This document shows, piece after piece, positions 1 through 64,000 of a stretch of DNA of 64,000 nucleotides. Under the pieces are notes generated by a model that saw nothing but the letters and a program-made list of their open reading frames with translations, was not told the DNA's origin and ran no database searches. The position numbers and the translations under genes are program-made. How positions within the stretch are numbered: the first letter of the stretch is position 1; every line of letters begins with the position of its first letter. The DNA is from Sphingomonas caseinilytica (GTDB lineage Bacteria > Pseudomonadota > Alphaproteobacteria > Sphingomonadales > Sphingomonadaceae), in assembly GCF_023516455.1 (NCBI RefSeq), contig NZ_JAMGBA010000001.1:310001-374000 (forward strand). The letters run 5' to 3'.

Positions 1-570
1 AAATCGGTCGAGTTGAGAAAGATCGTGCAACGCTGCGAGCACCATATGGCCGGCCTCTGCAGCGGCTTCAAAGATCTCAAGAAAGTGGAGGACCCAGTAG
101 GGGTCGAGGTTCGATAGCGGCTCGTCGAGTAGGAGTAGCTTCGGATTTCCTACAAGCGCCCTGGCCGCCAGGACCCGGGCCCGCTCTCCGGTCGACAATT
201 GGTTGACCGGTCGGTCGGCCAGCCGGCCCAGCTCGAACAGCGACACCATTTCCTCGATGCGCTTCTCGTCATCGCGGTCGAGGCCGAGCCTGATGACGTC
301 ACGGGCCGAGATCGGCCAGGTCACATCGCGCGAGGCGGGGAGGAAGGAGAGCAGCTGCCGCCGGCGCGCCATCGGTGCTTCGTCGATATCCTCGCCATCG
401 ACGGCCACGACACCAGAAGCGCCCTCGATGCGGGCCAGAGCGCGGAGCAGGCTGGTCTTGCCGCCGCCGTTAGGGCCGATCAGCGCCACCAGCTCGCCGG
501 CCTGGACGTCCAGCGCTGTCGGGTGAAGGCGGTTATGTATCGCCAGGTCGCGGGCGGACAGCAGGGTCAT
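1..570 (-). CDS. btuD: Cobalamin-type ABC transporter ATP-binding subunit, 3' end beyond the window
   Basis: This cytoplasmic ATPase should power the BtuC permease encoded just upstream. 190 codons are visible and the C-terminus lies outside the window. Walker A GPNGGGKT is at residues 32-39, the signature LSTGE at 125-129, Walker B LLLLDE at 145-150 and the switch His at 182. The Q-loop position, usually glutamine in a Y/F-L-P-Q motif, reads FLPA (Ala79), which is unusual. The ATG overlaps the btuC stop as ATGA, so translation is probably coupled. Assignment to B12 rather than iron-siderophore uptake rests on the riboswitch at the head of the operon. Confidence 0.9.
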   Translation of the reverse strand, partial: MTLLSARDLAIHNRLHPTALDVQAGELVALIGPNGGGKTSLLRALARIEGASGVVAVDGEDIDEAPMARRRQLLSFLPASRDVTWPISARDVIRLGLDRDDEKRIEEMVSLFELGRLADRPVNQLSTGERARVLAARALVGNPKLLLLDEPLSNLDPYWVLHFLEIFEAAAEAGHMVLAALHDLSQLDRF

Positions 571-1523
571 GCCGTGACCCTCCGGCGCATTGTCACGACG
601 AGCCACAGGAAGAGCGGCGTACCGAACAGGGCGGTTATGACCCCGACGGGGATTGGCCGATCCAGCGGTATGGCGCGGACGACCAGGTCGGCGATCGTCA
701 GAAGCAGCGCCCCGATGAGGGCCGAAGGGACGAGTGCTTTACCCGGATGGCCGCGGGAGACCTGGCGGCCGAATACGGGCGCGACCAGTCCGACAAAGCC
801 GATCGCGCCGGCGACGGCTACGCAGGCGCCGACGGCAATCGCGGACAAGGCGATGATCTCCATCGCCAATCGCCGGGGCCGAATCCCCAGCGACGCGGCG
901 ACGTCGTCGCCTAGTGCGATGAGGTCGAGCGCTCGTGAGCGCCTGAGAAGAAGCAGCGTGGCAATGCCTGCGGGGACTAGTGCCGCAACAGCCTGGGACA
1001 TGCTGCGGTCGGTGAAGCTGCCCATCAGCCAGTCGAAAGCGTCGTAGAAGGCGAAGGGCGAGGGGGCGAGGGCGAGGGCGAGGCTGGTCGCAGCGCCCGC
1101 TGCGAGTGCAATAGCGAGGCCGGCGAGCAGGAGGGTGGCGGTATCGGCCTTGCGACCTGCCAGCGTGACGAGGAGCGCCAATGTCCCAAGAGCGCCGGCC
1201 GCGCCGCAGGCGGCGAGTAGCAGGGGTTGGGTCAGGCCGAGCCAATAGCCGCCCACGACCGCGCCCAGCGCAGCTCCGCTCGATGCGCCGCTGATATCCG
1301 GCGAGGCGAGAGGATTGGCGAAGATCGCCTGCAATGCCGCTCCGCTGACGCCTAGCGCCGCGCCATAGCCGAGAACTAGCATCGTTCTTGGCAGCCGCAA
1401 CTCGATCAGGATCAGGTCGGCCAGGCCGGGATCGATCGCCTGGGCCTCGCGCAAGGGCGTCAGCGGCAAGAGCAGGTGCGCCGCAGCGCCCAGAACCAGC
1501 AAGGCGACGAGGAGCAATCTCAC
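567..1523 (-). CDS. btuC: FecCD/BtuC-family ABC transporter permease
   Basis: This is the inner-membrane permease of the cobalamin importer, about 318 residues, which is normal for the family, with many hydrophobic segments across its length. The motif GAALQAIFANPLASPDISG near the N-terminal third and GFVGLVAP near the C-terminal third are typical of FecCD permeases. I chose a GTG start because it overlaps the stop of the upstream binding-protein gene as GTGA and is followed at once by the first hydrophobic segment (RLLLVALLVLG). A longer reading frame extends upstream, but only inside the neighbouring gene. Family confidence is high; the substrate is inferred from the operon. Confidence 0.9.
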   Translation of the reverse strand: MRLLLVALLVLGAAAHLLLPLTPLREAQAIDPGLADLILIELRLPRTMLVLGYGAALGVSGAALQAIFANPLASPDISGASSGAALGAVVGGYWLGLTQPLLLAACGAAGALGTLALLVTLAGRKADTATLLLAGLAIALAAGAATSLALALAPSPFAFYDAFDWLMGSFTDRSMSQAVAALVPAGIATLLLLRRSRALDLIALGDDVAASLGIRPRRLAMEIIALSAIAVGACVAVAGAIGFVGLVAPVFGRQVSRGHPGKALVPSALIGALLLTIADLVVRAIPLDRPIPVGVITALFGTPLFLWLVVTMRRRVTA

Positions 1524-2266
1524 AACATTCTCCTCAGGCGCTCGACCTCGCCCAGCATCAGGGGGCCCGCGCAGGTCCAAGGGCGGCCGTCGACTTCCAC
1601 GATGCGAGAGGATTTGGGGCGGGCGAGGGGATGTTCGAGCCAGGTCTGGCCGATGGATCGTTCGGAACGGCGGTAGGTAGATCGAAGCAAGATCTGCGGC
1701 GGGCGAGTTGCTAGCAGTTCCAGGCTTGCCCGACCGGCTGGAAGCGAGCGCTGCCTTAGGCCGGCTAGCCGCATCCATTCGGCCTCCACCGATTGGGCGC
1801 CGACGCTGTTGCCGCCAGCACCGAGGAAAATTGCGTCCTTTTCAGTGTGGCCCGTGCGACGCAGGCCCGCCAGGCGCCGGTTCCACGCTTCAGCACGGCG
1901 TGGTTCGCCGAGCGCCGCCGCGACCGTCGACAAGTTTCGCGCGACATCGTCAATTGTCATGGGGAAGGGGAGGTCGACAGTCTTGAGGCCCATGCGCTGG
2001 GCGATGACGGACGTCGATCGCCCGCCACCACCCATGGTTAGCAACAGGTTGGGCCGTGTTTTTAGCGCGCTTTCGAGATCGCCGCGGTTGCCGGGATAGC
2101 GCTGGCCCAACCGCCAAAGGCTGCTGTCAGCCGGGTCTCTCGACAACCGGCTGACGCTTGCGATCTCGTCGGGCTTGGCGAGCAGCAGCAGATATTCGTC
2201 GGCGCACATGTTGAGCGACGCGACGCGAAGGGTGCTAGCCGCCAATAGCGAAGCGAAGCCCGGCAT
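1520..2266 (-). CDS. btuF: BtuF-like periplasmic cobalamin-binding protein
   Basis: About 248 residues matching the helical-backbone substrate-binding family (TroA/BtuF): RVASLNMCADEYLLLLAKP near the start is the typical first strand-helix unit, followed by a ExxLxxxPxLLL-type element (ESALKTRPNLLL). It should capture cobalamin in the periplasm and pass it to BtuC. The ATG at 2266 follows a GGAAGGAGC ribosome site and lies inside the end of btuB (32-base overlap). The N-terminal hydrophobic stretch (PGFASLLAAST) is short for a signal peptide, so either export is weakly predicted or the start needs checking. Confidence 0.82.
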   Translation of the reverse strand: MPGFASLLAASTLRVASLNMCADEYLLLLAKPDEIASVSRLSRDPADSSLWRLGQRYPGNRGDLESALKTRPNLLLTMGGGGRSTSVIAQRMGLKTVDLPFPMTIDDVARNLSTVAAALGEPRRAEAWNRRLAGLRRTGHTEKDAIFLGAGGNSVGAQSVEAEWMRLAGLRQRSLPAGRASLELLATRPPQILLRSTYRRSERSIGQTWLEHPLARPKSSRIVEVDGRPWTCAGPLMLGEVERLRRML

Positions 2267-4055
2267 GGATGCTCCTTCCCTCCGTCCGGTAGCCGAACAC
2301 GTCCTGATAATCGTCGTCGAAGGCATTGGCGACGCGAAGATGGATCTCGACGGGATCGGCGACCCGATAGGCGATGCGGGCGCTAGCGAGCCAATAGGGG
2401 TCGAGCTTCACCAAGGCCGACGGGATGATGTCGAAGTTGGTGTCGGTTCGTTCGCCGGTGTAGGCGATCGCGGCGCCATAAGTGAAACGGCGGGATGTGC
2501 CGTCGATCGCGACGCTGCCGCTATGCTTGGGGCGCCGCTGCTCCTTCAGCTGGGCATCGTCCACATCTGGCTCGCTCGCGTCGAGCCAAGCATAGTTTAC
2601 GGTTAGTCGCAGCGCATCGGAGTGTTGATAAAAGCCTTCCAGTTCAACGCCCAGCCGCTTGCTCTTACCATCGGCATTCTCCGTCGTTGACGAGAAATCG
2701 GGCAGGAAGACCGTGGCGATCTCATCCTTCAAACGCTGATGGAAATAAGTGACCGACCCGCCGAACCGATCGGCCGAATAGCGGAGCGAGATCTCGCCGC
2801 CACGGCTCGATTCCGGCTTCAGGTCTGGATTGCCGGTGAAGGTGGGCGGGAAGAAGCCGAACAGGTCGAAGAAGCTGGGCTGGGCAATGCCTTCGCCAAA
2901 GCTGCCGGCAAGCGCGAATCCTTGGCCGAGTTCGGCCCTCAGCGCAGCGCGATAGGTGGTGGCGTCCTTGAATTCGGAGAAGATGTCGTGGCGAACCGCG
3001 ACATTGGCGCTGACCGGGCCAAGATCCTGCGCCGACCATTCGAGCGCTATGGATTCGTGGTGACGGGACTGGTCCTGGTGAGGGAAGTCGCCACGGACCT
3101 TGAAGGTCTCTCGCTCGCTTTCGACAGCGGCGATCAGCTGGTGCTTGCCGAACCGATGGCCGCCCTCCAGCCCGATGGTACGGCGCTTTGCTGAGGTACG
3201 GTTCAGCGGGTCCTCATCGACATAGTTACGGTTGGAGGAGCCGAGCAGGCTGGCCGAGCCGATGGCGTAGCTTCTGTCCCGATTGCCGGCCTCGAGGAAC
3301 AGTCGGCCTGCGGCCATGCGGTTCTTGCTGTTGTCGAGCGTGTCGGTGTGCGGGAATGGGAAGGTGCCGGAGATGCCGTCGAATTCGCTTTCCGCCCATT
3401 GCGCGAACCCGGACCCGCCGATGAGGAAGTTCGGATCGATCCTATAGCGGCCAGAGCCCCGAAGCCCAACGTTGCTGTAGCCGTCCCTGTCGCCGTCCCC
3501 GGCGACGCTGTTGATGCCGTTGCTGGTTTGTCCGGCAACGCCCAGCGAAATACTCCGATCGGCATCGCCGGCTTCGGTCCTTGCGGCGCCGCGCCAGGTG
3601 GCATGACTGCCGCCTTCGGCAAATGCCTGGGTGCCGCCAGAGCCTGGGGCGGCTCCCGTGACGGCGACAACGCCGCCGATCGCTTCCGATCCCCAGAGTG
3701 CCGATTGCGGGCCGCGCACGACTTCGATCTTGCTGGCGAGGTCGGCATTCAAAAGCTCGAAGCGCGGCTCATTGCCTGACGCGGGGTCGTTGGCGCGGAT
3801 TCCCTCCACAAACAACAATGTGTGATTGGCCTCGGCGCCCCGAATGCGCACCTGGGTCAGCGATCCGGCGGGGCCGCTGACGGCAACGGCCACGGACGGA
3901 ACCAGCCGGAGCAGGTCGGGGACGAGCGGCGAACCGATGCGTTCGATCCGTTTCGCATCGATGAGGGTAGCGCTGGCAGGCGTTTTGTCGGCGGTTTCTT
4001 CGGCGCGCGAGGCGGTAACGACAATCGCGGGCGGTTCTACTGGTAGATCAATCAC
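2235..4055 (-). CDS. btuB: TonB-dependent cobalamin receptor BtuB
   Basis: This is the outer-membrane receptor that would bring B12 into the periplasm using TonB energy. The plug domain begins near AIVVTASRAEET (TonB-box region), contains VRIRGAEANHTLLFVEGIR and VEVVRGPQSALWGSEAIGGVV-like segments typical of BtuB, and the C-terminal strand region VANAFDDDYQDVFGYRTEGR closely resembles E. coli BtuB. Length is about 606 residues. I chose the GTG at 4055 because GGAAGGAC lies five bases upstream. From this start, and from any in-frame start upstream, no signal peptide is visible, which is odd for an outer-membrane protein. A cobalamin riboswitch precedes the gene. Confidence 0.9.
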   Translation of the reverse strand: MIDLPVEPPAIVVTASRAEETADKTPASATLIDAKRIERIGSPLVPDLLRLVPSVAVAVSGPAGSLTQVRIRGAEANHTLLFVEGIRANDPASGNEPRFELLNADLASKIEVVRGPQSALWGSEAIGGVVAVTGAAPGSGGTQAFAEGGSHATWRGAARTEAGDADRSISLGVAGQTSNGINSVAGDGDRDGYSNVGLRGSGRYRIDPNFLIGGSGFAQWAESEFDGISGTFPFPHTDTLDNSKNRMAAGRLFLEAGNRDRSYAIGSASLLGSSNRNYVDEDPLNRTSAKRRTIGLEGGHRFGKHQLIAAVESERETFKVRGDFPHQDQSRHHESIALEWSAQDLGPVSANVAVRHDIFSEFKDATTYRAALRAELGQGFALAGSFGEGIAQPSFFDLFGFFPPTFTGNPDLKPESSRGGEISLRYSADRFGGSVTYFHQRLKDEIATVFLPDFSSTTENADGKSKRLGVELEGFYQHSDALRLTVNYAWLDASEPDVDDAQLKEQRRPKHSGSVAIDGTSRRFTYGAAIAYTGERTDTNFDIIPSALVKLDPYWLASARIAYRVADPVEIHLRVANAFDDDYQDVFGYRTEGRSIHAGLRFAIGG

Positions 4056-4100
4056 TTCAAGTCCTTCCGTTCCATGACAAGTCGTCACGGAGGGAAGGAC
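4053..4100 (-). promoter_or_regulatory. Hairpin masking the btuB ribosome-binding site
   Basis: On the transcript GUCCUUCC (4100-4093) is a perfect complement of GGAAGGAC (4068-4061), and the latter is the Shine-Dalgarno sequence just before the GTG start of btuB. Pairing would block translation. The first arm overlaps another possible helix (4140-4135 with 4103-4098), so the two are mutually exclusive, as expected for a switch. The pairing is directly visible; the regulatory role is inferred from its place between riboswitch and start codon. Confidence 0.7.
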
Positions 4101-4290
4101 CATGATGTCGTTGGCCTCACCCACGTCCCAAGGCTGGTCCCGGCCAAGGAAACGGACGACGGGCCAAGGCGGGTATCTGACTACGCTCGGCCCGAAGCCG
4201 AGATCACAGTTGCGGGCACAGTGCCGGATGTTCGCCGGCTTCCCCCTTCGCCCGCGGCATTACACCGCGGGAACCCTGGTCGCTGGGGCG
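4101..4290 (-). promoter_or_regulatory. Cobalamin (B12) riboswitch aptamer
   Basis: The minus-strand transcript carries the conserved cobalamin riboswitch core: CCGGCGAACATCCGG (4238-4224), then CCCGCAACTGTGA ending at 4204, then AGTCAGATACCCGCC (4182-4168). A peripheral stem CCCGCGG/CCGCGGG is formed by 4271-4265 and 4257-4251. This is the adenosylcobalamin-type aptamer found in front of btuB in many proteobacteria. With B12 bound it should reduce expression of the whole btuBFCD operon. Exact outer boundaries are approximate. Confidence 0.95.
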
Positions 4291-4396
4291 CGAACTGCGC
4301 TGGCGTGCCGCAACTTGTCAAGCACAGCGGCTTAAGCTAGTGGCGCCGCTCACCTTTTCAGGCTGGTCGGAACCAGCCACTTACAAGGAATTGATC

Positions 4397-4627
4397 ATGA
4401 AGAGCGGGACGCACCCCGATTATCACTTCATCACGGTCGAAATGACCGACGGCACCAAGTACCAGACCCGGTCGACTTGGGGCAAGGAAGGCGACACGCT
4501 GCACCTTGAAATCGATCCCACCGCCCACCCGGCCTGGACCGGCGGTCGCGGCCAGATGCTCGATACCGGTGGCCAGGTCGCGCGCTTCAACAAGCGCTTC
4601 GGCGGTCTTTCGCTCGGCAAGAAGTAA
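4397..4627 (+). CDS. rpmE: 50S ribosomal protein bL31
   Basis: A 76-residue ribosomal protein of the large subunit. [30 protein letters not shown] and HPAWTGG are hallmark bL31 segments, and the length is normal. The Cys pair that binds zinc in some bL31 proteins is absent, so this is the zinc-independent type. The ATG at 4397 follows AAGGA with seven bases of spacing; a longer frame starting at 4340 has no ribosome site. It is divergent from the btuB operon, and an acetyltransferase gene starts immediately after its stop. Confidence 0.96.
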
Positions 4628-5197
4628 GTGGGACGGGTGAAGAGCCCGTTTCATCTTCCTCCCGACATCAAAGGGTCTGTCGCTCCCACGCTTGTGACGG
4701 AGCGGCTGACCCTTCGTCATGTCCGGCCTTCGGACATCCATTATTTCGAGGAAACGCACGCCGATCCTGAAGTCATGCGCTTCGTCGGCGGCGCGGTAAG
4801 CCGCGAGGACGCCTGGCGCCGGGCAATGACCGGGGCGGGGTTCTGGGGCGTGCTCGGGATCGGCCTGTGGGCCGTCGAACAGCAGGCGGACGGCGAAACC
4901 ATCGGCCATGTCGGCTTCTTCGACTTCCAGCGGGACATGGAGCCGTCCATCGCGGGCGAGCCGGAGATGGGGTGGATCTTCAGTCCCAAGGCGCAGGGCA
5001 AAGGCTATGCGTCCGAAGCCGGCAGGGCCGCGCTCAAGTGGTTCGATGCCACGGTTGGCCCACTGTCGGTGCCGGCGATCATCGACCTGGAAAATACACC
5101 GTCCATGAAACTCGCCGAACGGCTAGGGTTCGAGCGGCAGGCCGATGCGACGTACCGGGATGCGCAGATCGGGTTTTTCCGGCGGCCTGCGAAATAA
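4628..5197 (+). CDS. GNAT family N-acetyltransferase (RimJ/RimL type)
   Basis: The 189-residue product has the GNAT order of elements: TERLTLRHVRPSD (strand 1, residues 25-37), a GHVGFFDF strand, and the acetyl-CoA-binding stretch SPKAQGKGYASEA, followed by ENTPSMKLAERLGF, which is typical of the RimJ/RimL subgroup that acetylates protein N-termini or small amines. The acceptor is unknown. The GTG start directly abuts the rpmE stop; a second GTG at 4637 is possible. Being downstream of a ribosomal protein gene is suggestive but does not prove a ribosomal substrate. Confidence 0.85.
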   Translation: MGRVKSPFHLPPDIKGSVAPTLVTERLTLRHVRPSDIHYFEETHADPEVMRFVGGAVSREDAWRRAMTGAGFWGVLGIGLWAVEQQADGETIGHVGFFDFQRDMEPSIAGEPEMGWIFSPKAQGKGYASEAGRAALKWFDATVGPLSVPAIIDLENTPSMKLAERLGFERQADATYRDAQIGFFRRPAK

Positions 5198-5221
5198 TTC
5201 GGGCTAACTCCGTTCTTTAAC

Positions 5222-5331
5222 CGTTCATCCTGAGGAGGGATTGAGAAAGCGAAGCGCATCGAAAGACCGTCTCGAAGGGCCATCCTTCGAGACGCCGCTT
5301 CGACAGGCTCAGCGGCTCCTCAGGACGAACG
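5222..5331. repeat. Palindromic intergenic repeat, family A (compound hairpin)
   Basis: The outer arms CGTTCATCCTGAGGA (5222-5236) and TCCTCAGGACGAACG (5317-5331) are complementary with one mismatch. An inner perfect 10-base stem is formed by GTCTCGAAGG (5269-5278) and CCTTCGAGAC (5284-5293). It fills the gap between the convergent acetyltransferase and DUF2207 genes and shares words with the repeat at 31283-31364. It may serve as a bidirectional terminator. Confidence 0.8.
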
Positions 5332-5348
5332 GGATGGCGTTCGCGGGT

Positions 5349-7262
5349 TTACCACCCGCCGCCGCCGCCTCCGCCTCCGCCGCCGCCAGACGATCCGCCT
5401 CCGCCGGAGCCGCTGGAGGAACCAGGGGCCGTCGATGCGGAGCTGACCGAGCTGACCAGTGACGATCCGATATTGTCGACGAAGCCGCCCGTGTCGTTCC
5501 AGGGGTTGGACGAACCGGAATACCAGGCGAAGCCCTGGCTTGCGCCCGGTGCGGCGGCGGCGGCGGCCAGCAAGCCGGTGTAGCGGTCGGCCCAGCGGTT
5601 CTCGACGTCCAGCGCGATCGCATAGGGCAAATAGCGTTCGAACAGCTGCAGCGTGTCCTCCGGCGCCTGCATGCGGTCGAGCCGGTCGCGCTCGGTGATC
5701 GACAGATATTGTTTGAAGCCGGCGATGCGATCGAGAACGCCGCGCCCTTCTTTTGTCGGCGCCGACATCCAGAAAGTGCTGCTGAACACAAAGGGTAGTC
5801 CGATGAGCGGGATCGCCAGTGGCAGCCAGTTTCCGGTGGTCAGCGCCTGGGGAATGAGCGGTACGCCGAGCGCGACGCCTGCACCGCCAAATGCCAGCGC
5901 CAGCAGATGAAGCAGGCAGCGGCCGCTGGACTTATCCTTTGGCGCGGCGTGAAAAATCAGGGCGCCGATCGCCATGCCCGAAGCTGACAGCAGGACCAGA
6001 AGCTGGTTTCCGGCGCCTTCGGCCAGGACCACGGATGCCGCGGCCAACCAGAGCGCGGCGATGAAGATCACGAAGGCGGCGCCGATCCAGCCGTAATTTC
6101 GGAGGAACAGCTTGCCGTCATAGGCCTCGGCATAGCGATCGCCGAGCGCCTTGATCGCGGATGAAAAGGTGGCGTGGTTCTTCTGTTCCATCACCAGCGA
6201 ATCGTTGGGACCGACGAGAAGGTTGAGCGATGCCTGTTCGGGCGCCGCAAGCGGTGTTGCGCCAGGCATGTCGTAGCGTTCGATACGGCGCTGGTTGCCG
6301 CTGAACCAGCCGCCTTCCTCTTCCACCAGCCGGACGTGGCCCTTCACGGCGGCATCGACCAATGCCGCCGCGAAGGCACAATTGTCGAAATGCTGATTGA
6401 CAATGTAGCGCATGGCCGCCGGGGTCAGCTCGTCGGGCGGGGAGAAGAGCGGAACGATGGTTCCGGCGCGCGGGTCTCGTCCGGCCTTGCGCCACGCATA
6501 GAAGAGATATCCCAGCACGGCGGCGAGGCCGAGTGTGCCGACCAGTGGCGGTCCCCAATCGGAAAGGAACCAGCCCATCCGGTCGGTTTCGGTGGGCGCG
6601 GTCACGACGTCCTTGGGAAAGGCAACTGCGACGGTCAGCCCTTCGTGCGAATATAGGGGACGCGTTGTGTCGAACCGGATCTTCCCGGGTTCCTCCTCGG
6701 TCACTCGAGCAGCGCTGTCCGTCGAGCCTTGCGAGCCGGTGTAGGCGGCGCGCTGGCCGAAACGGGCGGGCGAGGGGAGGGTGACGGTCGCCGAGGCCCG
6801 ATCGATCGGGAAGTCCCAGCCGTTGCCGGTGGCGTTCCAATAGAGCTCGTCATAGCCGTCGAACCGGCCGATCATCCGGCTGGCGCGGTAGCGGATGGTG
6901 TAGATATGCTCGCCGGGAGAAACGGTGCGATCGGCGCTGCCGATCTTGATGCGGACGCCGTTGGTCAGCGTTTCGAGCTTGTTGGGCTCCACTTGCCCAT
7001 CGAGCCAGGTGTCGGTGAGATCGAAATCGACTTTCACCCTGCGGCCGCCGGTCGCCCGATATTTGGTCGGGAAGTCGCGGTAGATGCCGTGATTGATCCG
7101 GACATTCTCGACCCGGACGTGGATGGTCTCCGTGACGTCGAGCGTGCCGTCGCGGCCGACGGCGATATTGCTGTCGAAACGGAGGATCCGTTCTTCCGCC
7201 GCCGCTTCGCGAGGAAGCAGCAGCGAGGCCAGCGCGGCGAGCGCGACGATCAATAGCCGCAT
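5349..7262 (-). CDS. DUF2207 domain membrane protein with glycine-rich tail
   Basis: About 637 residues: a signal peptide (RLLIVALAALASLLLP...AAA), an extracytoplasmic DUF2207 domain (ERILRFDSNIAV through DYDELYWNATGNGWDFPI), a transmembrane segment near WGPPLVGTLGLAAVLGYLFYAW, two or more further membrane segments in the centre, a soluble C-terminal part, and a Gly/Ser tail ending in a run of glycines and Trp. Biochemical function is unknown. Its only close partner is lemA, four bases upstream, a pairing widespread in bacteria. I chose ATG 7262 because it begins the signal peptide; the longer frame reads back into lemA. Confidence 0.85.
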   Translation of the reverse strand: MRLLIVALAALASLLLPREAAAEERILRFDSNIAVGRDGTLDVTETIHVRVENVRINHGIYRDFPTKYRATGGRRVKVDFDLTDTWLDGQVEPNKLETLTNGVRIKIGSADRTVSPGEHIYTIRYRASRMIGRFDGYDELYWNATGNGWDFPIDRASATVTLPSPARFGQRAAYTGSQGSTDSAARVTEEEPGKIRFDTTRPLYSHEGLTVAVAFPKDVVTAPTETDRMGWFLSDWGPPLVGTLGLAAVLGYLFYAWRKAGRDPRAGTIVPLFSPPDELTPAAMRYIVNQHFDNCAFAAALVDAAVKGHVRLVEEEGGWFSGNQRRIERYDMPGATPLAAPEQASLNLLVGPNDSLVMEQKNHATFSSAIKALGDRYAEAYDGKLFLRNYGWIGAAFVIFIAALWLAAASVVLAEGAGNQLLVLLSASGMAIGALIFHAAPKDKSSGRCLLHLLALAFGGAGVALGVPLIPQALTTGNWLPLAIPLIGLPFVFSSTFWMSAPTKEGRGVLDRIAGFKQYLSITERDRLDRMQAPEDTLQLFERYLPYAIALDVENRWADRYTGLLAAAAAAPGASQGFAWYSGSSNPWNDTGGFVDNIGSSLVSSVSSASTAPGSSSGSGGGGSSGGGGGGGGGGGW

Positions 7263-7266
7263 CGGG

Positions 7267-7827
7267 CTAGGGCCGCTGGAATTCGACCTTGGGCGCGCTC
7301 TGGATCGCCGGATCGGCGTCCTCATAATAGGGCTCTTCCTTGAACCCCATCGGCGATGCGAACAGCATGTCGGGGAAGGAGAAGATGCGGGTGTTCAGGT
7401 CCCGCGCGGTGGCGTTGTAGTAGCGGCGGGCCGACTGGAGTTCCGTCTCGAGGCTGCTGAGCTCGCCCTGCAATTCGCGGAAATTGGCGTCGGCCTTCAG
7501 CTCTGGATAGGCCTCGGCGACCGCGAACAGGCGACCAAGCATCGCCGTCATGGCATTATCGGCCTGGGCGGTCGCGGCGACGCTGCCGGCGTTCATCGCA
7601 TCGGTGCGATGGGCGGTTACCTGGTCAAGCGTTTCGCGCTCGTGCGTCGCATAGCCCTTTACGGTTTCGACCAGGTTGGGGACGAGGTCGGCGCGGCGGC
7701 GAAGCTGGACGGTGATTCCGCTGAAGCCTTCGTGCACCAGAGCGCGAAGGCGAACCAGGCGGTTGTAGACCCCCACTGCGTAAACCAGCAGCAGGACGAC
7801 GGCAGCAAGGAAGATCCAAAGGCCCAT
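7267..7827 (-). CDS. lemA: LemA family protein
   Basis: A 186-residue protein with one N-terminal membrane anchor (LWIFLAAVVLLLVYAVGVYN) and a helical LemA domain: YNRLVRLRALVHEGFSGITVQLRRRADLVPNLVETV is the family signature in pieces, and ARRYYNATARDLN is the conserved central motif. The role of LemA proteins is unsettled; they are membrane-associated and commonly paired with DUF2207 or TPM-domain proteins, as here. The start follows a GGGGGGAAC stretch. A palindromic repeat lies upstream and separates it from gcdH. Confidence 0.93.
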   Translation of the reverse strand: MGLWIFLAAVVLLLVYAVGVYNRLVRLRALVHEGFSGITVQLRRRADLVPNLVETVKGYATHERETLDQVTAHRTDAMNAGSVAATAQADNAMTAMLGRLFAVAEAYPELKADANFRELQGELSSLETELQSARRYYNATARDLNTRIFSFPDMLFASPMGFKEEPYYEDADPAIQSAPKVEFQRP

Positions 7828-7888
7828 GACGTGTGTTCCCCCCGATAGGACAGGGGGAACATAGTGAAGGCTCGGGCTACCCGCTAGC

Positions 7889-7954
7889 CGTCATTGCGAG
7901 GAGCGAAGCGACGCGGCAATCCAACTGGATTGCTTCGCTCCGCTCGCAATGACG
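7889..7954. repeat. Palindromic intergenic repeat, family B
   Basis: CGTCATTGCGAGGAGCGAAG (from 7889) is mirrored by CTTCGCTCCGCTCGCAATGA (ending 7952), giving a long imperfect hairpin. The same element recurs at 40249-40315. It sits between gcdH (stop at 7961) and lemA (start at 7827), both on the minus strand, so it is transcribed only if gcdH transcripts read through. Confidence 0.85.
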
Positions 7955-7960
7955 ACGAGC

Positions 7961-9151
7961 TTAGAAAGCCGGAATTCCGGTGATGGCGCGGCCGAGGATC
8001 AGCGCATGGACGTCATGCGTGCCCTCATAGGTGTTGACCGTTTCAAGGTTGGCGGCGTGGCGCATCACCTGGAACTCGGCACTGATGCCGTTGCCGCCAT
8101 GCATGTCGCGGGCGATGCGGGCGATGTCGAGCGCCTTGCCGCAATTGTTGCGCTTGATGAGGCTGATCGCTTCGGGGATGAGCTCGCCTGCTTCAAGACG
8201 GCGACCGACGCGAAGCGCGGCCTGAAGGCCGAGGGTGATCTCGGTGACCATGTTGGCAAGCTTCAGCTGGACGAGCTGGTTGGCGGCCAACGGACGGCCG
8301 AACTGCTTGCGGTCCAGCGTGTACTGGCGGGCGGTGGCATAGCATGCCTCGGCCGCGCCCATGCTGCCCCAGCCGATGCCGTAGCGGGCGCGATTGAGGC
8401 AGCCGAACGGACCTTTCAGGCCCTGTACGTTGGGGAGAAGGGCGTCCTCGCCGACCTCGACTTCGTCCATGACGATCTCGCCGGTGATCGAGGCGCGAAG
8501 CGAGAGCTTCTCCTTGATCTTGGGGGCGGAGAGGCCGGGCATACCCTTTTCGAGGACGAAGCCGCGGATCGCGCCGCCATGTTCCTCCGACTTCGCCCAG
8601 ACGACGAACACGTCGGCGATGGGTGAGTTGGTGATCCACATCTTGGTGCCGCTGAGCTTGTAGCCGTTGGCGGTCTTCTGGGCGCGGGTGCGCATTCCGC
8701 CAGGGTCGGAACCGGCGTCGGGCTCAGTGAGGCCGAAGCAGCCGACCAGCTCGCCCTTGGCGAGGCCGGGGAGGTACTTCTTGCGCTGCTCCTCCGAGCC
8801 GTAGGCGTGGATCGGGTGCATGACGAGCGAGCTCTGCACCGACATGGCCGAGCGATACCCGCTGTCGACGCGTTCGACTTCGCGGGCGATGAGGCCGTAG
8901 CTGACGTAGCCTAGGCCAGCGCCGCCATAGACTTCAGGGATCGTCGCGCCGAGGAGGCCGAGGCCACCCATTTCGCGGAGGATTTCGCGATCGAAATTCT
9001 CGTTCAAATAGGCTTCGGTGACGCGCGGCTGGAGATTGTCCTGGGCGTAGGCCGAAGCCGTGTCGCGGACCATCCGCTCTTCGTCGGTCAGCTGGTGGTT
9101 GAGGTCGAACGGATCGGCCCAGTCGAACGGCAGGATGGCAGGCTCGCCCAC
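7961..9151 (-). CDS. gcdH: Glutaryl-CoA dehydrogenase
   Basis: This FAD-dependent acyl-CoA dehydrogenase should convert glutaryl-CoA to crotonyl-CoA plus CO2 in lysine, tryptophan and aromatic degradation, passing electrons to ETF and then to the ETF-ubiquinone oxidoreductase at 60012-61658. About 396 residues. [20 protein letters not shown] carries the glutaryl-binding Arg region, [16 protein letters not shown] and [15 protein letters not shown] are acyl-CoA dehydrogenase motifs, and the catalytic base is Glu376 in [16 protein letters not shown] chose the GTG at 9151, preceded by GGAG with six bases of spacing, over a TTG four codons upstream. Confidence 0.95.
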
Positions 9152-9197
9152 TTGTTTCTCCAAAGGAATGAAGCGTGTGGGCCGCCCTTTAGCGGCG

Positions 9198-11369
9198 CTA
9201 TGCGGCTGGCGCCACCCCGCTGCCGCTGCCGCCGAAGGTCTGCTTCAGGGTGAGGCCGAAGTTGAGGTGGCGGTTGCGCTCGCGGAACTCGTCGATGACG
9301 GTAGTCGGCGTAGCTCGGTTCGGGCGGAAAATGGTGCGGTGGCGATTGCCGGACGTGTCCAGCGCATTGTCGAGGTCGAGCGTGATCGTCGTGCCGTTGC
9401 GCGGCCGATATTCGACGAATGCCGTGCCAAATGGCCCGCCGTTGAAGTTCACGTCATATTCGTCGGTCCGATAGAAAGTGAAGCGCTGCCGGTCGCTGAC
9501 AGTGAAACCGTAGGACCATTGGCCGATGTCATGCCGAACTTCGGCATTCCACTGCCATTCGGGAAAGAAGTCCGACCAGTTGCGTGGCTCGCCGGAGATC
9601 GGATCGTCGACGCGGGTGCGCTGCAGCGTACCGTCCAGTTTTACGCGCAGACCCTTGAGGCCGATCTTGGCGAGCGGTGCATCGAGCGTCAGCGTCGCGA
9701 AAGCGCGCTTGCCGGTGCCCAGATTGCCCGGTGCGTCGAAACATTCGGTCGGATCCTCAATATCGCAGATCAGGATGCGATCCTGGAGGTCGTTGACCAG
9801 GTCGTAGCCGATGTCGAGTTTGGCAAGGCCATCGCCAAGCAGCGGATGATTGACCGTGCCGCGGAACTGCCAGGTCTGTTGCGGGACGAGGTTGGTATTG
9901 CCGCCATTGACGCGGTCGGTGCTGAGTTCGGCCGAGCTGATGAAGTCGTAGAAATTGAGCTGGGCGACGACGCGCTTGGCCGAGACCTGCGCATGCCAGC
10001 CACTCGGGGCCTTCCAGTCCAAGGTCAGGCTGGGCTTCCAGAATTTGAGCGGGTCGCGATCCTGATCGACGTCGCCACGGACCGAGATTTTGGAATATTC
10101 GTAGGTGAGGCCGGCATCGAGGCGGATCGTACTGGACAGCTGCCGGCCGACATTGATGAAAGGCTCTGCACGCTTCTCCTTGACCCTGGCCTGATCGACG
10201 GGAAGGTTGATGCGCACCGGCTCGCCGCCTTCGAGGAACTCGAATAGCTGCACATCCTGGTCGAGGGTGTTGAGCGCGAATTCCGAGCCCGTTTCGACCG
10301 AGAAGCCGGCGACATTCGACTTGCTCCACGTCAGGCGAAGAATGGATTCGTTGCGCTGGGCGTCCTGCAGCTGTTCGAAGCCGCCGAGGATGTCGGTGCC
10401 GCCTTCGCTCCGGAAGCGATAGCGTTCCGACCAGTCGCGCTTGCGGCGAGTGGCAAGGCCCACCAGCTTGATCGCACCGCCGGCCAGTGGACGCGTGATG
10501 TCGCCGCCAAGCTCGAACACCGGGCTTTCGAAATCCTGGACCAGGTCGTCGTCACGCTCCGGACCGACCGCCGGTGTCACATGATTGTCCTGTGTCAAAT
10601 AGAAGCTGCCGGGCGACCAGCGCGTGTTGACGTGGATAGACTTGTCGCTGGCCTGTTCGAACGCCCAGTTGGCTGAGATGAACGGGTTGAAGTCGCGGTA
10701 GCTGTTATGCTTGCGGCGATGCTCGATGAAGGCACCGGTTTCGGGATCGGTCAGGAGATCCGTACCTTCTTCAAGGTTCAGGACGTTGCTGGTGCCGGCC
10801 GACAGGTTGATGCTGTGCTCTCCGCGCCGGATGATCGCGGAAGCGGAGAGGTCGGGAACGATCCGGCCAGTGTAGAGGCGGCGGATGGAGCCGGTGACAT
10901 TGCCGTCGATCCCGCTCACCTCGGACAGGATCACGTTCAAAACCTGGCTGCGGGTCGCATATTCCGCGCCGTAAATCGTGCCCGGGCCGATCTCGACCCG
11001 CACGACCTGGCCTGCGGGGATGTTTCTAAGGACGGACGTCAGGCTTTCCGACTTGCTGCTGGGGCGCTGGCCATTGATGACCACATTGCCGGCGGCCTGC
11101 GCGAAACCGCGAACTTCTACGTCTCCGAGATCGAGGTTGAAGCCGGGAACCAGCCGGGCGATGTCGAGTGCCGTCTGTGGCGCCGATGGAGCGAAGAACG
11201 CAGCGCTATAAGTAGTGGTACGCGTTATCTCGGTGCCCGGTGCGCCTGCGACCGGGGCCTGCGCCTCCTGCGTTTCGGTCTCCGGCGCTTCGGAGTCCTG
11301 GGCATATGCTGGACTGGCAATGGCGGCCGATAGTGCAAACAAACTAAGGCTCGAAAGGCCGCGACGCAT
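9198..11369 (-). CDS. TonB-dependent outer-membrane receptor, substrate unknown
   Basis: A 723-residue receptor with a clear signal peptide ([23 protein letters not shown]), an acidic linker, then a plug: [34 protein letters not shown] and [20 protein letters not shown]. The rest is beta-barrel-like sequence. It is more like the sugar and organic-compound receptors of sphingomonads than BtuB, but I cannot name the substrate. It is a single gene with GGGGAAATTTCC before the ATG; no transporter genes accompany it. A LacI-type half-site lies in the divergent region upstream. Confidence 0.88.
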
Positions 11370-11486
11370 GGAAATTTCCCCGATTGATACTGTTTCGCCG
11401 CCGCCTACGCTTACAAATGTAGTTGAGGGAGCGGCGTTCGACCAATCGACGAACGGTTCTGCCAGTGCGTAAGTCGATTTCCTGAT

Positions 11487-11524
11487 GCTACCGATACCGG
11501 GGATGTGGCATGGTAGCGCTGATC
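11487..11524. promoter_or_regulatory. Possible LacI-type operator or small hairpin
   Basis: GCTACC (11487-11492) and GGTAGC (11512-11517) are inverted copies, and TGGTAGCGCT (11511-11520) matches the left part of the TGGTAGCGCTACCA type of site used by some LacI-family regulators of sugar receptors in Gram-negative bacteria. The right half is poor. It lies between a TonB receptor gene and a divergent small gene. This is suggestive only. Confidence 0.2.
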
Positions 11525-11548
11525 GATGCCGCGTTCCCGGAGGAATAA

Positions 11549-11815
11549 ATGGCCGTCAAACTATGGATGCCGGTGGTAGTGGCGCTCTTTGCGCCCGATC
11601 TTGCGGCGGCCGCCCAAGATCCGGCTCCGCCCGGGAAAGACACCAAGATTTGCAGGGAAGCCAAGCAGAAAACCGGCAGTCGCGTTCGAACCGGTCCGAA
11701 ATGCCGAACCGCCGAGGAATGGCGGAAGGAAGACGAAGAACGAAGCCGGATGCCCTTGTCGGCGACGATTACCGAAGGGCAGCCAGACGGCCCGACCCGG
11801 CCGCGTCCTCAATAG
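11549..11815 (+). CDS. Small secreted basic protein, unknown function
   Basis: An 88-residue product with an N-terminal signal peptide (VKLWMPVVVALFAPDLAAAAQ) and a short charged body. The segment KICREAKQKTGSRVRTGPKC places two cysteines 18 residues apart around a basic loop, which could form a disulfide in the periplasm, and is followed by RTAEEWRKEDEERSR. I do not recognise a named family. GGAGGAATAA before the ATG is a strong ribosome site, supporting a real gene. It is divergent from the TonB receptor and convergent with the TIR-TPR gene. Confidence 0.7.
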   Translation: MAVKLWMPVVVALFAPDLAAAAQDPAPPGKDTKICREAKQKTGSRVRTGPKCRTAEEWRKEDEERSRMPLSATITEGQPDGPTRPRPQ

Positions 11816-11830
11816 AGCTTTTGAACCGGT

Positions 11831-13588
11831 TTATCCGGCCGCAATTGCCTCAAGGCGCACATGGGCATCGGAAACCATCGTCTTGAATCTTGGTAGCTCC
11901 CGTAGTGCATCGAGGTCGGGGTCGATCGCCGCGTGGCGAAGGAACGCCAAGCTGTCGAGGCGCTCGAAGAACTGTTCTAGCAGGTCCATTGCCCCATCCA
12001 GATCGGCATTGCGGAAAGTCAGGCCGCAGGCGGCGTTGTACATGACCCACAGATTGTCGGGATCGAGCAAGAGCGCGCGCTGAACCCAGTCCTTGCCCCT
12101 GTCGACTTCGCCCAGCATCATCAGCGAGCTCGCACCCGCGGCGAGGGCGGCTCCATTCGCCGGATCCTTGGCCGCGGCCGCCTCTGCGCGCGACAATGTG
12201 CGTCGTGCGGCATCCAGTGCAGCTGCCTCGTCGCCGATCCCGTCGTAACAGGTGATCAGCATCGAGACGCTGTGGAAATCGGTGGGCATCAGTTCCGCGG
12301 CTTTTTCAAAGTAGCGGATCGCGTCGCCCATTCGATCGCGCCGGAACATGAGCCGAGCAGCCTCGCGGTTCACCTCCCAGGATTCAGATCCTAACCGAAG
12401 CGCTTCGCCAAGCTGCCGGTCGGCTTCGTCGTGGCGGCCCTGCTGTTCCAGGTCCCTGACCTTGACGCAGTATGGCTCCGCCAGTCTTTTATTGAGTTCC
12501 AGCGCACGATCGGCGGCGGGGAGGGGATCCTCGTCCTTGCCATGCCAGAACCTAAGTTCAGCCTGGGCCAGCGCCATCAGTGCCCAGGCCTCCGCATAGT
12601 CGGGATCGAATGCCACAGCCTGCTTGCAGATACGGACTACAGTTTCGTCGCGGCGGCTGTTGCCCCAGGTTCCCCAAATCCATTGCTGGCGAGCCATGAG
12701 GTAGAGGTTGTAGGCATCAACGCGATCCGTGCCCCGTGCCTCGATCGCCTGCTCCTCTTCCGGCAGCAGCTTGACCTTCAGTGATTCAACAATGGCCTTC
12801 GAAATCTCATCCTGGATTTCGAAGATGTCGGTGAGGTCGCGATCGTAGCGGTCGGCCCAATGGTGATCGCCCGCTTTTCCATCGATCAGCTGAGCGGTGA
12901 TGCGGACACGGTTGCCAGATTTGCGAACGCTGCCTTCCAGCACGAAGGCGACACCGAGCTGTTCGGCGACATCCTTCACGTCAACCGACTGCCCCTTGAA
13001 GGTGAAGGCGGTATTGCGAGCCACGACTGACAGGGCCGAAACCTTCGACAAGTCAGTGATGATGTCTTCGGTAATGCCGTCGCTAAAATATTCCTGTTCC
13101 GGATCGCCGCTCATGTTCGCGAACGGCAGCACGCAAACCGAAGGGCGGCTTGGCTTGGACTTCGATGCCGGTTTGGCCTCCGCGGCGGCGGGTTTTGCGC
13201 CGTTGCCCTTCTGCGCAATTCCCTCGAGGAGCGTGCTCAGAGCGGGCGGATCGGCGCGACCATCCCAACTGCCGAAATCGATCGACTGGAACTGCCGGAA
13301 TCCCAGCGGCGGCTTTTCCGCGCCCATGATGACGGGAAGCAAGCGCCCGGAATCGCGCCCTTCTGCAGCTTCATCCTGCACCCAGGGAGATTCGACCGAG
13401 GTCTTCGTCCAAAGAACGACAACGGCGTCGGCATTCTTCAACTCGCGATCGATTTCCGTGGCGAAGCGAGAACCACCCTGGATCTGATGGTCCCACCAGA
13501 CCTGATGACCGGCACGTTCGATTGCGGCTGCGAGCTGCTTCGCGGCGGCTGCGTCATCACGGGCGTAGCTTAAGAAAACTCGCGCCAC
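11831..13588 (-). CDS. TIR domain - FlgO/TolB-like - TPR fusion protein
   Basis: About 585 residues in three parts. The N-terminus is a TIR domain: RVFLSYARDD, GHQVWWDHQIQGG, ADAVVVLWTKTSVESPW and VQDEAAEGRD; the Glu in S-P-W-V-Q-D-E (about residue 73) aligns with the catalytic Glu of NAD-cleaving TIR domains. After a Lys/Ala linker comes a domain seen in transcription-factor-like TPR proteins (VCVLPFANMSGDPEQEYFSDGITEDII through LIDGKAGDHHWADRYDRDL), then TPR-like helices to the end. No signal peptide or membrane segment is seen. Start is uncertain; I chose GTG 13588 after AGGGG. Signalling or defence roles are both possible. Confidence 0.8.
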   Translation of the reverse strand: MARVFLSYARDDAAAAKQLAAAIERAGHQVWWDHQIQGGSRFATEIDRELKNADAVVVLWTKTSVESPWVQDEAAEGRDSGRLLPVIMGAEKPPLGFRQFQSIDFGSWDGRADPPALSTLLEGIAQKGNGAKPAAAEAKPASKSKPSRPSVCVLPFANMSGDPEQEYFSDGITEDIITDLSKVSALSVVARNTAFTFKGQSVDVKDVAEQLGVAFVLEGSVRKSGNRVRITAQLIDGKAGDHHWADRYDRDLTDIFEIQDEISKAIVESLKVKLLPEEEQAIEARGTDRVDAYNLYLMARQQWIWGTWGNSRRDETVVRICKQAVAFDPDYAEAWALMALAQAELRFWHGKDEDPLPAADRALELNKRLAEPYCVKVRDLEQQGRHDEADRQLGEALRLGSESWEVNREAARLMFRRDRMGDAIRYFEKAAELMPTDFHSVSMLITCYDGIGDEAAALDAARRTLSRAEAAAAKDPANGAALAAGASSLMMLGEVDRGKDWVQRALLLDPDNLWVMYNAACGLTFRNADLDGAMDLLEQFFERLDSLAFLRHAAIDPDLDALRELPRFKTMVSDAHVRLEAIAAG

Positions 13589-13656
13589 CGGCACCCCTAA
13601 CAAAATGTAAACAGCTTTTGCGACGAAGTGGTGCGTCGTTGCAAGCCCCGGAGAGC

Positions 13657-14733
13657 TTAATTCGTCCTGGCCAATAGCCGCACAAGATCATCCTTCCAGA
13701 ATTTCGCCCAGGTGTGGGTCCCATGGCCGCGCGTGTCGTCGGTTTCGGCGATCATCCGGAACTGGGCGTTCGGCATCCGCTTCACCGCCTCACCGGGGAC
13801 ATTGAGGTTTCGAGGATTGATGAAGTCGTCAGCCGAGTTGATCCACATGACGGGAGCGGTCATCGACTCCAGCTTCGGCCAGGGATTGTAGTTCCGCGAC
13901 GATTCAAGCTGGTAGATCAGGTCATTGGCATCGAGCGCGGCCAGGGCCGTCGAGACCCGTTCTTCGGCAAAGGTGCCGGCAGCTTGCCGGGTTGGGTATT
14001 GCGCCTGATAGTTGAGGGGTGCGGCGCCGGCGACGAAGAGAAGGCTCTGCGCGGTTCGCAGGCCCAGCGTGGGTTGCGCCGTGTAGGCACCGCTCTGCCA
14101 GGCCGGATCGGACTTGATTCCGTTGATCGCCAATTGGCGCCACATCCGGTTCAGCCCGGCGATCTCGATCGGTTCGCAGGCCATCGGCATCAAGGCGCGC
14201 GCAAAATTCGGGTGCGTCTCCCCCCATACGAAGGCGTGCATGCAGCCCATCGACGTCCCAAAGATCAGGCGAAGGCGGTTGACTTCAAGCTCCTTCAGCA
14301 TCAGCCGCTGGGCCTCGACCATGTCGTCATAGTCATATTTGGGGAATTGCATCTTGAGGCCGTCCGACGGCTTCGACGATTTCCCATGGCCGATATTGTC
14401 CGGAAGGATGATCCAGTAGCGGCTGATGTCCAGCGGCTGGCCGGGCCCATAAAGCTCGCCCGCGAACTGCGGCCTCAGAAATTGTTGCCCAGTGCCGCCA
14501 GTGCCGTGAAGCACCATGACCGCATTATCGATCTCGCCCGCCGCATTTCGGTGCGGCTTCCCCAAGGTCGTGTAGTGCATGTTGAGGCGAGGCAGGGTCT
14601 CGCCGGAGCGAAACTTGAAGTTGACGAGGGAGACGTCGCCTTCCTGCGCCGGCCAAGTGACGGCAGTTGGAGCCGCGGCAGGAGCGGGGGTCGAAGCAGG
14701 CTGAAGCGCAAGCGCCGCAAGAAACAGGAACAT
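13657..14733 (-). CDS. Secreted alpha/beta-hydrolase, MetX-like
   Basis: A 358-residue hydrolase with a short signal peptide (FLFLAALALQPASTPAPAAA). It resembles homoserine O-acetyltransferase-fold hydrolases: VMVLHGTGGTGQQFLRP (oxyanion region), the nucleophile Ser161 in FGTSMGCMHAF, an acid in WINSADDFINPRN and a His in RGHGTHTW. True MetX is cytoplasmic, so export argues for a different, probably esterase- or peptidase-like, activity; the substrate is unknown. GGAGG before the ATG supports the start. It stands alone between the TIR gene and a divergent lipoprotein gene. Confidence 0.8.
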   Translation of the reverse strand: MFLFLAALALQPASTPAPAAAPTAVTWPAQEGDVSLVNFKFRSGETLPRLNMHYTTLGKPHRNAAGEIDNAVMVLHGTGGTGQQFLRPQFAGELYGPGQPLDISRYWIILPDNIGHGKSSKPSDGLKMQFPKYDYDDMVEAQRLMLKELEVNRLRLIFGTSMGCMHAFVWGETHPNFARALMPMACEPIEIAGLNRMWRQLAINGIKSDPAWQSGAYTAQPTLGLRTAQSLLFVAGAAPLNYQAQYPTRQAAGTFAEERVSTALAALDANDLIYQLESSRNYNPWPKLESMTAPVMWINSADDFINPRNLNVPGEAVKRMPNAQFRMIAETDDTRGHGTHTWAKFWKDDLVRLLARTN

Positions 14734-14980
14734 CGTTGGCCTCCAATCGGGTTACCCGGAATATGACCGTTGCCCGGCGATTGGGAAGTGCCGATGTGGA
14801 ATGGGCGAGGTTTCCATCGAGATTGGAACAATTCCCCGGTTTTCTCAGTATTTTTGCCAACTGCGTTACACAAAAAGTGGCGATAGGAGTGATGCTCCCG
14901 GCTCTGAATTGCCGGGCCATCATCGCGTTTGAGGAAAGCTTGTTCGGGCTCGATCAAGCTCAAGCCAGAGGAGTGGAAAT

Positions 14981-15244
14981 ATGCGAAAGGGCATTGCCAC
15001 AACCACATTGATCCTGTTGGGCGGACTTAGCCTAAGCGCCTGTGCCACGACCGATTATGTCGATGAACGGATCGCGGCAGTGAACGCGCGCATCGATGCG
15101 CTCGAAACGCGTGTGAATGAAAATGCGGCAGCAGCTCAGGCAGCATCGGCGCAGGCCCAGACAAACAGCCAGAGGATCGACCAGCTGACAGGCCGCGTGG
15201 ACGGCCTTGAGCAGCGCATGGCGACAAGGGCGCCGCGCAACTAG
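14981..15244 (+). CDS. Small coiled-coil lipoprotein (Lpp-like)
   Basis: An 87-residue lipoprotein: signal sequence and lipobox LSAC with the lipidated Cys at residue 21, then heptad-rich coiled coil (VDERIAAVNARIDALETRV, RIDQLTGRVDGLEQRM). This is the architecture of Braun-type or Lpp-like outer-membrane proteins, although I see no C-terminal Lys for peptidoglycan attachment, since it ends in Arg-Asn. The ribosome site GAGGAG is well placed. An L,D-transpeptidase-like gene follows 80 bases on, a suggestive neighbour because that family links Lpp to the wall. Confidence 0.8.
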   Translation: MRKGIATTTLILLGGLSLSACATTDYVDERIAAVNARIDALETRVNENAAAAQAASAQAQTNSQRIDQLTGRVDGLEQRMATRAPRN

Positions 15245-15326
15245 GGTTAACCGTTGACCGCGAAGCAAAGAGGCAACCTGGGCCAGCGCATCGCGTTATT
15301 CGGTCGGGAACTGTCGGAGAGTTTAG

Positions 15327-16019
15327 TTGGCTAGGCGCAATCGCGTTCTTCTGCCGTTAGCAGTGGTGACTCTTTTGGGCGGTGCTTTGCCACTGGCAGC
15401 GGCGCAATCCGAGGAACGGTCCGGTGTCGTTCACACCAACTCGGTGGAAGCGCTTCAGCTGGCCAGTTGGGTGACGGCGTCGCGGGACAATGACGACCGG
15501 CCATTCATCGTAATCGACAAGGTCACGGCCGAGGTGCTGATCTTCGATTCGACCGGCGTGCTCCAGGGAATAACGCCGGCGTTGCTGGGAATTGCCAAGG
15601 GCGACGATGCGACACCGGGGATTGGCGACAAGGAGCTGAGCGAAATCGGGCCGGCAGAGAAGACCACGCCGGCGGGGCGGTTCTTCGCGCGGCTTGGACC
15701 CGCCAAGGGCGACCAGACAGTGCTTTGGGTCGATTTCAACACGTCTGTTGCGCTGCACGCCGTCGTCACAAAGAACCCAAGCGAGCACCGGTTAGAACGC
15801 CTGGAATCCCCCACACCCAGCGATAATCGGATCACCTTCGGATGCATCAATGTGCCGGCGACATTCTTTGAGGAGGTGGTCAGGCCGATTTTCGGTGGCG
15901 GCGGCGGGATGGTCTATATCCTGCCGGAATCGAAGTTCCTGATCGAAGTGTTCCCTGCCTTCGACATGTTTGCGCCGCCAATCGAGCGCACCGCGCAAAC
16001 GATTCCAGTGGACGGCTGA
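15327..16019 (+). CDS. L,D-transpeptidase-like (YkuD) exported protein
   Basis: A 230-residue exported protein with a signal peptide (RVLLPLAVVTLLGGALPLAAAQ). PFIVIDKVTAEVLIFDSTGVLQG and TPAGRFFARLG are typical YkuD strands, and the catalytic region keeps His144 (VALHAVV) and Cys173 (RITFGCINV). The usual S/T-H-G-C reads T-F-G-C, so the second histidine of the motif is Phe. It may cross-link peptidoglycan or attach the adjacent lipoprotein, or be an inactive relative. The start is TTG at 15327 with GGAGAG upstream. Only the C-terminal part diverges from the family pattern. Confidence 0.8.
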   Translation: MARRNRVLLPLAVVTLLGGALPLAAAQSEERSGVVHTNSVEALQLASWVTASRDNDDRPFIVIDKVTAEVLIFDSTGVLQGITPALLGIAKGDDATPGIGDKELSEIGPAEKTTPAGRFFARLGPAKGDQTVLWVDFNTSVALHAVVTKNPSEHRLERLESPTPSDNRITFGCINVPATFFEEVVRPIFGGGGGMVYILPESKFLIEVFPAFDMFAPPIERTAQTIPVDG

Positions 16020-16023
16020 GCGC

Positions 16024-16111
16024 TGGCGGATGGGGTGGGATTCGAACCCACGGACGCTTGCACGTCGCCGGTTTTCAAGACCGGTGCCTTAAACCGCTCG
16101 GCCACCCATCC
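16024..16111 (-). tRNA. tRNA-Ser (anticodon TGA)
   Basis: The acceptor arms GGATGGG and CCCATCC pair fully, followed by G-CCA encoded in the DNA (CCA at 16026-16024). The anticodon loop CTTGAAA sits on a CGGT/ACCG-type stem, giving anticodon TGA. A long variable arm and the T-loop GTTCGAATC are present, as expected for serine. It reads UCA and related codons. Confidence 0.98.
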
Positions 16112-16264
16112 ATCTGCCCGGCGGTCATCCGGGCTTCAGCTTCGCCCGCCTAGGCGACGGCGATGGGCTGTGCAAGGCACGGGATGAATGCGATGGGCGC
16201 TGCGGGTGTCCCCGGTTACGTTGGCCCGGTTAGCCTGACAACAAGAACCCCGTAAGGAGGCGGA

Positions 16265-17368
16265 ATGCGAGTTGCTCTGACGTTGGCCGTGTTGATTTTT
16301 GGAACCAGCGCCAGCGCCCAGGTGGATCCGCTGGCGCCCTTGCCGGCTGCGCCACCGCAACCCGTTGTCCAGCAAGCCGCGCAGCCCGTTGCGGCATCCT
16401 CGGCCACAAGTTCGCAGATGGGTTTCGCGGCCTACAAGCAGCGGCTGTCCAGCCTGGCCCGTTCGGCCGGCGTTCGCGAGGCGACGATCCAGTCGGTCAT
16501 CCCCTATCTGTCGCTCAACAGCAGCGCGATTCGGCTCGACCGGGCCCAGCCGGGGCAGATCAACAACCCCAATGCCACGCCGCCCTTCGCACCCTATCGC
16601 AGGAAGCATGTGACAAGCGACCTGATCCGGCGCGGCGCAGCGAAATATCGCGAGCATTATTCGCGCCTGATGCAGATCGAGCAGCGCATGGGCGTTCCCG
16701 CTTCGGTCATCCTCGGCATCTACGGCAAGGAAACCAGCTACGGGCGGATCACGGGCAATTTCGATGTGCCCGACGTGCTTGCGAGCCTCGCCTATGAGGG
16801 TCGCCGCCGGGACCTGTTCGAAAGCGAGTTCGTCGCGGCATTGAAGCTGATCGACCTTGGCTATTCGCGTTCGAGGCTTCGCGGAAGCTGGGCGGGCGCG
16901 ATGGGCTATCCGCAGTTCATGCCATCGGTGGTGCTGCGCTTGAGAGCAGACGGCGACGGCGACGGCTATGCCGATATCTGGCGGAGCGAGGACGATGCCT
17001 TCGCGTCGATTGGAAACTATCTGCGCGATGCTGGATGGAAGGCAGGAATGCTGTGGGGCGTTCCCGTTCGGGTGCCCAGTGGCTTCAATCGAGCAGCGGT
17101 ACGAAATCCGGTGACTTCAACCGAATGCCCTCGGGTGCACGCACGGCACAGCCGCCCCATGACGATGGCACAATGGCGCGCACTGGGAGTGGTCCCGGTC
17201 AGCCGGTCGCACCGCGAAACCGACATGGCGACCTTGATTGAGCCCGACGGCCCCGGAGAAACCGCCTATCTGGTGACCGACAATTACCGGGCGATCCTCA
17301 AATATAATTGCTCCAACTTCTATGCCTTGTCTGTCCTGCTGCTTGCCGATGGAATTATCGGCCGTTGA
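16265..17368 (+). CDS. Lytic murein transglycosylase, MltB family
   Basis: A 367-residue periplasmic enzyme that cleaves peptidoglycan between MurNAc and GlcNAc, forming 1,6-anhydro ends. Signal peptide to residue 19, then a Pro/Ala-rich linker starting DPLAPLP. Catalytic Glu156 lies in GIYGKETSYGRITG; RGSWAGAMGYPQFMPS and DGDGDGYADIWRSEDDAFASIGNYL are signature MltB-type motifs. A strong TAAGGAGG ribosome site precedes the ATG. It lacks a lipobox, so it is a soluble or loosely bound form. It heads a plus-strand run with the carboxypeptidase gene, consistent with joint wall remodelling. Confidence 0.93.
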   Translation: MRVALTLAVLIFGTSASAQVDPLAPLPAAPPQPVVQQAAQPVAASSATSSQMGFAAYKQRLSSLARSAGVREATIQSVIPYLSLNSSAIRLDRAQPGQINNPNATPPFAPYRRKHVTSDLIRRGAAKYREHYSRLMQIEQRMGVPASVILGIYGKETSYGRITGNFDVPDVLASLAYEGRRRDLFESEFVAALKLIDLGYSRSRLRGSWAGAMGYPQFMPSVVLRLRADGDGDGYADIWRSEDDAFASIGNYLRDAGWKAGMLWGVPVRVPSGFNRAAVRNPVTSTECPRVHARHSRPMTMAQWRALGVVPVSRSHRETDMATLIEPDGPGETAYLVTDNYRAILKYNCSNFYALSVLLLADGIIGR

Positions 17369-17438
17369 GGCGCTGACAGGGGCGGAAGGGCACCTTAAAG
17401 ACGGGTGGTCCAACATTCACCGGAGTCGTTACCGCGTC

Positions 17439-18614
17439 ATGATTCGTGCCTCACTGCTCGCCACCGTCTCCCTTGCCCTGGTTGCCGGCGCTGCCCCGGC
17501 CAAGGCTCCGCCATTCGAGACACCTGCCCAGGTCGCCTATCTCATCGATCTGTCGTCTGGCGCCGTCCTGCTCGCAAAGGATGCCGATCGGCGGATGCCG
17601 CCGGCGTCGATGGCCAAGATGATGACCACCAATGTGGCCTTCGAGCTGATCAAGAAGGGCGACCTGAAGCTCGACAAGATGTGCACGGTACGTCCGGAAA
17701 CCTGGCAAAAGTGGCACGGCCCGCAAGCCGGATCGACGATGTTCCTGTCGCCGAACGAGCAGGTCAGCGTCGAGAATTTGCTTCACGGAATCGTGACCCT
17801 GTCGGGCAATGATGCTTCGGTAGTGCTCGCGGAGTGCATTGCCGGTACCGAGGAAGCCTTTGCCAACGTCATGAACGAGAATGCCAAGCGGCTGGGTTTG
17901 ACCGGCAGCAACTTCGGCAATTCCAACGGCTGGCCGGACGAGGGCAGGACCTATGTCACCGCGCGAGACCTCGCTGCGCTGGCCCGGGCCGAGATCGAGA
18001 ACCATCCGGACCTCTACAAGAAGTTCTACAGCCAGACGAGCTTCACCTGGGGCAAGACGCTGGGCAGCGGCGCCGACATCACCCAGGCCAATCGCAACCC
18101 TCTGCTCGGCCGAGTGCCGGGCGCGGACGGGCTGAAGACCGGCCACACTGACGAGGCGGGCTATGGCTTCACCGGGTCGGCCGACCAGAACGGCCGCCGC
18201 CTCATCATGGTCGTTGCCGGGCTCGGCAGCTTCAACCAGCGGATCGAGGAATCGGTGAAGCTGATGCAGTGGGGCTTCAACGCCTGGCAGTCGAAGTCGC
18301 TGTACAAGGCCGGCACGACCGTTGGCAGCGCCAAGGTACAGTTGGGCGGCGATGACGAGGTGGCGCTGGTGGCGCCGCGCGATCTTGCCATCACCATTCC
18401 CGCGGGCGTGCTGTCCAAGGTCACCTCGACCAAGATCCGCTACCAGGGACCGCTCAAGGCGCCGATCGCCAAGGGCCAGCATATCGCCGACCTGGTGGTG
18501 ACGACCACGGAGGGTGAGCAGGTGACGCCGCTGGTCGCGGCCGAAGCGGTCGAGGAAGCGGGTTTCTTCGCGCGTGCGTGGATCGGGCTGAAGCAGCTCC
18601 TCGGGATGGCCTGA
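17439..18614 (+). CDS. dacC: D-alanyl-D-alanine carboxypeptidase (PBP5/6 type)
   Basis: A 391-residue penicillin-binding protein that trims the terminal D-Ala of peptidoglycan stem peptides. Signal peptide to about residue 22; active-site motifs SMAK (57-60), SGN (122-124) and KTG (233-235); a C-terminal PBP5-type beta domain (VALVAPRDLAITIP...) and an amphipathic tail (FFARAWIGLKQLLGM) for membrane attachment. I chose ATG 17439, directly before the signal peptide; the frame is open upstream but without membrane-type sequence. Its neighbours are a transglycosylase upstream and tmk ten bases downstream. Confidence 0.94.
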   Translation: MIRASLLATVSLALVAGAAPAKAPPFETPAQVAYLIDLSSGAVLLAKDADRRMPPASMAKMMTTNVAFELIKKGDLKLDKMCTVRPETWQKWHGPQAGSTMFLSPNEQVSVENLLHGIVTLSGNDASVVLAECIAGTEEAFANVMNENAKRLGLTGSNFGNSNGWPDEGRTYVTARDLAALARAEIENHPDLYKKFYSQTSFTWGKTLGSGADITQANRNPLLGRVPGADGLKTGHTDEAGYGFTGSADQNGRRLIMVVAGLGSFNQRIEESVKLMQWGFNAWQSKSLYKAGTTVGSAKVQLGGDDEVALVAPRDLAITIPAGVLSKVTSTKIRYQGPLKAPIAKGQHIADLVVTTTEGEQVTPLVAAEAVEEAGFFARAWIGLKQLLGMA

Positions 18615-18623
18615 TCGATCGAA

Positions 18624-19253
18624 ATGGCGCGGGGGCGGTTCATTTCGCTTGAGGGCGGCGAGGGGGCCGGGAAGTCCACTCAACTGGCGGCGTTGGCCGA
18701 GGCGCTCCGGGGTCGCGGGCTGACGGTCATCGTGACTCGTGAGCCGGGCGGCAGCCCCGGCGCCGAAGCCATTCGCAAGCTGTTGCTGGAAGGCGAGGAG
18801 ACGCGGTGGAATGCCCGCGCCGAGGCGCTGCTATTCGCCGCAGCCAGGTCCGACCATATCGAAAAGACCATCCAGCCGGCACTCGATCGCGGCGAATGGG
18901 TGCTGAGCGACCGTTTCCTCGACAGCAGCCTTGCCTATCAGGGCGAAGCCGGCGGGTTGGGCATCGAGGCGGTGCGCGATCTCCATCGCTTCGGCAGTCT
19001 CGATTTCCTGCCGGACCGTACGTTGGTCCTGACACTCGATGAGTCCGAAGGTGCGCTGCGCGCCCGGGCAAGGGACGGGCATCTGGGGGATCGGATCGGA
19101 TCGCGGCCGCCAAGCTATCACGCGGCAGTCGATGCCGGGTTTCGCGCGATGGCCGAAAAGGAGCCCGAACGGGTCAAGCTGATCGACGCCAGCGGCACGC
19201 CGGAAACGGTGACGGCGCGGCTGCTCTACGCGCTGGGCGACCTGCTCCCATGA
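18624..19253 (+). CDS. tmk: Thymidylate kinase
   Basis: A 209-residue enzyme phosphorylating dTMP to dTDP. The P-loop GGEGAGKST (residues 11-19), TREPGGSPGAEAIR (substrate region) and DRFLDSSLAYQGEAGGLG (DR motif and lid) are diagnostic. ATGA overlap with holB follows, a gene order common in many bacteria, linking nucleotide supply with replication. The ribosome site is weak, so translation may be coupled to the preceding gene. Confidence 0.97.
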   Translation: MARGRFISLEGGEGAGKSTQLAALAEALRGRGLTVIVTREPGGSPGAEAIRKLLLEGEETRWNARAEALLFAAARSDHIEKTIQPALDRGEWVLSDRFLDSSLAYQGEAGGLGIEAVRDLHRFGSLDFLPDRTLVLTLDESEGALRARARDGHLGDRIGSRPPSYHAAVDAGFRAMAEKEPERVKLIDASGTPETVTARLLYALGDLLP

Positions 19254-20215
19254 TCGTGGGGCAGGATCGGGCGGTCGAGGCCTTCACCAATGCATGGCGG
19301 ACGCAGCGGCTGCATCACGGCTGGCTGCTGACAGGGCCAAAGGGCGTGGGGAAGGCGACGTTCGCCAAGGCAGCCGCGACCCGGGTGCTGGCGGAAGCCG
19401 CCGGGCCTCCGGTTGACCTGTCGGGGCTGGAAACGCCCGCCGATCATCCGATGGCGCGATTGCTCGCGGCGGGAAGCCATCCGGATTTCCGCCTGCTGGA
19501 GCGTCTCGAACGGCCGACCGGCGGACTTGCCCGCAATATCAGCGTCGATCAGGTGCGGTCGCTGGGTGAGCTGTTGGCGGTGACGCCGTCGATGAGCCCT
19601 TGGCGCGCGATCGTCATCGACGCGGCCGACGATCTGGAGGCTTCGGCCGCCAGCGCGCTGCTCAAGATGCTGGAGGAGCCGCCGGCCAATACGCTGTTCT
19701 TCCTAATCAGCCATGCGCCAGGCCGATTGCTTCCAACCATACGCTCGCGCTGCCGTCGTCTGGACTTTGCCAGGATCGGCGATGACGCCATGACGTCATT
19801 GCTAAGCCGTTCATTGCCAGAGGAAAATTCCGCGGAGCTTGGTCGGTTGATCGAGTTTGCCAATGGATCGATCGGGCGTGCCCTGGCGATTGCCGAGCTG
19901 GATCTTGCGCCGCTGGAAAGCGAGGCGCTCGCTATACTGCGCCAGGGAGACGCCGATAATGCGCGGCGGTCGAAACTCGCCTCCGCTCTTGGCCCAAAGG
20001 GCGCGGCTGAGCGCTATGCGGCTTTCCTTGATCTGGTGCCGGGACTGATTGCGACTGAAGCCGCGGCATTGACTGGTCAAGCTCGGGGCCGGGCATTGGA
20101 CGCTTACACCAAGGTCCGGGAGACGGCGGCGTTGGCGCCCCGCCTGTCGCTGGATCCTGCGGCCACGGTTTTCCAGATCGGAACGATCCTCGCCTCGGTT
20201 GCCTTGAAGGACTAA
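19250..20215 (+). CDS. holB: DNA polymerase III delta-prime subunit
   Basis: A 321-residue clamp-loader subunit. The N-terminal AAA+ part has HGWLLTGPKGVGKATFA (degenerate P-loop) and NISVDQVRSLGELLAVTPS, then KMLEEPPANTLFFLISHAPGRLLPTIRSRCRRL, the highly conserved sensor region with SRC. The C-terminal helical domain is weakly conserved, as is usual. It should partner with the dnaX product (42375-44012). The 4-base overlap with tmk indicates coupling. Confidence 0.95.
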   Translation: MIVGQDRAVEAFTNAWRTQRLHHGWLLTGPKGVGKATFAKAAATRVLAEAAGPPVDLSGLETPADHPMARLLAAGSHPDFRLLERLERPTGGLARNISVDQVRSLGELLAVTPSMSPWRAIVIDAADDLEASAASALLKMLEEPPANTLFFLISHAPGRLLPTIRSRCRRLDFARIGDDAMTSLLSRSLPEENSAELGRLIEFANGSIGRALAIAELDLAPLESEALAILRQGDADNARRSKLASALGPKGAAERYAAFLDLVPGLIATEAAALTGQARGRALDAYTKVRETAALAPRLSLDPAATVFQIGTILASVALKD

Positions 20216-20228
20216 GGCAGGGCCGCTA

Positions 20229-21749
20229 GTGGCATCGGCAATGTCCGAGCCATTCTATATCACCACCGCGATCAGCTACCCCAACGGCAAGCCGCATATC
20301 GGCCACGCCTATGAAGCCATTGCCGCCGACGCAATGGCCCGTTTCCGCCGTGCCCAGGGTCGCGACGTGCGCCTGATCACAGGTACCGACGAGCATGGGC
20401 TGAAGATGGTCCAGACAGCCCGCGCCCAGGGGCGGGATACGCTGGAATTTGCGGATGAAATGTCAGGATATTTCCGTGAGATGTGTCACGGATTGAATAT
20501 CTCATATGATGCGTTCGTGCGGACCACCGAGCCGCGCCATTATGAGGCCAGCCAGAAGATCTGGAAGGCGATGGAGGCGAATGGCGACCTCTATCTCGAC
20601 CGTTATGAGGGCTGGTATTCGGTCCGGGACGAAGCTTTCTACGACGAAAGCGAGCTGATCGCGGGAGAGGGGGGCGAAAAGCTGTCGCCGCAGGGGACGC
20701 CCGTCGATTGGACCGTCGAGGAGACCTGGTTCTTCCGCCTGTCCAAATATCAGGACAAGCTGCTGCAGCTCTATCGCGACAATCCAGACTTCATCCGCCC
20801 GGAAAGCCGCCGCAACGAAGTGGTTCGCTTCGTCGAGGGCGGCCTCAAGGATCTGAGCGTCTCACGTACCAGCTTCGACTGGGGCGTTCCGGTGCCGAAC
20901 TCGCCCGGTCACGTCATGTACGTCTGGGTCGACGCGCTGACGACCTATATGACCGGCGTTGGGTTCGCCGATGACGAAGCCAGCTATGACCGCTTCTGGC
21001 CGGCGGACGTGCACCTGATCGGCAAGGACATCGTCCGGTTTCACGCGGTTTACTGGCCGGCCTTCCTGATGTCGGCGAACCTGAAGCTGCCGAAGCAGGT
21101 CTTCGGCCATGGCTTCCTGCTGGCGCGCGGCGAGAAAATGTCCAAGTCGCTCGGCAATGTGGTCGATCCGATGGAGCTGGCCGAGCGCTATGGCGTCGAT
21201 GCCCTGCGCTATTTCCTCCTGCGCGAAGTGAGCTTCGGCCAGGACGGCAGCTACAGCAACGAGGCGATCGTCAACCGCGTGAACAGCGAGCTGGCCAATA
21301 GCTTCGGCAACCTTGCCCAGCGCAGCCTGTCGATGATTTTCAAGAATTTAGGCGGCGTCATTCCCGCGGCAGGTCAGGCGGAGGAAGACAAGGCGCTGCT
21401 TGCCCAGGTCGACGAGGCATGCGCCAGCCTGGAGCGCGAGTTCGACGGCTTCGCCTTCTCGACGGGCCTCGAGGCGTGGATGACGGCAGTGTTCGCATGC
21501 AATGCCTATGTCGATACGATGGCACCCTGGGCGCTCAAGAAGAGCGATCCGGAGCGGATGGCCGCGGTGCTTGGAACCTTGGTCGCGGCGGTGCGGAAGC
21601 TTGCGGTCGCGGTGCAGCCCATCGTTCCGGCGTCGGCTGAGAAGCTGCTTGGCTTGATCGATAGCGGCGAGGGCGGGGCGCCGATCGAGCAGCCAACGCC
21701 CATCTTCCCGCGTTTGGAGCTTCCGGAGGATGAGGAAGAAGCCGCGTGA
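20229..21749 (+). CDS. metG: Methionyl-tRNA synthetase
   Basis: A 506-residue class I synthetase charging tRNA-Met. HIGH motif PHIGHAYE near the start, KMSKS motif GEKMSKSLGN near residue 305, and the linker W-rich region around WYSVRDEAFYDESEL. It lacks the C-terminal tRNA-binding domain found in the E. coli enzyme and belongs to the shorter type common in alphaproteobacteria. The start is either GTG 20229, with GCAGGG upstream, or ATG 20241, four codons in; the core begins at SEPFYITTAISYPNG. Confidence 0.97.
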   Translation: MASAMSEPFYITTAISYPNGKPHIGHAYEAIAADAMARFRRAQGRDVRLITGTDEHGLKMVQTARAQGRDTLEFADEMSGYFREMCHGLNISYDAFVRTTEPRHYEASQKIWKAMEANGDLYLDRYEGWYSVRDEAFYDESELIAGEGGEKLSPQGTPVDWTVEETWFFRLSKYQDKLLQLYRDNPDFIRPESRRNEVVRFVEGGLKDLSVSRTSFDWGVPVPNSPGHVMYVWVDALTTYMTGVGFADDEASYDRFWPADVHLIGKDIVRFHAVYWPAFLMSANLKLPKQVFGHGFLLARGEKMSKSLGNVVDPMELAERYGVDALRYFLLREVSFGQDGSYSNEAIVNRVNSELANSFGNLAQRSLSMIFKNLGGVIPAAGQAEEDKALLAQVDEACASLEREFDGFAFSTGLEAWMTAVFACNAYVDTMAPWALKKSDPERMAAVLGTLVAAVRKLAVAVQPIVPASAEKLLGLIDSGEGGAPIEQPTPIFPRLELPEDEEEAA

Positions 21750-22525
21750 AGCTGATCGATAGCCATTGCCACCTCAACTATGCCGGTCTGGCCGAGCGGC
21801 AGGATGTAGTGTTGGCCAATGCCCGGCAGCGTGGAATCGGCGGATTTCTCAATATTTCGACCCGCCAGAAAGAGTGGGGCGACATTATCGGCACGGCCGA
21901 GCGCAATAGCGACGTCTGGGCGACTGTCGGCGTTCACCCGCACGAAGCCGATGCGCATCCCGATCTTGGCGCCGCCGCGCTGATCGAAGCCGCGCAGCAT
22001 CCCAAGGTCATCGCGATCGGCGAATGCGGGCTCGATTATTATTACGACAAGTCCGACCGCGCGGCCCAGCGCGAGCGGTTCCAGGCACATATCGAAGCGG
22101 CGCGGGAGACCGGCCTGCCGCTGGTGATTCACACTCGCGACGCCGAGGACGACACGGCCGAAATCCTCACCCGCGAGGTGGAGAAGGGCGGCGTCACTGG
22201 GGTGCTGCACTGCTTCACCGGAAGCGCGGAGCTGGCCCGGAAGGGGCTGGACCTAGGCTTCTATGTATCCATCTCGGGTATCGTGACGTTCAAGAACGCA
22301 AAGGACCTGCAGGAAACGGCCAAGAGGATCCCGCAGGACCGGCTGCTGGTAGAGACGGACTCACCCTTCCTGGCGCCCGTCCCGCATCGTGGGCAGACCT
22401 GCGAACCGGCATTTGTTGCCGACACAGCGGCGTTCCTTTCGGAATTGCGCGGCGAGCCGGTCGAGCAATTGGCCGAGGCGACGACCGCCAACTTCTTCAA
22501 ACTGTTCGGTAAAGCTGAAGCGTGA
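21746..22525 (+). CDS. tatD: TatD family metal-dependent hydrolase
   Basis: A 259-residue TIM-barrel hydrolase/DNase of the amidohydrolase superfamily. Metal ligands are visible in IDSHCHLNY (HxH), AIGECGLDYYY (Glu), VIHTRDAEDDT (His), VLHCFTGSAE (His) and LLVETDSPFLAP (Asp). The GTG start overlaps the metG stop as GTGA. A metG-tatD-metallohydrolase order is frequent in alphaproteobacteria. Likely roles are 3'-5' exonuclease activity on damaged DNA or RNA. Confidence 0.95.
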   Translation: MKLIDSHCHLNYAGLAERQDVVLANARQRGIGGFLNISTRQKEWGDIIGTAERNSDVWATVGVHPHEADAHPDLGAAALIEAAQHPKVIAIGECGLDYYYDKSDRAAQRERFQAHIEAARETGLPLVIHTRDAEDDTAEILTREVEKGGVTGVLHCFTGSAELARKGLDLGFYVSISGIVTFKNAKDLQETAKRIPQDRLLVETDSPFLAPVPHRGQTCEPAFVADTAAFLSELRGEPVEQLAEATTANFFKLFGKAEA

Positions 22526-23286
22526 AGATCCGGATACTCGGTTGCGGGACGTCAACCGGGGTTCCACGGATCGGGAACGACTGGGGCGATTGCGATCCCA
22601 ATGAACAGCGAAACCGGCGCACACGCTCTTCGATCATGGTCGAGAGCGGCGGTGAAACTCTTCTGGTGGATTGCGGACCCGATCTCCGCGAACAATTGCT
22701 GGCCGCCGGGACTTCCCAGGTCGACCGAGTGATCGTCACGCACGATCATGCCGATCATTGCCACGGGATCGACGATTTGCGGCAGATCGCCCAGCTTCGC
22801 GGCAGCCAGGTGCCGCTCCATGCGCGCTCCAAGACCTTGGAACGGCTTCACAGGCGCTTCAAATATCTATTTGAAGGCGTTGCACTTTATCATCCGGTTG
22901 TGGTGCCGGTCGAGATCGACATCGAAGAGCGGCTGGGGGATTCCAGGCTGACCTTTGTCGATCAGCCGCACGGTGGCATCACGTCGCTAGGCATCAGGGC
23001 CGACGAGGGCGATCGTTCGTTCGGCTATGCCATTGATTTTCATGATTTTACACCCGAAATGAAGGCACATTATGATGGTGTCGGCCTGTGGATCTGCGAT
23101 TGCCTGCGACGAGAGCCGCATCCAACGCATGCGCATCTCGATGCCGTTCTCAGCTGGGCACGTGATTTGAAGGTGGGGCAATTGCTGCTGACGCATCTCG
23201 ACAAATCAATGGATTATGCGACGTTGATCGGAGAGTTGCCCGATTGGGCGGAGCCGGCCTTTGACGGCCAGGAGATCATGTTGTGA
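22522..23286 (+). CDS. Metallo-beta-lactamase fold hydrolase, PhnP-like
   Basis: A 254-residue protein of the PhnP-type phosphodiesterase group of metallo-beta-lactamase enzymes. ILGCGTSTGVPRIGNDWG and CDPNEQRNRRTRSSIMV are distinctive for this group, and the metal-binding motif is THDHADHCHGIDDLR. The natural substrate, probably a cyclic phosphate or other phosphodiester, is unknown, since no phosphonate genes are nearby. The GTG start overlaps the tatD stop. TatD and this protein may share a nucleic-acid or nucleotide repair theme. Confidence 0.9.
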   Translation: MKIRILGCGTSTGVPRIGNDWGDCDPNEQRNRRTRSSIMVESGGETLLVDCGPDLREQLLAAGTSQVDRVIVTHDHADHCHGIDDLRQIAQLRGSQVPLHARSKTLERLHRRFKYLFEGVALYHPVVVPVEIDIEERLGDSRLTFVDQPHGGITSLGIRADEGDRSFGYAIDFHDFTPEMKAHYDGVGLWICDCLRREPHPTHAHLDAVLSWARDLKVGQLLLTHLDKSMDYATLIGELPDWAEPAFDGQEIML

Positions 23287-23870
23287 CCAACGACTGGATG
23301 CTGGGCAGCCTGTATCTGTTGATGGCCCTGATGCTCGTCGCCGGATCGCTGATCGCCAGGCGGGAACGCTTCGCCAAGCTGGCGACCTTCGCATTAGCCT
23401 GGATCGCCATTTTTGGGGCAGGCTTCGTGCTGTTCACCTTCAGGGACGACCTTGGCTATGTCGCGCAACGGCTTCGCGCGGAAGCGAGCGGCGAGCCGGT
23501 GGTGGAAGGCCAGCAAGTCCGCATTCCGATGGCGATCGACGGGCATTTCTGGGTCGAGGCATCGCTGAACGGCGTTCCGGTGAAGTTCCTGGTCGATAGC
23601 GGCGCCACCATGACGACGATCGGCCGGGCAACCGCGGAATCTGCCGGTGTGGCGGTCAGCACCAATCGGACGCAGCTTGTTCGCACGGGAAATGGGATGC
23701 TGCGCGTTTCAACGGGACGTGCGGACAGCCTATCGATCGGCCCGATCGAGCGGAACGCCGTTGGCCTTCACGTCACCGAGAATGAAGATCTGAACGTCCT
23801 CGGCATGAACTATCTGTCGACGATGAACCGTTGGGGGGTCGAAGGCCGGTGGCTGATCCTCGAAAGCTGA
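23283..23870 (+). CDS. Membrane-anchored retropepsin-like aspartic protease
   Basis: A 195-residue protein with two N-terminal membrane segments (LYLLMALMLVAGSLIA and FALAWIAIFGAGFVLFTF) and a periplasmic retropepsin-like domain. The catalytic Asp is Asp105 in FLVDSGATMTTIG; the second conserved element NVLGMNYLSTMNRWGVEG near the C-terminus matches the bacterial clan AA protease family. These work as homodimers; substrates are unknown. The GTG start overlaps the upstream stop by four bases, so it ends a coupled operon running from the carboxypeptidase or tmk onward. Confidence 0.88.
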   Translation: MTNDWMLGSLYLLMALMLVAGSLIARRERFAKLATFALAWIAIFGAGFVLFTFRDDLGYVAQRLRAEASGEPVVEGQQVRIPMAIDGHFWVEASLNGVPVKFLVDSGATMTTIGRATAESAGVAVSTNRTQLVRTGNGMLRVSTGRADSLSIGPIERNAVGLHVTENEDLNVLGMNYLSTMNRWGVEGRWLILES

Positions 23871-23896
23871 TGAGGGTGCCGAGGGGGCTTTCTTCC

Positions 23897-23950
23897 TCTG
23901 TATATACATCTTTTACTTTACATAATATATATTATCATACTCATATATCA
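23897..23950. other. AT-rich island with two perfect palindromes
   Basis: In a window that is otherwise GC-rich, this short stretch is almost all A and T. It contains TGTATATACA (23899-23908) and ATAATATATATTAT (23922-23935), both perfect palindromes. It lies between the retropepsin gene and mazG, so it could be the mazG promoter region with a dimeric regulator site. No protein is encoded. Confidence 0.55.
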
Positions 23951-24001
23951 GGTCGGGCCGGGGCAATTTCAGGGGCCCCTCACGACCTTAGGGAGCGCTA
24001 A

Positions 24002-24745
24002 ATGGGCCTCGACCGCCTCGACAATATCATGAAGCGGCTGCGGGACCGCGAGACCGGCTGCGAATGGGATAGCGTCCAGACGTTTGAAACGATCGCCCCC
24101 TATACGATCGAGGAAGCTTATGAGGTCGCCGATGCGATCCATCGCGGCGACATGGATGCGCTGGTCGATGAGCTTGGCGACCTGCAGCTTCAGGTCGTTT
24201 TCCATGCCCGCATGGCCGAGGAAGAAGGTCATTTCACCCTGGCTGACGTCCTCCAGCGCATTTCCGACAAGCTGGAGCGCCGCCATCCGCACATCTTCGG
24301 TGATGCGGAGCAAGGCGGTCATCATCTGTGGGAAGTGATCAAGGCCGAGGAACGAGCCAAACTGGACGACAAGAGCGCGCTGGCCGGTGTCGCCCTGGCC
24401 CTTCCCGCGCTGGAACGTGCGGCAAAGCTGCAGAAGCGCGCGGCCCGAACGGGCTTCGACTGGCCGGATATCGAAGGGCCGAAAGCCAAGATCCGAGAGG
24501 AGATGGACGAAATTGCCGCGGCTTCGCCGGAAGAACTTGAGGAAGAGGTTGGCGACCTGTTGTTCGCCGTAGTGAACTTCGCACGGTTTCTCAAGATCGA
24601 GCCCGAAGAGGCACTGCGAAAAGCGAACCGCAAGTTTGAGAAGCGATTTCGCCAGATCGAACAGGCTCCAGGCTTCAGGGACATGAGCCTCGATGAAATG
24701 GAAGAGCTTTGGGTCGCTGCGAAGAAGGCTCCGGCCGACGCCTAG
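24002..24745 (+). CDS. mazG: Nucleoside triphosphate pyrophosphohydrolase
   Basis: A 247-residue enzyme of the all-alpha NTP pyrophosphatase superfamily, hydrolysing noncanonical or excess NTPs to NMP and pyrophosphate. Two MazG-like repeats are visible: the first with CEWDSVQTFETIAPYTIEEAYEVADAI and ELGDLQLQVVFHARMAEE, the second with KIREEMDEIAA and LEEEVGDLLFAVVNFAR, each carrying the EExxE and ExxD metal ligands. The first motif usually reads CPWDxxQT; here CEWDSVQT. It ends tail to tail with hflX with a 4-base overlap. Confidence 0.95.
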   Translation: MGLDRLDNIMKRLRDRETGCEWDSVQTFETIAPYTIEEAYEVADAIHRGDMDALVDELGDLQLQVVFHARMAEEEGHFTLADVLQRISDKLERRHPHIFGDAEQGGHHLWEVIKAEERAKLDDKSALAGVALALPALERAAKLQKRAARTGFDWPDIEGPKAKIREEMDEIAAASPEELEEEVGDLLFAVVNFARFLKIEPEEALRKANRKFEKRFRQIEQAPGFRDMSLDEMEELWVAAKKAPADA

Positions 24746-26040
24746 AGCCTCTCGAACCTCGCCCAATTCTCGGGGCTAAGCTTCACCTCCAAGTGCAATT
24801 GGTCGCCGTCGGCGTGCTGCTCAATGACGTCACCGCGCGCGTGCAGCCAGGCAATGCGTGGGCCGTCACCTGCATTGAGGCGAACATGATGCGTCTGAGA
24901 GCCGGAATGGAGCCGGTCGGCAATGGCTTCGCGAAGGTCGTCAACTCCTTCCCCGGTCAATGCGGAAAGGGCGATGACGTCATCGCGGCGCTTGGCCTCC
25001 CCAGTCAGCTCCTTGCGCTGGTCCGGGGGCAGGAGGTCCAGCTTGTTCCACACTTCCATCCGAGGCGGCGCACCCTCCTCCGCCAGTCCAAGCGTTGCCA
25101 GCACCGCCTCTACATCGGCGGCCTGCGCATCGCTGTCCGGGTGAGCGATATCGCGAACGTGGAGGATGAGGTCGGCCGCCGCCACTTCCTCGAGCGTAGC
25201 CCGGAAGGCCGCGACAAGCTCGGTCGGGAGATTCGAGACGAAGCCGACCGTATCGGAGAGGATCGCGCGGTCAAATCCGGGGATTTTTACCTGCCGCATG
25301 GTCGGATCGAGCGTGGCGAACAACAGGTCTTCGGCCATCACCGAAGCCTGGGTCATCCGGTTGAACAGGGTCGATTTTCCGGCATTGGTATAGCCGACAA
25401 GCGCAATCACCGGCCAAGGCGCCCGCTGCCGGCGATCGCGATGCAGGCCGCGCGTGCGGCGCACCTGATCCAGCTCGCGCCGGATGCGGGCCATCCGGTC
25501 GCGGATCAGCCGCCTGTCGGCCTCGATCTGGGTTTCGCCAGGGCCGCCGAGGAAGCCGAAGCCGCCGCGCTGCCGCTCAAGGTGGGTCCAGCTGCGGACC
25601 AGGCGGCCAGCCTGATAGTCGAGATGCGCGAGCTCGACTTGCAGGCGCCCTTCCGCAGTTGCTGCCCGTTCGCCGAATATTTCGAGGATGAGGCCGGTGC
25701 GGTCGATGACCTTGCACTTGGTCTCCTCCTCCAGCGTCTTCTGCTGGACGGGGCTAAGCGCGGCATCGACGACGAGCAATTTGGCGTCATGGGCCTCCGC
25801 GAGCTCGCCGATTTCCTCGACTTGTCCCTTGCCGAACAGGCTGGCGGGGCGGATCTGGCGCAGCCTGAAGCTCTTGCGGCCAACAACATCGATGCCGATC
25901 GCCTCGGCAAGACCCGCCGCTTCCTCGACCCGGGCATCGAGCGAACGAAGAGCGCCCTCCCCGGTGCGTTCAGGCACGACAATGAGGGCGCGCTCGCCGC
26001 GCGCTACGCCACCATCGTCAGCACGGTTGAAAACGCTCAG
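24742..26040 (-). CDS. hflX: Ribosome-associated GTPase HflX, probable CTG start
   Basis: A GTPase that splits or rescues stalled 70S ribosomes. [17 protein letters not shown]-like G1, [10 protein letters not shown] (G3) and NKLD (G4) are present after the HflX domain with [13 protein letters not shown] and [25 protein letters not shown]. The homologous N-terminal part (FNRADDGG, then [10 protein letters not shown]) lies upstream of the first conventional start, GTG 25977. The only reasonable start that includes it is CTG at 26040, which has GGAGG seven bases upstream and overlaps the hfq stop as CTGA. From CTG the product is 432 residues. Confidence 0.93.
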
Positions 26041-26528
26041 CCTTCATCCTCCGTTTGGCTCTCGCCGGCGAGGTTCAGCGGATGACCTGGCTGCATCGTC
26101 GAAATAGCGTGCTTGTAGACCAGCTGGACCTGCCCGCCGCGCTCTAGAAGGAGCGAGAATTGGTCGAAACCGGCAACAGCCCCCTGCAGCATCACGCCGT
26201 TGACCAGGAATACGGTCATCGGCTCATGCTCCCGGGAAGCAGCGTTCAGGAACAGATCCTGAAGCATCGGCTTCTTGCCATTGCCCCCCTCCCCGCCATT
26301 GCCGAGATTCAGGTCAGCTGGGGCATGGGTGGGCATGATGGTGGAAATCGCATGCTTGTAGACGAGCTGTGCGTTGCCATCACGTCGAAGCAGCAGGGAG
26401 AATGGATCGAACCAGGTTACTACCCCTTGAAGCTTTACTCCCTTCACTAGGAAGATCGTCACGGGGGTCTTGGAACGACGAATTGAATTCAGGAACTGAT
26501 CCTGCAAACTCAGCGACTTCTCAGGCAT
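26037..26528 (-). CDS. hfq: Hfq with two tandem Sm-like domains
   Basis: A 163-residue RNA chaperone whose chain contains two full Hfq domains, against about 80-100 residues for an ordinary Hfq. Domain 1 (about 6-66) has [20 protein letters not shown] and LVYKHAIST (YKH 57-59). Domain 2 (about 88-147) has [20 protein letters not shown] and LVYKHAIST (YKH 138-140). A Gly/Asn-rich linker joins them. Domain 1 keeps basic rim residues (RRSK 17-20), while domain 2 has SREH there; the distal-face Lys33 of domain 1 is Met113 in domain 2. It follows ntrX by eight bases. Confidence 0.97.
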
Positions 26529-26536
26529 TGTTATTA

Positions 26537-27916
26537 TTATTCCTCATCGCGTTTGTCGCCCAGGCCAAGGGCTTTGAGTTTCCGGTGCAGCGCCGAGCGC
26601 TCCATGCCGATGAACGAGGCGGTGCGGGAGATGTTGCCGGAAAAGCGCCGGATCTGGATCTTCAGATACTCACGTTCGAAGCTTTCCCGCGCCTCGCGGA
26701 GCGGAGAACCCATGATCGCCAGCGACGGGCCGCCCACTCCGGCGGAGGCCTGGGAGTCCAATATTTCGGGCGGAAGAAGGTCGACCTCGATGCAGCCGAC
26801 ACGATCGCCCGGAGTCAGGATCAAGGTCCGCTCGATGATGTTGCGGAGCTGCCGGACATTTCCGGGCCAGTCATGCGCCTGGAGGGCGGCCATCGCTTCC
26901 TTCGAAAGCTCCGGCGTGGAAATCCGCCGCTCGGACGCGAAGCGGGCCAGGAAGTGGTTGACCAGCTCCGGAATGTCCTCGCGCCGTTCCCTCAGCGGCG
27001 GGATACGAACCGGCACGACGTTGAGCCGATAGTAGAGATCCTCGCGGAAGCGTCCGGCCGCGATCTCCTCGGCCAGGTTGCGAGAGGTGGCGGAAAGAAC
27101 GCGGACGTCCACCTTGACCGGCCGTTGGCCGCCGACCCGCGTATAGCTCTGATCCGTGAGGACCCTCAGTATCTTGGCCTGGGTGGTTTGCGGCATGTCC
27201 GCGATCTCATCGAGGAACAACGTCCCGCCATGCGCCTGTTCCAGCAGGCCCGGCCTGGAAACGCCGTTCTGCTCGCTTCCGAACAATTCCTCTTCAACCC
27301 TTTCCGGGCTCATCATCGCGGCCGAAAGGACGATGAAAGGCGCGGAAGCCCGGGGGCTCCAATTATGGATCATGCGGGCGGCGATTTCCTTGCCCACGCC
27401 CGCCGGACCCGTGATCATCACGCGGCTTCCCGTCGGCGCAACCCGCTTCAGCGTCGCCCGGACGGTATTGATCGCGACGGACGTCCCGTCGAGCTGGTCG
27501 TCGGGCCCAAGCTGGTGCCGAAGATTGGCGACCTCGCGCCGCAGCCGGTCGGTCTCGGTCGCCCGGCCGACGAGATGCAGGAGGCGGTCTGCCTTGAACG
27601 GCTTCTCGATGAAGTCGACGGCTCCCTCGCGGATGGCAGCGACGGCGGTGTCGAGGTTGCCGTGCCCGGAGATCATCAGCACTGGCAGGCTCGCGTCGCG
27701 GCGCTTGATCTGTTCCAGCAGCTGCAGCCCGTCGAGCTTCGAACCTTGCAGCCAGACGTCGAGAAGCACCAGGCTGGGCCGGCGATCGTCGATAGCGTCG
27801 AGCGCCGACGTGCTGTCCGCGGCCGAGCGGACGGCATAGCCTTCATCCTCCAGCACGCCCGAAACCAGCTCGCGGATGTCCGCCTCGTCGTCGACTACAA
27901 GCACTTCAAGCGCCAT
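26537..27916 (-). CDS. ntrX: Response regulator NtrX
   Basis: A 459-residue response regulator for the NtrY kinase. The receiver has phospho-acceptor Asp53 (LVLLDVWL) and Lys105; the AAA+ domain has Walker A GPAGVGKE (170-177) and [13 protein letters not shown]; a Fis-type helix-turn-helix ends the protein ([24 protein letters not shown]). The GAFTGA loop that contacts sigma-54 is missing: residues 211-223 read [13 protein letters not shown]. It therefore probably acts without sigma-54 remodelling. Its ATG overlaps the ntrY stop. Confidence 0.95.
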
Positions 27917-30189
27917 TACTGAGGTACCTCCTCGTCATATTCGTCGTCGTCGCCGTGCCTTGCTGGTGCAGGCTCGTCGGTTGCCAGGTCGGCCAGTCGA
28001 TCGGCGTCCAGCGCAATACGCACCCTGGTCCCGCCCCCAGCCCTGTCGAGAAAGGCGATCTCGCCCAGATGTTCCTCGACAATCTTCTTGACGATGGCGA
28101 GCCCAAGGCCCGTGCCGCGGATGCGTGTCGTCATATAAGGTTCGGTCAAGCGCTCGCGATCCTGGGGCAGCCCAACGCCGGTATCAGTGAGCTCAATGAC
28201 CAGCTGTTCCGCCTCCCGCTTGATGGTGAGGTCGATGCGGTCGCCGTCCGGATGCTGGTCACCCCGGTTGCGCCGGGATTCGATGGCCTCGACTGCGTTC
28301 TTGACCACATTGGTCAGTGCCTGGCCAAGCTGCCGGCGGTCGCAAACCAGCTTAATCTCGCCGCTGGGCGGATCGATGCTGAAGCTGATGCCGGGGTGCG
28401 CGACCTCGTGCAGGAACAGCGCGGCCCGGGCGATGTCGTGGACATTCTCTTCGCGGAACACCGGCTTCGGCATCCGGGCGAAGTTGGAGAACTCATCAAC
28501 CATCCGGCGAAGGTCGCCCACCTGACGGACGATCGTATCGGTAAGCCGATTGAAGGTTTCGGGGTCGGATGCGACTTCGGAGCCATAGCGTCGTTGCAGC
28601 CGCTCTGCCGCCAGCTGGATCGGGGTCAGCGGGTTTTTGATCTCATGGGCGATGCGCCGGGCAATGTCCGACCATGCCGCGCGCCTCTGGTCGCTCAGCT
28701 GGTCCGTGATATCGTCGAAGGTCAGCACGAAGCCGTCGCCGTAACGCATCCGCTTGACCGCCAAGGTCCGCTGCGCTTCGGCGGAATGGAGCAGGACATT
28801 GGCTTCGCGAGCCTCGCCGGCCATGAATTCGCCGAGCTCCACAGAGACTTCGTAGAGCTGGCGTCCCTCGATCCCGCCTTCTCCGCCTGCGAGCAGCGTA
28901 TCCGCCGTTCGGTTGGTGAGCAGGATGCCGCCATCGGCGTCCAGCGCCACGACCCCGGCCGTTACGCTGGACAGTACCGCTTCCATGAAGGCCCGGCGCG
29001 TATCCAACTGCTGGTTGGCGGTCATCAGCGCGCCGGTCTGTTCCTGCAAGCGTACCGTCATTCGGTTGAATGCGGTTCCGAGCGTGATGATCTCGTCTTC
29101 GGTTCGGTCGGAAATCGCCACCCGGGCCGTAAGGTCGCCTTCCTCGATCCGTCCCGCCGCGTCGACCAGATCCTCTACCGGCCGGAGGAGACGGTCGGCG
29201 AGCTTCAGTGCGGCGAGAATGGCCAGCGCGACGATGAGGAGCGCACCCGCAAGCAGCGCTCCGTTGAAGGTCAGCTGGTTGGCGCGGCTACGCTGGAGCA
29301 ACTCCCGATAGTCGGCAAGCACGCCGTTAGCCCGCGCGATCTGGTCGCGGAAATCCTCACTCGCCTGCTTGGCAACGAACAAATAAGTCCGGTCGGCATT
29401 GGGCAAGGGCGTTATGACGGCGATCCGGCCGCTGGTTAGCACTTCCGCAGCGTTGGTGGCTCCACGGAGCTGCGACAGCGCCTGGGCGACCCGCGACGGG
29501 TCGATCAGCCCGTCATAATAGTTGATGCCCCTGAGGACGGTGACCTGGCCGTTGTTCTGAAGCCTGATCACCGCGGATTCATTCAGGCTTCGCTGATAGG
29601 TCTGGTAGCCAAGATATTGTTCGAACTGCAGGCTTTCGATCGGGTTGCCGTCCAGAAAGCGAGCGAGGTCCCCAGCCATGGTTACCGCTTCCGCGCCAAC
29701 GCGATTGACTTCGCTAGTATAGGTGGACTGAGCGAGCTCGACGGTGTTTTCGAGCATTCCGCGCGCACGATCGGAGAACCAGAATTCGAGCCCCGACTGC
29801 AAAAGCAGTGACGCGAAGATGGCCACGATCACGGTTGGGACAGCTGCGATCACGGAGAATAGCGCCACCAGCCGGGTATGAAGCTGTCCCGTGCCGATCG
29901 CCCTCGCCGCAGCGCGTGCCATCGCAATCCGCCTCGACAGCAGGACCATCAAGGCGATGGCCGGTACCAGATTGGCGATTAGCAGCAGGGCAATCTGCGG
30001 AGGGGTCAGCATCGAGCCGGGCTGGCCGGCGCGGCTCAACATCCAGTAGCTAAGCAACAGCGTCGCCGCGAGGATTACCCCGCTTGCGATCGTTGCCCAA
30101 TCGTAGATCCGGCCGCTTTCCTTTTCGCGAGCCAGCCAACGCAATTTGGGCCGTTTGATCAGTTCAGATTCGGCGGCCTGCAAGTCCAT
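27916..30189 (-). CDS. ntrY: Sensor histidine kinase NtrY
   Basis: A 757-residue inner-membrane kinase that phosphorylates NtrX. Membrane segments lie near residues 35-50, 66-84 and 107-130, then an extracytoplasmic region, another membrane segment near 308-328, HAMP (329-380), PAS (about 400-470), the phospho-acceptor His515 in RRIAHEIKNPLTP, and an ATPase domain with NVVKNAVEA, DTGVGLP and GTGLGLAIVKKI. The C-terminus is acidic (GDDDEYDEE). The pair is linked to nitrogen, redox and envelope regulation in alphaproteobacteria. No ntrBC precede it. Confidence 0.96.
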   Translation of the reverse strand: MDLQAAESELIKRPKLRWLAREKESGRIYDWATIASGVILAATLLLSYWMLSRAGQPGSMLTPPQIALLLIANLVPAIALMVLLSRRIAMARAAARAIGTGQLHTRLVALFSVIAAVPTVIVAIFASLLLQSGLEFWFSDRARGMLENTVELAQSTYTSEVNRVGAEAVTMAGDLARFLDGNPIESLQFEQYLGYQTYQRSLNESAVIRLQNNGQVTVLRGINYYDGLIDPSRVAQALSQLRGATNAAEVLTSGRIAVITPLPNADRTYLFVAKQASEDFRDQIARANGVLADYRELLQRSRANQLTFNGALLAGALLIVALAILAALKLADRLLRPVEDLVDAAGRIEEGDLTARVAISDRTEDEIITLGTAFNRMTVRLQEQTGALMTANQQLDTRRAFMEAVLSSVTAGVVALDADGGILLTNRTADTLLAGGEGGIEGRQLYEVSVELGEFMAGEAREANVLLHSAEAQRTLAVKRMRYGDGFVLTFDDITDQLSDQRRAAWSDIARRIAHEIKNPLTPIQLAAERLQRRYGSEVASDPETFNRLTDTIVRQVGDLRRMVDEFSNFARMPKPVFREENVHDIARAALFLHEVAHPGISFSIDPPSGEIKLVCDRRQLGQALTNVVKNAVEAIESRRNRGDQHPDGDRIDLTIKREAEQLVIELTDTGVGLPQDRERLTEPYMTTRIRGTGLGLAIVKKIVEEHLGEIAFLDRAGGGTRVRIALDADRLADLATDEPAPARHGDDDEYDEEVPQ

Positions 30190-30240
30190 GTCGGCCTTGG
30201 CGTAGCATGGACGCGTTGCATAAAAAACACAGTTTGTCGG

Positions 30241-31239
30241 TTAGGCCGCAGAACGAGTCAGCCAGGGCGCATAAAAGTCCTGCAGCATGGCGATGACGAC
30301 CTTCGGATCGTCCTGCATGTTCACCTTGTTCCGGAACTCGGCGGAACCAGCCAAACCCTTGGTGTACCAGCCAATATGCTTGCGGGCGAGATTGACACCA
30401 GTCTGCGTGCCGTAGAGCGATTGCATGGCGTCATATTGCTCGAGGATGATCGCGAGCTGCTCGTCCATTGAAGGCTCAGGCTTGTGTCCATCCTGGCAGA
30501 GGTCGCTGACAACCTGGCCTAGCAGCCACGGTTTTCCATAGGCTCCGCGGCCGATCATGACGCCGTCGGCCCCGGACTGTTCGAGAGCCGTGCGCGCATC
30601 CTCGCGGCTGCAGATGTCGCCGTTGACGATCACCGGCAGCGAGGTTGCCTGCTTGACGCCGCGGACGAAGGCCCAGTCGGCCGAACCCTTGTACATCTGG
30701 TTGCGCGTACGGCCGTGGACGGTGATCATCTTGATGCCGAGGTCCTCGGCGATGCGGGCGAGTTCGGGCGCGTTGAGGCTGTCGTGGCACCAGCCCATCC
30801 GCATTTTAAGCGTCACCGGGACCTTCACCGCCTTGACGGTCGCTTCGATGATCGACGCAGCAAGCGGCAGGTCGCGCATCAGCGCCGATCCAGCATCGCC
30901 GTTCACCACCTTCTTCACCGGGCAGCCCATGTTGATGTCAATGATTGCCGCGCCGCGCTGCTCGTTGAGCTTTGCGGCCTCAGCCATTTCCATTGGGGCG
31001 CAGCCGGCCAGCTGAAGAGACACGGGCTCCTCGCTTGGGTCCCAGGCCGCCTTCTGAAGCGATTGGCGGGTTTCGCGGATCATCGCCTGGCTGGCGATCA
31101 TCTCGCTGACCGTCAGGCCGGCGCCGTAGCGCTTGACGATTTTCCGGAACGGTAGATCGGTGACGCCAGTCATCGGCGCCAGAATGACGGGCGCTTCGAT
31201 GGTCACCGGACCGACCGAGATGGGCTTTACCAGGCTCAT
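30241..31239 (-). CDS. dusB: tRNA-dihydrouridine synthase B
   Basis: A flavoenzyme reducing uridine to dihydrouridine in tRNA D-loops. APMTGVTDLPFRK, INMGCPVKKV (catalytic Cys in GCP), KMRMGW, ITVHGRTRNQMYKG and VIVNGDI are DusB/NifR3 motifs; about 332 residues. I chose ATG 31239 (SLVKPISVGPV...), the usual N-terminus of the family, although no clear Shine-Dalgarno is visible; a TTG lies 12 codons upstream. It heads the minus-strand ntrYX-hfq-hflX cluster, 51 bases before ntrY, and is divergent from ispDF. Confidence 0.95.
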   Translation of the reverse strand: MSLVKPISVGPVTIEAPVILAPMTGVTDLPFRKIVKRYGAGLTVSEMIASQAMIRETRQSLQKAAWDPSEEPVSLQLAGCAPMEMAEAAKLNEQRGAAIIDINMGCPVKKVVNGDAGSALMRDLPLAASIIEATVKAVKVPVTLKMRMGWCHDSLNAPELARIAEDLGIKMITVHGRTRNQMYKGSADWAFVRGVKQATSLPVIVNGDICSREDARTALEQSGADGVMIGRGAYGKPWLLGQVVSDLCQDGHKPEPSMDEQLAIILEQYDAMQSLYGTQTGVNLARKHIGWYTKGLAGSAEFRNKVNMQDDPKVVIAMLQDFYAPWLTRSAA

Positions 31240-31282
31240 GGGAAGGCGCGCCTGTAATGGAAATTGGCAATTCAAACAACCA

Positions 31283-31364
31283 TTCGTCCTGAGCGAAGTC
31301 GAAGGACTGCTTTTTTTTGTCGCGCATCAAAGTAAGGACAGCCCTTCGACAAGCTCAGGGCGAA
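31283..31364. repeat. Palindromic intergenic repeat, family A
   Basis: TTCGTCCTGAGCGAAGTCGA (31283-31302) is mirrored by TCGACAAGCTCAGGGCGAA (31346-31364) with few mismatches. It fills most of the divergent gap between dusB and ispDF and ends eight bases before the ispDF start codon, so it would lie within or next to both promoters or leaders. Confidence 0.85.
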
Positions 31365-31371
31365 CGGATTC

Positions 31372-32526
31372 GTGGAAAAGAAGGTTATCGCCCTGATCGT
31401 CGCCGCCGGCTCCGGAAGCCGGATGGGCGGCGATGTGCCGAAGCAGTTTAGGCCGATCGCTGGAAAGCCTGTGCTGGGTCATGCGGTCGACGCGCTGATT
31501 TCGCATCCTGCGATCGATGCGGTTCGTGTCGTGATCGGTCCCGGTCAGCAGGAAATGGCACGACAGGCATTGGACGATCGTCCGGTTGGCGAACTGATCG
31601 AAGGCGGGCTGGAACGGTCCGACAGCGTCCGGGCCGGTCTGAGCGCAATCGAAGCGGATATTGTCCTAGTGCACGACGCCGCGCGACCTTTTTGCCGCCA
31701 TGACGTCATCGATCGACTGCTCGCCGCACTCGACAATTTCGAAGGCGCGGTGCCCGTGCTTCCCGTGGCCGATACGCTGGCGCGGGCCGGCGAAATGCTG
31801 GGCGATCTCGTGGACCGCGGTGGCCTGGTTCGTGTCCAGACCCCGCAAGCATTCAGGTGCCGCAGCCTGGTTGAAACCTATGCGCAATGGAACGGGCCTA
31901 GCCCAACCGACGAATCGACGGTGTTGCGTGCTGCCGGTCGCAAGGTAGCGATCGTCGAGGGGGATCCGATGCTGGAAAAGCTGACCACCGCCGCCGATTG
32001 GGAACGGGCCGAGGAATGGCATCGCGCTCGCCTCGTGCCTCGCACGGGAATGGGGTTCGATGTCCACGCATTTTCCGGAGATGGACCGATCACGATCGGC
32101 GGTATCTCCATTCCCCACGAGCGGGGCCTGGCCGGCCACAGCGATGCGGACGTGGTGCTTCACGCTATTACCGACGCGGTGCTCGGTGCGGCCGCGCTGG
32201 GCGACATCGGTAGTCACTTCCCGCCCAGCGATCCGCAGTGGAAGGGCACGGATAGCAGCATCTTCCTGTCGCACGCGGCCCGGCTGCTGCGCGACGCCGG
32301 CGGGACGATCGACTTCGTCGACTGCACGGTCATCTGCGAAGCACCCAAGATCGGGCCTCACCGTGACGCCATGCGTTCGCGCGTCGCGGAGATACTGGCC
32401 ATTCCGCCAGGATCCGTCAGCATCAAGGCCACCACCACCGAGCGCCTGGGCTTTACAGGTCGGCGCGAGGGCATTGCGGCACAGGCCGTTGCAAGCGTCC
32501 GAATGCCTCCCGCCAGCTTGTTGTAG
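31372..32526 (+). CDS. ispDF: Bifunctional IspD/IspF enzyme of the MEP pathway
   Basis: A 384-residue fusion. The N-terminal half (IspD, about 1-225) makes CDP-methylerythritol: ALIVAAGSGSRMGGDVPKQF is the nucleotide-binding signature. The C-terminal half (IspF, about 226-384) makes the cyclic diphosphate: MGFDVHAF supplies Asp and His metal ligands, with HSDADVVLHAITDAVLGA and KATTTERLGFTGRREG. Such fusions are common in alphaproteobacteria. The substrate between the two steps is phosphorylated by IspE (57579-58382). It starts with GTG right after a palindromic repeat. Confidence 0.97.
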   Translation: MEKKVIALIVAAGSGSRMGGDVPKQFRPIAGKPVLGHAVDALISHPAIDAVRVVIGPGQQEMARQALDDRPVGELIEGGLERSDSVRAGLSAIEADIVLVHDAARPFCRHDVIDRLLAALDNFEGAVPVLPVADTLARAGEMLGDLVDRGGLVRVQTPQAFRCRSLVETYAQWNGPSPTDESTVLRAAGRKVAIVEGDPMLEKLTTAADWERAEEWHRARLVPRTGMGFDVHAFSGDGPITIGGISIPHERGLAGHSDADVVLHAITDAVLGAAALGDIGSHFPPSDPQWKGTDSSIFLSHAARLLRDAGGTIDFVDCTVICEAPKIGPHRDAMRSRVAEILAIPPGSVSIKATTTERLGFTGRREGIAAQAVASVRMPPASLL

Positions 32527-32567
32527 TAAAGCCCTCTGCTAGGCTGTTGGAACAGCTGGGGAACTGA

Positions 32568-33083
32568 ATGAAAATATTTCGATCGATAGCCTGCCTGGCC
32601 CTCGCGACAGCGATGGGATCGGCCAGCGCCGCAGCTTCCAAGGATTGCCTTTCGGAGGTCGAAGGTGCAGCGGTCATGGCCGCCGTGCTGCCCGACCTGA
32701 TCGACGGCCTCCGTGACAAATGTGCGGCACATCTCCCTGCCAAAGCGTTCCTGACGTCGAATGCCGATGCAATGGTCGGGAAGTTCAGGGTTGTCGCGGA
32801 CGAACGCTGGCCGACGGCCAAGCTGGCGTTCGCCAGGATTGCCGGACAGGAAGACATGGCTGACAAATTGCCCGACGAATATTTCAAGCCGATGCTGGGC
32901 GCGATGGTCGGTGCCGAGCTGGTCAAGGACGTCAAGGCTGACGATTGTCCGGCGATCGATCGTGTCGTCGAAAATCTGTCGCCACTGCCGGCGGAGAATG
33001 TTGCAGCCCTTATCGGGGCAATCCTGATGTTGGCGAACGACGAAAAGGATCAGGACAACAGCCTTCCGATGTGCAAGGCCTGA
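32568..33083 (+). CDS. Exported protein of unknown function
   Basis: A 171-residue product with a signal peptide (KIFRSIACLALATAMGSASAAAS) and a mostly helical, Ala-rich body with four cysteines after the signal (KDCLSE, RDKCAAH, DDCPAI, PMCKA), enough for two disulfides. I do not recognise a family. GGGGAACTGA is a good ribosome site. It lies between ispDF and pncC, one base before the latter, so the three may be cotranscribed. Confidence 0.75.
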   Translation: MKIFRSIACLALATAMGSASAAASKDCLSEVEGAAVMAAVLPDLIDGLRDKCAAHLPAKAFLTSNADAMVGKFRVVADERWPTAKLAFARIAGQEDMADKLPDEYFKPMLGAMVGAELVKDVKADDCPAIDRVVENLSPLPAENVAALIGAILMLANDEKDQDNSLPMCKA

Positions 33084-33084
33084 A

Positions 33085-33597
33085 ATGGTGGACGCACAAT
33101 ATCTTCTGCCTGACGACCTCGTTGCGTTGGCGCGCCAGGTTGTCGAAGCCAACCGCAAGGCCGGGCGGAGGATCGCGGTCGCCGAAAGTTGCACTGGCGG
33201 CCTGGTGAGTGCCGCACTGACTGAAATCCCCGGATCCTCGGAGGTGTTCGAAGCAGGCTATGTCACCTATTCCAACGCCGCCAAGATCTCCGAGCTCAAC
33301 GTCTCGCTGGACGTCGTCGAGACATTCGGGGCGGTAAGCGTCGCAACCGCTTGGGCGATGGCTCAGGGGGCGCTGGAAGCTTCCGGCGCCGATGTCGCCG
33401 TTGCAATCACCGGCATTGCCGGACCGGACGGCGGCACCGAACAGAAGCCGGTGGGAACCGTGGTCTTTGCCCGTGCGGAGCGGCGGCCCGGTCCCGACGA
33501 AATCGTCGCCGATCAGAAGCTGCTAGATGCGAGCGCGGGCCGGTCCGGCATCCGCCATCAGGCAGCGCTTTGCGCGCTGGAACTACTGCTTCCGTAG
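33085..33597 (+). CDS. pncC: Nicotinamide-nucleotide amidase (CinA C-terminal domain)
   Basis: A 170-residue stand-alone CinA C-terminal domain that deamidates nicotinamide mononucleotide to nicotinate mononucleotide in NAD recycling. IAVAESCTGGLVSAALTEIPGSS holds the catalytic Ser, GYVTYSNAAK and AITGIAGPDGGT complete the fold, and KPVGTVVFA is typical. The N-terminal pyrophosphatase domain of full CinA is absent, so it has no implied competence role. The last 40 bases overlap the end of ratA on the opposite strand. Confidence 0.95.
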   Translation: MVDAQYLLPDDLVALARQVVEANRKAGRRIAVAESCTGGLVSAALTEIPGSSEVFEAGYVTYSNAAKISELNVSLDVVETFGAVSVATAWAMAQGALEASGADVAVAITGIAGPDGGTEQKPVGTVVFARAERRPGPDEIVADQKLLDASAGRSGIRHQAALCALELLLP

Positions 33598-34019
33598 AGT
33601 TCCTCGGCGCGCTTTTCGAAGGCCCCGGTCATCCGCCTCAACGCGCGATCGAACATTTGCCCGGCAAGCGATTCGAAGATCCGCGACTTGAAGGCGAAAT
33701 CGACCGAGAAATAGACATTGGTCCCGCCCTGCGGCGCCGGGTCGAAGCGCCACTCGTTCTTCAGATATTTGAGCGGACCCTCGATATAGTCGACACAGAT
33801 ATGACCTGGCCGATCCTTGGTCACCCGCGAAGTGAACCGTTCCTTGAAGGCGTTGAAGCCGACGATGAGGTCGGCGATCATTTCGGTTTCCGTGTTCGAT
33901 TTCACCCGAACCGCGCTGACCCATGGCAGGAATTCGTCGTAGTGGGCGACATCCGCCACAAGGTCGAACATCTGGTCCGGCGTATAAGGCAGATGCTTCG
34001 TCTCGCTATGCCGAGGCAT
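33558..34019 (-). CDS. ratA: RatA/COQ10-like START-domain protein
   Basis: A 153-residue START/polyketide-cyclase fold protein. RHSETKHLPYTPDQMFDLVADV and YDEFLPWVSAVRV open the domain and VDFAFKSRIFESLAGQMFDRA closes it; these are typical of the RatA/COQ10 group. Bacterial members have been described as ribosome-association toxins, while the mitochondrial relatives bind coenzyme Q. No antitoxin is next to it, and its place after lipA (1-base stop/start overlap, TGATG) favours a quinone or housekeeping role. It overlaps pncC tail to tail. Confidence 0.9.
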   Translation of the reverse strand: MPRHSETKHLPYTPDQMFDLVADVAHYDEFLPWVSAVRVKSNTETEMIADLIVGFNAFKERFTSRVTKDRPGHICVDYIEGPLKYLKNEWRFDPAPQGGTNVYFSVDFAFKSRIFESLAGQMFDRALRRMTGAFEKRAEELYGSSSSSAQSAA

Positions 34020-34960
34020 CAGGCGACGGCGCCCCCTGCCCTCGCAAGCTGTGCGTTGCGGGCGTCCCGCATCTTCTGGAAATCGTCGCCGGCGTGATAG
34101 CTTGAGCGGGTCAGCGGCGATGCCGCGACCAGCAGGAAGCCCTTGGCCCGGGCGATCGAGGCATAGGCCTTGAACGCGTCCGGCGTGACGAATTCCTCGA
34201 CCGTCGCATGGCGGGGTGTCGGCTGGAGATATTGGCCCATGGTCAGAAAATCGATGCCGGCGGAGCGCATGTCGTCCATCACCTGGTGGACTTCGAGCCG
34301 CTGCTCACCGAGGCCGACCATGATGCCCGACTTGGTGAAAATCGACGGATCCAGCTTCTTCACCTGCTCCAGCAGCCTGAGCGACGCATAGTAGCGGGCG
34401 CCCGGGCGGATGGTCGGATAGAGCCTCGGCACGGTTTCGAGGTTGTGATTGTAGACGTCCGGGCGAGCGGCAACGATCGCCTCGATCGCGGCCTCATGCT
34501 TGTTGCGGAAGTCGGGCGTCAGGATTTCGATCGTCGTATCCGGCGTTTCGCGGCGGAGCGCCTCGATCACCTTCACGAACTGCGATGCGCCGCCATCCGG
34601 CAAGTCGTCGCGATCGACCGACGTCACGACGATATGTTCGAGTCCGAGCTTCGCTGCGGCGATCGCCACATGCTCCGGCTCAAGCGGATCGACCTTGCGG
34701 GGCATGCCGGTCTTGACGTTGCAGAAGGCGCAGGCCCGGGTGCAGGTATCGCCCAGGATCATCACCGTCGCATGCTTCTTGGTCCAGCATTCACCGATGT
34801 TCGGGCAGGCCGCTTCCTCGCAAACCGTGGCCAGGTTGAGCTCGCGCATCAGCTTGCGCGTCTCGGCATAGCCCTGGCTGACCGGAGCCTTCACCCGGAT
34901 CCAGTCGGGCTTGCGTTGGCGTCCTGGTGCTTGGGGCGGCGTTGGAAGCGGTGCGTTCAT
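34019..34960 (-). CDS. lipA: Lipoyl synthase
   Basis: A radical-SAM enzyme of 313 residues inserting two sulfurs into protein-bound octanoate. The auxiliary 4Fe-4S cluster Cys are 47, 52 and 58 ([12 protein letters not shown]), the radical-SAM CxxxCxxC Cys are 73, 77 and 80, and the C-terminal RSSYHAGD carries the conserved Ser that ligates the auxiliary cluster. I chose ATG 34960 (NAPLPTPPQ...) by family length; the frame is open upstream. The sacrificed sulfur cluster would depend on the cysteine desulfurase/ferredoxin system at 45026-47537. Confidence 0.97.
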
Positions 34961-35043
34961 GGCGGGCCAGATAGCGATTTGATGCCCGACTTGCCACCCC
35001 TGCCCCGCGCGACTAACCGGCTGACCGGATATAGGGAGAGCGT

Positions 35044-35676
35044 ATGAAGGGGTTCGGCAATCTGCTGGAAGGGTATCAGCGGTTTCGGGAAAACCGCTTC
35101 GAGACCGCACGGGACCGCTGGGAGGAGCTGGCCGAGGGCCAATCGCCGCGGGCCGTGGTCATCGCTTGCAGCGACAGCCGGGCCGATCCCGCCACCATAT
35201 TCGACACCAATCCCGGCGAGATATTCGTCGTCCGCAACGTCGCCAACCTCGTCCCGCCCTTCGAGACCGGCGGCGGGCGTCACGGTGTGTCGGCAGCTCT
35301 GGAATTTGCGGTCACCCAGCTGAACGTCCCGGAAATCGTGGTCATGGGTCACGAGCGCTGCGGCGGCATCACCGCTGCCCTCACAGGCATGTTCCATGGT
35401 GCGAAGGCCGGCGAAGGCGGGTTCGTCCACAAATGGATGAGCCAGATCGAAGGGCCAGCGGAGGAAATCGCCCACGAACATGGCACCGGCGAGGACGCGC
35501 AGCGCATACTGGAGGAGGTCTCGATCCGGCAGAGCCTGGCGAACCTTCGGACCTTCCCCTTCGTCGCCGAACGCGAAAAAAATGGCACCCTCAAGCTATT
35601 GGGGTGCCATTTTTCCATTCGCGATGGCGAACTTTGGTTGCTTGACGAGGTGGAAGATAGCTTCCGCCCTGTCTGA
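35044..35676 (+). CDS. Beta-class carbonic anhydrase
   Basis: A 210-residue zinc enzyme interconverting CO2 and bicarbonate. Zinc and catalytic residues are Cys42, Asp44 and Arg46 (ACSDSR), His103 and Cys106 (GHERCGG). [13 protein letters not shown] and [15 protein letters not shown] are family motifs, and the length is normal. GGGAGAGCGT before the ATG is a good ribosome site. It is divergent from lipA. The coding sequence near its end forms a perfect 13-base-pair hairpin followed by Ts (35578-35614). Confidence 0.96.
35578..35614 (+). terminator. Perfect terminator-like hairpin inside the carbonic anhydrase gene
   Basis: AAAAATGGCACCC (35578-35590) and GGGTGCCATTTTT (35602-35614) pair without mismatch around an 11-base loop, and the hairpin ends in five Us on the transcript, as in an intrinsic terminator. 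It lies 60 bases before the stop codon and encodes part of [13 protein letters not shown], which matches the family. Whether it halts transcription is unknown; with As on the other side it could work on both strands. Confidence 0.6.
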
Positions 35677-35694
35677 GCGATGTTCGCTAACTAA

Positions 35695-36015
35695 CTAGCA
35701 ACGAACGTTATAATCGTAGACCGGATTACCGTTCTGGTCGACGTAATAGCAGTAGCCGCGGGTATCGCGGTAATATTGCTTACCCTTGATCAACGCGCCG
35801 GCAACACCGCCCAAGGCCGCACCAACCAGGGCGCCTTCGACGGGGCTGACACCGCCAACGACTGCGCCGGTCGCAGCGCCGACGAGGCCGCCAAGCGCAG
35901 CGCCGCCTACGGCCCGCTGGGCCTGCGGATTGTTGTTATAGCCGTAGGGATCGGTGGCACAGCCTGCTACCGAGACGCTGGCTGCAATTGCCGTTACTAG
36001 TACCAGGCGTTTCAT
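35695..36015 (-). CDS. Glycine-zipper lipoprotein
   Basis: A 106-residue lipoprotein: signal and lipobox VAGC, a short Asn/Tyr segment, then a two-helix glycine zipper (AVGGAALGGLVGAATGAVVGG and ALVGAALGGVAGAL) and a C-terminal tail rich in Tyr (YYRDTRGYCYYVDQNGNPVYDYNVRC). This is the pattern of 17-kDa surface-antigen/OsmB-like outer-membrane proteins. I chose ATG 36015 with GGAGG upstream; an in-frame ATG six codons earlier is possible. It faces the carbonic anhydrase gene. Confidence 0.88.
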   Translation of the reverse strand: MKRLVLVTAIAASVSVAGCATDPYGYNNNPQAQRAVGGAALGGLVGAATGAVVGGVSPVEGALVGAALGGVAGALIKGKQYYRDTRGYCYYVDQNGNPVYDYNVRC

Positions 36016-36133
36016 GACTCTAATCCTCCTCATACATCCTCCCCAACCCTATGGGGGCAAAAGCGTTCAGACGCCGATTTCGTTCCGATCCCGTTGCGGT
36101 ATGAACGGCAGATAAACGGAAGCAGAAGACTCG

Positions 36134-36868
36134 ATGACCGACCGAAATGATTACGCCGAATCCGAGCTGAACATCGCATTGCTGATCGATGCGGACAACG
36201 CGTCCCCGGACCATCTCGATGAAGTGCTGCTGGTCCTCGGCGAGCTTGGAACGATCAATATCCGCAGGGCATATGGCAACTGGGCCAAGACCAGCCTCAA
36301 GGGCTGGGGCGAACTGACCGGGCTTCATTCGATCGTCCCGATGCAGCAGTTCGACGTGGTGAAGGGCAAGAGCTCGACCGACATGCGGATGACGATCGAT
36401 GCGATGGACCTGCTCTATCGCGGTCATGTCGACGGGTTCGGGATCATGTCGTCGGATTCGGACTTCCTCCCACTCGCCCAGCGGATCCGCGAGGATGGGC
36501 TGCCGGTTTACGGCTTTGGCACGACCAAGACCCCGACCAGCTTCCAGCAAGCCTGCACCCGCTTCTTCGACGTGGCCGCGCTGGCGGCGGCCGAGGACGA
36601 CATGATCGAGGCCCCGCCCGCCGCGAAGGGGCAGCGCGCCATCGATGCGGAGCTGCTGCAGGTGCTGGGCGCGGCGTTCAAGGCGTCGAAACGCGACGAG
36701 GAAGGCTATGCCGCGCTGAGCGAAATGGGGCAGCGAGCCAAGGCCGTGTCGAGTTTCGCGGTCAGGAATTACGGGTTCACGCGCCTCAGCGAGCTGATCA
36801 AGGCGGTACCGAATTTCGGAACCAAGGTCGGTGACGACGGCCGCCTGATGGTGAAGCGGCTGCGCTAG
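36134..36868 (+). CDS. NYN domain (LabA-like) protein with C-terminal OST-HTH domain
   Basis: A 244-residue protein. The N-terminal NYN/PIN-like nuclease domain shows the acidic ALLIDADNASPDHLDEVL, DMRMTIDAMDLL and GIMSSDSDFLPLAQRIRE, which hold the conserved Asp residues of this ribonuclease fold. A charged linker leads to a second domain (LLQVLGAAFKASKRDEEGYAALSEMG, then YGFTRLSELIKAVPNF) of the LOTUS/OST-HTH type that binds RNA. Together they suggest an RNA-processing nuclease. It follows the divergent lipoprotein and ends tail to tail with the DUF1905 gene. Confidence 0.88.
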   Translation: MTDRNDYAESELNIALLIDADNASPDHLDEVLLVLGELGTINIRRAYGNWAKTSLKGWGELTGLHSIVPMQQFDVVKGKSSTDMRMTIDAMDLLYRGHVDGFGIMSSDSDFLPLAQRIREDGLPVYGFGTTKTPTSFQQACTRFFDVAALAAAEDDMIEAPPAAKGQRAIDAELLQVLGAAFKASKRDEEGYAALSEMGQRAKAVSSFAVRNYGFTRLSELIKAVPNFGTKVGDDGRLMVKRLR

Positions 36869-37156
36869 CTAGAGCAGATCCAGTTCGACGTGGACATCAT
36901 CGCCCGCGGCAAGGCCGGCGCGGCGGCAGACCTCGATCTTTACCGGCAGGAAATAACCGCCACTCTTCTGGGGGAAGACGGACGTCCGCCAGGTGACGTC
37001 ATCGATCGTGCATTCGACCCGGACCGACCGGAAGCCCCGAGGGTTCATGAAGGCGTGGGCGCGGATTTCGAGCGATTCCGCTTCGGGTATCGTCATGAAA
37101 TGCGAGCCGCCCTCGCCATTCGACCAATATTGCAGGGGCTGGGTTACGGTGATCAC
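36869..37156 (-). CDS. DUF1905 domain protein
   Basis: A 95-residue beta-rich protein of the DUF1905 family: GSHFMTIPEAESLEIRAHAF, GFRSVRVECTIDDVTWRTS and KSGGYFLPVKIEVCRRAGLAAGDDV are the family segments. Its function is unknown. The GTG start at 37156 has AGGAG ten bases upstream. A YdeI-type gene ends 147 bases upstream on the same strand; in other bacteria DUF1905 and YdeI domains are sometimes fused, so the neighbourhood suggests a shared role. Confidence 0.85.
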   Translation of the reverse strand: MITVTQPLQYWSNGEGGSHFMTIPEAESLEIRAHAFMNPRGFRSVRVECTIDDVTWRTSVFPQKSGGYFLPVKIEVCRRAGLAAGDDVHVELDLL

Positions 37157-37302
37157 CGAAAAGGGGCTCCTAAGGTCGCAAATGTCTCAAGGTTGAGCGC
37201 CATTTCATGCGACTTTAGTGACTTTAGGCCGATATCGGGAATTAGCTTCACAAGTGGGAAAGAGCCGGCCCGAGGCTGGCAGCCGAAATCCTATTCTGCC
37301 AG

Positions 37303-37881
37303 TCATTTCTTTCGCCAGTCATAGCCCGCGATCCGCCTCCCCGCGGCGCAATCCACGATCAAGGTGGCGAGCCTTTTGGCGCGCGTTTCGGGCTTCTTCG
37401 CGGTGGTGATCCAGTTCAACACGACCTTGCGATAGCCGGGCGGCTGCTCTTCCCAATATTTCCAGGCGCTCTTGTCCTTGCGGAAAAGCTTTTCTTCACC
37501 GGCGTCGAGCGAGGCGAGCGGCTTTTCGTAGGAGTATAGACCGGTCTTATGCTTGTTCTCTTCATAAGCCAGTTCGCCGGCCGGGGTCATTTGGCCGTCG
37601 GCTTTGAGGGCTTTGAAGCGATCCACATTGACCTTCGACCAGATGCTGCCCTTACGGCGCGGCGTGAAACGGATGGTGTAGGCTTCGTCGCCCAGTGATT
37701 TGCGGACCCCGTCGATCCAGCCGAAGCACAAGGCCTGGTCGCGGGCCTGCGGCCAGTCAATCGACGGCTTGCCGGTGGATTTCTTCCAAAAGCCGACGAG
37801 GAGATCCGGCGCGATCTCGTGGTTGGCCTTCAGCCAGCGGCGGAAGTCGGCCTCGGTTGGGAAGTAGGTCGGTTTGGCCAT
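37303..37881 (-). CDS. YdeI/OmpD-associated family protein
   Basis: A 192-residue protein of the YdeI family, often annotated as bacteriocin-protection proteins. The N-terminus (YFPTEADFRRWLKANHE), the central ARDQALCFGWIDGVRKSLG, RFTPRRKGSIWSKVN and the C-terminal WKYWEEQPPGYRKVVLNWI are characteristic. The biochemical role is not established. I chose ATG 37881 because it starts the conserved domain; the frame continues upstream without similarity. It is divergent from the coiled-coil gene. Confidence 0.9.
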   Translation of the reverse strand: MAKPTYFPTEADFRRWLKANHEIAPDLLVGFWKKSTGKPSIDWPQARDQALCFGWIDGVRKSLGDEAYTIRFTPRRKGSIWSKVNVDRFKALKADGQMTPAGELAYEENKHKTGLYSYEKPLASLDAGEEKLFRKDKSAWKYWEEQPPGYRKVVLNWITTAKKPETRAKRLATLIVDCAAGRRIAGYDWRKK

Positions 37882-37974
37882 GACATATTGTGAGGCGGAT
37901 GAACGCCAAGCGCTATCATCTTTGCATCGCCCGAAAGCTGTATTATATGCGCCATACAGTGAAAGAGGCGCGAT

Positions 37975-38454
37975 ATGCTTAGTCGGATATTCTGGATTGG
38001 CCTTGCCGGCATTGCCCTGATTGGCGGGATGTTCCTGCAGAGCAACGGCGGGATCTTCGACTGGGGCGACCATCGGGAGATTTCCGCGAAGGTCGACGAA
38101 AGCATTGAGGACCGCGTCGATCGGGCCATCGACCGCAGCTTCGACAAGATGACCGTGACGAGAATTGGCGGCGAGGAAGTCGATGTGCCGGCCGAAACCA
38201 AGCGGGCAATGGCCGCCGCCGTGGGCGAATTGGTCAAGGCGGAGACGGACCTTGCGATGGTCAAGGTCGGCGACGGCAGCGACGAAGAGCTCAAGGCCGC
38301 TCGCGCTCGGAGCGCAAAGGCGCGGGCCGAAGTCGACCGGCTGGAGGCCGAGATCAAGAAGATCGAGCGCATGACGACCAGCGACCGCGATGCCCTGCGC
38401 GAACAAATCAAGCGCGAAGTCCGGGAGGACGTTCGCGAAGCGGTCCGGAGCTGA
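37975..38454 (+). CDS. Membrane-anchored coiled-coil protein, unknown
   Basis: A 159-residue protein with one N-terminal membrane segment (IFWIGLAGIALIGGMFL), a short linker (QSNGGIFDWGD), a charged stalk (KVDESIEDRVDRAIDRSFDK) and a long heptad coiled coil from about residue 75 to the end (ELKAARARSAKARAEVDRL, EIKKIERMTTSDRDALREQ). No family is recognised. GAGG before the ATG supports the start. The architecture suggests a periplasmic or cytoplasmic scaffold. Confidence 0.75.
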   Translation: MLSRIFWIGLAGIALIGGMFLQSNGGIFDWGDHREISAKVDESIEDRVDRAIDRSFDKMTVTRIGGEEVDVPAETKRAMAAAVGELVKAETDLAMVKVGDGSDEELKAARARSAKARAEVDRLEAEIKKIERMTTSDRDALREQIKREVREDVREAVRS

Positions 38455-38469
38455 GTTCCGGAAGGTGGA

Positions 38470-38488
38470 CCCCGGGTCAAGCCCGGGG
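38470..38488. terminator. GC-rich hairpin between convergent genes
   Basis: CCCCGGG (38470-38476) and CCCGGGG (38482-38488) pair around TCAAG. It lies between the stops of the coiled-coil gene and ettA, without a T-run, and resembles the GACCCCGGGTCAAG-type palindromes scattered through sphingomonad genomes. It may help end transcription from both sides. Confidence 0.5.
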
Positions 38489-38497
38489 TGACGACCA

Positions 38498-40177
38498 CTA
38501 TCGTGTTAGCTTGCGGTAGGTAGTCCGATGCGGCCGCGTGGCTTCTTCACCCAACCGGCGGATCTTGTCTTCTTCATAGGCTTCGAAGTTGCCTTCGAAC
38601 CATTCGACGTGGCTGTCGCCCTCGAAAGCGAGGATATGCGTCGCGAGACGATCGAGGAAGAAGCGGTCGTGGCTGATGACCACGGCGCAGCCGGCGAAAT
38701 TCTCGATCGCTTCCTCAAGCGCGCTCAAGGTTTCGACGTCGAGATCGTTGGTCGGCTCGTCGAGCAGCAGGACGTTGCCGCCCCGCTTCAGCATCTTGGC
38801 GATGTTGACGCGGTTGCGTTCGCCGCCTGACAGCTTGCCGACGTTCTTCTGCTGGTCCTGGCCCTTGAAGTTGAAGGCGCCGACATAGGCGCGGGTCGAC
38901 TGGTCGTGGCCGTTGACCTTCATATAGTCGAGGCCGTCCGAGATCTCCTGCCAGACATTATTCTTGTCATTGAGGTGATCGCGGCTCTGATCGACATAGC
39001 CGAGGTGGACGGTCGGCCCGATGTCGATCGAGCCGGTATCAGGCTGTTCCTGGCCAGTGATCAGCTTGAACAGCGTCGACTTGCCGGCGCCGTTCGGACC
39101 GATGACGCCGACGATGCCGCCCGGCGGCAGCGTGAAGGACAGATTCTCGAACAACAGCTTGTCGCCATAGGCCTTCGAGATGTTCTCGACCTCGATGACC
39201 TTGCCACCCAGGCGCTCCGGCACCTGGATCAGGATCTGGGCCTTGCCGGGGACATGCTTTTCCTGCGCAGCAACGAGCTGGTCGAACTTGGCGATACGCG
39301 CCTTCGACTTCGCCTGGCGGCCCTTCGGACCCTGGCGGATCCACTCAAGCTCGTCCTTGATCGCCTTCTGGCGGCCGGATTCCTCGCGATCCTCCTGCTC
39401 CATGCGCTTCGACTTCTTCTCGAGGTAGGTCGAGTAGTTGCCTTCGTAGGGGAAGTATTTCCCGCGATCGAGCTCGAGGATCCAGCTGACCACATTGTCG
39501 AGGAAGTAGCGGTCGTGGGTGATCATCAGCACCGCGCCCGGATATTCCTTGAGATGGCTTTCCAGCCACTGGACGCTCTCCGCGTCGAGGTGGTTGGTCG
39601 GTTCGTCCAGCAGCAAAATCGACGGCTTCTGGATCAACAGGCGGGTGAGCGCGATGCGGCGCTTCTCACCGCCGGATAGGTTCTCGACCGGCCAGTCGGA
39701 CGGCGGGCAGCGCAGGGCTTCCATCGCCACTTCGAGCTGGTTGTCGAGGGTCCAGCCGTCGACGGCGTCGATCTTCTCCTGGAGAGTCCCCATCTCCTCC
39801 ATCAGCGCGTCGAAATCGGTGTCGTCCTTGGGATCGCCCATCTCCGCCGAGATGGCGTTGAAGCGATCGACCATGTCGGCGGTTTCGCGGGCGCCGTCCT
39901 TGACGTTCTCAAGCACCGACTTGGTGGGATCGAGCTGCGGTTCCTGCGCCAGATAGCCGACGGTCACGTTTTCGCCCGGCCATGCCTCGCCCGAAAATTC
40001 CTTATCGATGCCGGCCATGATCTTCATCAAGGTCGACTTGCCGGCGCCGTTGGGGCCGACGATGCCGATCTTGGCACCGTGATAGAATTGCAGGTTGATG
40101 TGGTTCAGCACCGGCTTCTGGGCGCCGGGGAAGGACTTGGTCATGTCCTTCATCACATATGCATATTGGGCGGCCAT
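38498..40177 (-). CDS. ettA: Energy-dependent translational throttle protein EttA
   Basis: A 559-residue ABC-F protein that binds the ribosomal E site and gates translation by energy status. Two ATPase domains: GPNGAGKST twice, NLSGGEKRRIAL and KLSGGERNRVNI signatures, LLLDEPTNHLD and LLLDEPTNDLD Walker B. The inter-domain linker KSKRMEQEDREESGRQKAI and the arm region fit EttA; no membrane segments. I chose ATG 40177 (AAQYAYVMKDMTKSFPG), the usual N-terminus. Confidence 0.97.
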   Translation of the reverse strand: MAAQYAYVMKDMTKSFPGAQKPVLNHINLQFYHGAKIGIVGPNGAGKSTLMKIMAGIDKEFSGEAWPGENVTVGYLAQEPQLDPTKSVLENVKDGARETADMVDRFNAISAEMGDPKDDTDFDALMEEMGTLQEKIDAVDGWTLDNQLEVAMEALRCPPSDWPVENLSGGEKRRIALTRLLIQKPSILLLDEPTNHLDAESVQWLESHLKEYPGAVLMITHDRYFLDNVVSWILELDRGKYFPYEGNYSTYLEKKSKRMEQEDREESGRQKAIKDELEWIRQGPKGRQAKSKARIAKFDQLVAAQEKHVPGKAQILIQVPERLGGKVIEVENISKAYGDKLLFENLSFTLPPGGIVGVIGPNGAGKSTLFKLITGQEQPDTGSIDIGPTVHLGYVDQSRDHLNDKNNVWQEISDGLDYMKVNGHDQSTRAYVGAFNFKGQDQQKNVGKLSGGERNRVNIAKMLKRGGNVLLLDEPTNDLDVETLSALEEAIENFAGCAVVISHDRFFLDRLATHILAFEGDSHVEWFEGNFEAYEEDKIRRLGEEATRPHRTTYRKLTR

Positions 40178-40248
40178 GGGGTCGCGTCGTCCTTCGAATT
40201 GGGGAATTTGAAGGAGCAGATAGGGGAAGGCCGCCGGCTTTGCTAGTC

Positions 40249-40315
40249 CGTCATTGCGAGCGTAGCGAAGCAATCCAGAATGGATTGCCGCGTCGCTATG
40301 CTCCTCGCAAAGACG
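40249..40315. repeat. Palindromic intergenic repeat, family B
   Basis: CGTCATTGCGAGCGTAGCGA (from 40249) and AAGCAATCCA (40268-40277) are mirrored by TGGATTGCCGCGTCGCTATG and CTCCTCGCAAAGACG (ending 40315). It is the same element as at 7889-7954. It separates ettA (start 40177) from the acyl-CoA ligase stop (40321) on the minus strand. Confidence 0.85.
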
Positions 40316-40320
40316 ACTGG

Positions 40321-41925
40321 TTAGTCCCGCCCGACCATCGCTTCGGCATCGGCGAAGCGGTAGTCGCTGAACTGTTTGCGCAAGGTGAGCTTGCTGAGCT
40401 TGCCGGTCGCAGTGTGGGGTAGTTCGTCGACGAACTCGATCGCGTCGGGGAGCCACCATTTGGCGACATGGGCGGTCAGATGCTCGCGGACCTTTACCGC
40501 GCAAACATCCATGCCTTCGACCTTGACGCAGACCAGCAAAGGCCGCTCGTCCCATTTAGGATGGGCGATGCCAATCGCGGCGGCTTCCTTGATGCCGGGG
40601 CAGCCGACGGCGGCGTTTTCAAGCTCGATCGAGCTGATCCACTCGCCGCCCGACTTGATGACGTCCTTCGAGCGGTCGGTGATTTGCAAGGTGCCGTCGG
40701 GGTGGATCGCGCCAACGTCACCGGTGTCGAACCATTCGCCGTCCTCGGTCGCGTCCTCGTCGGCCTTGAAATAGCGCTTGATGACCCAGGGGCCCCGGCA
40801 TTGCAGGCGGCCCGAGGTCTGGCCATCGCGCGGCAGGACATTGCCCTCGTCGTCGATGGTGCGAAGCTCGACGCCGAAGGGCGGCCGGCCCTGCAGGGCG
40901 ATATAGTCGACCTTCTCCTCAAGGCTGTAATTTTCCCATCCCAGGGGACGCGAGCCGCAAGTGCCGATCGGGGAGGTTTCCGTCATTCCCCAGGCATGGC
41001 CGACTTCGATGCCGCGCTCGAGGAACCAGTGGATCATGGCGCGGGGCGCAGCCGATCCGCCGATGGTCACCTGGTGGAGCGGTCCCAATTCCTCGCCGGT
41101 GCGAAGGATATGCTCGATCATGGTCAACCAGACGGTCGGAACGCCAGCCGAATGGGTCACCTTCTCTTCGCGGAACAGGGCGCACATCTTGTCAGGGCGA
41201 TAGTCGGCCGACAGGACCATCTTGCAACCAACCATCGGCGCCGCCCATGGCAGGCCCCAGGCATTGGCATGGAACATCGGAACGATCGGAAGCACGACGG
41301 CCCGCTTGGTCAGGTTGAACAGGTCGGGAATGGCCTCCGTCAAGGTGTGAAGCATGGTCGAGCGGTGCTCGTAGATCACGCCCTTGGGATTGCCGGTGGT
41401 TCCTGAGGTGTAGCAGAGGCCGATTGGGTCGCGCTCGTCGCCGTCGACCCAGGTGTAATTGTCGCTATGCCCCTCGATCCACTGCGGGAAGCCCTGCTCC
41501 CCTTCCGCCGGATCGAAGCAGACATAATGTTCGATGGTCGTCCAACGAGGCTTCATACGCTCGACGATCGGCGTGAAGGCGCGGTCGTAGAACAGCACCC
41601 GGTCTTCGGCATGGTTGGCGATATATTCGAGCTGGTCGTCGAACAGGCGCGGGTTGATGGTGTGGAGGATGCCGCCCATCCCGACGACGCCGTACCAGGC
41701 CGTCAGATGCCGGCTGTGGTTCATCCCCAGGGTGGCGATGCGGTCGCCCTTCTTCATGCCGATGGATTCAAGGGCATTGGCCATGCGCCGGGCGTCACTC
41801 GCGAGCGTGCGCCAGTTGGTGCGGGTAGTCGACCCATCCGCCCAGGCCGTTACAACTTCGGAATCTCCATGCTCTCGCTCGGCATGGTTGACCAGGCTCA
41901 TCACCCTGAGCGGCCAATTCTGCAT
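40321..41925 (-). CDS. Long-chain acyl-CoA ligase (AMP-forming)
   Basis: A 534-residue adenylate-forming enzyme activating a carboxylic acid to its CoA thioester. The P-loop [16 protein letters not shown], the A5 motif [10 protein letters not shown], the DTGDVG hinge and [17 protein letters not shown], and the catalytic Lys near the C-terminus ([12 protein letters not shown]) are present. It resembles medium/long-chain fatty-acid CoA ligases (FadD3/DltA-type), and could feed beta-oxidation with ETF and etfQO. I chose ATG 41925 with AGGGG just upstream. Confidence 0.93.
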
Positions 41926-42048
41926 CGCCCCTAGTTGCAAGGCGCTACTCCTCTTCCCGATCCGTTCCACTTTAAGGCGGAACGTGGAACAGACAAGCGG
42001 CGGACTTTATTTGCTCCGGAATGACGCCGATTTGCGAAACCGCGCCAA

Positions 42049-42378
42049 CTAGAAGGGTAGTTTAAATCCGGGCGGGAGCTGCATTCCGGCGGTCATCGCC
42101 TGCATCTGGTCGCCGGCAGCGGCATCGGCCTTGGCGCGGGCGTCATTGATGGCGGCGGCGATAAGGTCCTCCAGCATCGATTTTTCGGCCGGGACGAGCA
42201 GGCTGTCGTCGATCGAAACGCCGAGGATGCGGCCCTTGGCGGTCGCGCGGATCTTGACCAGCCCGCCGCCCGACGCGCCTTCAACCTCGACCTTGTCGAG
42301 ATTTTCCTGCGCCTGGGCGAGCTGCTGCTGCGCGGCTTCGGCCATTTTCATGATTTCGTCGAGGCTGGGCATGGTCAT
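42049..42378 (-). CDS. ybaB: YbaB/EbfC nucleoid-associated protein
   Basis: A 109-residue protein of the YbaB/EbfC family, which binds DNA as a dimer. SLDEIMKMAEAAQQQLAQAQENLDKVEVEG is its N-terminal helix in pieces, and GLVKIRATAKGRILGVSIDDSLL plus MLEDLIAAAINDARAKAD are the core. The ATG overlaps the dnaX stop as ATGA, the classic dnaX-ybaB arrangement (recR usually follows in other bacteria but is not seen here). Confidence 0.96.
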   Translation of the reverse strand: MTMPSLDEIMKMAEAAQQQLAQAQENLDKVEVEGASGGGLVKIRATAKGRILGVSIDDSLLVPAEKSMLEDLIAAAINDARAKADAAAGDQMQAMTAGMQLPPGFKLPF

Positions 42379-44012
42379 GCTTCTTTCCGGTCGATGGTTT
42401 CCAGGGTGGCGTCGGGGAACTCGTCCAGCAGCGCCTTCACATTCGGTTCTTCAAGCACCGCGGCGCGCATTCGTTCCTCGGCCATCACTTCCTGCTGCTG
42501 GAGCGAGGGCGACCCGCCCTCGTCCGTAAGCCGGACTTCCCAGCTTTGGCCGGTGACCTGCTTGGCGGCGGCGGCGAGTTCTCGCGCGAATTCGGCGCCC
42601 AGAGGCTTCAACGGTTTCAGGATGATTTCGCCGGGTGCGAAGCTGACCAGGCCGACATGGTCGCGGAGCTGGACGCCGAGCAATTGCTTGCCCTGCCGCT
42701 CGACCGCGTCGACCAGGGCGGGGAAATCGCTTGGAATAAGCGCGGTTGCGCTTGGCGAGGCCGTCGGTGCTGGGGGTGCGGATGACGGCGTGACCGTCGG
42801 AGCTGCACCACCCGCCAGCATCGCCGCCAGTTGCGAGGGATCCGGCATTTCGGCGGCGTGGATCAGGCGGAGGAGCGCCATGGTCGCGGCTTCCTGCGGA
42901 TCAGGCGCGATGCGGACGTCCTCCAGCCCCTTCAGCAGCAGTTGCCACAGGCGGTGGAGATTACCCCAACTGAGCCGTGCGGCGAGTTCGGCGCCATGCT
43001 CGCGCTCTTCCGCCGACTGGAGCAGGTCGGCGCCGGCGCCCGCTTTGGCGCGGGTCACGGCGTGGAGCGATTCCATGAGACCGCGGATTAGCGAACCAGG
43101 ATCGATACCGAGCGAATGGGCTTCGTCGAGCTGCGCGATGGTTTCGGCGACCTGGCCGGAGAGGAGCGTTTCGAGCAGGCGGCGGACTCGACCGCGATCG
43201 GCCTGGCCCAGCATGTCACGGACCTGGTCGGCGGTTACCCTGCCCTCGCCATGGGCAATAGCCTGGTCGAGGATCGAGAGGCCGTCTCGGGCAGAACCTT
43301 CGGCGGCCGTGGCAATCGCCTGAAGCGCCTCTTCCTCGACATCGACACCCTCGGCGCGGGCAACGTTGGCGAAGTGCTCGGCAAGCTTCTCGGACGGGAT
43401 CCGGCGGAGGTCGAAGCGCTGGCAGCGCGACAGGACGGTGACCGGAACCTTGTTCACCTCCGTCGTAGCGAACAGGAATTTCACATGGGCCGGCGGTTCC
43501 TCAAGCGTCTTCAGGAGCGCGTTGAACGCGCTTTTTGACAGCATGTGGACCTCGTCGATGATGTAGATCTTGTAGCGCGCGGAGACCGAGGCGTAGCGGA
43601 CGGCCTCGATAATCTCGCGAACGTCGTCGACGCCGGTGTGCGAGGCGGCGTCCATCTCGATCACGTCGATATGGCGGCCTTCGGCGATCGCGCGACACGG
43701 CTCGCAGACGCCGCACGGATTTATCGTCGGGCCGCCCTGCCCGTCCGGGCCGATGCAATTCAATGCCTTCGCGACGAGCCGCGCGGTCGAGGTCTTGCCG
43801 ACCCCGCGAACGCCGGTCAGCAGGAAGGCATGGGCGATGCGGCCGCGCTCGATCGCATTGCCGAGCGTCTGCACCATCGCATCCTGGCCGATCAGCTCGG
43901 CGAAGGTCTGCGGACGATATTTGCGGGCGAGGACGCGATAATGCGTCTCGTCGTCGGGCTTTTTCACTTCTTCGGGAAGGTCGAGCCCGAGGCCCGGCGA
44001 TTCGTCGTCCAT
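42375..44012 (-). CDS. dnaX: DNA polymerase III gamma/tau subunit
   Basis: A 545-residue clamp-loader ATPase. YRVLARKYRPQTFAELIGQDAMV opens the domain, Walker A is GVRGVGKTST, the zinc-binding Cys are in NCIGPDGQGGPTINPCGVCEPC, and VDDVREIIEAV, LLKTLEEPPAHVKFLFATTE and SRCQRFDLRRI follow. The C-terminal part is Ala/Pro-rich with the tau-type tail that binds the polymerase. It should assemble with HolB (19250-20215). I did not find an obvious frameshift signal for a gamma form. Confidence 0.97.
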   Translation of the reverse strand: MDDESPGLGLDLPEEVKKPDDETHYRVLARKYRPQTFAELIGQDAMVQTLGNAIERGRIAHAFLLTGVRGVGKTSTARLVAKALNCIGPDGQGGPTINPCGVCEPCRAIAEGRHIDVIEMDAASHTGVDDVREIIEAVRYASVSARYKIYIIDEVHMLSKSAFNALLKTLEEPPAHVKFLFATTEVNKVPVTVLSRCQRFDLRRIPSEKLAEHFANVARAEGVDVEEEALQAIATAAEGSARDGLSILDQAIAHGEGRVTADQVRDMLGQADRGRVRRLLETLLSGQVAETIAQLDEAHSLGIDPGSLIRGLMESLHAVTRAKAGAGADLLQSAEEREHGAELAARLSWGNLHRLWQLLLKGLEDVRIAPDPQEAATMALLRLIHAAEMPDPSQLAAMLAGGAAPTVTPSSAPPAPTASPSATALIPSDFPALVDAVERQGKQLLGVQLRDHVGLVSFAPGEIILKPLKPLGAEFARELAAAAKQVTGQSWEVRLTDEGGSPSLQQQEVMAEERMRAAVLEEPNVKALLDEFPDATLETIDRKEA

Positions 44013-44042
44013 GGGGGTGGTTTAGTCAGCCCAATGCAGTCA

Positions 44043-44060
44043 TGCCAGCGCAGGCTGGCA
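44043..44060. repeat. Short palindrome, family C
   Basis: TGCCAGC (44043-44049) and GCTGGCA (44054-44060) form a hairpin with a four-base loop. The words match the CCAGCGAAGGCTGG-type palindromes at 51541-51558. It lies between dnaX and the SRP RNA gene. Confidence 0.6.
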
Positions 44061-44185
44061 TCCATGCAAATCATTTCTGGCGTAAACCGGCGCGGAGTAA
44101 ATCCGCGCCGTCGGTCCTGTCCGCTCTGCGGCAGGCCGTCCGGCATTCGCTGTCTCTGCGTGCTGCTGCGCTGCACTCGGCAGCT

Positions 44186-44287
44186 CATGCGGTGGAAGCC
44201 GACGACCCGGCACGAAATCGTTGTGGCTGCTTCCTTCCGGATCTGACCAGGTTGGCGACAATGCCGTCCGCCGACTTCCGCGGGCCA
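44186..44287 (-). ncRNA. ffs: Signal recognition particle RNA (4.5S)
   Basis: The minus strand carries the universally conserved SRP domain IV: AACCTGGTCAG, then ATCCGGAAGGAAGCAGCC (about 44255-44225), with the GGAA tetraloop. Flanking sequences (GCGGAAGTCGGCGG and CCGTCGGCTTCC-type) pair to form the long stem of the small bacterial SRP RNA. It binds Ffh for cotranslational targeting. Its location just upstream of dnaX is common in alphaproteobacteria. Boundaries are approximate by a few bases. Confidence 0.93.
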
Positions 44288-44366
44288 TATGGTTGAAGAA
44301 GCGCCCTTTCGCAACCCCGCCAAAGCCTTCATCAAGCATTCACCCTGCCGATTGGACTAGAGCCTC

Positions 44367-45029
44367 ATGCCGTTGCCCACCCTGATTGTTCCCATCCTAT
44401 TGTCCGTCGCAGTGGCGGAAGATGCACCGATCACGGTCAAGGCCTTTCCCTGGGCGCCGTTCATCAGCCCGATGGGCGAGCCGTTCCGCCCGCCGTCAAG
44501 CGGCGAGGCGCCGATCGAACGCTGGTTTGTTCAGGCAGATCGCAACCGTGACGGCCTGCTGACGAGCGATGAAATGCAGGCCGATGCAGAGCGCTTCTTC
44601 GCGCGGCTCGATGATAATCAGGACGGGCAGATCGATCCGGACGAGCGCAGGGCTTACGAACAGGAGATCGCGCCGGAGATCCAGGTGAACTCGGACTGGC
44701 GGCAGGCTCGCGGCGAGCCTAAGCCAAAGCGCGACGATTATGACGGCTACAACAAAAGCGGCCTGCAAGGCGCCGCGCGCTACGGGATTCTCAATATCCC
44801 GCAGCCCGTCGCTAGCGCCGATGCCGACTTCAACCGGGCCGTAAGCCTGGCCGAGTTCAGGCAAGCCGCCGCCTATCGATTCACACTTCTGGACAGCAGC
44901 GGCCGTGGGAAGATCGCGTTGCCGGAACTGGTCGAACGCCTGCCGATCCGGCCCAAGGGCAAGCGCCCCAAGCCAAAAAAGAACGAATTGGACACGCGAG
45001 TTGGCGCCCCGCTGCCGGAAGGCAGCTAG
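44367..45029 (+). CDS. Exported EF-hand protein
   Basis: A 220-residue protein with an N-terminal signal-like segment (PLPTLIVPILLSVAVA) and EF-hand calcium-binding loops: DRNRDGLLTSDE and DDNQDGQIDPDE are good matches, while DADFNRAVSLAE and DSSGRGKIALPE are weaker. A basic tail (KGKRPKPKKNE) follows. Calmodulin-like exported EF-hand proteins are frequent in sphingomonads; partners are unknown. No strong ribosome site is seen, so the start is moderately supported. Confidence 0.85.
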   Translation: MPLPTLIVPILLSVAVAEDAPITVKAFPWAPFISPMGEPFRPPSSGEAPIERWFVQADRNRDGLLTSDEMQADAERFFARLDDNQDGQIDPDERRAYEQEIAPEIQVNSDWRQARGEPKPKRDDYDGYNKSGLQGAARYGILNIPQPVASADADFNRAVSLAEFRQAAAYRFTLLDSSGRGKIALPELVERLPIRPKGKRPKPKKNELDTRVGAPLPEGS

Positions 45030-45358
45030 CGATCGAGGTTGTAGGCGCCGCCCGGCATCTGCACCGTCAGCGTTTCCAGATCCTCGGTAAGATTGATTTG
45101 GCAGGCGAGCCGCGACGTTGGGCGGACTGCCCATGCAAGGTCGAGCAAATCGTCTTCCTCTTCGCTTGCCGGCGGCAGGCGCGAGAAATCTTCCTTGGCG
45201 ACGATGACATGGCAGGTCGAGCAGGCCATTTGCCCTTCGCACGCCCCTTCGAGCGGCTGGCGTTCCCGCTGCGCGAGATCGAGCAGGTTGGTGCCGGCTG
45301 GAGCATCGACTTCATGGTCGAGCGTGCCGTCAGCCTTGAGGAAGCGGACCTTGATCAT
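45026..45358 (-). CDS. 2Fe-2S ferredoxin (adrenodoxin type)
   Basis: A 110-residue ferredoxin. The cluster ligands are Cys40, Cys46 and Cys49 (CEGQMACSTC) and Cys86 (SRLACQINL), the spacing of the Isc/adrenodoxin type, and EEEDDLLDLAWAVRPTSRL is the conserved acidic helix. It likely supplies electrons for Fe-S cluster assembly, next to the cysteine desulfurase genes; the ATG overlaps the desulfurase stop as ATGA. Confidence 0.96.
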   Translation of the reverse strand: MIKVRFLKADGTLDHEVDAPAGTNLLDLAQRERQPLEGACEGQMACSTCHVIVAKEDFSRLPPASEEEDDLLDLAWAVRPTSRLACQINLTEDLETLTVQMPGGAYNLDR

Positions 45359-46467
45359 GCCGGGAGATGCGCCTGTTCGATCGCCGCCTCATTGATCCTG
45401 CGGCAAGCCGAAACCAGCTCATCCTCACCGGTATAGCGGCCGAACCCGAGGCGGACCGACGAACGGGCCGCGCGGTCGTTGAGCCCGATGGCACGGAGCA
45501 CATGGCTCGGCCGGCCCGAACCGCTGGCGCAGGCCGAGCCGAGCGAAAAAGCGATGTTGCGCAGGTCTGAAATCAGCCTCGCGCCATCAAGTCCTTCACG
45601 CCGGACATTGAGGTTTCCGCGATAGCGGTCGGTCAGACTGCCGTTGACAGTCCATCCCTGTCCGAGAGTTGCGAGTGCAAGTTGAGATAGTTTCTCAACA
45701 TGCGCCGCATCGGCATCGCGCCTTTCGGCGGCAAGGCGGGCGGCCTCGCCCAGCCCCACACAAAGCGATGGCGAGAGCGTGCCGGAACGCATGCCCAATT
45801 CCTGCCCACCGCCGTGGATCTGTGACGCGGGTTCGGTCCCTGAGCGCATCCAAAGGCCGCCGACGCCCTTCGGTCCATGGATCTTGTGGGCCGAAACGGC
45901 GACCAGGTCCGGCCCGTCCGGAATGGCCAGGCGGCCGAAGCCCTGGACCGCATCGCACAGCATCAACGCGCCTGCTTCCCGCGCAGCTTGCGCAAGCCGG
46001 GCAACGGGCTGCATCACGCCAATCTCGTTGTTCACCAGCATCGCCGCGACGAGCGCCGTCTTGTCGTCGATGTGGGCCAACGCCTCGTCCAGGTCGATCA
46101 AGCCGTCTGCACCGACCTTGAGCCTGACGACTTCGATATCCTGCTTTTCCAGCCATTCCGCCGTGTCGAGGACGGCCGCATGTTCCGTCGAGATGGTCAC
46201 CAGCTTGCGCCGCAGGCTGTCCTCGAACGTTCCCTTGATCGCCCAGTTTATCGCTTCGGTAGCTCCGGACGTGAAGGCAAACCTCCCGCCGGCCAAGCCG
46301 ATCGCCTGTTCGACACGGCCGCGCGCAACCTCGATCGCCGCCGCCGCTTCACGGCCCCAGGTCGAAGGGCTGTGCGGATTGGCGAACTTCTCCTCGAACC
46401 AGGGACGCATTGCCGCCGCCACCTCGGGCGCCAACGGCGTCGTCGCCTGATAGTCGAGATAAATCAT
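45355..46467 (-). CDS. Cysteine desulfurase family protein (first of two)
   Basis: A 370-residue PLP enzyme that would mobilise sulfur from cysteine. IYLDYQATTPLAPEV is the family start, EHAAVLDT and NNEIGVMQP bind PLP, the Schiff-base Lys is in SAHKIHGPKGVG, and the persulfide Cys is in SLGSACASGSGRPSHVL. It lies between another desulfurase-like gene upstream and the ferredoxin downstream, with ATGA-type overlaps on both sides. The start was chosen at 46467 because it overlaps the upstream stop; a longer frame exists. Confidence 0.93.
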   Translation of the reverse strand: MIYLDYQATTPLAPEVAAAMRPWFEEKFANPHSPSTWGREAAAAIEVARGRVEQAIGLAGGRFAFTSGATEAINWAIKGTFEDSLRRKLVTISTEHAAVLDTAEWLEKQDIEVVRLKVGADGLIDLDEALAHIDDKTALVAAMLVNNEIGVMQPVARLAQAAREAGALMLCDAVQGFGRLAIPDGPDLVAVSAHKIHGPKGVGGLWMRSGTEPASQIHGGGQELGMRSGTLSPSLCVGLGEAARLAAERRDADAAHVEKLSQLALATLGQGWTVNGSLTDRYRGNLNVRREGLDGARLISDLRNIAFSLGSACASGSGRPSHVLRAIGLNDRAARSSVRLGFGRYTGEDELVSACRRINEAAIEQAHLPA

Positions 46468-47537
46468 GCCGCGCGCTGCCGGCTGGCGATCCGCGACCAT
46501 TCAGCGAGGAAAGCGTCGACTTCGGCTTCGGTTGTGTGCGGGCCGAAGCTGATGCGGAGGAAGCCGCCCGCTACAGCCGGATCAACCTTCATTGCAGCCA
46601 GGACGGCGCTTTCCTTCATTTTGCCTGACGAACAGGCGCTGCCAGCGGAAACTGCGATGCCCGCCAGGTCGAACTGCACCAGCAAGGAGGCACTGGAGGC
46701 GCCGGGCAGCGAGACCGCGCCAATTGTCGAAAGCCGCGGGCTTTCCTCGCCGATCACGATGCCGCCGACCGATTTTACGCCTTCGTCCAACCTAGCGCGC
46801 AGGGCAGCGAGCCTGCCCATTTCATAGGGCATGGCAGCGAGCGCAGTTGCAAACGCAAGAGCGCTGGGCGCGTCCTGCGTTCCGCGCCGATAGCCCTTTT
46901 CCTGGCCGCCGACCGGATCCAGCGTTCCAAGATCCTTGACCAGCAGTGCTCCGATGCCGGGCGGGCCGCCAAGCTTATGGGCCGACAGGGCGATGAAATC
47001 CGCGTCAGGAAGAGGATGCTTGCCCGCGCTCTGTGCGCAATCGGCCAGCAGCAAGGAACCGGCTTCACGGATCTTCGGGGCGATATGGTCCAGCGGCTGG
47101 AGAATGCCGGTCTCGTTGTTGACCTGCTGGATCGCGACCAAGGCCGGACCTTCGGCAAGTATGGCGTCCAGCGCAGCCTCGTCGATCAGGCCGTCGGGGC
47201 GGACCGGGATGACCCGGGCATCCGCGCCCATTGCGTGGGGAACGATCGCATGCTCGGTAGCACCGAGGGCGCGCCCAGCGATGCGCGCGCGCGCCGCCAC
47301 CATCTCGATCGCTTCGCTCGCCCCGCTGGTGAAGATGACGTCATGACGCCAGCCCAGCACCTCGGCGAGCGTCGTCCTCGCCTCCTCCAACAGCGCCCTG
47401 GCCTGCCGGCCTTCCGCATGAGGGGAACTTGGGTTGGCCCAGGCCTTAAAGCCGCGTTCCATGGCCGCCACCGCTTCCGGAAGGACGCGCGTGGTGGCTG
47501 CGTGATCGAGGAAGATGCGGGAATGAGAATCGGTCAT
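46464..47537 (-). CDS. Cysteine desulfurase family protein (second of two)
   Basis: A 357-residue paralogue. RIFLDHAATTRVLPEAV is the start, ATEHAIVPH and QVNNETGILQP bind cofactor, the PLP Lys is in SAHKLGGPPGIG, and the persulfide Cys is in AVSAGSACSSGKMKES. The loop after GPxG is shorter than in the neighbour and the two copies are clearly diverged. It could be a second IscS-like enzyme or a partner with specialised acceptor. It starts the operon with the other desulfurase and ferredoxin. The ATG 47537 follows GAG and starts after the promoter gap. Confidence 0.92.
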   Translation of the reverse strand: MTDSHSRIFLDHAATTRVLPEAVAAMERGFKAWANPSSPHAEGRQARALLEEARTTLAEVLGWRHDVIFTSGASEAIEMVAARARIAGRALGATEHAIVPHAMGADARVIPVRPDGLIDEAALDAILAEGPALVAIQQVNNETGILQPLDHIAPKIREAGSLLLADCAQSAGKHPLPDADFIALSAHKLGGPPGIGALLVKDLGTLDPVGGQEKGYRRGTQDAPSALAFATALAAMPYEMGRLAALRARLDEGVKSVGGIVIGEESPRLSTIGAVSLPGASSASLLVQFDLAGIAVSAGSACSSGKMKESAVLAAMKVDPAVAGGFLRISFGPHTTEAEVDAFLAEWSRIASRQRAA

Positions 47538-47654
47538 TGGAAAACTCAAGGAATCCTGCCGTTGCCAGAGGTTGCGCCGGCCCTATATAGGAGCCGCCGC
47601 CGCGGTGCATCCCTTCCGCGGATATCAGTTTCAATTCCTAATAAGCGAGCGCCC

Positions 47655-48311
47655 ATGCCCGAAGTGATTTTTCCCGGACCCGAAGGCCGTCTGGAAGGCC
47701 GGTTCAACCCGGGGCCTCGTCCACGGGCACCGGTGGCGCTGATCCTGCACAGCCACCCGCAGGCCGGCGGGACGATGAACAACAAGATCGTCCAGCTGCT
47801 CTACAAGGATTTCGTCCGCCGCGGGTTCGCGACCCTGCGCTTCAATTTCCGCGGCGTCGGAAAGAGCCAGGGCACGTTCGACAATGGCATTGGCGAATTG
47901 AGCGATGCGGCCTCGGCGCTCGACTGGGTCCAGCAGATCCACCCGGAGGCAGAGGTCACCTGGGTCGCAGGTGTCAGCTTCGGCGCATGGATCGGAATGC
48001 AGCTGCTGATGCGCCGCCCGGAGATCCGCGGCTTCATCTCCATCGCGCCGCCGGCGAACATGTATGATTTCGCCTTCCTCGCCCCCTGCCCGGCTTCGGG
48101 CATCATCATCCAGGGCGAAGCGGACGAGGTCGTCACCCCGGGCGCGGTCCAGAAGCTGGTCGACAAGCTTCGCACGCAGCGGCACATCACCATCGCCCAT
48201 GACACCATTCCGGGCGCCAACCATTTCTTTGCCAATGAGCTCGACCTGCTCATGAAGAGCGTGGACGATTATCTGGACTACCGGTTGGATCCGAGCTGCC
48301 CGATACGGTGA
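47655..48311 (+). CDS. Small alpha/beta-hydrolase
   Basis: A 218-residue single-domain hydrolase. VALILHSHPQAGGTMNNKIV carries the oxyanion-hole region, GFATLRFNFRGVGKSQG the next strand, GVSFGAWIGM the nucleophile Ser, GEADEVVTP the acid and GANHFF the His. This is a widespread alphaproteobacterial family of unknown substrate. I chose ATG 47655 because the family begins there (PEVIFPGPEGRLEG); a longer frame is open upstream without similarity. It is divergent from the desulfurase operon. Confidence 0.88.
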   Translation: MPEVIFPGPEGRLEGRFNPGPRPRAPVALILHSHPQAGGTMNNKIVQLLYKDFVRRGFATLRFNFRGVGKSQGTFDNGIGELSDAASALDWVQQIHPEAEVTWVAGVSFGAWIGMQLLMRRPEIRGFISIAPPANMYDFAFLAPCPASGIIIQGEADEVVTPGAVQKLVDKLRTQRHITIAHDTIPGANHFFANELDLLMKSVDDYLDYRLDPSCPIR

Positions 48312-48317
48312 CGGCTG

Positions 48318-48337
48318 TTCCCCGGCGAAGGCCGGGG
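48318..48337. repeat. Left palindrome flanking the GIY-YIG gene (family C)
   Basis: This 20-base sequence is itself a CCCCGGC-GAA-GGCCGGGG hairpin and is the exact reverse complement of 48680-48699. It lies 32 bases before the GIY-YIG start codon. Confidence 0.85.
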
Positions 48338-48369
48338 CCCAGGAGACAACGTCTCGCAAAGGAGGTCCG

Positions 48370-48657
48370 ATGAAGGCTGGTTACGTCTACATAATGGCCA
48401 GCCGGAAGAATGGAACGATCTACATTGGCGTAACGTCCGATCTGATTGGGCGTGTCCACCAGCATCGGCAAGGATTGGTTTCCGGCTTCACCAAGCAATA
48501 TGGCTGCAAGTTATTGGTTTGGTTCGAGGCGCATGAGAATTTAGAGGATGCGCGGCGTCGCGAATTGCAAATGAAAGAATGGAAGCGGAGTTGGAAGATT
48601 CGGCTGATCGAAGAAAACAACTTCGACTGGCTGGACCTTTATCCGACGTTGCGCTGA
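48370..48657 (+). CDS. GIY-YIG domain nuclease (small, stand-alone)
   Basis: A 95-residue protein consisting of one GIY-YIG domain: GYVYIMASRKNGTIYIGVTSDL supplies the two tyrosine elements (first GYVYI, second IYIG), then QHRQGLVSGFTKQYG and LVWFEAHENLEDARRRELQMKEWKR with the catalytic Glu region. Related small nucleases (YhbQ-like) are numerous in alphaproteobacterial genomes. AAAGGAGG before the ATG is a strong ribosome site. The gene sits between mirror-image palindromes (48318-48337 and 48680-48699), which hints at a mobile or repeat-associated unit. Confidence 0.93.
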   Translation: MKAGYVYIMASRKNGTIYIGVTSDLIGRVHQHRQGLVSGFTKQYGCKLLVWFEAHENLEDARRRELQMKEWKRSWKIRLIEENNFDWLDLYPTLR

Positions 48658-48699
48658 CCCGGCTATTGCCGGGCCTGAGCCCCGGCCTTCGCCGGGGAA
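48658..48699. repeat. Right palindromes flanking the GIY-YIG gene (family C)
   Basis: CCCGGCTATTGCCGGG (48658-48673) is a short hairpin, and CCCCGGCCTTCGCCGGGGAA (48680-48699) is the perfect inverted copy of 48318-48337. They begin right at the stop codon of the GIY-YIG gene and end next to the opposing small membrane-protein gene. Confidence 0.85.
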
Positions 48700-48882
48700 C
48701 TACACCGTCCAGATCAGGACGTTGGCGACGAAAATCACCCCACAGGCAATCATCAGCAGTCCGCGCTGACGAGTTTCACGGTTCATCGCCTGCTTGATGC
48801 CGAATCCGAGCAGCAGGAAAGCCGCGATCATCATGAGGGCCAGTGTCGCGGATATGAAATTTCCCAAAACGGACCCTTTCAC
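48700..48882 (-). CDS. Small two-helix membrane protein
   Basis: A 60-residue product with two hydrophobic segments (FISATLALMMIAAFLLLGFGI and GLLMIACGVIFVANVLIWTV) joined by a basic loop (KQAMNRETRQR). It appears to be a conserved small hypothetical of sphingomonads, with no named function. The start is GTG 48882 without a clear ribosome site, so the gene is moderately supported. Confidence 0.6.
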   Translation of the reverse strand: MKGSVLGNFISATLALMMIAAFLLLGFGIKQAMNRETRQRGLLMIACGVIFVANVLIWTV

Positions 48883-48905
48883 GGCTTTTTAACTCGCGGC
48901 GGTGC

Positions 48906-49181
48906 ATGCTTATGCCCATGCGCGATGTCCAGCAGCAACAGGCCCGCCTTGAAGAGGCTTTCGACCGGATCGAGGAAACGATCCTTCCGTGCATCGCAAT
49001 GATGCTGGAAACGCTGCTCGATGCTTCTGCCAACCTGTCCGAGCTCGACCCCAAGGCGCTGATTGCGGAGCTTCAAACGCTGGCAGCCGAGCTGGAAGAG
49101 CTCACCCGCGCGGTAGAACGCAGCTCACCGGTCCACGTCGACGCGGGCGAATATCGGATTGCCGGAGCGAGTGGCAACTAG
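48906..49181 (+). CDS. Small coiled-coil protein, unknown
   Basis: A 91-residue acidic helical protein (RLEEAFDRIEETILPCIAMM, LDPKALIAELQTLAAELEEL) with no signal or membrane segment. I do not recognise it. Three ATGs in a row of alternate codons (48906, 48912, 48918) are possible starts. It overlaps the dehydratase stop by four bases on the opposite strand. Coding potential is plausible but not proven. Confidence 0.5.
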   Translation: MLMPMRDVQQQQARLEEAFDRIEETILPCIAMMLETLLDASANLSELDPKALIAELQTLAAELEELTRAVERSSPVHVDAGEYRIAGASGN

Positions 49182-50137
49182 GAGACAAGGCTGGCGTGCA
49201 GCGCCGGGTCGATGTTTCCGCCCGATAGAAGTGCTACCGTTTCCGGTACGATTTCGACTTTTCCGGCAAGCAATGCGGCGAGCGACACCGCCGCGCCAGG
49301 TTCGACCACCAAGCCATGCTCCTTCCACGCCCAGCGGACCGCAGCTTTCGTTTCTTCTTCGCTGACGGCCAGGCCTTGCGATCCACGCGCATGAAGGATG
49401 CCAAAGGTGATGGGCGACACCCGCAGGGTCTGGATCGCATCACATAGCGTCGGCGGCGGATTAGGGCCGACCGGCACAATCTCGCCAAGCTCAAGCGACC
49501 GGAGCATGTCGTCCCAGCCCTCTGGCTCGACGGGAATGACGTCCGCGTCCGGGCAGGCAAGGGCGATCCCGGACGTCAGCCCTCCTCCACCGCAGTTGAC
49601 GAGAATGCGAGCCGGCGGCCCTGCCCCGGCTTCCTCGAGCTGGTCGAGGATCTCCAGGCCGACCGTCCCCTGCCCTGCGACGATGTCAGGATCGTCATAG
49701 CTGGGCACGACGATCGAGCCTTTCTCCGAGGCGATGCGGGCGGCGATCTCCTCGCGGCTCTCGGTCTTGCGATCGAAGAAGATGATTTCGGCGCCCTGGG
49801 CCCTGGTTCCCTCGACCTTCAGGCGTGGGGCGTCCGACGGCATGACGATGATCGCCGGGATGCCGAGGCGCTTGGCGGCGATCGCAACGCCCTGCGCATG
49901 ATTGCCGGACGAAAAGGCGACGACGCCCCTGTTTCGCTCTTCCTCGCTGAGCTGGTTCAAGCGATTGGTTGCGCCCCTGAGCTTGAACGAGCCGCCGGTC
50001 TGCAAGCATTCGCATTTCAGCCATACGCGATTCCCGCGAATCTCCGCCCCGAGCAAAGGCGTGCGTTCGACCGCGCCGGAAATGCGCTTGGCAGCCGCCA
50101 GAACATCATCGCGGGTGACCTGTGGATATTCGCTCAA
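49178..50137 (-). CDS. Threonine/serine dehydratase-like PLP enzyme
   Basis: A 319-residue fold-type II PLP enzyme. The Lys that binds PLP is in GGSFKLRGATN, the phosphate loop is NCGGGGLTSG, and SSGNHAQGVAIAAK is the substrate-binding region. It lacks the C-terminal ACT-type regulatory domain of biosynthetic IlvA, so it is a catabolic threonine/serine dehydratase or serine racemase-like enzyme; which of these is unclear. I chose TTG 50137 because AAGGAG lies nine bases upstream; a TTG at 50146 abuts it. Confidence 0.9.
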   Translation of the reverse strand: MSEYPQVTRDDVLAAAKRISGAVERTPLLGAEIRGNRVWLKCECLQTGGSFKLRGATNRLNQLSEEERNRGVVAFSSGNHAQGVAIAAKRLGIPAIIVMPSDAPRLKVEGTRAQGAEIIFFDRKTESREEIAARIASEKGSIVVPSYDDPDIVAGQGTVGLEILDQLEEAGAGPPARILVNCGGGGLTSGIALACPDADVIPVEPEGWDDMLRSLELGEIVPVGPNPPPTLCDAIQTLRVSPITFGILHARGSQGLAVSEEETKAAVRWAWKEHGLVVEPGAAVSLAALLAGKVEIVPETVALLSGGNIDPALHASLVS

Positions 50138-50328
50138 GCCGTTCAACTCCTTGATCTTTCGGCGAACCGTGGCCGTGCAGGGATAAAGCTGTCCCAGCCG
50201 GGTTCAATTGGGGTCCAAAAAAACTTTACATGGGGGACCCTCGAACATATATCGCGCCTCCGCTGCCCCATGGGACTTCCAACCGCAAGGCAGCTTTGTC
50301 TCGAACTACCAGTTGGAGGTCCCTTGAG

Positions 50329-51516
50329 TTGCACAAGCATCATAGCGCGCTGGGGCTAGCTACCGCCCTTCGACCGGTCCAGCCGGTCACGCTTCTTCGT
50401 CCGCATGCCGCAAAGCGTGCTGCCCGCTTCTTTGCCGAGAAGTTTCCGGGGAAGTCGCTCTATGCGGTCAAGGCCAATCCCTCACCCGACCTGCTGAGGG
50501 TCCTGTGGGATGCTGGCGTTACCCACTATGACGTCGCCTCGCTTGGCGAAGTTCGCATGGTTGCGGAAACGCTGCCCGATGCCGTGCTGTGCTTCATGCA
50601 CCCGGTGAAGGCCGAGGAAGCGATCGCGGAAGCCTATTTCGACTATGGCGTGAAGACCTTCAGCCTCGACACGATCGAGGAACTGGAGAAGATCCAGCGC
50701 GCCACCCGCAACGCCAGCGACCTCAACCTGCTGGTTCGCCTGCGGGTATCGTCCGATCATTCGAAGCTCAGCCTCGCCTCCAAGTTCGGCGCCGAGCCGC
50801 ATGAGGTGAAGCAGCTTCTGATGGCTGCACGCCAGGCGTCGGACGCGCTCGGCATCTGTTTCCATGTCGGCAGCCAGGCGATGAGCCCGGCAGCTTATGG
50901 CGAAGCGATGAGCCGCGTTCGCGATGCCATCGTCGAGGCGGCCGTCACGGTCGACATCGTCGACGTCGGCGGCGGCTTTCCGAGCTGGTATCCGGGAATG
51001 GAGCCGCCGGCTCTCGAAAGCTATTTCGACGTCATCTACCGCGCGTTCGAAGACCTGCCGATCAGCTATTCGGCCGAACTGTGGTGCGAGCCGGGCCGTG
51101 CGCTTTGCGCGGAATATGCAAGCGTCCTCGTTCGCGTCGAAAAGCGCCGCGGAAGCGAGCTGTACATCAACGACGGTGCCTACGGCGCCCTGTTCGATGC
51201 GGCACATATCGGTTGGCGCTACCCTGTGAAGCTGGTTCGCGACGAGGAGTCGGATGCCAAGGACATGGAGTTCAGCTTCTACGGGCCGACTTGCGACGAC
51301 CTCGACCACATGGCCGGTCCGTTCGAGCTTCCCGCCGACGTCCAGGCCGGCGATTATATCGAGGTCGGGATGCTGGGCGCCTATGGCTGTGCCATGCGCA
51401 CCGGCTTCAACGGCTTCGGGGTCGAGGATCGGGTGATCGTTACCGACGAGCCGATGGCCTCGCTCTACACCGACGTCCCGGAACGCAAACGCGCGACGAA
51501 CGTCATCACGCTGTAG
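50329..51516 (+). CDS. Ornithine/lysine decarboxylase family (group III, eukaryote-like)
   Basis: A 395-residue PLP enzyme of the ornithine decarboxylase fold. PLP-binding Lys48 is in YAVKANPSP, ICFHVGSQ and DVGGGFPSWYPG are core motifs, WCEPGRALCAEYASVL binds phosphate, INDGAYGALFDAAH follows, and the catalytic Cys region is GPTCDDLD. It would produce putrescine. The start is TTG 50329 with GGAGG nine bases upstream; the frame is open further upstream. It lies directly before the deoxyhypusine-synthase-like gene, suggesting one polyamine pathway. Confidence 0.92.
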   Translation: MHKHHSALGLATALRPVQPVTLLRPHAAKRAARFFAEKFPGKSLYAVKANPSPDLLRVLWDAGVTHYDVASLGEVRMVAETLPDAVLCFMHPVKAEEAIAEAYFDYGVKTFSLDTIEELEKIQRATRNASDLNLLVRLRVSSDHSKLSLASKFGAEPHEVKQLLMAARQASDALGICFHVGSQAMSPAAYGEAMSRVRDAIVEAAVTVDIVDVGGGFPSWYPGMEPPALESYFDVIYRAFEDLPISYSAELWCEPGRALCAEYASVLVRVEKRRGSELYINDGAYGALFDAAHIGWRYPVKLVRDEESDAKDMEFSFYGPTCDDLDHMAGPFELPADVQAGDYIEVGMLGAYGCAMRTGFNGFGVEDRVIVTDEPMASLYTDVPERKRATNVITL

Positions 51517-51540
51517 CGGCAGAGCATTTTAAGTGCGTCA

Positions 51541-51614
51541 TTCCAGCGAAGGCTGGAAACCATGATCTATTGGGTGCAAAGGGCCCGCGACATGGACCCC
51601 AGCTTGCGCTGGGG
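51541..51614. repeat. Pair of family C palindromes
   Basis: TTCCAGCGAAGGCTGGAA (51541-51558) and CCCCAGCTTGCGCTGGGG (51597-51614) are two separate hairpins with the same GCGTCAT/GGTGACG framing words. They lie in the 125-base gap between the decarboxylase and the synthase genes, so they fall within a likely shared transcript. Confidence 0.8.
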
Positions 51615-51641
51615 TGACGATTTTCAGTTTCGGAGAAGAGA

Positions 51642-52727
51642 ATGACCACCGATACGCTGAACAAGGTCCAGGACGCCGAGAACCTGGTCAACGACAAGCG
51701 CAAGGAAGAGCTGCTGTCGAGCGAAGTCGAGCATATCGACATCACGAGCTTCGACGCCCGCCCGATCGTCGAGGCGATGGGCAAGATGAGCTTCACCAGC
51801 CGCGACCTCGCCCGCGCGACCGACATCTACAACCAGATGCTGGCCGACCCCAATTGTTCGGTGTGGCTGGTGATCGCCGGATCGACCTCGGCCGGTGGCT
51901 GCATGGATCTGTATGCCGAGCTGGTGCGCAACAACATGGTCGACGCGATCGTCGCCACCGGCGCCAGCATCGTCGACATGGATTTCTTCGAAGCGCTTGG
52001 CCACAAGCATTACCAGGCGCTGGAAATCCCCGACGACGACACGTTGCGCTCGCTCTACATCGACCGCATCTACGACACCTACATCGACGAAGTCGCGCTG
52101 CAGGACTGCGACTATACGATCGGCAAGATCGCGGACTCGCTGGAGCCCCGCCCCTATTCGTCGCGCGCCTTCATCCGTGAGATGGGCAAGTGGCTGAGCG
52201 AGGGGAACGGCAAGAAGGACAACAGCCTGGTCAAGCTCGCCTATGAGCATGACGTGCCGATCTTCTGCCCAGCCTTCACCGACAGCTCGGCCGGCTTCGG
52301 TCTCGTCAAGCACCAGGTCGATGCGATGAAGCGCGGCGGCCACTGGATGACCTTGGACAGCATCGCCGACTTCCGCGAGCTGACCGACATCAAGATCGAG
52401 GCCGGAACCACCGGCCTCCTCATGATCGGCGGCGGCGTTCCGAAGAACTTCGCGCAGGACACCGTGGTTTGCGCCGAGATCCTCGGCCACGACGATGTCG
52501 AGGTTCACAAATATGCGGTGCAGATCACCGTCGCCGACGTCCGCGACGGCGCCTGCTCCTCCTCGACGCTTCAGGAAGCGGCCAGCTGGGGCAAGGTTTC
52601 GACCGCGCTCGAGCAGATGGTCTATGCCGAGGCGACCTCGGTCCTGCCGCTGCTGGCCAGCGACGCCTATCACCGCGGACATTGGAAGAGCCGCGAGAAG
52701 CGCCGCTTCGCAAAGCTGTTCGACTAA
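51642..52727 (+). CDS. Deoxyhypusine synthase-like protein, likely homospermidine synthase
   Basis: A 361-residue NAD-dependent enzyme of the deoxyhypusine synthase family. VWLVIAGSTSAGGCMDLYAELV and DAIVATGASIVDMDFFEALG form the start of the Rossmann region; MIGGGVPKNFAQD is the family core, and SWGK with Lys318 aligns by position with the catalytic Lys329 of human deoxyhypusine synthase. Bacteria have no eIF5A, so the natural substrate must differ; transfer of an aminobutyl group onto putrescine gives homospermidine. GGAGAAGAGA precedes the ATG. Confidence 0.9.
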   Translation: MTTDTLNKVQDAENLVNDKRKEELLSSEVEHIDITSFDARPIVEAMGKMSFTSRDLARATDIYNQMLADPNCSVWLVIAGSTSAGGCMDLYAELVRNNMVDAIVATGASIVDMDFFEALGHKHYQALEIPDDDTLRSLYIDRIYDTYIDEVALQDCDYTIGKIADSLEPRPYSSRAFIREMGKWLSEGNGKKDNSLVKLAYEHDVPIFCPAFTDSSAGFGLVKHQVDAMKRGGHWMTLDSIADFRELTDIKIEAGTTGLLMIGGGVPKNFAQDTVVCAEILGHDDVEVHKYAVQITVADVRDGACSSSTLQEAASWGKVSTALEQMVYAEATSVLPLLASDAYHRGHWKSREKRRFAKLFD

Positions 52728-54157
52728 TGAGATTTGTGGTTGCCACGGTCGCCGCGGCGGTCGTGGCATCGCCTGCCTTTGCAGCGGCCCAGCCCGCTGA
52801 CCTGCTGATCCGGCATGCGACGGTCATCGACGTCGCCAAGGGCCGGACGCTGACCGACCAGGCAGTTGCGGTCCGCAATGGCGACATTGTCGCCGTTGGC
52901 GCGGACAGTTCGGTAGCGCGCCGCGTTTCAGCAAAGCAGACGGTCGATGCGACGGGCAAGTTCGTCATGCCGGGCCTGTGGGACATGCACGTCCATTTCG
53001 GCGGCGGCACGGAGCTGATCCAGGAAAACAAGGATCTGCTGCCGATCTACGTCGCCTATGGGATCACCTCGGTGCGGGATTGCGCGGGCGATCTCAGCGA
53101 TTCCGTCATCCAGTGGCGGAGCGAAGTGGCGGCGGGATCGCTGCTCGGACCGACGATCTACACCTCCGGTCCCAAGCTGGAGGGCTACAAGCCGCTGTGG
53201 AAGGGCACGATCGAGGTCGGGACGCCCGCCGAGGTCGATGCGGCGCTCGACCGGCTGCAGTCGATGAAGGTCGATTTCGTCAAGATCACCGACAACACGC
53301 TGAAGCCGGAAATCTTCGAATATGCGGTGAAGGCAGCGAAGAAGCGCGGGCTGAAGACTTCTGCGCACACGCCGTTTGCGCTGACCATCGAGCAAGCGGC
53401 GAAGGACGGCCTTAGCTCGGTTGAGCATCTCGACTATCTGATCAAGGCCGGATCGCCGGCGGAAACGAGTATCGCCGCCGATTATCTGGCCAAGAAGCTC
53501 ACCTATGGCGAGGCGTCGGACAAGTTCGTCGAGACGTTCGATGCGAGCTACGCCAAGGCGGAATATGATCGGCTGGCCAAGCTCGGCCTCAATGTGACGC
53601 CGACGCTCAACATGAGCCGTATCCTCGCCTATCTGGACCGCGAGGATCACCGCAATGACACCGGCCTCGCCCTGATGGGGCCGGGATTGCGCAAGACCTA
53701 CGAATGGCGCGTCGAACGCGCGGCCAAGTCGACGCCTGAGCAGGTCGCGGCCCGGCACAAGGAATATGAGCTGAGCGTCAAGGTTCTGCCGATGCTTCGC
53801 GATGCAGGCATTCCGATCCTGGCCGGGACGGACGCCGGTTTTCTCAACAGCTTCAACTATCCCGGCATTGGGCTGCACGACGAGTTGCAGCGCTATGTCG
53901 AGGCCGGGCTGACCCCGCGCGAGGCACTGGCCAGCGCGACGATTACGGGACCCAGCTTCCTTGGCCATTCCGACCGTTACGGTTCTCTCGCCAAGGGCAA
54001 GGCGGCGGACATCCTCATCCTCGATGCCAATCCGCTGCAGGACATCGCTGCAACGCGGACAATCCGTGGGGTCGTCGCCAAGGGCCAATGGTTCGACCGC
54101 GCCGCGCTCGATCGGCTGCTGGAGTCAGTCAAGGCAAAGGCCGCAACGGCGCGGTAG
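52727..54157 (+). CDS. Exported amidohydrolase family protein
   Basis: A 476-residue protein with a signal peptide (RFVVATVAAAVVASPAFAAAQ) and a metal-dependent amidohydrolase barrel: MPGLWDMHVHFGGG (HxH), SAHTPFALT (His) and ILAGTDAGFLNSF (Asp) are metal ligand regions, and SLAKGKAADILILDANPL is the C-terminal sandwich motif. It resembles imidazolonepropionase-like or aryldialkylphosphatase-like secreted enzymes; the substrate is unknown. The ATG overlaps the synthase stop (TAATG). A clean terminator follows. Confidence 0.9.
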   Translation: MRFVVATVAAAVVASPAFAAAQPADLLIRHATVIDVAKGRTLTDQAVAVRNGDIVAVGADSSVARRVSAKQTVDATGKFVMPGLWDMHVHFGGGTELIQENKDLLPIYVAYGITSVRDCAGDLSDSVIQWRSEVAAGSLLGPTIYTSGPKLEGYKPLWKGTIEVGTPAEVDAALDRLQSMKVDFVKITDNTLKPEIFEYAVKAAKKRGLKTSAHTPFALTIEQAAKDGLSSVEHLDYLIKAGSPAETSIAADYLAKKLTYGEASDKFVETFDASYAKAEYDRLAKLGLNVTPTLNMSRILAYLDREDHRNDTGLALMGPGLRKTYEWRVERAAKSTPEQVAARHKEYELSVKVLPMLRDAGIPILAGTDAGFLNSFNYPGIGLHDELQRYVEAGLTPREALASATITGPSFLGHSDRYGSLAKGKAADILILDANPLQDIAATRTIRGVVAKGQWFDRAALDRLLESVKAKAATAR

Positions 54158-54185
54158 CAGCGCTCGGGAAAATCCCGATTACTTC

Positions 54186-54220
54186 AGCCCCTTCGCGAAA
54201 TGGCTCGCGAGGGGGCTTTT
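54186..54220 (+). terminator. Intrinsic terminator after the polyamine/amidohydrolase operon
   Basis: AGCCCCTTCGCGA (54186-54198) pairs with TCGCGAGGGGGCT (54205-54217) with a single G-U pair, and is followed by T residues to 54220. It lies 29 bases after the amidohydrolase stop and would end the operon. Confidence 0.85.
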
Positions 54221-54308
54221 CCATGAAATCATCTGCTGGTTTCTACTGATTGCGCCATGGCCGCTTCACCCGGATTTATAGTCGCCAAATCCAGATGGGG
54301 AGACGCAC

Positions 54309-54503
54309 ATGGGAACCCGCAAGCTCGTCCTTACCGCAGCAGCCGTCATTTTCCTGCTGGTTACGCTGGCCGCCCTTTACCGGCTGCTGGTCGGTTTTCC
54401 GATTTCGATCGGTGGCGAGGAAGTCGGCCAGGTGAGCACTTTCTTCGTGCTGGTCTGCGGCGCGGCACTCACCTTGATGCTGTTCAACGAGGCAAGGAAA
54501 TAA
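54309..54503 (+). CDS. Small membrane protein, unknown
   Basis: A 64-residue product with two hydrophobic stretches (LVLTAAAVIFLLVTLAALYRLL and STFFVLVCGAALTLMLF) and a short polar loop (SIGGEEVGQV). No family is recognised. GGGGAGACGCAC before the ATG supports the start. It stands alone between a terminator and the MAPEG gene. Confidence 0.7.
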   Translation: MGTRKLVLTAAAVIFLLVTLAALYRLLVGFPISIGGEEVGQVSTFFVLVCGAALTLMLFNEARK

Positions 54504-54580
54504 AGATCGCCTGGGCAGGCTTGAGCAGGCCGCAAATCTGACGCACCCTCCTCCGCCTCCAAACAGGGGGGAGGGAAATC

Positions 54581-55030
54581 ATGGAATATAGCCCGTTACT
54601 GGCGCCCGTCGTGGCGCTCATAGCCTGGACCCTGGTCATTATGGCCTGGATGGCCGTGACCCGTTTTTCGGCCTTCAAGAAAATGGGAATTTCGCTTGGG
54701 ACCGTCCCCGCTGGCTCGCGCGGCTGCGACATGGATGGCAAGGCGCCGAACGAGGCTCAGTGGAAGGCCCATAATTACAACCACCTGCTGGAACAGCCGA
54801 CGATCTTCTACGCCATCGTCCTGACCTTGGCGCTGATGGGGATGGATCAGCCGATCAATCAATATCTGGCATGGGGTTATGTCGGCATCAGGGTCGTGCA
54901 CAGCCTGGTTCAGTGCACCGTGAACACCGTGAAATACCGGTTTACACTCTTTTCGCTAGCGTCACTCTGCTTGCTCGGTCTGACGGTGCATGCCGGAGCC
55001 CGCATCCTGCACGACTGCCTGGGCTGGTAA
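54581..55030 (+). CDS. MAPEG family membrane protein
   Basis: A 149-residue four-helix membrane protein of the MAPEG (membrane-associated eicosanoid/glutathione) family. WKAHNYNHLLEQPTIFYAIVL is the family signature: the Asn/Glu and following Leu-Pro motifs line up with glutathione-binding MAPEG proteins. Substrate and need for glutathione are unknown. GGAGGG before the ATG supports the start. It ends three bases from the convergent rumA-like gene. Confidence 0.9.
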   Translation: MEYSPLLAPVVALIAWTLVIMAWMAVTRFSAFKKMGISLGTVPAGSRGCDMDGKAPNEAQWKAHNYNHLLEQPTIFYAIVLTLALMGMDQPINQYLAWGYVGIRVVHSLVQCTVNTVKYRFTLFSLASLCLLGLTVHAGARILHDCLGW

Positions 55031-55033
55031 CCG

Positions 55034-56218
55034 TTAGCGGCTGAAGGAGGCCGCAAGCTCGACATGGGTCGACCAGCGGAACTGACCGACCGGTTTGACC
55101 CAATCGAGCTTGTAGCCGCCCCCCACGAGGATTTCGGCGTCCCGGGCGAATGTAGCGGGGTTGCAGCTGACGTAGGCAATCCGCACGACTGGAGAAGCCG
55201 CCAGTTCGCGAACCTGCTCCTGCGCACCGGCCCTGGGAGGGTCGAGCACGACAGAATCGAAGGCTGTAAGTTCCTTGGCGTCGTAGGGGCGGCGATAGAG
55301 ATCGCGATGCTCGGCAGTAACTTGCCGACCCGAGCGAGCCGCAGCCAGCTTCAATGCAAGGACGGCATCGCGAGACGCCTCCGCCGCCGTAAGCTGTCCT
55401 TCCAGCGACAGGGCGAAGGTCCCAAGTCCGGCGAAAAGGTCGGCAATTCGCGCGGACCCTGCCGTGGCTTCGCGAGCCGCCGCGACGAGGGCCGCTTCTC
55501 CGTCCTCCGTGGCCTGAAGGAAGGAACCGATCGGCATCGGCACCGCGGTTCCACCGAGCGTGATCGTCACCGGCTGGGGCTCGTAGCGGGGCTCGGGCCC
55601 AAAGCCCTCGTCAATGCTGAGACGGGCCAAGCGGTTGGTTTCACTGAACTGGCTCAGCGCCTCGACTGCTTCGAGGCCAACGACTTCAATGCCCTTCAGC
55701 ATCACGTCTGGTCCCTGATCGGCAAGTGTCAGCTGTATTTCGGCAGTTCGCTTCGATGGCAGGGCCGTCGCCAGAAAGGTCCGGAGGGGCTGCAGCAGCG
55801 CGAGAAGTCGCGGGTGAAGGACATGGCATTCGAGCATGTCGACGATGCGGTTGCTGCCGGCCTCGTTGAACCCGATCAGCACTCTGCCGCCGGCCTTCAA
55901 GGCGCGAAGCGTCGCGCGCCTGCGGCTATTTGGCGGGGAAAGATGGGCCGGACGGATTTCGGCACCGAGGCCGTGCTGCGCGAGCGCTCCCGTCACTCTC
56001 GAGGCGCAATAATCCGCATAGGCGGCATCGGTCAGATGCTGGAGTTGGCACCCCCCGCACTGAGGAAAGTGGCGGCAGGGCGGGACTTGGTGGCCAGCGC
56101 CGGGCTGAACCGTCCCATCGGCGAGCAGGACATCGCCCGGAACGGCGAACGGCACATGGCGGCCGCTGGCGGTGACGCCGTCACCGCGCGCCGCGATCCG
56201 GACAATGGTTTCGCTCAT
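55034..56218 (-). CDS. Class I SAM-dependent RNA 5-methyluridine methyltransferase (RumA/TrmA-like)
   Basis: A 394-residue RNA methyltransferase. 4Fe-4S ligands Cys48, Cys54, Cys57 and Cys131 form the CxxxxxCxxC ... C pattern of the RumA branch. The catalytic Cys is in YVSCNPATFARD, DPPRAGAQEQ is motif IV, and STHVELAASF carries the Glu base. The N-terminal TRAM domain is shortened (ETIVRIAARGDGVTASGRHVPFAVPGD). Its ATG overlaps the nnrDE stop, so translation is coupled. Confidence 0.93.
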   Translation of the reverse strand: MSETIVRIAARGDGVTASGRHVPFAVPGDVLLADGTVQPGAGHQVPPCRHFPQCGGCQLQHLTDAAYADYCASRVTGALAQHGLGAEIRPAHLSPPNSRRRATLRALKAGGRVLIGFNEAGSNRIVDMLECHVLHPRLLALLQPLRTFLATALPSKRTAEIQLTLADQGPDVMLKGIEVVGLEAVEALSQFSETNRLARLSIDEGFGPEPRYEPQPVTITLGGTAVPMPIGSFLQATEDGEAALVAAAREATAGSARIADLFAGLGTFALSLEGQLTAAEASRDAVLALKLAAARSGRQVTAEHRDLYRRPYDAKELTAFDSVVLDPPRAGAQEQVRELAASPVVRIAYVSCNPATFARDAEILVGGGYKLDWVKPVGQFRWSTHVELAASFSR

Positions 56219-57567
56219 AACTCTGCGATTGCCAGGGGGATCGCCTCGACCAAATCGTCCGCGATCATAGCGGAACCGGCGACTTCCGCCGCCCTCCCAT
56301 GCAGCCAGACGGCAGCGCATGCCGCATCGAATGGTCCAAGGCCCCGCGCCCGAAGTGCAGCGATCATGCCGGAGAGAACGTCACCGGTTCCGGCGGTCGC
56401 CAGCCAGGCCGGTGCCGGCGGAGCGAATGCCAGGCTTCCGACCGGAGATGCGACCAGCGTATCCGGGCCCTTGTAGACGATCACGGATTGGGAACGCCGC
56501 GCTGCCTCCAGCGCGCGCTCAGCCTTGGAGCCCTCACTCTCCCCAAAAAGCTTTCGAAACTCACCCTCATGTGGAGTCAGAATCGTATCGTGGCCCTGCA
56601 GCCGTTCCGGCTCCCCAACCAGCCCAATCGCATCCGCGTCGATCACGATGGGCCTTGGCGCCGTCAGCGCCAAGGTCAGCACCTGCGGAACGTCGCCGAG
56701 CCCGGGTCCGACCAGGATGCAGCCGATCCGCTCATCTTGAAGATCGGCACCCCCCGTCTGGACAATGGAAGACGGCAGGCCGTCGATCGGCAGAGACGTC
56801 GATACCCGAACGTAGCCGGCCCCCGACCGGGCGGCGGCATTCGCCGCAAGGGCAATCGCTCCCGGCATTTGCCCGGCGAGGCAATGAACCAGTCCGCGGC
56901 TGTATTTATGTCCTGCCGGTTCGAGCGGTGGCAGGTCGGGCGCACCGATTTCGAACCATGCTGATCCGGCATCAATGCCAATGTCGGCGAGCACGACCCT
57001 GCCCATACTGGCCATTGCGGGCATCAGCCGATGCGCGGGCTTTAACGCCCCGAACGTCACCGTCAGGTCGTAGCGCCCTATCGGCGAAAGCAGCGCGCCG
57101 TCGTCGCTGCTGACGCCGCTTGGCAAATCGCAGGCAATTGCGACGAGTGCGTTGTCGACCAGCAGCATTAGTCGTTGGAAAAGAGATTGTTCTAGGCCGC
57201 GGCTAAGACCGGTTCCAAACAGGCAATCGATGACGATCGGGGTTTCGGTAGCGCTTGCGAATGGCTCTACGGGACCATTCCACTGGCTTCTGGCCCATCG
57301 GGCAGCATCGGATGTCGGGTCGGCCCATGCAGCGACTTTCACCGTATAGCCCATGGCGGCGAGGTGCCGGGCCGCGACATAACCATCGCCCCCATTGTTT
57401 CCCGGGCCGCAGAGGAGGAGTACGTCGCGCGGTCCGACATGAAGGCGGACAGTCTCGGCAAGGGCCTGGCCAGCACGCTCCATAAGGGTCGTTTCCGGCG
57501 TGCCTGAAGCGATGGCCTGCCTCTCGGCGGCGCGCATCTGTTCGGCGGTAAGGATCGGACGGGCCAT
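56215..57567 (-). CDS. nnr: Bifunctional NAD(P)H-hydrate epimerase/dehydratase
   Basis: A 450-residue fusion that repairs hydrated NAD(P)H. The N-terminal YjeF epimerase domain has LLLCGPGNNGGDGYVAARHLA and the Asp of VIDCLFGTGLSR; the C-terminal ribokinase-like dehydratase has LTPHEGEFRKLFG, GPDTLVASP and AGTGDVLSGMIAAL. I chose ATG 57567 (ARPILTAEQMRAAE); the frame runs on upstream into ispE but without similarity. It lies 11 bases after ispE. Confidence 0.95.
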   Translation of the reverse strand: MARPILTAEQMRAAERQAIASGTPETTLMERAGQALAETVRLHVGPRDVLLLCGPGNNGGDGYVAARHLAAMGYTVKVAAWADPTSDAARWARSQWNGPVEPFASATETPIVIDCLFGTGLSRGLEQSLFQRLMLLVDNALVAIACDLPSGVSSDDGALLSPIGRYDLTVTFGALKPAHRLMPAMASMGRVVLADIGIDAGSAWFEIGAPDLPPLEPAGHKYSRGLVHCLAGQMPGAIALAANAAARSGAGYVRVSTSLPIDGLPSSIVQTGGADLQDERIGCILVGPGLGDVPQVLTLALTAPRPIVIDADAIGLVGEPERLQGHDTILTPHEGEFRKLFGESEGSKAERALEAARRSQSVIVYKGPDTLVASPVGSLAFAPPAPAWLATAGTGDVLSGMIAALRARGLGPFDAACAAVWLHGRAAEVAGSAMIADDLVEAIPLAIAEL

Positions 57568-57578
57568 AGTGGCCGCCC

Positions 57579-58382
57579 CTATCGCAGAAATGTCGCCAAA
57601 TGCCACCAGTTCGAGGGGCAGGTCGCGGCAGCGGCATCCCGCTCCGCCTCGCTGTCGAACAAGGCGAAGCAGGTCGCGCCGCTTCCGGACATGCGAATGA
57701 AACCGGCTCCGGGTTGCGTGCCAAGCCAGTCGAGGACGTGTCCGATGTCCGGCGCAAGTGTCAGCGCTGCCGCTTCCAGGTCGTTGCGGCCTCTCCGCCA
57801 GTCGCCAAGCGGTCCGCGATCGATGCCATCCCATGCGGCGAACACGGCGCCTGTCGACAGAGGCACAAGCGGGTTGACCAGCAGCGCCGGAGTGCCGGAA
57901 ATCGACGGGTCCTGCACAAGCTCGAGCTTGTCCCCGGCCTCCGTGCCCTTCGCGCTGAGGCTGAGCAGGCAGGCAGGGACATCGGAACCGATGGCCGGGG
58001 CAACGTCGACGGCATGGCGGGGGTCGATGCCCCACAGCCCAGTCAGGAGCCGAAGAGCCGCCGCGGCATCGGCCGAACCGCCACCAATGCCCGATGCTAC
58101 CGGCAGCTTCTTAGTCAAATATAGGCTGGCGCCCGCGTCGACACCGGCTGCCTGCTTCAGCGCCTTGGCCGCGTCGAGGACAAGGTTATCGGTTGTCGAG
58201 AGGCCTTCCGCGAACGGTCCACTGATCGACAGGTTGAGTTCGTCGGCCTTCTCCGCCTCCAGCCGATCTCCATCGATGCAAAAGGCAAAAATCGTTTCCA
58301 GCGAATGGCGTCCGTCGGGAAGCTTGCCCCGGACATGAAGCGCAAGGTTGAGCTTGGCCGGAGCCGGCTCCGAATACTTCAT
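57579..58382 (-). CDS. ispE: 4-Diphosphocytidyl-2-C-methyl-D-erythritol kinase
   Basis: A 267-residue GHMP kinase acting between the IspD and IspF steps of the MEP pathway. APAKLNLALHV is motif 1, PVASGIGGGSADAAAALR is motif 2 (ATP loop) and MSGSGATCFALF is motif 3. The length is slightly short but complete. The ATG overlaps the TPR gene stop (TGATG). Confidence 0.96.
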   Translation of the reverse strand: MKYSEPAPAKLNLALHVRGKLPDGRHSLETIFAFCIDGDRLEAEKADELNLSISGPFAEGLSTTDNLVLDAAKALKQAAGVDAGASLYLTKKLPVASGIGGGSADAAAALRLLTGLWGIDPRHAVDVAPAIGSDVPACLLSLSAKGTEAGDKLELVQDPSISGTPALLVNPLVPLSTGAVFAAWDGIDRGPLGDWRRGRNDLEAAALTLAPDIGHVLDWLGTQPGAGFIRMSGSGATCFALFDSEAERDAAAATCPSNWWHLATFLR

Positions 58383-60007
58383 CAGGGCGCGGCGTTTGCC
58401 GTGTTGAGGCCAAGCTCCATCTTGCGTTCGAGCCGCGACTTGGCCTGGTCCTCGGCCGTGATGAGCGCGGCCTGCCAGGAGAAGCGCGCCTCGATCCTCC
58501 GGCCCGCCGAATAGAGGGCATCGCCGAGATGCTCGTGGATCTCCGCCTGCGACGGATCCCCGGCGGCTGCACGGCTCAAGGTCTCGATCGCCTCGTCGAC
58601 CCGGCCCCGCTTGAACAGAGCCCAGCCGAGGGAATCGGTGATGGAAGCATCGTCGGGCCTCAGCGCGCTGGCCTTGCGGATCATCGCTTCGGCCGTGTCG
58701 AGGTCCTCACCCCGCTCAAGCTTCCCATAGCCCAGGAAATTGAGCAGCAGGGCGTTGTCCGGGTCCAGCTTCAGCGCGGTCTCAAGCTCCACCTTCGCCT
58801 CGCCCCAACGGTCGGCCTGTTCGAGGCTTGCGGCCCGAAGGAGGTGGAGCGTCCAAAGCTCCGGATTGGCGCCGCGCTCTGTCCGGTTGATCGCCTCGCC
58901 ATATGCCGCGGCTGCCTCGGTGTGGCGGTCCATGTCGCCGAGCACGTTGGCAAGTCGGGAGAAGTCGTGCGGCCCTGCCCCGGCGGCCTGCGTTGCCGCC
59001 TGCGCCCGGGTCAGGGCGCGGGAATAATCGGATGTGTCGCCCAGGATCCGGGTCTCGACGTCAAGCGCCTCGCCGGCCAGCAGGTCGTCCTGACGGACGG
59101 AGTCGAGCAGAGCGAGCGCCTCCTTCGACCTACCGTCGCCGTCGTAGAGAAGCGCGAGCAGGATCGTACCTTCGCTGTTGCCGGGATTGGCGTGACGGGC
59201 GACCTGTGTCAGCGCGATCGGAAGGGCCTTATTGTCTTCCCGTCCAAGGTCGATCGCCATCGCGAGCAGCAATTCGGCATAGCCGTCCGAGGGCGTAGCG
59301 ATCGCCATTCCGAGCAATTTGCCATCCGCAACGCGCGACCGGGCGGCGGCAAGTGCCTCATCATCACCCTGCAGCATCGCCATCGCATCGTCCTTGCGCT
59401 TCAAGCGAACGAGCGAGTCCGCATAAGCGAGGCGAAGCCGGGTGTTTCGGCCTGCCGACTGGACGAGCACGCGCTGTGCAAGCGGCAAGGCATCGTCGGG
59501 CTTGCCGAGCGCGAACAGCATCGCTGCCTTCTGCTCGTTGATAATCGGCGCAAGCGGACTGGCGGCCGACATCTGGGACAGCGATTCAATGCCGTCGTTC
59601 TTGCCACGCGCGGTGCGGTCCCAGGCCTTCATGACCGGTCCGAACAGGTCGACTTCGGTCGAAGTCACGCCTTTCTCCAGCGCGGCCGCGGCATCCTTGT
59701 TCTTGCCGCGCCGGAGCTGGTCGGCGGCCAACATCAACCGTGCATCGATCGGCAATTCATTGGGCGGGATTTGCTTGGCCAGGGAGATGGCGAGGTCGGC
59801 CTGTCCCGACTGGATGGCGGTAGAGATGGCCTTTCGAGCAATGGTCCGGTCCGCCGGATCAGCTTCCGCCATCAAGGCGTAGAGTTGCGCGGAACGGGAT
59901 TCGTCGCCGTTCATTTCCGCGGCCCTTGCTTCGACATAGGTCGACAGGGGCACGGCGGCCGAGGCAGCCGGCGCGGCGGCGGCCAGGATTAGTGCCAGGG
60001 CGGTCAA
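58382..60007 (-). CDS. Exported TPR protein
   Basis: A 541-residue protein with a signal peptide (TALALILAAAAPAASA) and tetratricopeptide repeats through most of its length, clearest in the C-terminal half (AKVELETALKLDPDNALLLNFLGYGKLE, ASALRPDDASITDSLGWALFKRG, ASGDPSQ-type AAAGDPSQAEIHEHLGDALY). It likely binds other envelope proteins. I chose TTG 60007 directly before the signal peptide because no ATG or GTG is in place; the ribosome site is weak. It is five bases from the etfQO stop. Confidence 0.85.
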   Translation of the reverse strand: MTALALILAAAAPAASAAVPLSTYVEARAAEMNGDESRSAQLYALMAEADPADRTIARKAISTAIQSGQADLAISLAKQIPPNELPIDARLMLAADQLRRGKNKDAAAALEKGVTSTEVDLFGPVMKAWDRTARGKNDGIESLSQMSAASPLAPIINEQKAAMLFALGKPDDALPLAQRVLVQSAGRNTRLRLAYADSLVRLKRKDDAMAMLQGDDEALAAARSRVADGKLLGMAIATPSDGYAELLLAMAIDLGREDNKALPIALTQVARHANPGNSEGTILLALLYDGDGRSKEALALLDSVRQDDLLAGEALDVETRILGDTSDYSRALTRAQAATQAAGAGPHDFSRLANVLGDMDRHTEAAAAYGEAINRTERGANPELWTLHLLRAASLEQADRWGEAKVELETALKLDPDNALLLNFLGYGKLERGEDLDTAEAMIRKASALRPDDASITDSLGWALFKRGRVDEAIETLSRAAAGDPSQAEIHEHLGDALYSAGRRIEARFSWQAALITAEDQAKSRLERKMELGLNTANAAP

Positions 60008-60011
60008 ACCA

Positions 60012-61658
60012 TCACATGTTCGGGTAATTGGGACCTCCACCGCCTTCGGGGACCACCCAGTTGATGTTCTGGGTCGGGTCCTTGATATCACAGGTTTTAC
60101 AATGGACGCAGTTCTGCGCGTTGATCTGAAGGCGAGGTGAACCGCCTTCCGCGACAATCTCGTAAACGCCTGCGGGGCAATAGCGTTGCTCGGGCGCGTC
60201 GTAGAGCGCGAGGTTGACCTTGATCGGAACCTCCGCGTCCTTGAGCGTCAGGTGGATCGGCTGGTCTTCCTCATGATTGGTGTTGGAAATGAAAACCGAT
60301 CCAAGGCGATCGAAGGTTAGCTTCCCATCGGGCTTGGGATAGTCGATCGGCTTAAAATCTTCCTTGCGGCCGATTTCCTTGTGGTCCGCCCTAAGCTTCA
60401 GCGTCCAGGGCGTGCGAAGCTTCAGATAGTTGAGCCACATATCGAAGCCGGCGAACAGCGTGCCGAGCGTCCCGCCCCAATGCGCCACAGCGGGCTGGGC
60501 ATTACGGACGACCTTCAGCTCATCCGCGATCCAGCTTGAGCGGACGGCGGGTTCGTACGAGTCCAGCACATCGCTGCGGCGGTCGGCGGAAATGGCTTCG
60601 AAAGCGGCTTCGGCCGCGAGCATGCCCGACTTCATTGCCGTGTGGCTGCCCTTGATCCGGGGCACGTTGACGAAGCCGGCCGAGCAACCGATCAGCGCGC
60701 CGCCCGGAAAAGCGAGCTGCGGGATGGCCTGCCACCCGCCTTCATTGATCGCCCGCGCGCCGTAGCTGACGCGCTTCCCGCCCTCGATCTCAGCGCGGAT
60801 CGCCGGATGGGTCTTCCAGCGCTGGAATTCCTCGAACGGCGAGAGATAGGGGTTCTTGTAGTCGAGCGAGACGACGAAGCCGAGCGCCACCTGACCATTC
60901 GCCTGGTGGTAGAGGAAGCCCCCTCCCCATGCGTCGTCCAGTGGCCAGCCTTGCGTGTGGACTACCTTGCCGGGCCGATGTTTGTCGGCAGGAACGTCCC
61001 ATAATTCTTTGATTCCGATACCGAAAACCTGTGGTCCGGATTGTTCCCGAAGGTCGAAGATGCGGGTCAACTCCTTGGTCAGGTGACCGCGCGCGCCCTC
61101 GGCGAAGAAGGTGTAGCGGGCGTGGAGCTCCATGCCCGGCTGATAGTCCGGCTTGTGCGTTCCATCGCGGGCTACGCCCATGTCGCCGGTTGCGACACCC
61201 GTCACCGATCCGTCGTCGTTGAACAGGACCTCGGCAGCCGCGAACCCTGGGAAAATTTCGACGCCCAGCCCTTCAGCCTGCCCCGCCAGCCAGCGCGTCA
61301 GATTGCCGAGGCTGGCCGTGTATGTCCCCTTGTTGTTCATCAACGGCGGCATCAGGATGTGCGGAAACTCCCACTTGCCAGTGCTGGTCAGCAGCCAGTG
61401 GCGGTTTTCCGTGACCGGGACGGTGAGCGGGCTGTCCTTTTCCCGCCAGTCGGGAATGAGCTCGTCCAGAGCCTTCGGATCGATGACGGCACCCGACAGG
61501 ATGTGCGCACCGACTTCACTGCCTTTTTCGAGAATGCAGACCGAGAGGTCCCGACTTTTCTCTTCGGCTAGCTGCTTGAGGCGGATCGCGGCGGCAAGGC
61601 CTGCCGGGCCGGCGCCAACGATTACGACATCATATTCCATCGATTCGCGCTGGCTCAT
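60012..61658 (-). CDS. Electron transfer flavoprotein-ubiquinone oxidoreductase
   Basis: A 548-residue membrane-associated enzyme passing electrons from ETF to ubiquinone. FAD is bound at VVIVGAGPAGLAAAIRL; the cluster ligands are Cys494 (YCPAG) and Cys517, Cys520 and Cys523 (NCVHCKTCDIKDP). GTLFAGFDMWLN is the monotopic membrane region. It would take electrons from acyl-CoA dehydrogenases such as gcdH (7961-9151). It starts a minus-strand run with TPR, ispE, nnr and rumA-like genes. Confidence 0.97.
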   Translation of the reverse strand: MSQRESMEYDVVIVGAGPAGLAAAIRLKQLAEEKSRDLSVCILEKGSEVGAHILSGAVIDPKALDELIPDWREKDSPLTVPVTENRHWLLTSTGKWEFPHILMPPLMNNKGTYTASLGNLTRWLAGQAEGLGVEIFPGFAAAEVLFNDDGSVTGVATGDMGVARDGTHKPDYQPGMELHARYTFFAEGARGHLTKELTRIFDLREQSGPQVFGIGIKELWDVPADKHRPGKVVHTQGWPLDDAWGGGFLYHQANGQVALGFVVSLDYKNPYLSPFEEFQRWKTHPAIRAEIEGGKRVSYGARAINEGGWQAIPQLAFPGGALIGCSAGFVNVPRIKGSHTAMKSGMLAAEAAFEAISADRRSDVLDSYEPAVRSSWIADELKVVRNAQPAVAHWGGTLGTLFAGFDMWLNYLKLRTPWTLKLRADHKEIGRKEDFKPIDYPKPDGKLTFDRLGSVFISNTNHEEDQPIHLTLKDAEVPIKVNLALYDAPEQRYCPAGVYEIVAEGGSPRLQINAQNCVHCKTCDIKDPTQNINWVVPEGGGGPNYPNM

Positions 61659-61795
61659 CGCAATCCTCGCTCTCCCGCACGCGTGGCTCCAACAAGCCTT
61701 CTATCGCGCCCCGCCGTCCATCCGGCCAAAAATGCCCTGCCAATTCCTTGACCGGACAGTCAACCTTGGACGACAGAAGGACGATGGGTGGGGAA

Positions 61796-62485
61796 ATGCA
61801 AGCAATCGACCGCGGCGCGGCCGCCAGCCTCGTCGGCTGGTGGCTGGAGGCCGGCGTTGACGCTGCGGTAAGCGAGACTCCGCGCGACTGGCTGGGCCGG
61901 CAGAAATCATTGCCGGAAGCTGTTCCGGCAACTCCACCACCAACTGAGAATCCTGCCGACCTTGCGGCATTCCAGGCGTGGCTGGCGACGGCGGCAGGCC
62001 TGCCGATGGATCGTCCCGGTGCGATTCGCGTTGCTTCGCATGGACCTGAAACAGCGAAGGTGATGCTGCTGTCCGATCTTCCTGCTCGTGAGGATGTTGC
62101 CGACGACAAACCGATCGGCGGCGAGGCTTGGGCCCTGACGAACAGGATGCTGGCGGCGATCGGCATTGGCACGGACGAAGCCTATGTCGCCTCGCTGTCC
62201 CCCTTTCATGCGCCGGGCGCTCGTTTCAACGGCGATCTCGATGCCTGCGCGGGGATCGCGCGCGACCATATCAGGCTGGCGCGGCCCGAACGGCTGATCC
62301 TGTTTGGCGATGCCCCGGCCAAGGCCTTGATCGGCGAACCCCTGGCCCGTGCCCGAGGCAAGGTCCATCGGGTCGAAGGCATCCGGACCATTGCGACCTT
62401 CCACCCCCGATGGCTGCTTCAGCGTCCGTCGGACAAGGCGCTGGCGTGGCGCGACCTTTTGTTATTGATGAGTGAGAGCGATTGA
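61796..62485 (+). CDS. Uracil-DNA glycosylase superfamily protein, cluster-free
   Basis: A 229-residue protein of the type 4/5 uracil-DNA glycosylase superfamily. SLSPFHAPGARF is like the N-terminal catalytic region, LILFGDAPAKALIGEPLARARGK is the central strand, and ATFHPRWLLQRPSDKALAWRDL is the HPSxLL-type motif. The cysteines for the 4Fe-4S cluster are absent (only one Cys is visible in the domain), and the acidic GEAPG region is degenerate. It may be a DNA-repair enzyme of altered specificity. The start is ATG 61796 or 61784. Confidence 0.8.
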   Translation: MQAIDRGAAASLVGWWLEAGVDAAVSETPRDWLGRQKSLPEAVPATPPPTENPADLAAFQAWLATAAGLPMDRPGAIRVASHGPETAKVMLLSDLPAREDVADDKPIGGEAWALTNRMLAAIGIGTDEAYVASLSPFHAPGARFNGDLDACAGIARDHIRLARPERLILFGDAPAKALIGEPLARARGKVHRVEGIRTIATFHPRWLLQRPSDKALAWRDLLLLMSESD

Positions 62486-64000
62486 TGCGATTTGGTTTGG
62501 TACTGATTGCCGGCTTGCTGTTGGGCTCGCCCGTTATCGCTCAAGAGACCGATCCGCTTGCGCCCCTGGAGCCCGATGGCAGCGAGCCGCCGGAGCCCAT
62601 CATCCCGGTGACCCAGCCGGCAACCAAGCCATCGGGGACGGCCACGACGACGGTCACGCCGACGCCGGCCCCACCCCCTCGCCCCGTTGTAATTCCAAAG
62701 GATTGGCGCGGTGTTTTGACGGCCATTCGCAACGGCGAGTGGGAGGCAGCGCGTCTCGGCATCGATGCTCTTCCAAACGGCCCATTGAAGCCCTTCGCAA
62801 AGGCTGAACTCTACACGGCCAAGGATTCGCCCAAGGTCGAGCTCGGTCCGATCCTGGCCTTGATGGAGGAGGCTCCCGAACTCCCGCAGGCGGAACAGCT
62901 CTACCGGATGGCGGTGAGCCGTGGCGCCCATCACTCCGAGCTGCCGTCGATCTTTTGGGCGCGTCCGACCGTCTCCCTTGGCAGTGCGCCGCGGCGTGGC
63001 AAGACGCGCCCGGTAGAGGGTGAGCCTTATGCCGACCAGCTCCGCCTGACGCTGGAGCCGATGATCAAGACCGACGACGGTACGGGCGCGGAGGCCGCTT
63101 ATCTCGCGGCGATGCCCTATTTGTCGGTCGAAGCCAGGGCGGAGGCCGCCCATCGGGTAGCCTGGATCTACTTCGTCGGAGGCCGCGATGCAGACGCTGT
63201 TCGGATTGCCGACATGGGCCGGGCCGGCGCGTCCGGCGAATGGGCTGCGCAGGCAGCCTGGATTTCCGGTCTCGCCTCCTGGCGACTGAACGATTTCAAC
63301 GCCGCCTTCTACAGCTTGCGGCAGGCCGCGAGGCTGGCGCGAGAGCCCGAATTCTACGCGGCGACCCATTATTGGTCGGCGAGAGCGGCACAGGCCAGCC
63401 GGCGGCCGCAGGAAGTCAATCCGCTCCTGCGCGCGGCGGCGCGATCGGCGGAAAGCTTCTACGGACTGCTGGCCCGTGAAGCCCTGGGCATGGACAAGCG
63501 ATTGCCGCAAACGGCAGCGTCGCGAGACCTCAACAAGGTCGAAGCTTTGCCGAATATCCGCCGGGCAACGGAATTGGCGGCACTTGGCTGGCGGTCCAGC
63601 GCGGAGCAACTCTTGCGCCATCAGGCCAAGATCGGAAATCCTGCCGATCACCGCAGCCTGGTCCGCGTGGCCGACAAGCTGGACCTGGCAGGCGCGCAAT
63701 TCTGGCTGGCCCACTTCGGACCTCAGGGCGCCCAGGTGGACGCTGCGGACCGCTATCCGACGCCGAACTGGACCCCGTACAATGGCTGGCGGGTCGATCC
63801 GGCGCTGGCCTATGCCCACATCATCCAGGAATCGAACTTCCGCGCCGAAGCCGTGAGCCCTGCCGGAGCGGTCGGCCTGATGCAGGTTCGGCCGGGCACC
63901 GCCGGCGATACGGCAAGGGCTCGCGGCACGTCCGTGACCGCCGCATCGCTCAAGGACCCGCTGGTCAACATCGACTATGGCCAGGCGTTTATCGAGCTAA
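62485..64000 (+). CDS. Soluble lytic murein transglycosylase (Slt-type), 3' end beyond the window
   Basis: 505 codons are visible. The signal peptide (RFGLVLIAGLLLGSPVIAQ) is followed by a Pro-rich linker starting DPLAPL, a long helical superhelix of the Slt70 type, and at the end the SLT domain with catalytic Glu449 in AHIIQESNFRAEA, then SPAGAVGLMQV and the LKDPLVNIDYGQAF start of the next helix. It should release anhydro-muropeptides from the wall. The ATG overlaps the stop of the glycosylase gene (TGATG), so translation is coupled. Confidence 0.94.
   Translation, partial: MRFGLVLIAGLLLGSPVIAQETDPLAPLEPDGSEPPEPIIPVTQPATKPSGTATTTVTPTPAPPPRPVVIPKDWRGVLTAIRNGEWEAARLGIDALPNGPLKPFAKAELYTAKDSPKVELGPILALMEEAPELPQAEQLYRMAVSRGAHHSELPSIFWARPTVSLGSAPRRGKTRPVEGEPYADQLRLTLEPMIKTDDGTGAEAAYLAAMPYLSVEARAEAAHRVAWIYFVGGRDADAVRIADMGRAGASGEWAAQAAWISGLASWRLNDFNAAFYSLRQAARLAREPEFYAATHYWSARAAQASRRPQEVNPLLRAAARSAESFYGLLAREALGMDKRLPQTAASRDLNKVEALPNIRRATELAALGWRSSAEQLLRHQAKIGNPADHRSLVRVADKLDLAGAQFWLAHFGPQGAQVDAADRYPTPNWTPYNGWRVDPALAYAHIIQESNFRAEAVSPAGAVGLMQVRPGTAGDTARARGTSVTAASLKDPLVNIDYGQAFIEL

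Follow-up and report, generated by a model that had tools for sequence, protein, structure and literature searches.

The window, by which we mean the whole stretch of 64,000 nucleotides that was analysed, carries on its minus strand a cobalamin riboswitch leader followed by btuB-, btuF- and btuC-like genes. The btuB-like gene (2235–4055) codes for a TonB-dependent receptor that starts at GTG 4055–4053, has no signal peptide and bears its TonB box, IVVTASR, at residues 11–17. The btuF-like gene (1520–2266; PF01497, 28.4 bits) codes for a periplasmic binding protein with a leader of about 13 residues free of K and R, and the btuC-like gene (567–1541; PF01032, 236.7 bits) for a FecCD permease. 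About 95 nt of leader separate the aptamer from the receptor gene. The hexamer TTGACA at 4316–4321 (minus strand), read from the sequence, is the probable −35 box of the leader transcript; 65 of 70 leaders of the genus carry it 150–420 nt before the start codon, and a promoter scan gave no full sigma-70 match.

The start of btuF lies inside the last btuB codons (2235–2266, minus strand), its hydrophobic leader being overprinted on the last BtuB barrel strand. BtuF proteins of the genus have leaders of roughly 7–13 residues without K or R (e.g. MPGFASLLAAST), and those of some related genera are longer and contain R. Divergent from btuB and upstream of its leader lies rpmE, the gene for ribosomal protein L31. 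Just upstream of rpmE, on the plus strand, is a hairpin, GGCTGGTCGGAACCAGCC (4360–4390), whose core GCTGGTCGG..CCAG is kept with small variation at all 34 genus loci with rpmE found, from 35 searched. The Rfam L31-Coriobacteria leader model scores 23.4 bits here, below its cut-off of 33, and the hairpin is probably an L31 autoregulatory leader beyond the existing Rfam models. Matches above cut-offs to MetH and to AdoCbl-type NrdJ indicate that the genome uses B12. The MetH match is divided between two neighbouring open frames, L158 and L159 (G000:C2:985958-989475), which cover model residues 2–339 and 340–1182.

The covariance model RF00174 matches positions 4293–4151 of the minus strand with 65.1 bits (cut-off 31.5; E 8e-14), the sole match in the 2.78 Mb genome, which bears out the cobalamin riboswitch that the initial annotation had placed upstream of btuB. 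The aptamer, 143 nt long, is a short form without the long P8–P10 domain; this is not unusual, since the P8–P10–P11 domain of cobalamin riboswitches is called optional in a passage of PMC2258182. The Rfam alignment flags four non-standard pairs at the aptamer base. Leaders matching RF00174 precede btuB in 69 of the 71 genomes of the genus (Sphingomonas/Sphingomicrobium). The resulting set of 70 leaders includes two from genome G031 (L054 and L080) and omits G043, which has no clear btuB, and G065 (locus L103); ten start codons were placed by hand from the leaders (L049, L055, L077, L084, L085, L087, L091, L097, L098 and L099). We regard the leader as a new example of a known riboswitch type, predicted to bind adenosylcobalamin.

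The start of btuB at GTG 4055–4053, with GGAAGGA (4068–4062) as a Shine-Dalgarno sequence at a spacing of 6 nt, was proposed in the initial annotation and is confirmed by comparison: L033, the nearest relative (protein 74% identical), has ATG at the same position. The upstream in-frame ATG 4103 and GTG 4124 fall within sequence conserved as RNA, and the frame there differs between species. Of 61 loci scored automatically, 59 have a Shine-Dalgarno sequence before the short start; L059 has none, and L091 was misplaced automatically and then set by hand. A mini-ORF that runs from ATG 4075 to a TGA overlapping the GTG start might have served for coupling; this idea was rejected, as by eye the mini-ORF is not kept in other species.

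This Shine-Dalgarno sequence lies in the 3′ arm of a predicted sequestor hairpin (4061–4100, minus strand). The outer helix, in which GTCCTTCC (4100–4093) pairs exactly with GGAAGGAC (4068–4061), is the second of two helices in the initial annotation and stands as given there; it is extended by an inner helix of CCGTGAC (4090–4084) with GTCATGG (4078–4072), closing a loop at 4083–4079. The minimum free energy of −28.3 kcal/mol corresponds to a z of −5.9 against 100 dinucleotide shuffles, so the hairpin exceeds chance. Masking of the Shine-Dalgarno sequence, also claimed earlier, holds across the genus: 68 of 70 leaders are predicted to pair it with the upstream arm at a mean probability above 0.5, the two that fail (L047 and L091) being those in which the extraction pattern had shortened the folded stretch, and 66 of 70 have a z below −1. 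Two-sided changes in the sequestor outnumber those of every shuffle, yet registers slid by +1 to +3 match or surpass it in this respect, and the pairs seen in the window are kept in 62.8% of cells of the 70-row alignment, partly because the 3′ arm is poorly aligned in distant rows. A scan of 3950–4420 for intrinsic terminators found none on the minus strand and a single match on the plus strand, in agreement with the earlier statement that no T-rich terminator follows. A Shine-Dalgarno sequestor without a terminator makes translational control, as first suggested, probable.

The partner strand that would release the Shine-Dalgarno sequence differs from the one first proposed. The initial annotation had GGACCA pairing with TGGTCC as the competing helix, and this pairing fails the covariation test: pairs form in 45.1% of 286 cells, a level that 152 of 500 shuffles also reach, and slid registers give 40–62%. 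GGACCA does lie at 4140–4135, but TGGTCC is at 4102–4097 and not at 4103–4098; with the 3′ arm so placed, the overlap between the two helices is real and consists of bases 4100–4097 instead of 4100–4098. Six standard pairs in this single genome are what speaks for GGACCA/TGGTCC as the antisequestor. The nearest relative, L033, has GCGCGC at this position, the TGGTCC arm falls in a stretch missing from many relatives, and GGACCA makes up most of the loop of a P13-like hairpin. We therefore consider this antisequestor highly unlikely.

Comparison of the 70 leaders points instead to an ON structure in which a shared strand, CCCTCCGTGACGAC (4081–4094, minus strand), pairs with two segments on either side of the P13-like hairpin; in the OFF structure the same strand supplies the sequestor with its 5′ arm and its loop. 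In helix I, GTCGTC (4160–4155) at the 3′ end of the aptamer pairs with GACGAC (4086–4081) in 98.6% of cells. Helix I is nearly invariant, with no compensatory or double change, and covariation is consequently neutral on it, neither for nor against. The P13-like hairpin (4124–4154) has an outer stem, 4154–4149:4129–4124 (87.0% paired), an inner stem, 4145–4143:4134–4132 (96.1% paired, with two-sided changes at 4 of 4 pairs), and a loop, CGGGACCA (4142–4135), that is conserved in kind; position 4146:4131 is U-U in the window. In helix III, TGGG (4123–4120) pairs with CCCT (4094–4091) in 77.1% of cells, again with two-sided changes. Its pair 4120:4094 occurs as GC in 40, AU in 9, CG in 7 and GU in 6 of the 70 leaders, and 4123:4091 is non-standard in 53 of 70, all of these being U-U. 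The ON model is thus a predicted three-way junction of helix I, P13 and helix III.

As a whole the four-helix ON model pairs in 90.3% of 1387 cells, a value reached by 0 of 500 shuffles, and slid registers give 35–73%. RNAalifold, run on the 70 leaders with no constraint, chose 4159–4155:4082–4086 and the hairpin 4146–4143:4131–4134. It also paired 4123–4121 with 4088–4090, which we replaced by 4123–4120:4091–4094, a pairing that covaries better. The best-covarying pairs of the whole alignment are 4145:4132 in P13 and 4120:4094 in helix III, with E-values of only 0.065 and 0.09 when judged against 200 structure-free alignments simulated on the tree. Inspection by eye of related genera likewise finds GTCGTC immediately 3′ of the aptamer and P13 outer stems built from other complementary letters, for example CGCGC/GCGCG and CACACC/GGTGTG. 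Pairing of GTCGTC with the 5′ strand of P1 was rejected: GCGAC (4283–4279) fits the window and its nearest relatives and, by eye, is absent in other species.

We consider it likely that the leader is a translational OFF switch for btuB-btuF-btuC in which strand 4094–4081 alternates between its ON and OFF partners; the aptamer, the P13-like hairpin and both alternative partners of this strand emerge from the comparison. In the ON state the strand would pair with GTCGTC (4160–4155) and TGGG (4123–4120) around P13 and leave the Shine-Dalgarno sequence free. In the OFF state it would fold back on 4078–4061 and hide the Shine-Dalgarno sequence that serves GTG 4055–4053. Binding of adenosylcobalamin would keep GTCGTC and P13 out of the ON structure, so that the sequestor forms and translation stops. 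The general logic of sequestor and antisequestor is set out for riboswitches in a section of PMC2258182. When helix I is forced, fewer bases are paired around the Shine-Dalgarno sequence in 61 of 70 leaders.

Nearest-neighbour energies favour the OFF structure in 64 of 70 leaders, by a median of 6.6 kcal/mol, and in the reference leader by 17 kcal/mol (−47.4 against −30.0 kcal/mol for ON). The ON structure would consequently need either to be set up during transcription, as a kinetic state, or to be helped by tertiary contacts. The same energies, together with aptamer scores that are low in the genus relative to other genera of the family, would also suit a constitutive structure for weak translation, with a sequestor that always forms and an aptamer that no longer switches. 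We hold this to be unlikely, since conservation across the 70 leaders extends to the aptamer core and to either strand of helix I, and GACGAC is kept even though half of it sits in the sequestor loop of near relatives. If the leader does switch between the two partners, the genus offers 70 natural variants on which to test a B12 riboswitch with its antisequestor wrapped around P13.

The receptor itself matches PF07715 (Plug) and PF00593 (beta-barrel) above cut-off. Its best family match is TIGR01779 (BtuB), from model position 31 and with 259.7 bits, below the equivalog cut-off of 599.7; the protein is BtuB-like and is not assigned to the TIGR01779 equivalog. The structure model (pLDDT 90.1, pTM 0.92, residues 1–8 disordered) has E. 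coli BtuB (1nqg) as its nearest solved structures, with a Foldseek E-value of 5.3e-51 and a TM score of 0.86 on the query. From the riboswitch, the btuF and btuC neighbours and this fold we infer that the receptor transports cobalamin. One genome of the genus (G045) has a distant BtuB (L099), 38% identical over the match and placed on a long branch. Its leader is of the usual kind, and the combination suggests that the receptor gene was replaced.

Outer-membrane proteins of the TonB-receptor kind normally need a signal peptide. Read from the GTG, the protein begins MIDLPVEPPAIVVTASR. Its TonB box takes up the final seven of these residues, so that MIDLPVEPPA is all that serves as a leader, and it does not qualify as an N-terminal Sec signal peptide. 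The initial annotation had accepted this start codon without noticing that the signal peptide is thereby lost. On a simple 8-residue average of hydrophobicity, which is not a trained signal-peptide predictor, 62 of the 70 btuB genes of the genus show no N-terminal signal peptide or hydrophobic core: 58 have no 8-residue stretch above 1.30 before the TonB box, and in four (L086, L087, L088 and L094) a hydrophobic stretch occurs only further inside, after FQDLPP. Eight genes start with a short, uncharged hydrophobic leader, e.g. MLTLLLAPVAAAAAAA. Just one of the 70 has K or R within its first ten residues. Ten normal signal peptides score 1.75–2.91 on the same scale, each with K or R near the start, and all seven of the other TonB receptors of the genome that were examined (from 18 further matches) have normal signal peptides. 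In a profile of 64 genus proteins, position 10 aligns with residue 4 of the 1nqe chain (E. coli BtuB); this, and the TIGR01779 match beginning at 31, indicates that the gene encodes the mature form. Several clades have a conserved start of the type M-x-FQDLPPPPP or DLPPPP in place of a signal peptide, among them L086, L088, L090, L091, L093, L094 and L095. Polyproline so near the start codon is expected to slow ribosomes.

A signal peptide could still be added if translation of btuB began further upstream or involved a frameshift. The frame is indeed open upstream to 4259 in the window, and a few loci (L083, L037 and L111) have a hydrophobic stretch in another frame. Against such a hidden start, 28 of the 70 genes have an in-frame stop no more than 30 codons from the TonB box, so that no upstream start can add a signal peptide there, and 24 of them lack any 8-residue stretch above 1.65; two leaderless genes limited by stops in this way (L059 and L078) reach values over 2.0 when every codon is allowed as a start. 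The upstream stretch is moreover conserved as RNA, in frames that differ, and the Shine-Dalgarno counts given above favour the short start. We rejected both of these routes to a signal peptide and consider them very unlikely.

Decay of the gene is a further reading, and three of the 70 genes are interrupted (L097, L098 and L116). The others give a different picture: 64 of 70 are intact and of full length, contig ends truncate another three, and dN/dS is 0.10–0.30 over the gene in nine pairs. Receptors without a signal peptide occur across a genus in which two BtuBs often share about 50% identity, and the riboswitch is kept. The receptor is under purifying selection and not in decay; that the gene is decaying was rejected on the intact reading frames and the dN/dS values and is scarcely credible.

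There remains the reading that the genus exports an outer-membrane B12 receptor without a signal peptide, the mature form being encoded from a few residues before the TonB box. The sequences imply such export, and we propose it tentatively, as a possibility still short of an even chance. A quick tree of 74 proteins without their N-terminal part (L084 and L152 were dropped as they could not be trimmed) shows at least three changes of leader state, a count that by itself does not separate gain from loss. Eleven relatives from other genera on the tree have short uncharged leaders, with starts chosen by eye. Most simply read, the leader has been shrinking, disappeared early in the genus and came back at least once. 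BtuF, with its very short leader, may follow the same trend. Export without an N-terminal Sec signal might proceed by targeting through the mature chain, through a permissive translocon or with the help of a partner.

The receptor without a signal peptide is, more than the riboswitch, the unusual part of this locus. A passage of PMC5963308 describes export without a signal in prl translocon mutants. In the open-access papers searched we found no recognisable description of a natural TonB-dependent receptor lacking a signal peptide or of this leader, and a term search of the accessible text of PMC7142613, on sphingomonad receptors, found signal peptides unmentioned. If the receptor is exported in this way, a conserved and selected protein would provide a natural test of the dependence of Sec on a signal peptide. 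Pipelines that identify outer-membrane proteins by their signal peptides would miss these receptors.

Among known systems, the corrinoid riboswitch of P. megaterium metE offers a parallel for P13. Ligand binding to other corrinoid riboswitches stabilises P13 through an L5–L13 kissing loop, and in metE the P13 that follows the aptamer acts as a relay, as parts of PMC10653944 describe. By analogy, P13 may relay ligand binding here as well. The L13 of metE uses CGG, and the P13 loop of our leader likewise begins with CGG. The metE element ends in a terminator and antiterminator, whereas here there is a Shine-Dalgarno sequestor, and inspection by eye found no complement between the P13 loop CGGGACCA and L5 (CGAACAU, 4234–4228). 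Compared with E. coli BtuB (1nqg, 1nqe), the receptor is 24% identical and, unlike it, is encoded without a signal peptide; it shares with it the plug, the barrel and the TonB box, and the profile match extends over nearly the full length. The E. coli btuB riboswitch (RF00174) is the closest counterpart of the leader. There, according to the relevant passages of PMC11162775, the OFF structure hides the Shine-Dalgarno sequence and the ON structure pairs the anti-Shine-Dalgarno strand with an upstream (anti-anti-Shine-Dalgarno) strand. Our leader differs in its short aptamer and in an ON strand that would be split to either side of P13 (4160–4155 and 4123–4120), and it resembles the E. coli riboswitch in having the aptamer 5′ of btuB and in following, by prediction, the same anti-Shine-Dalgarno logic.
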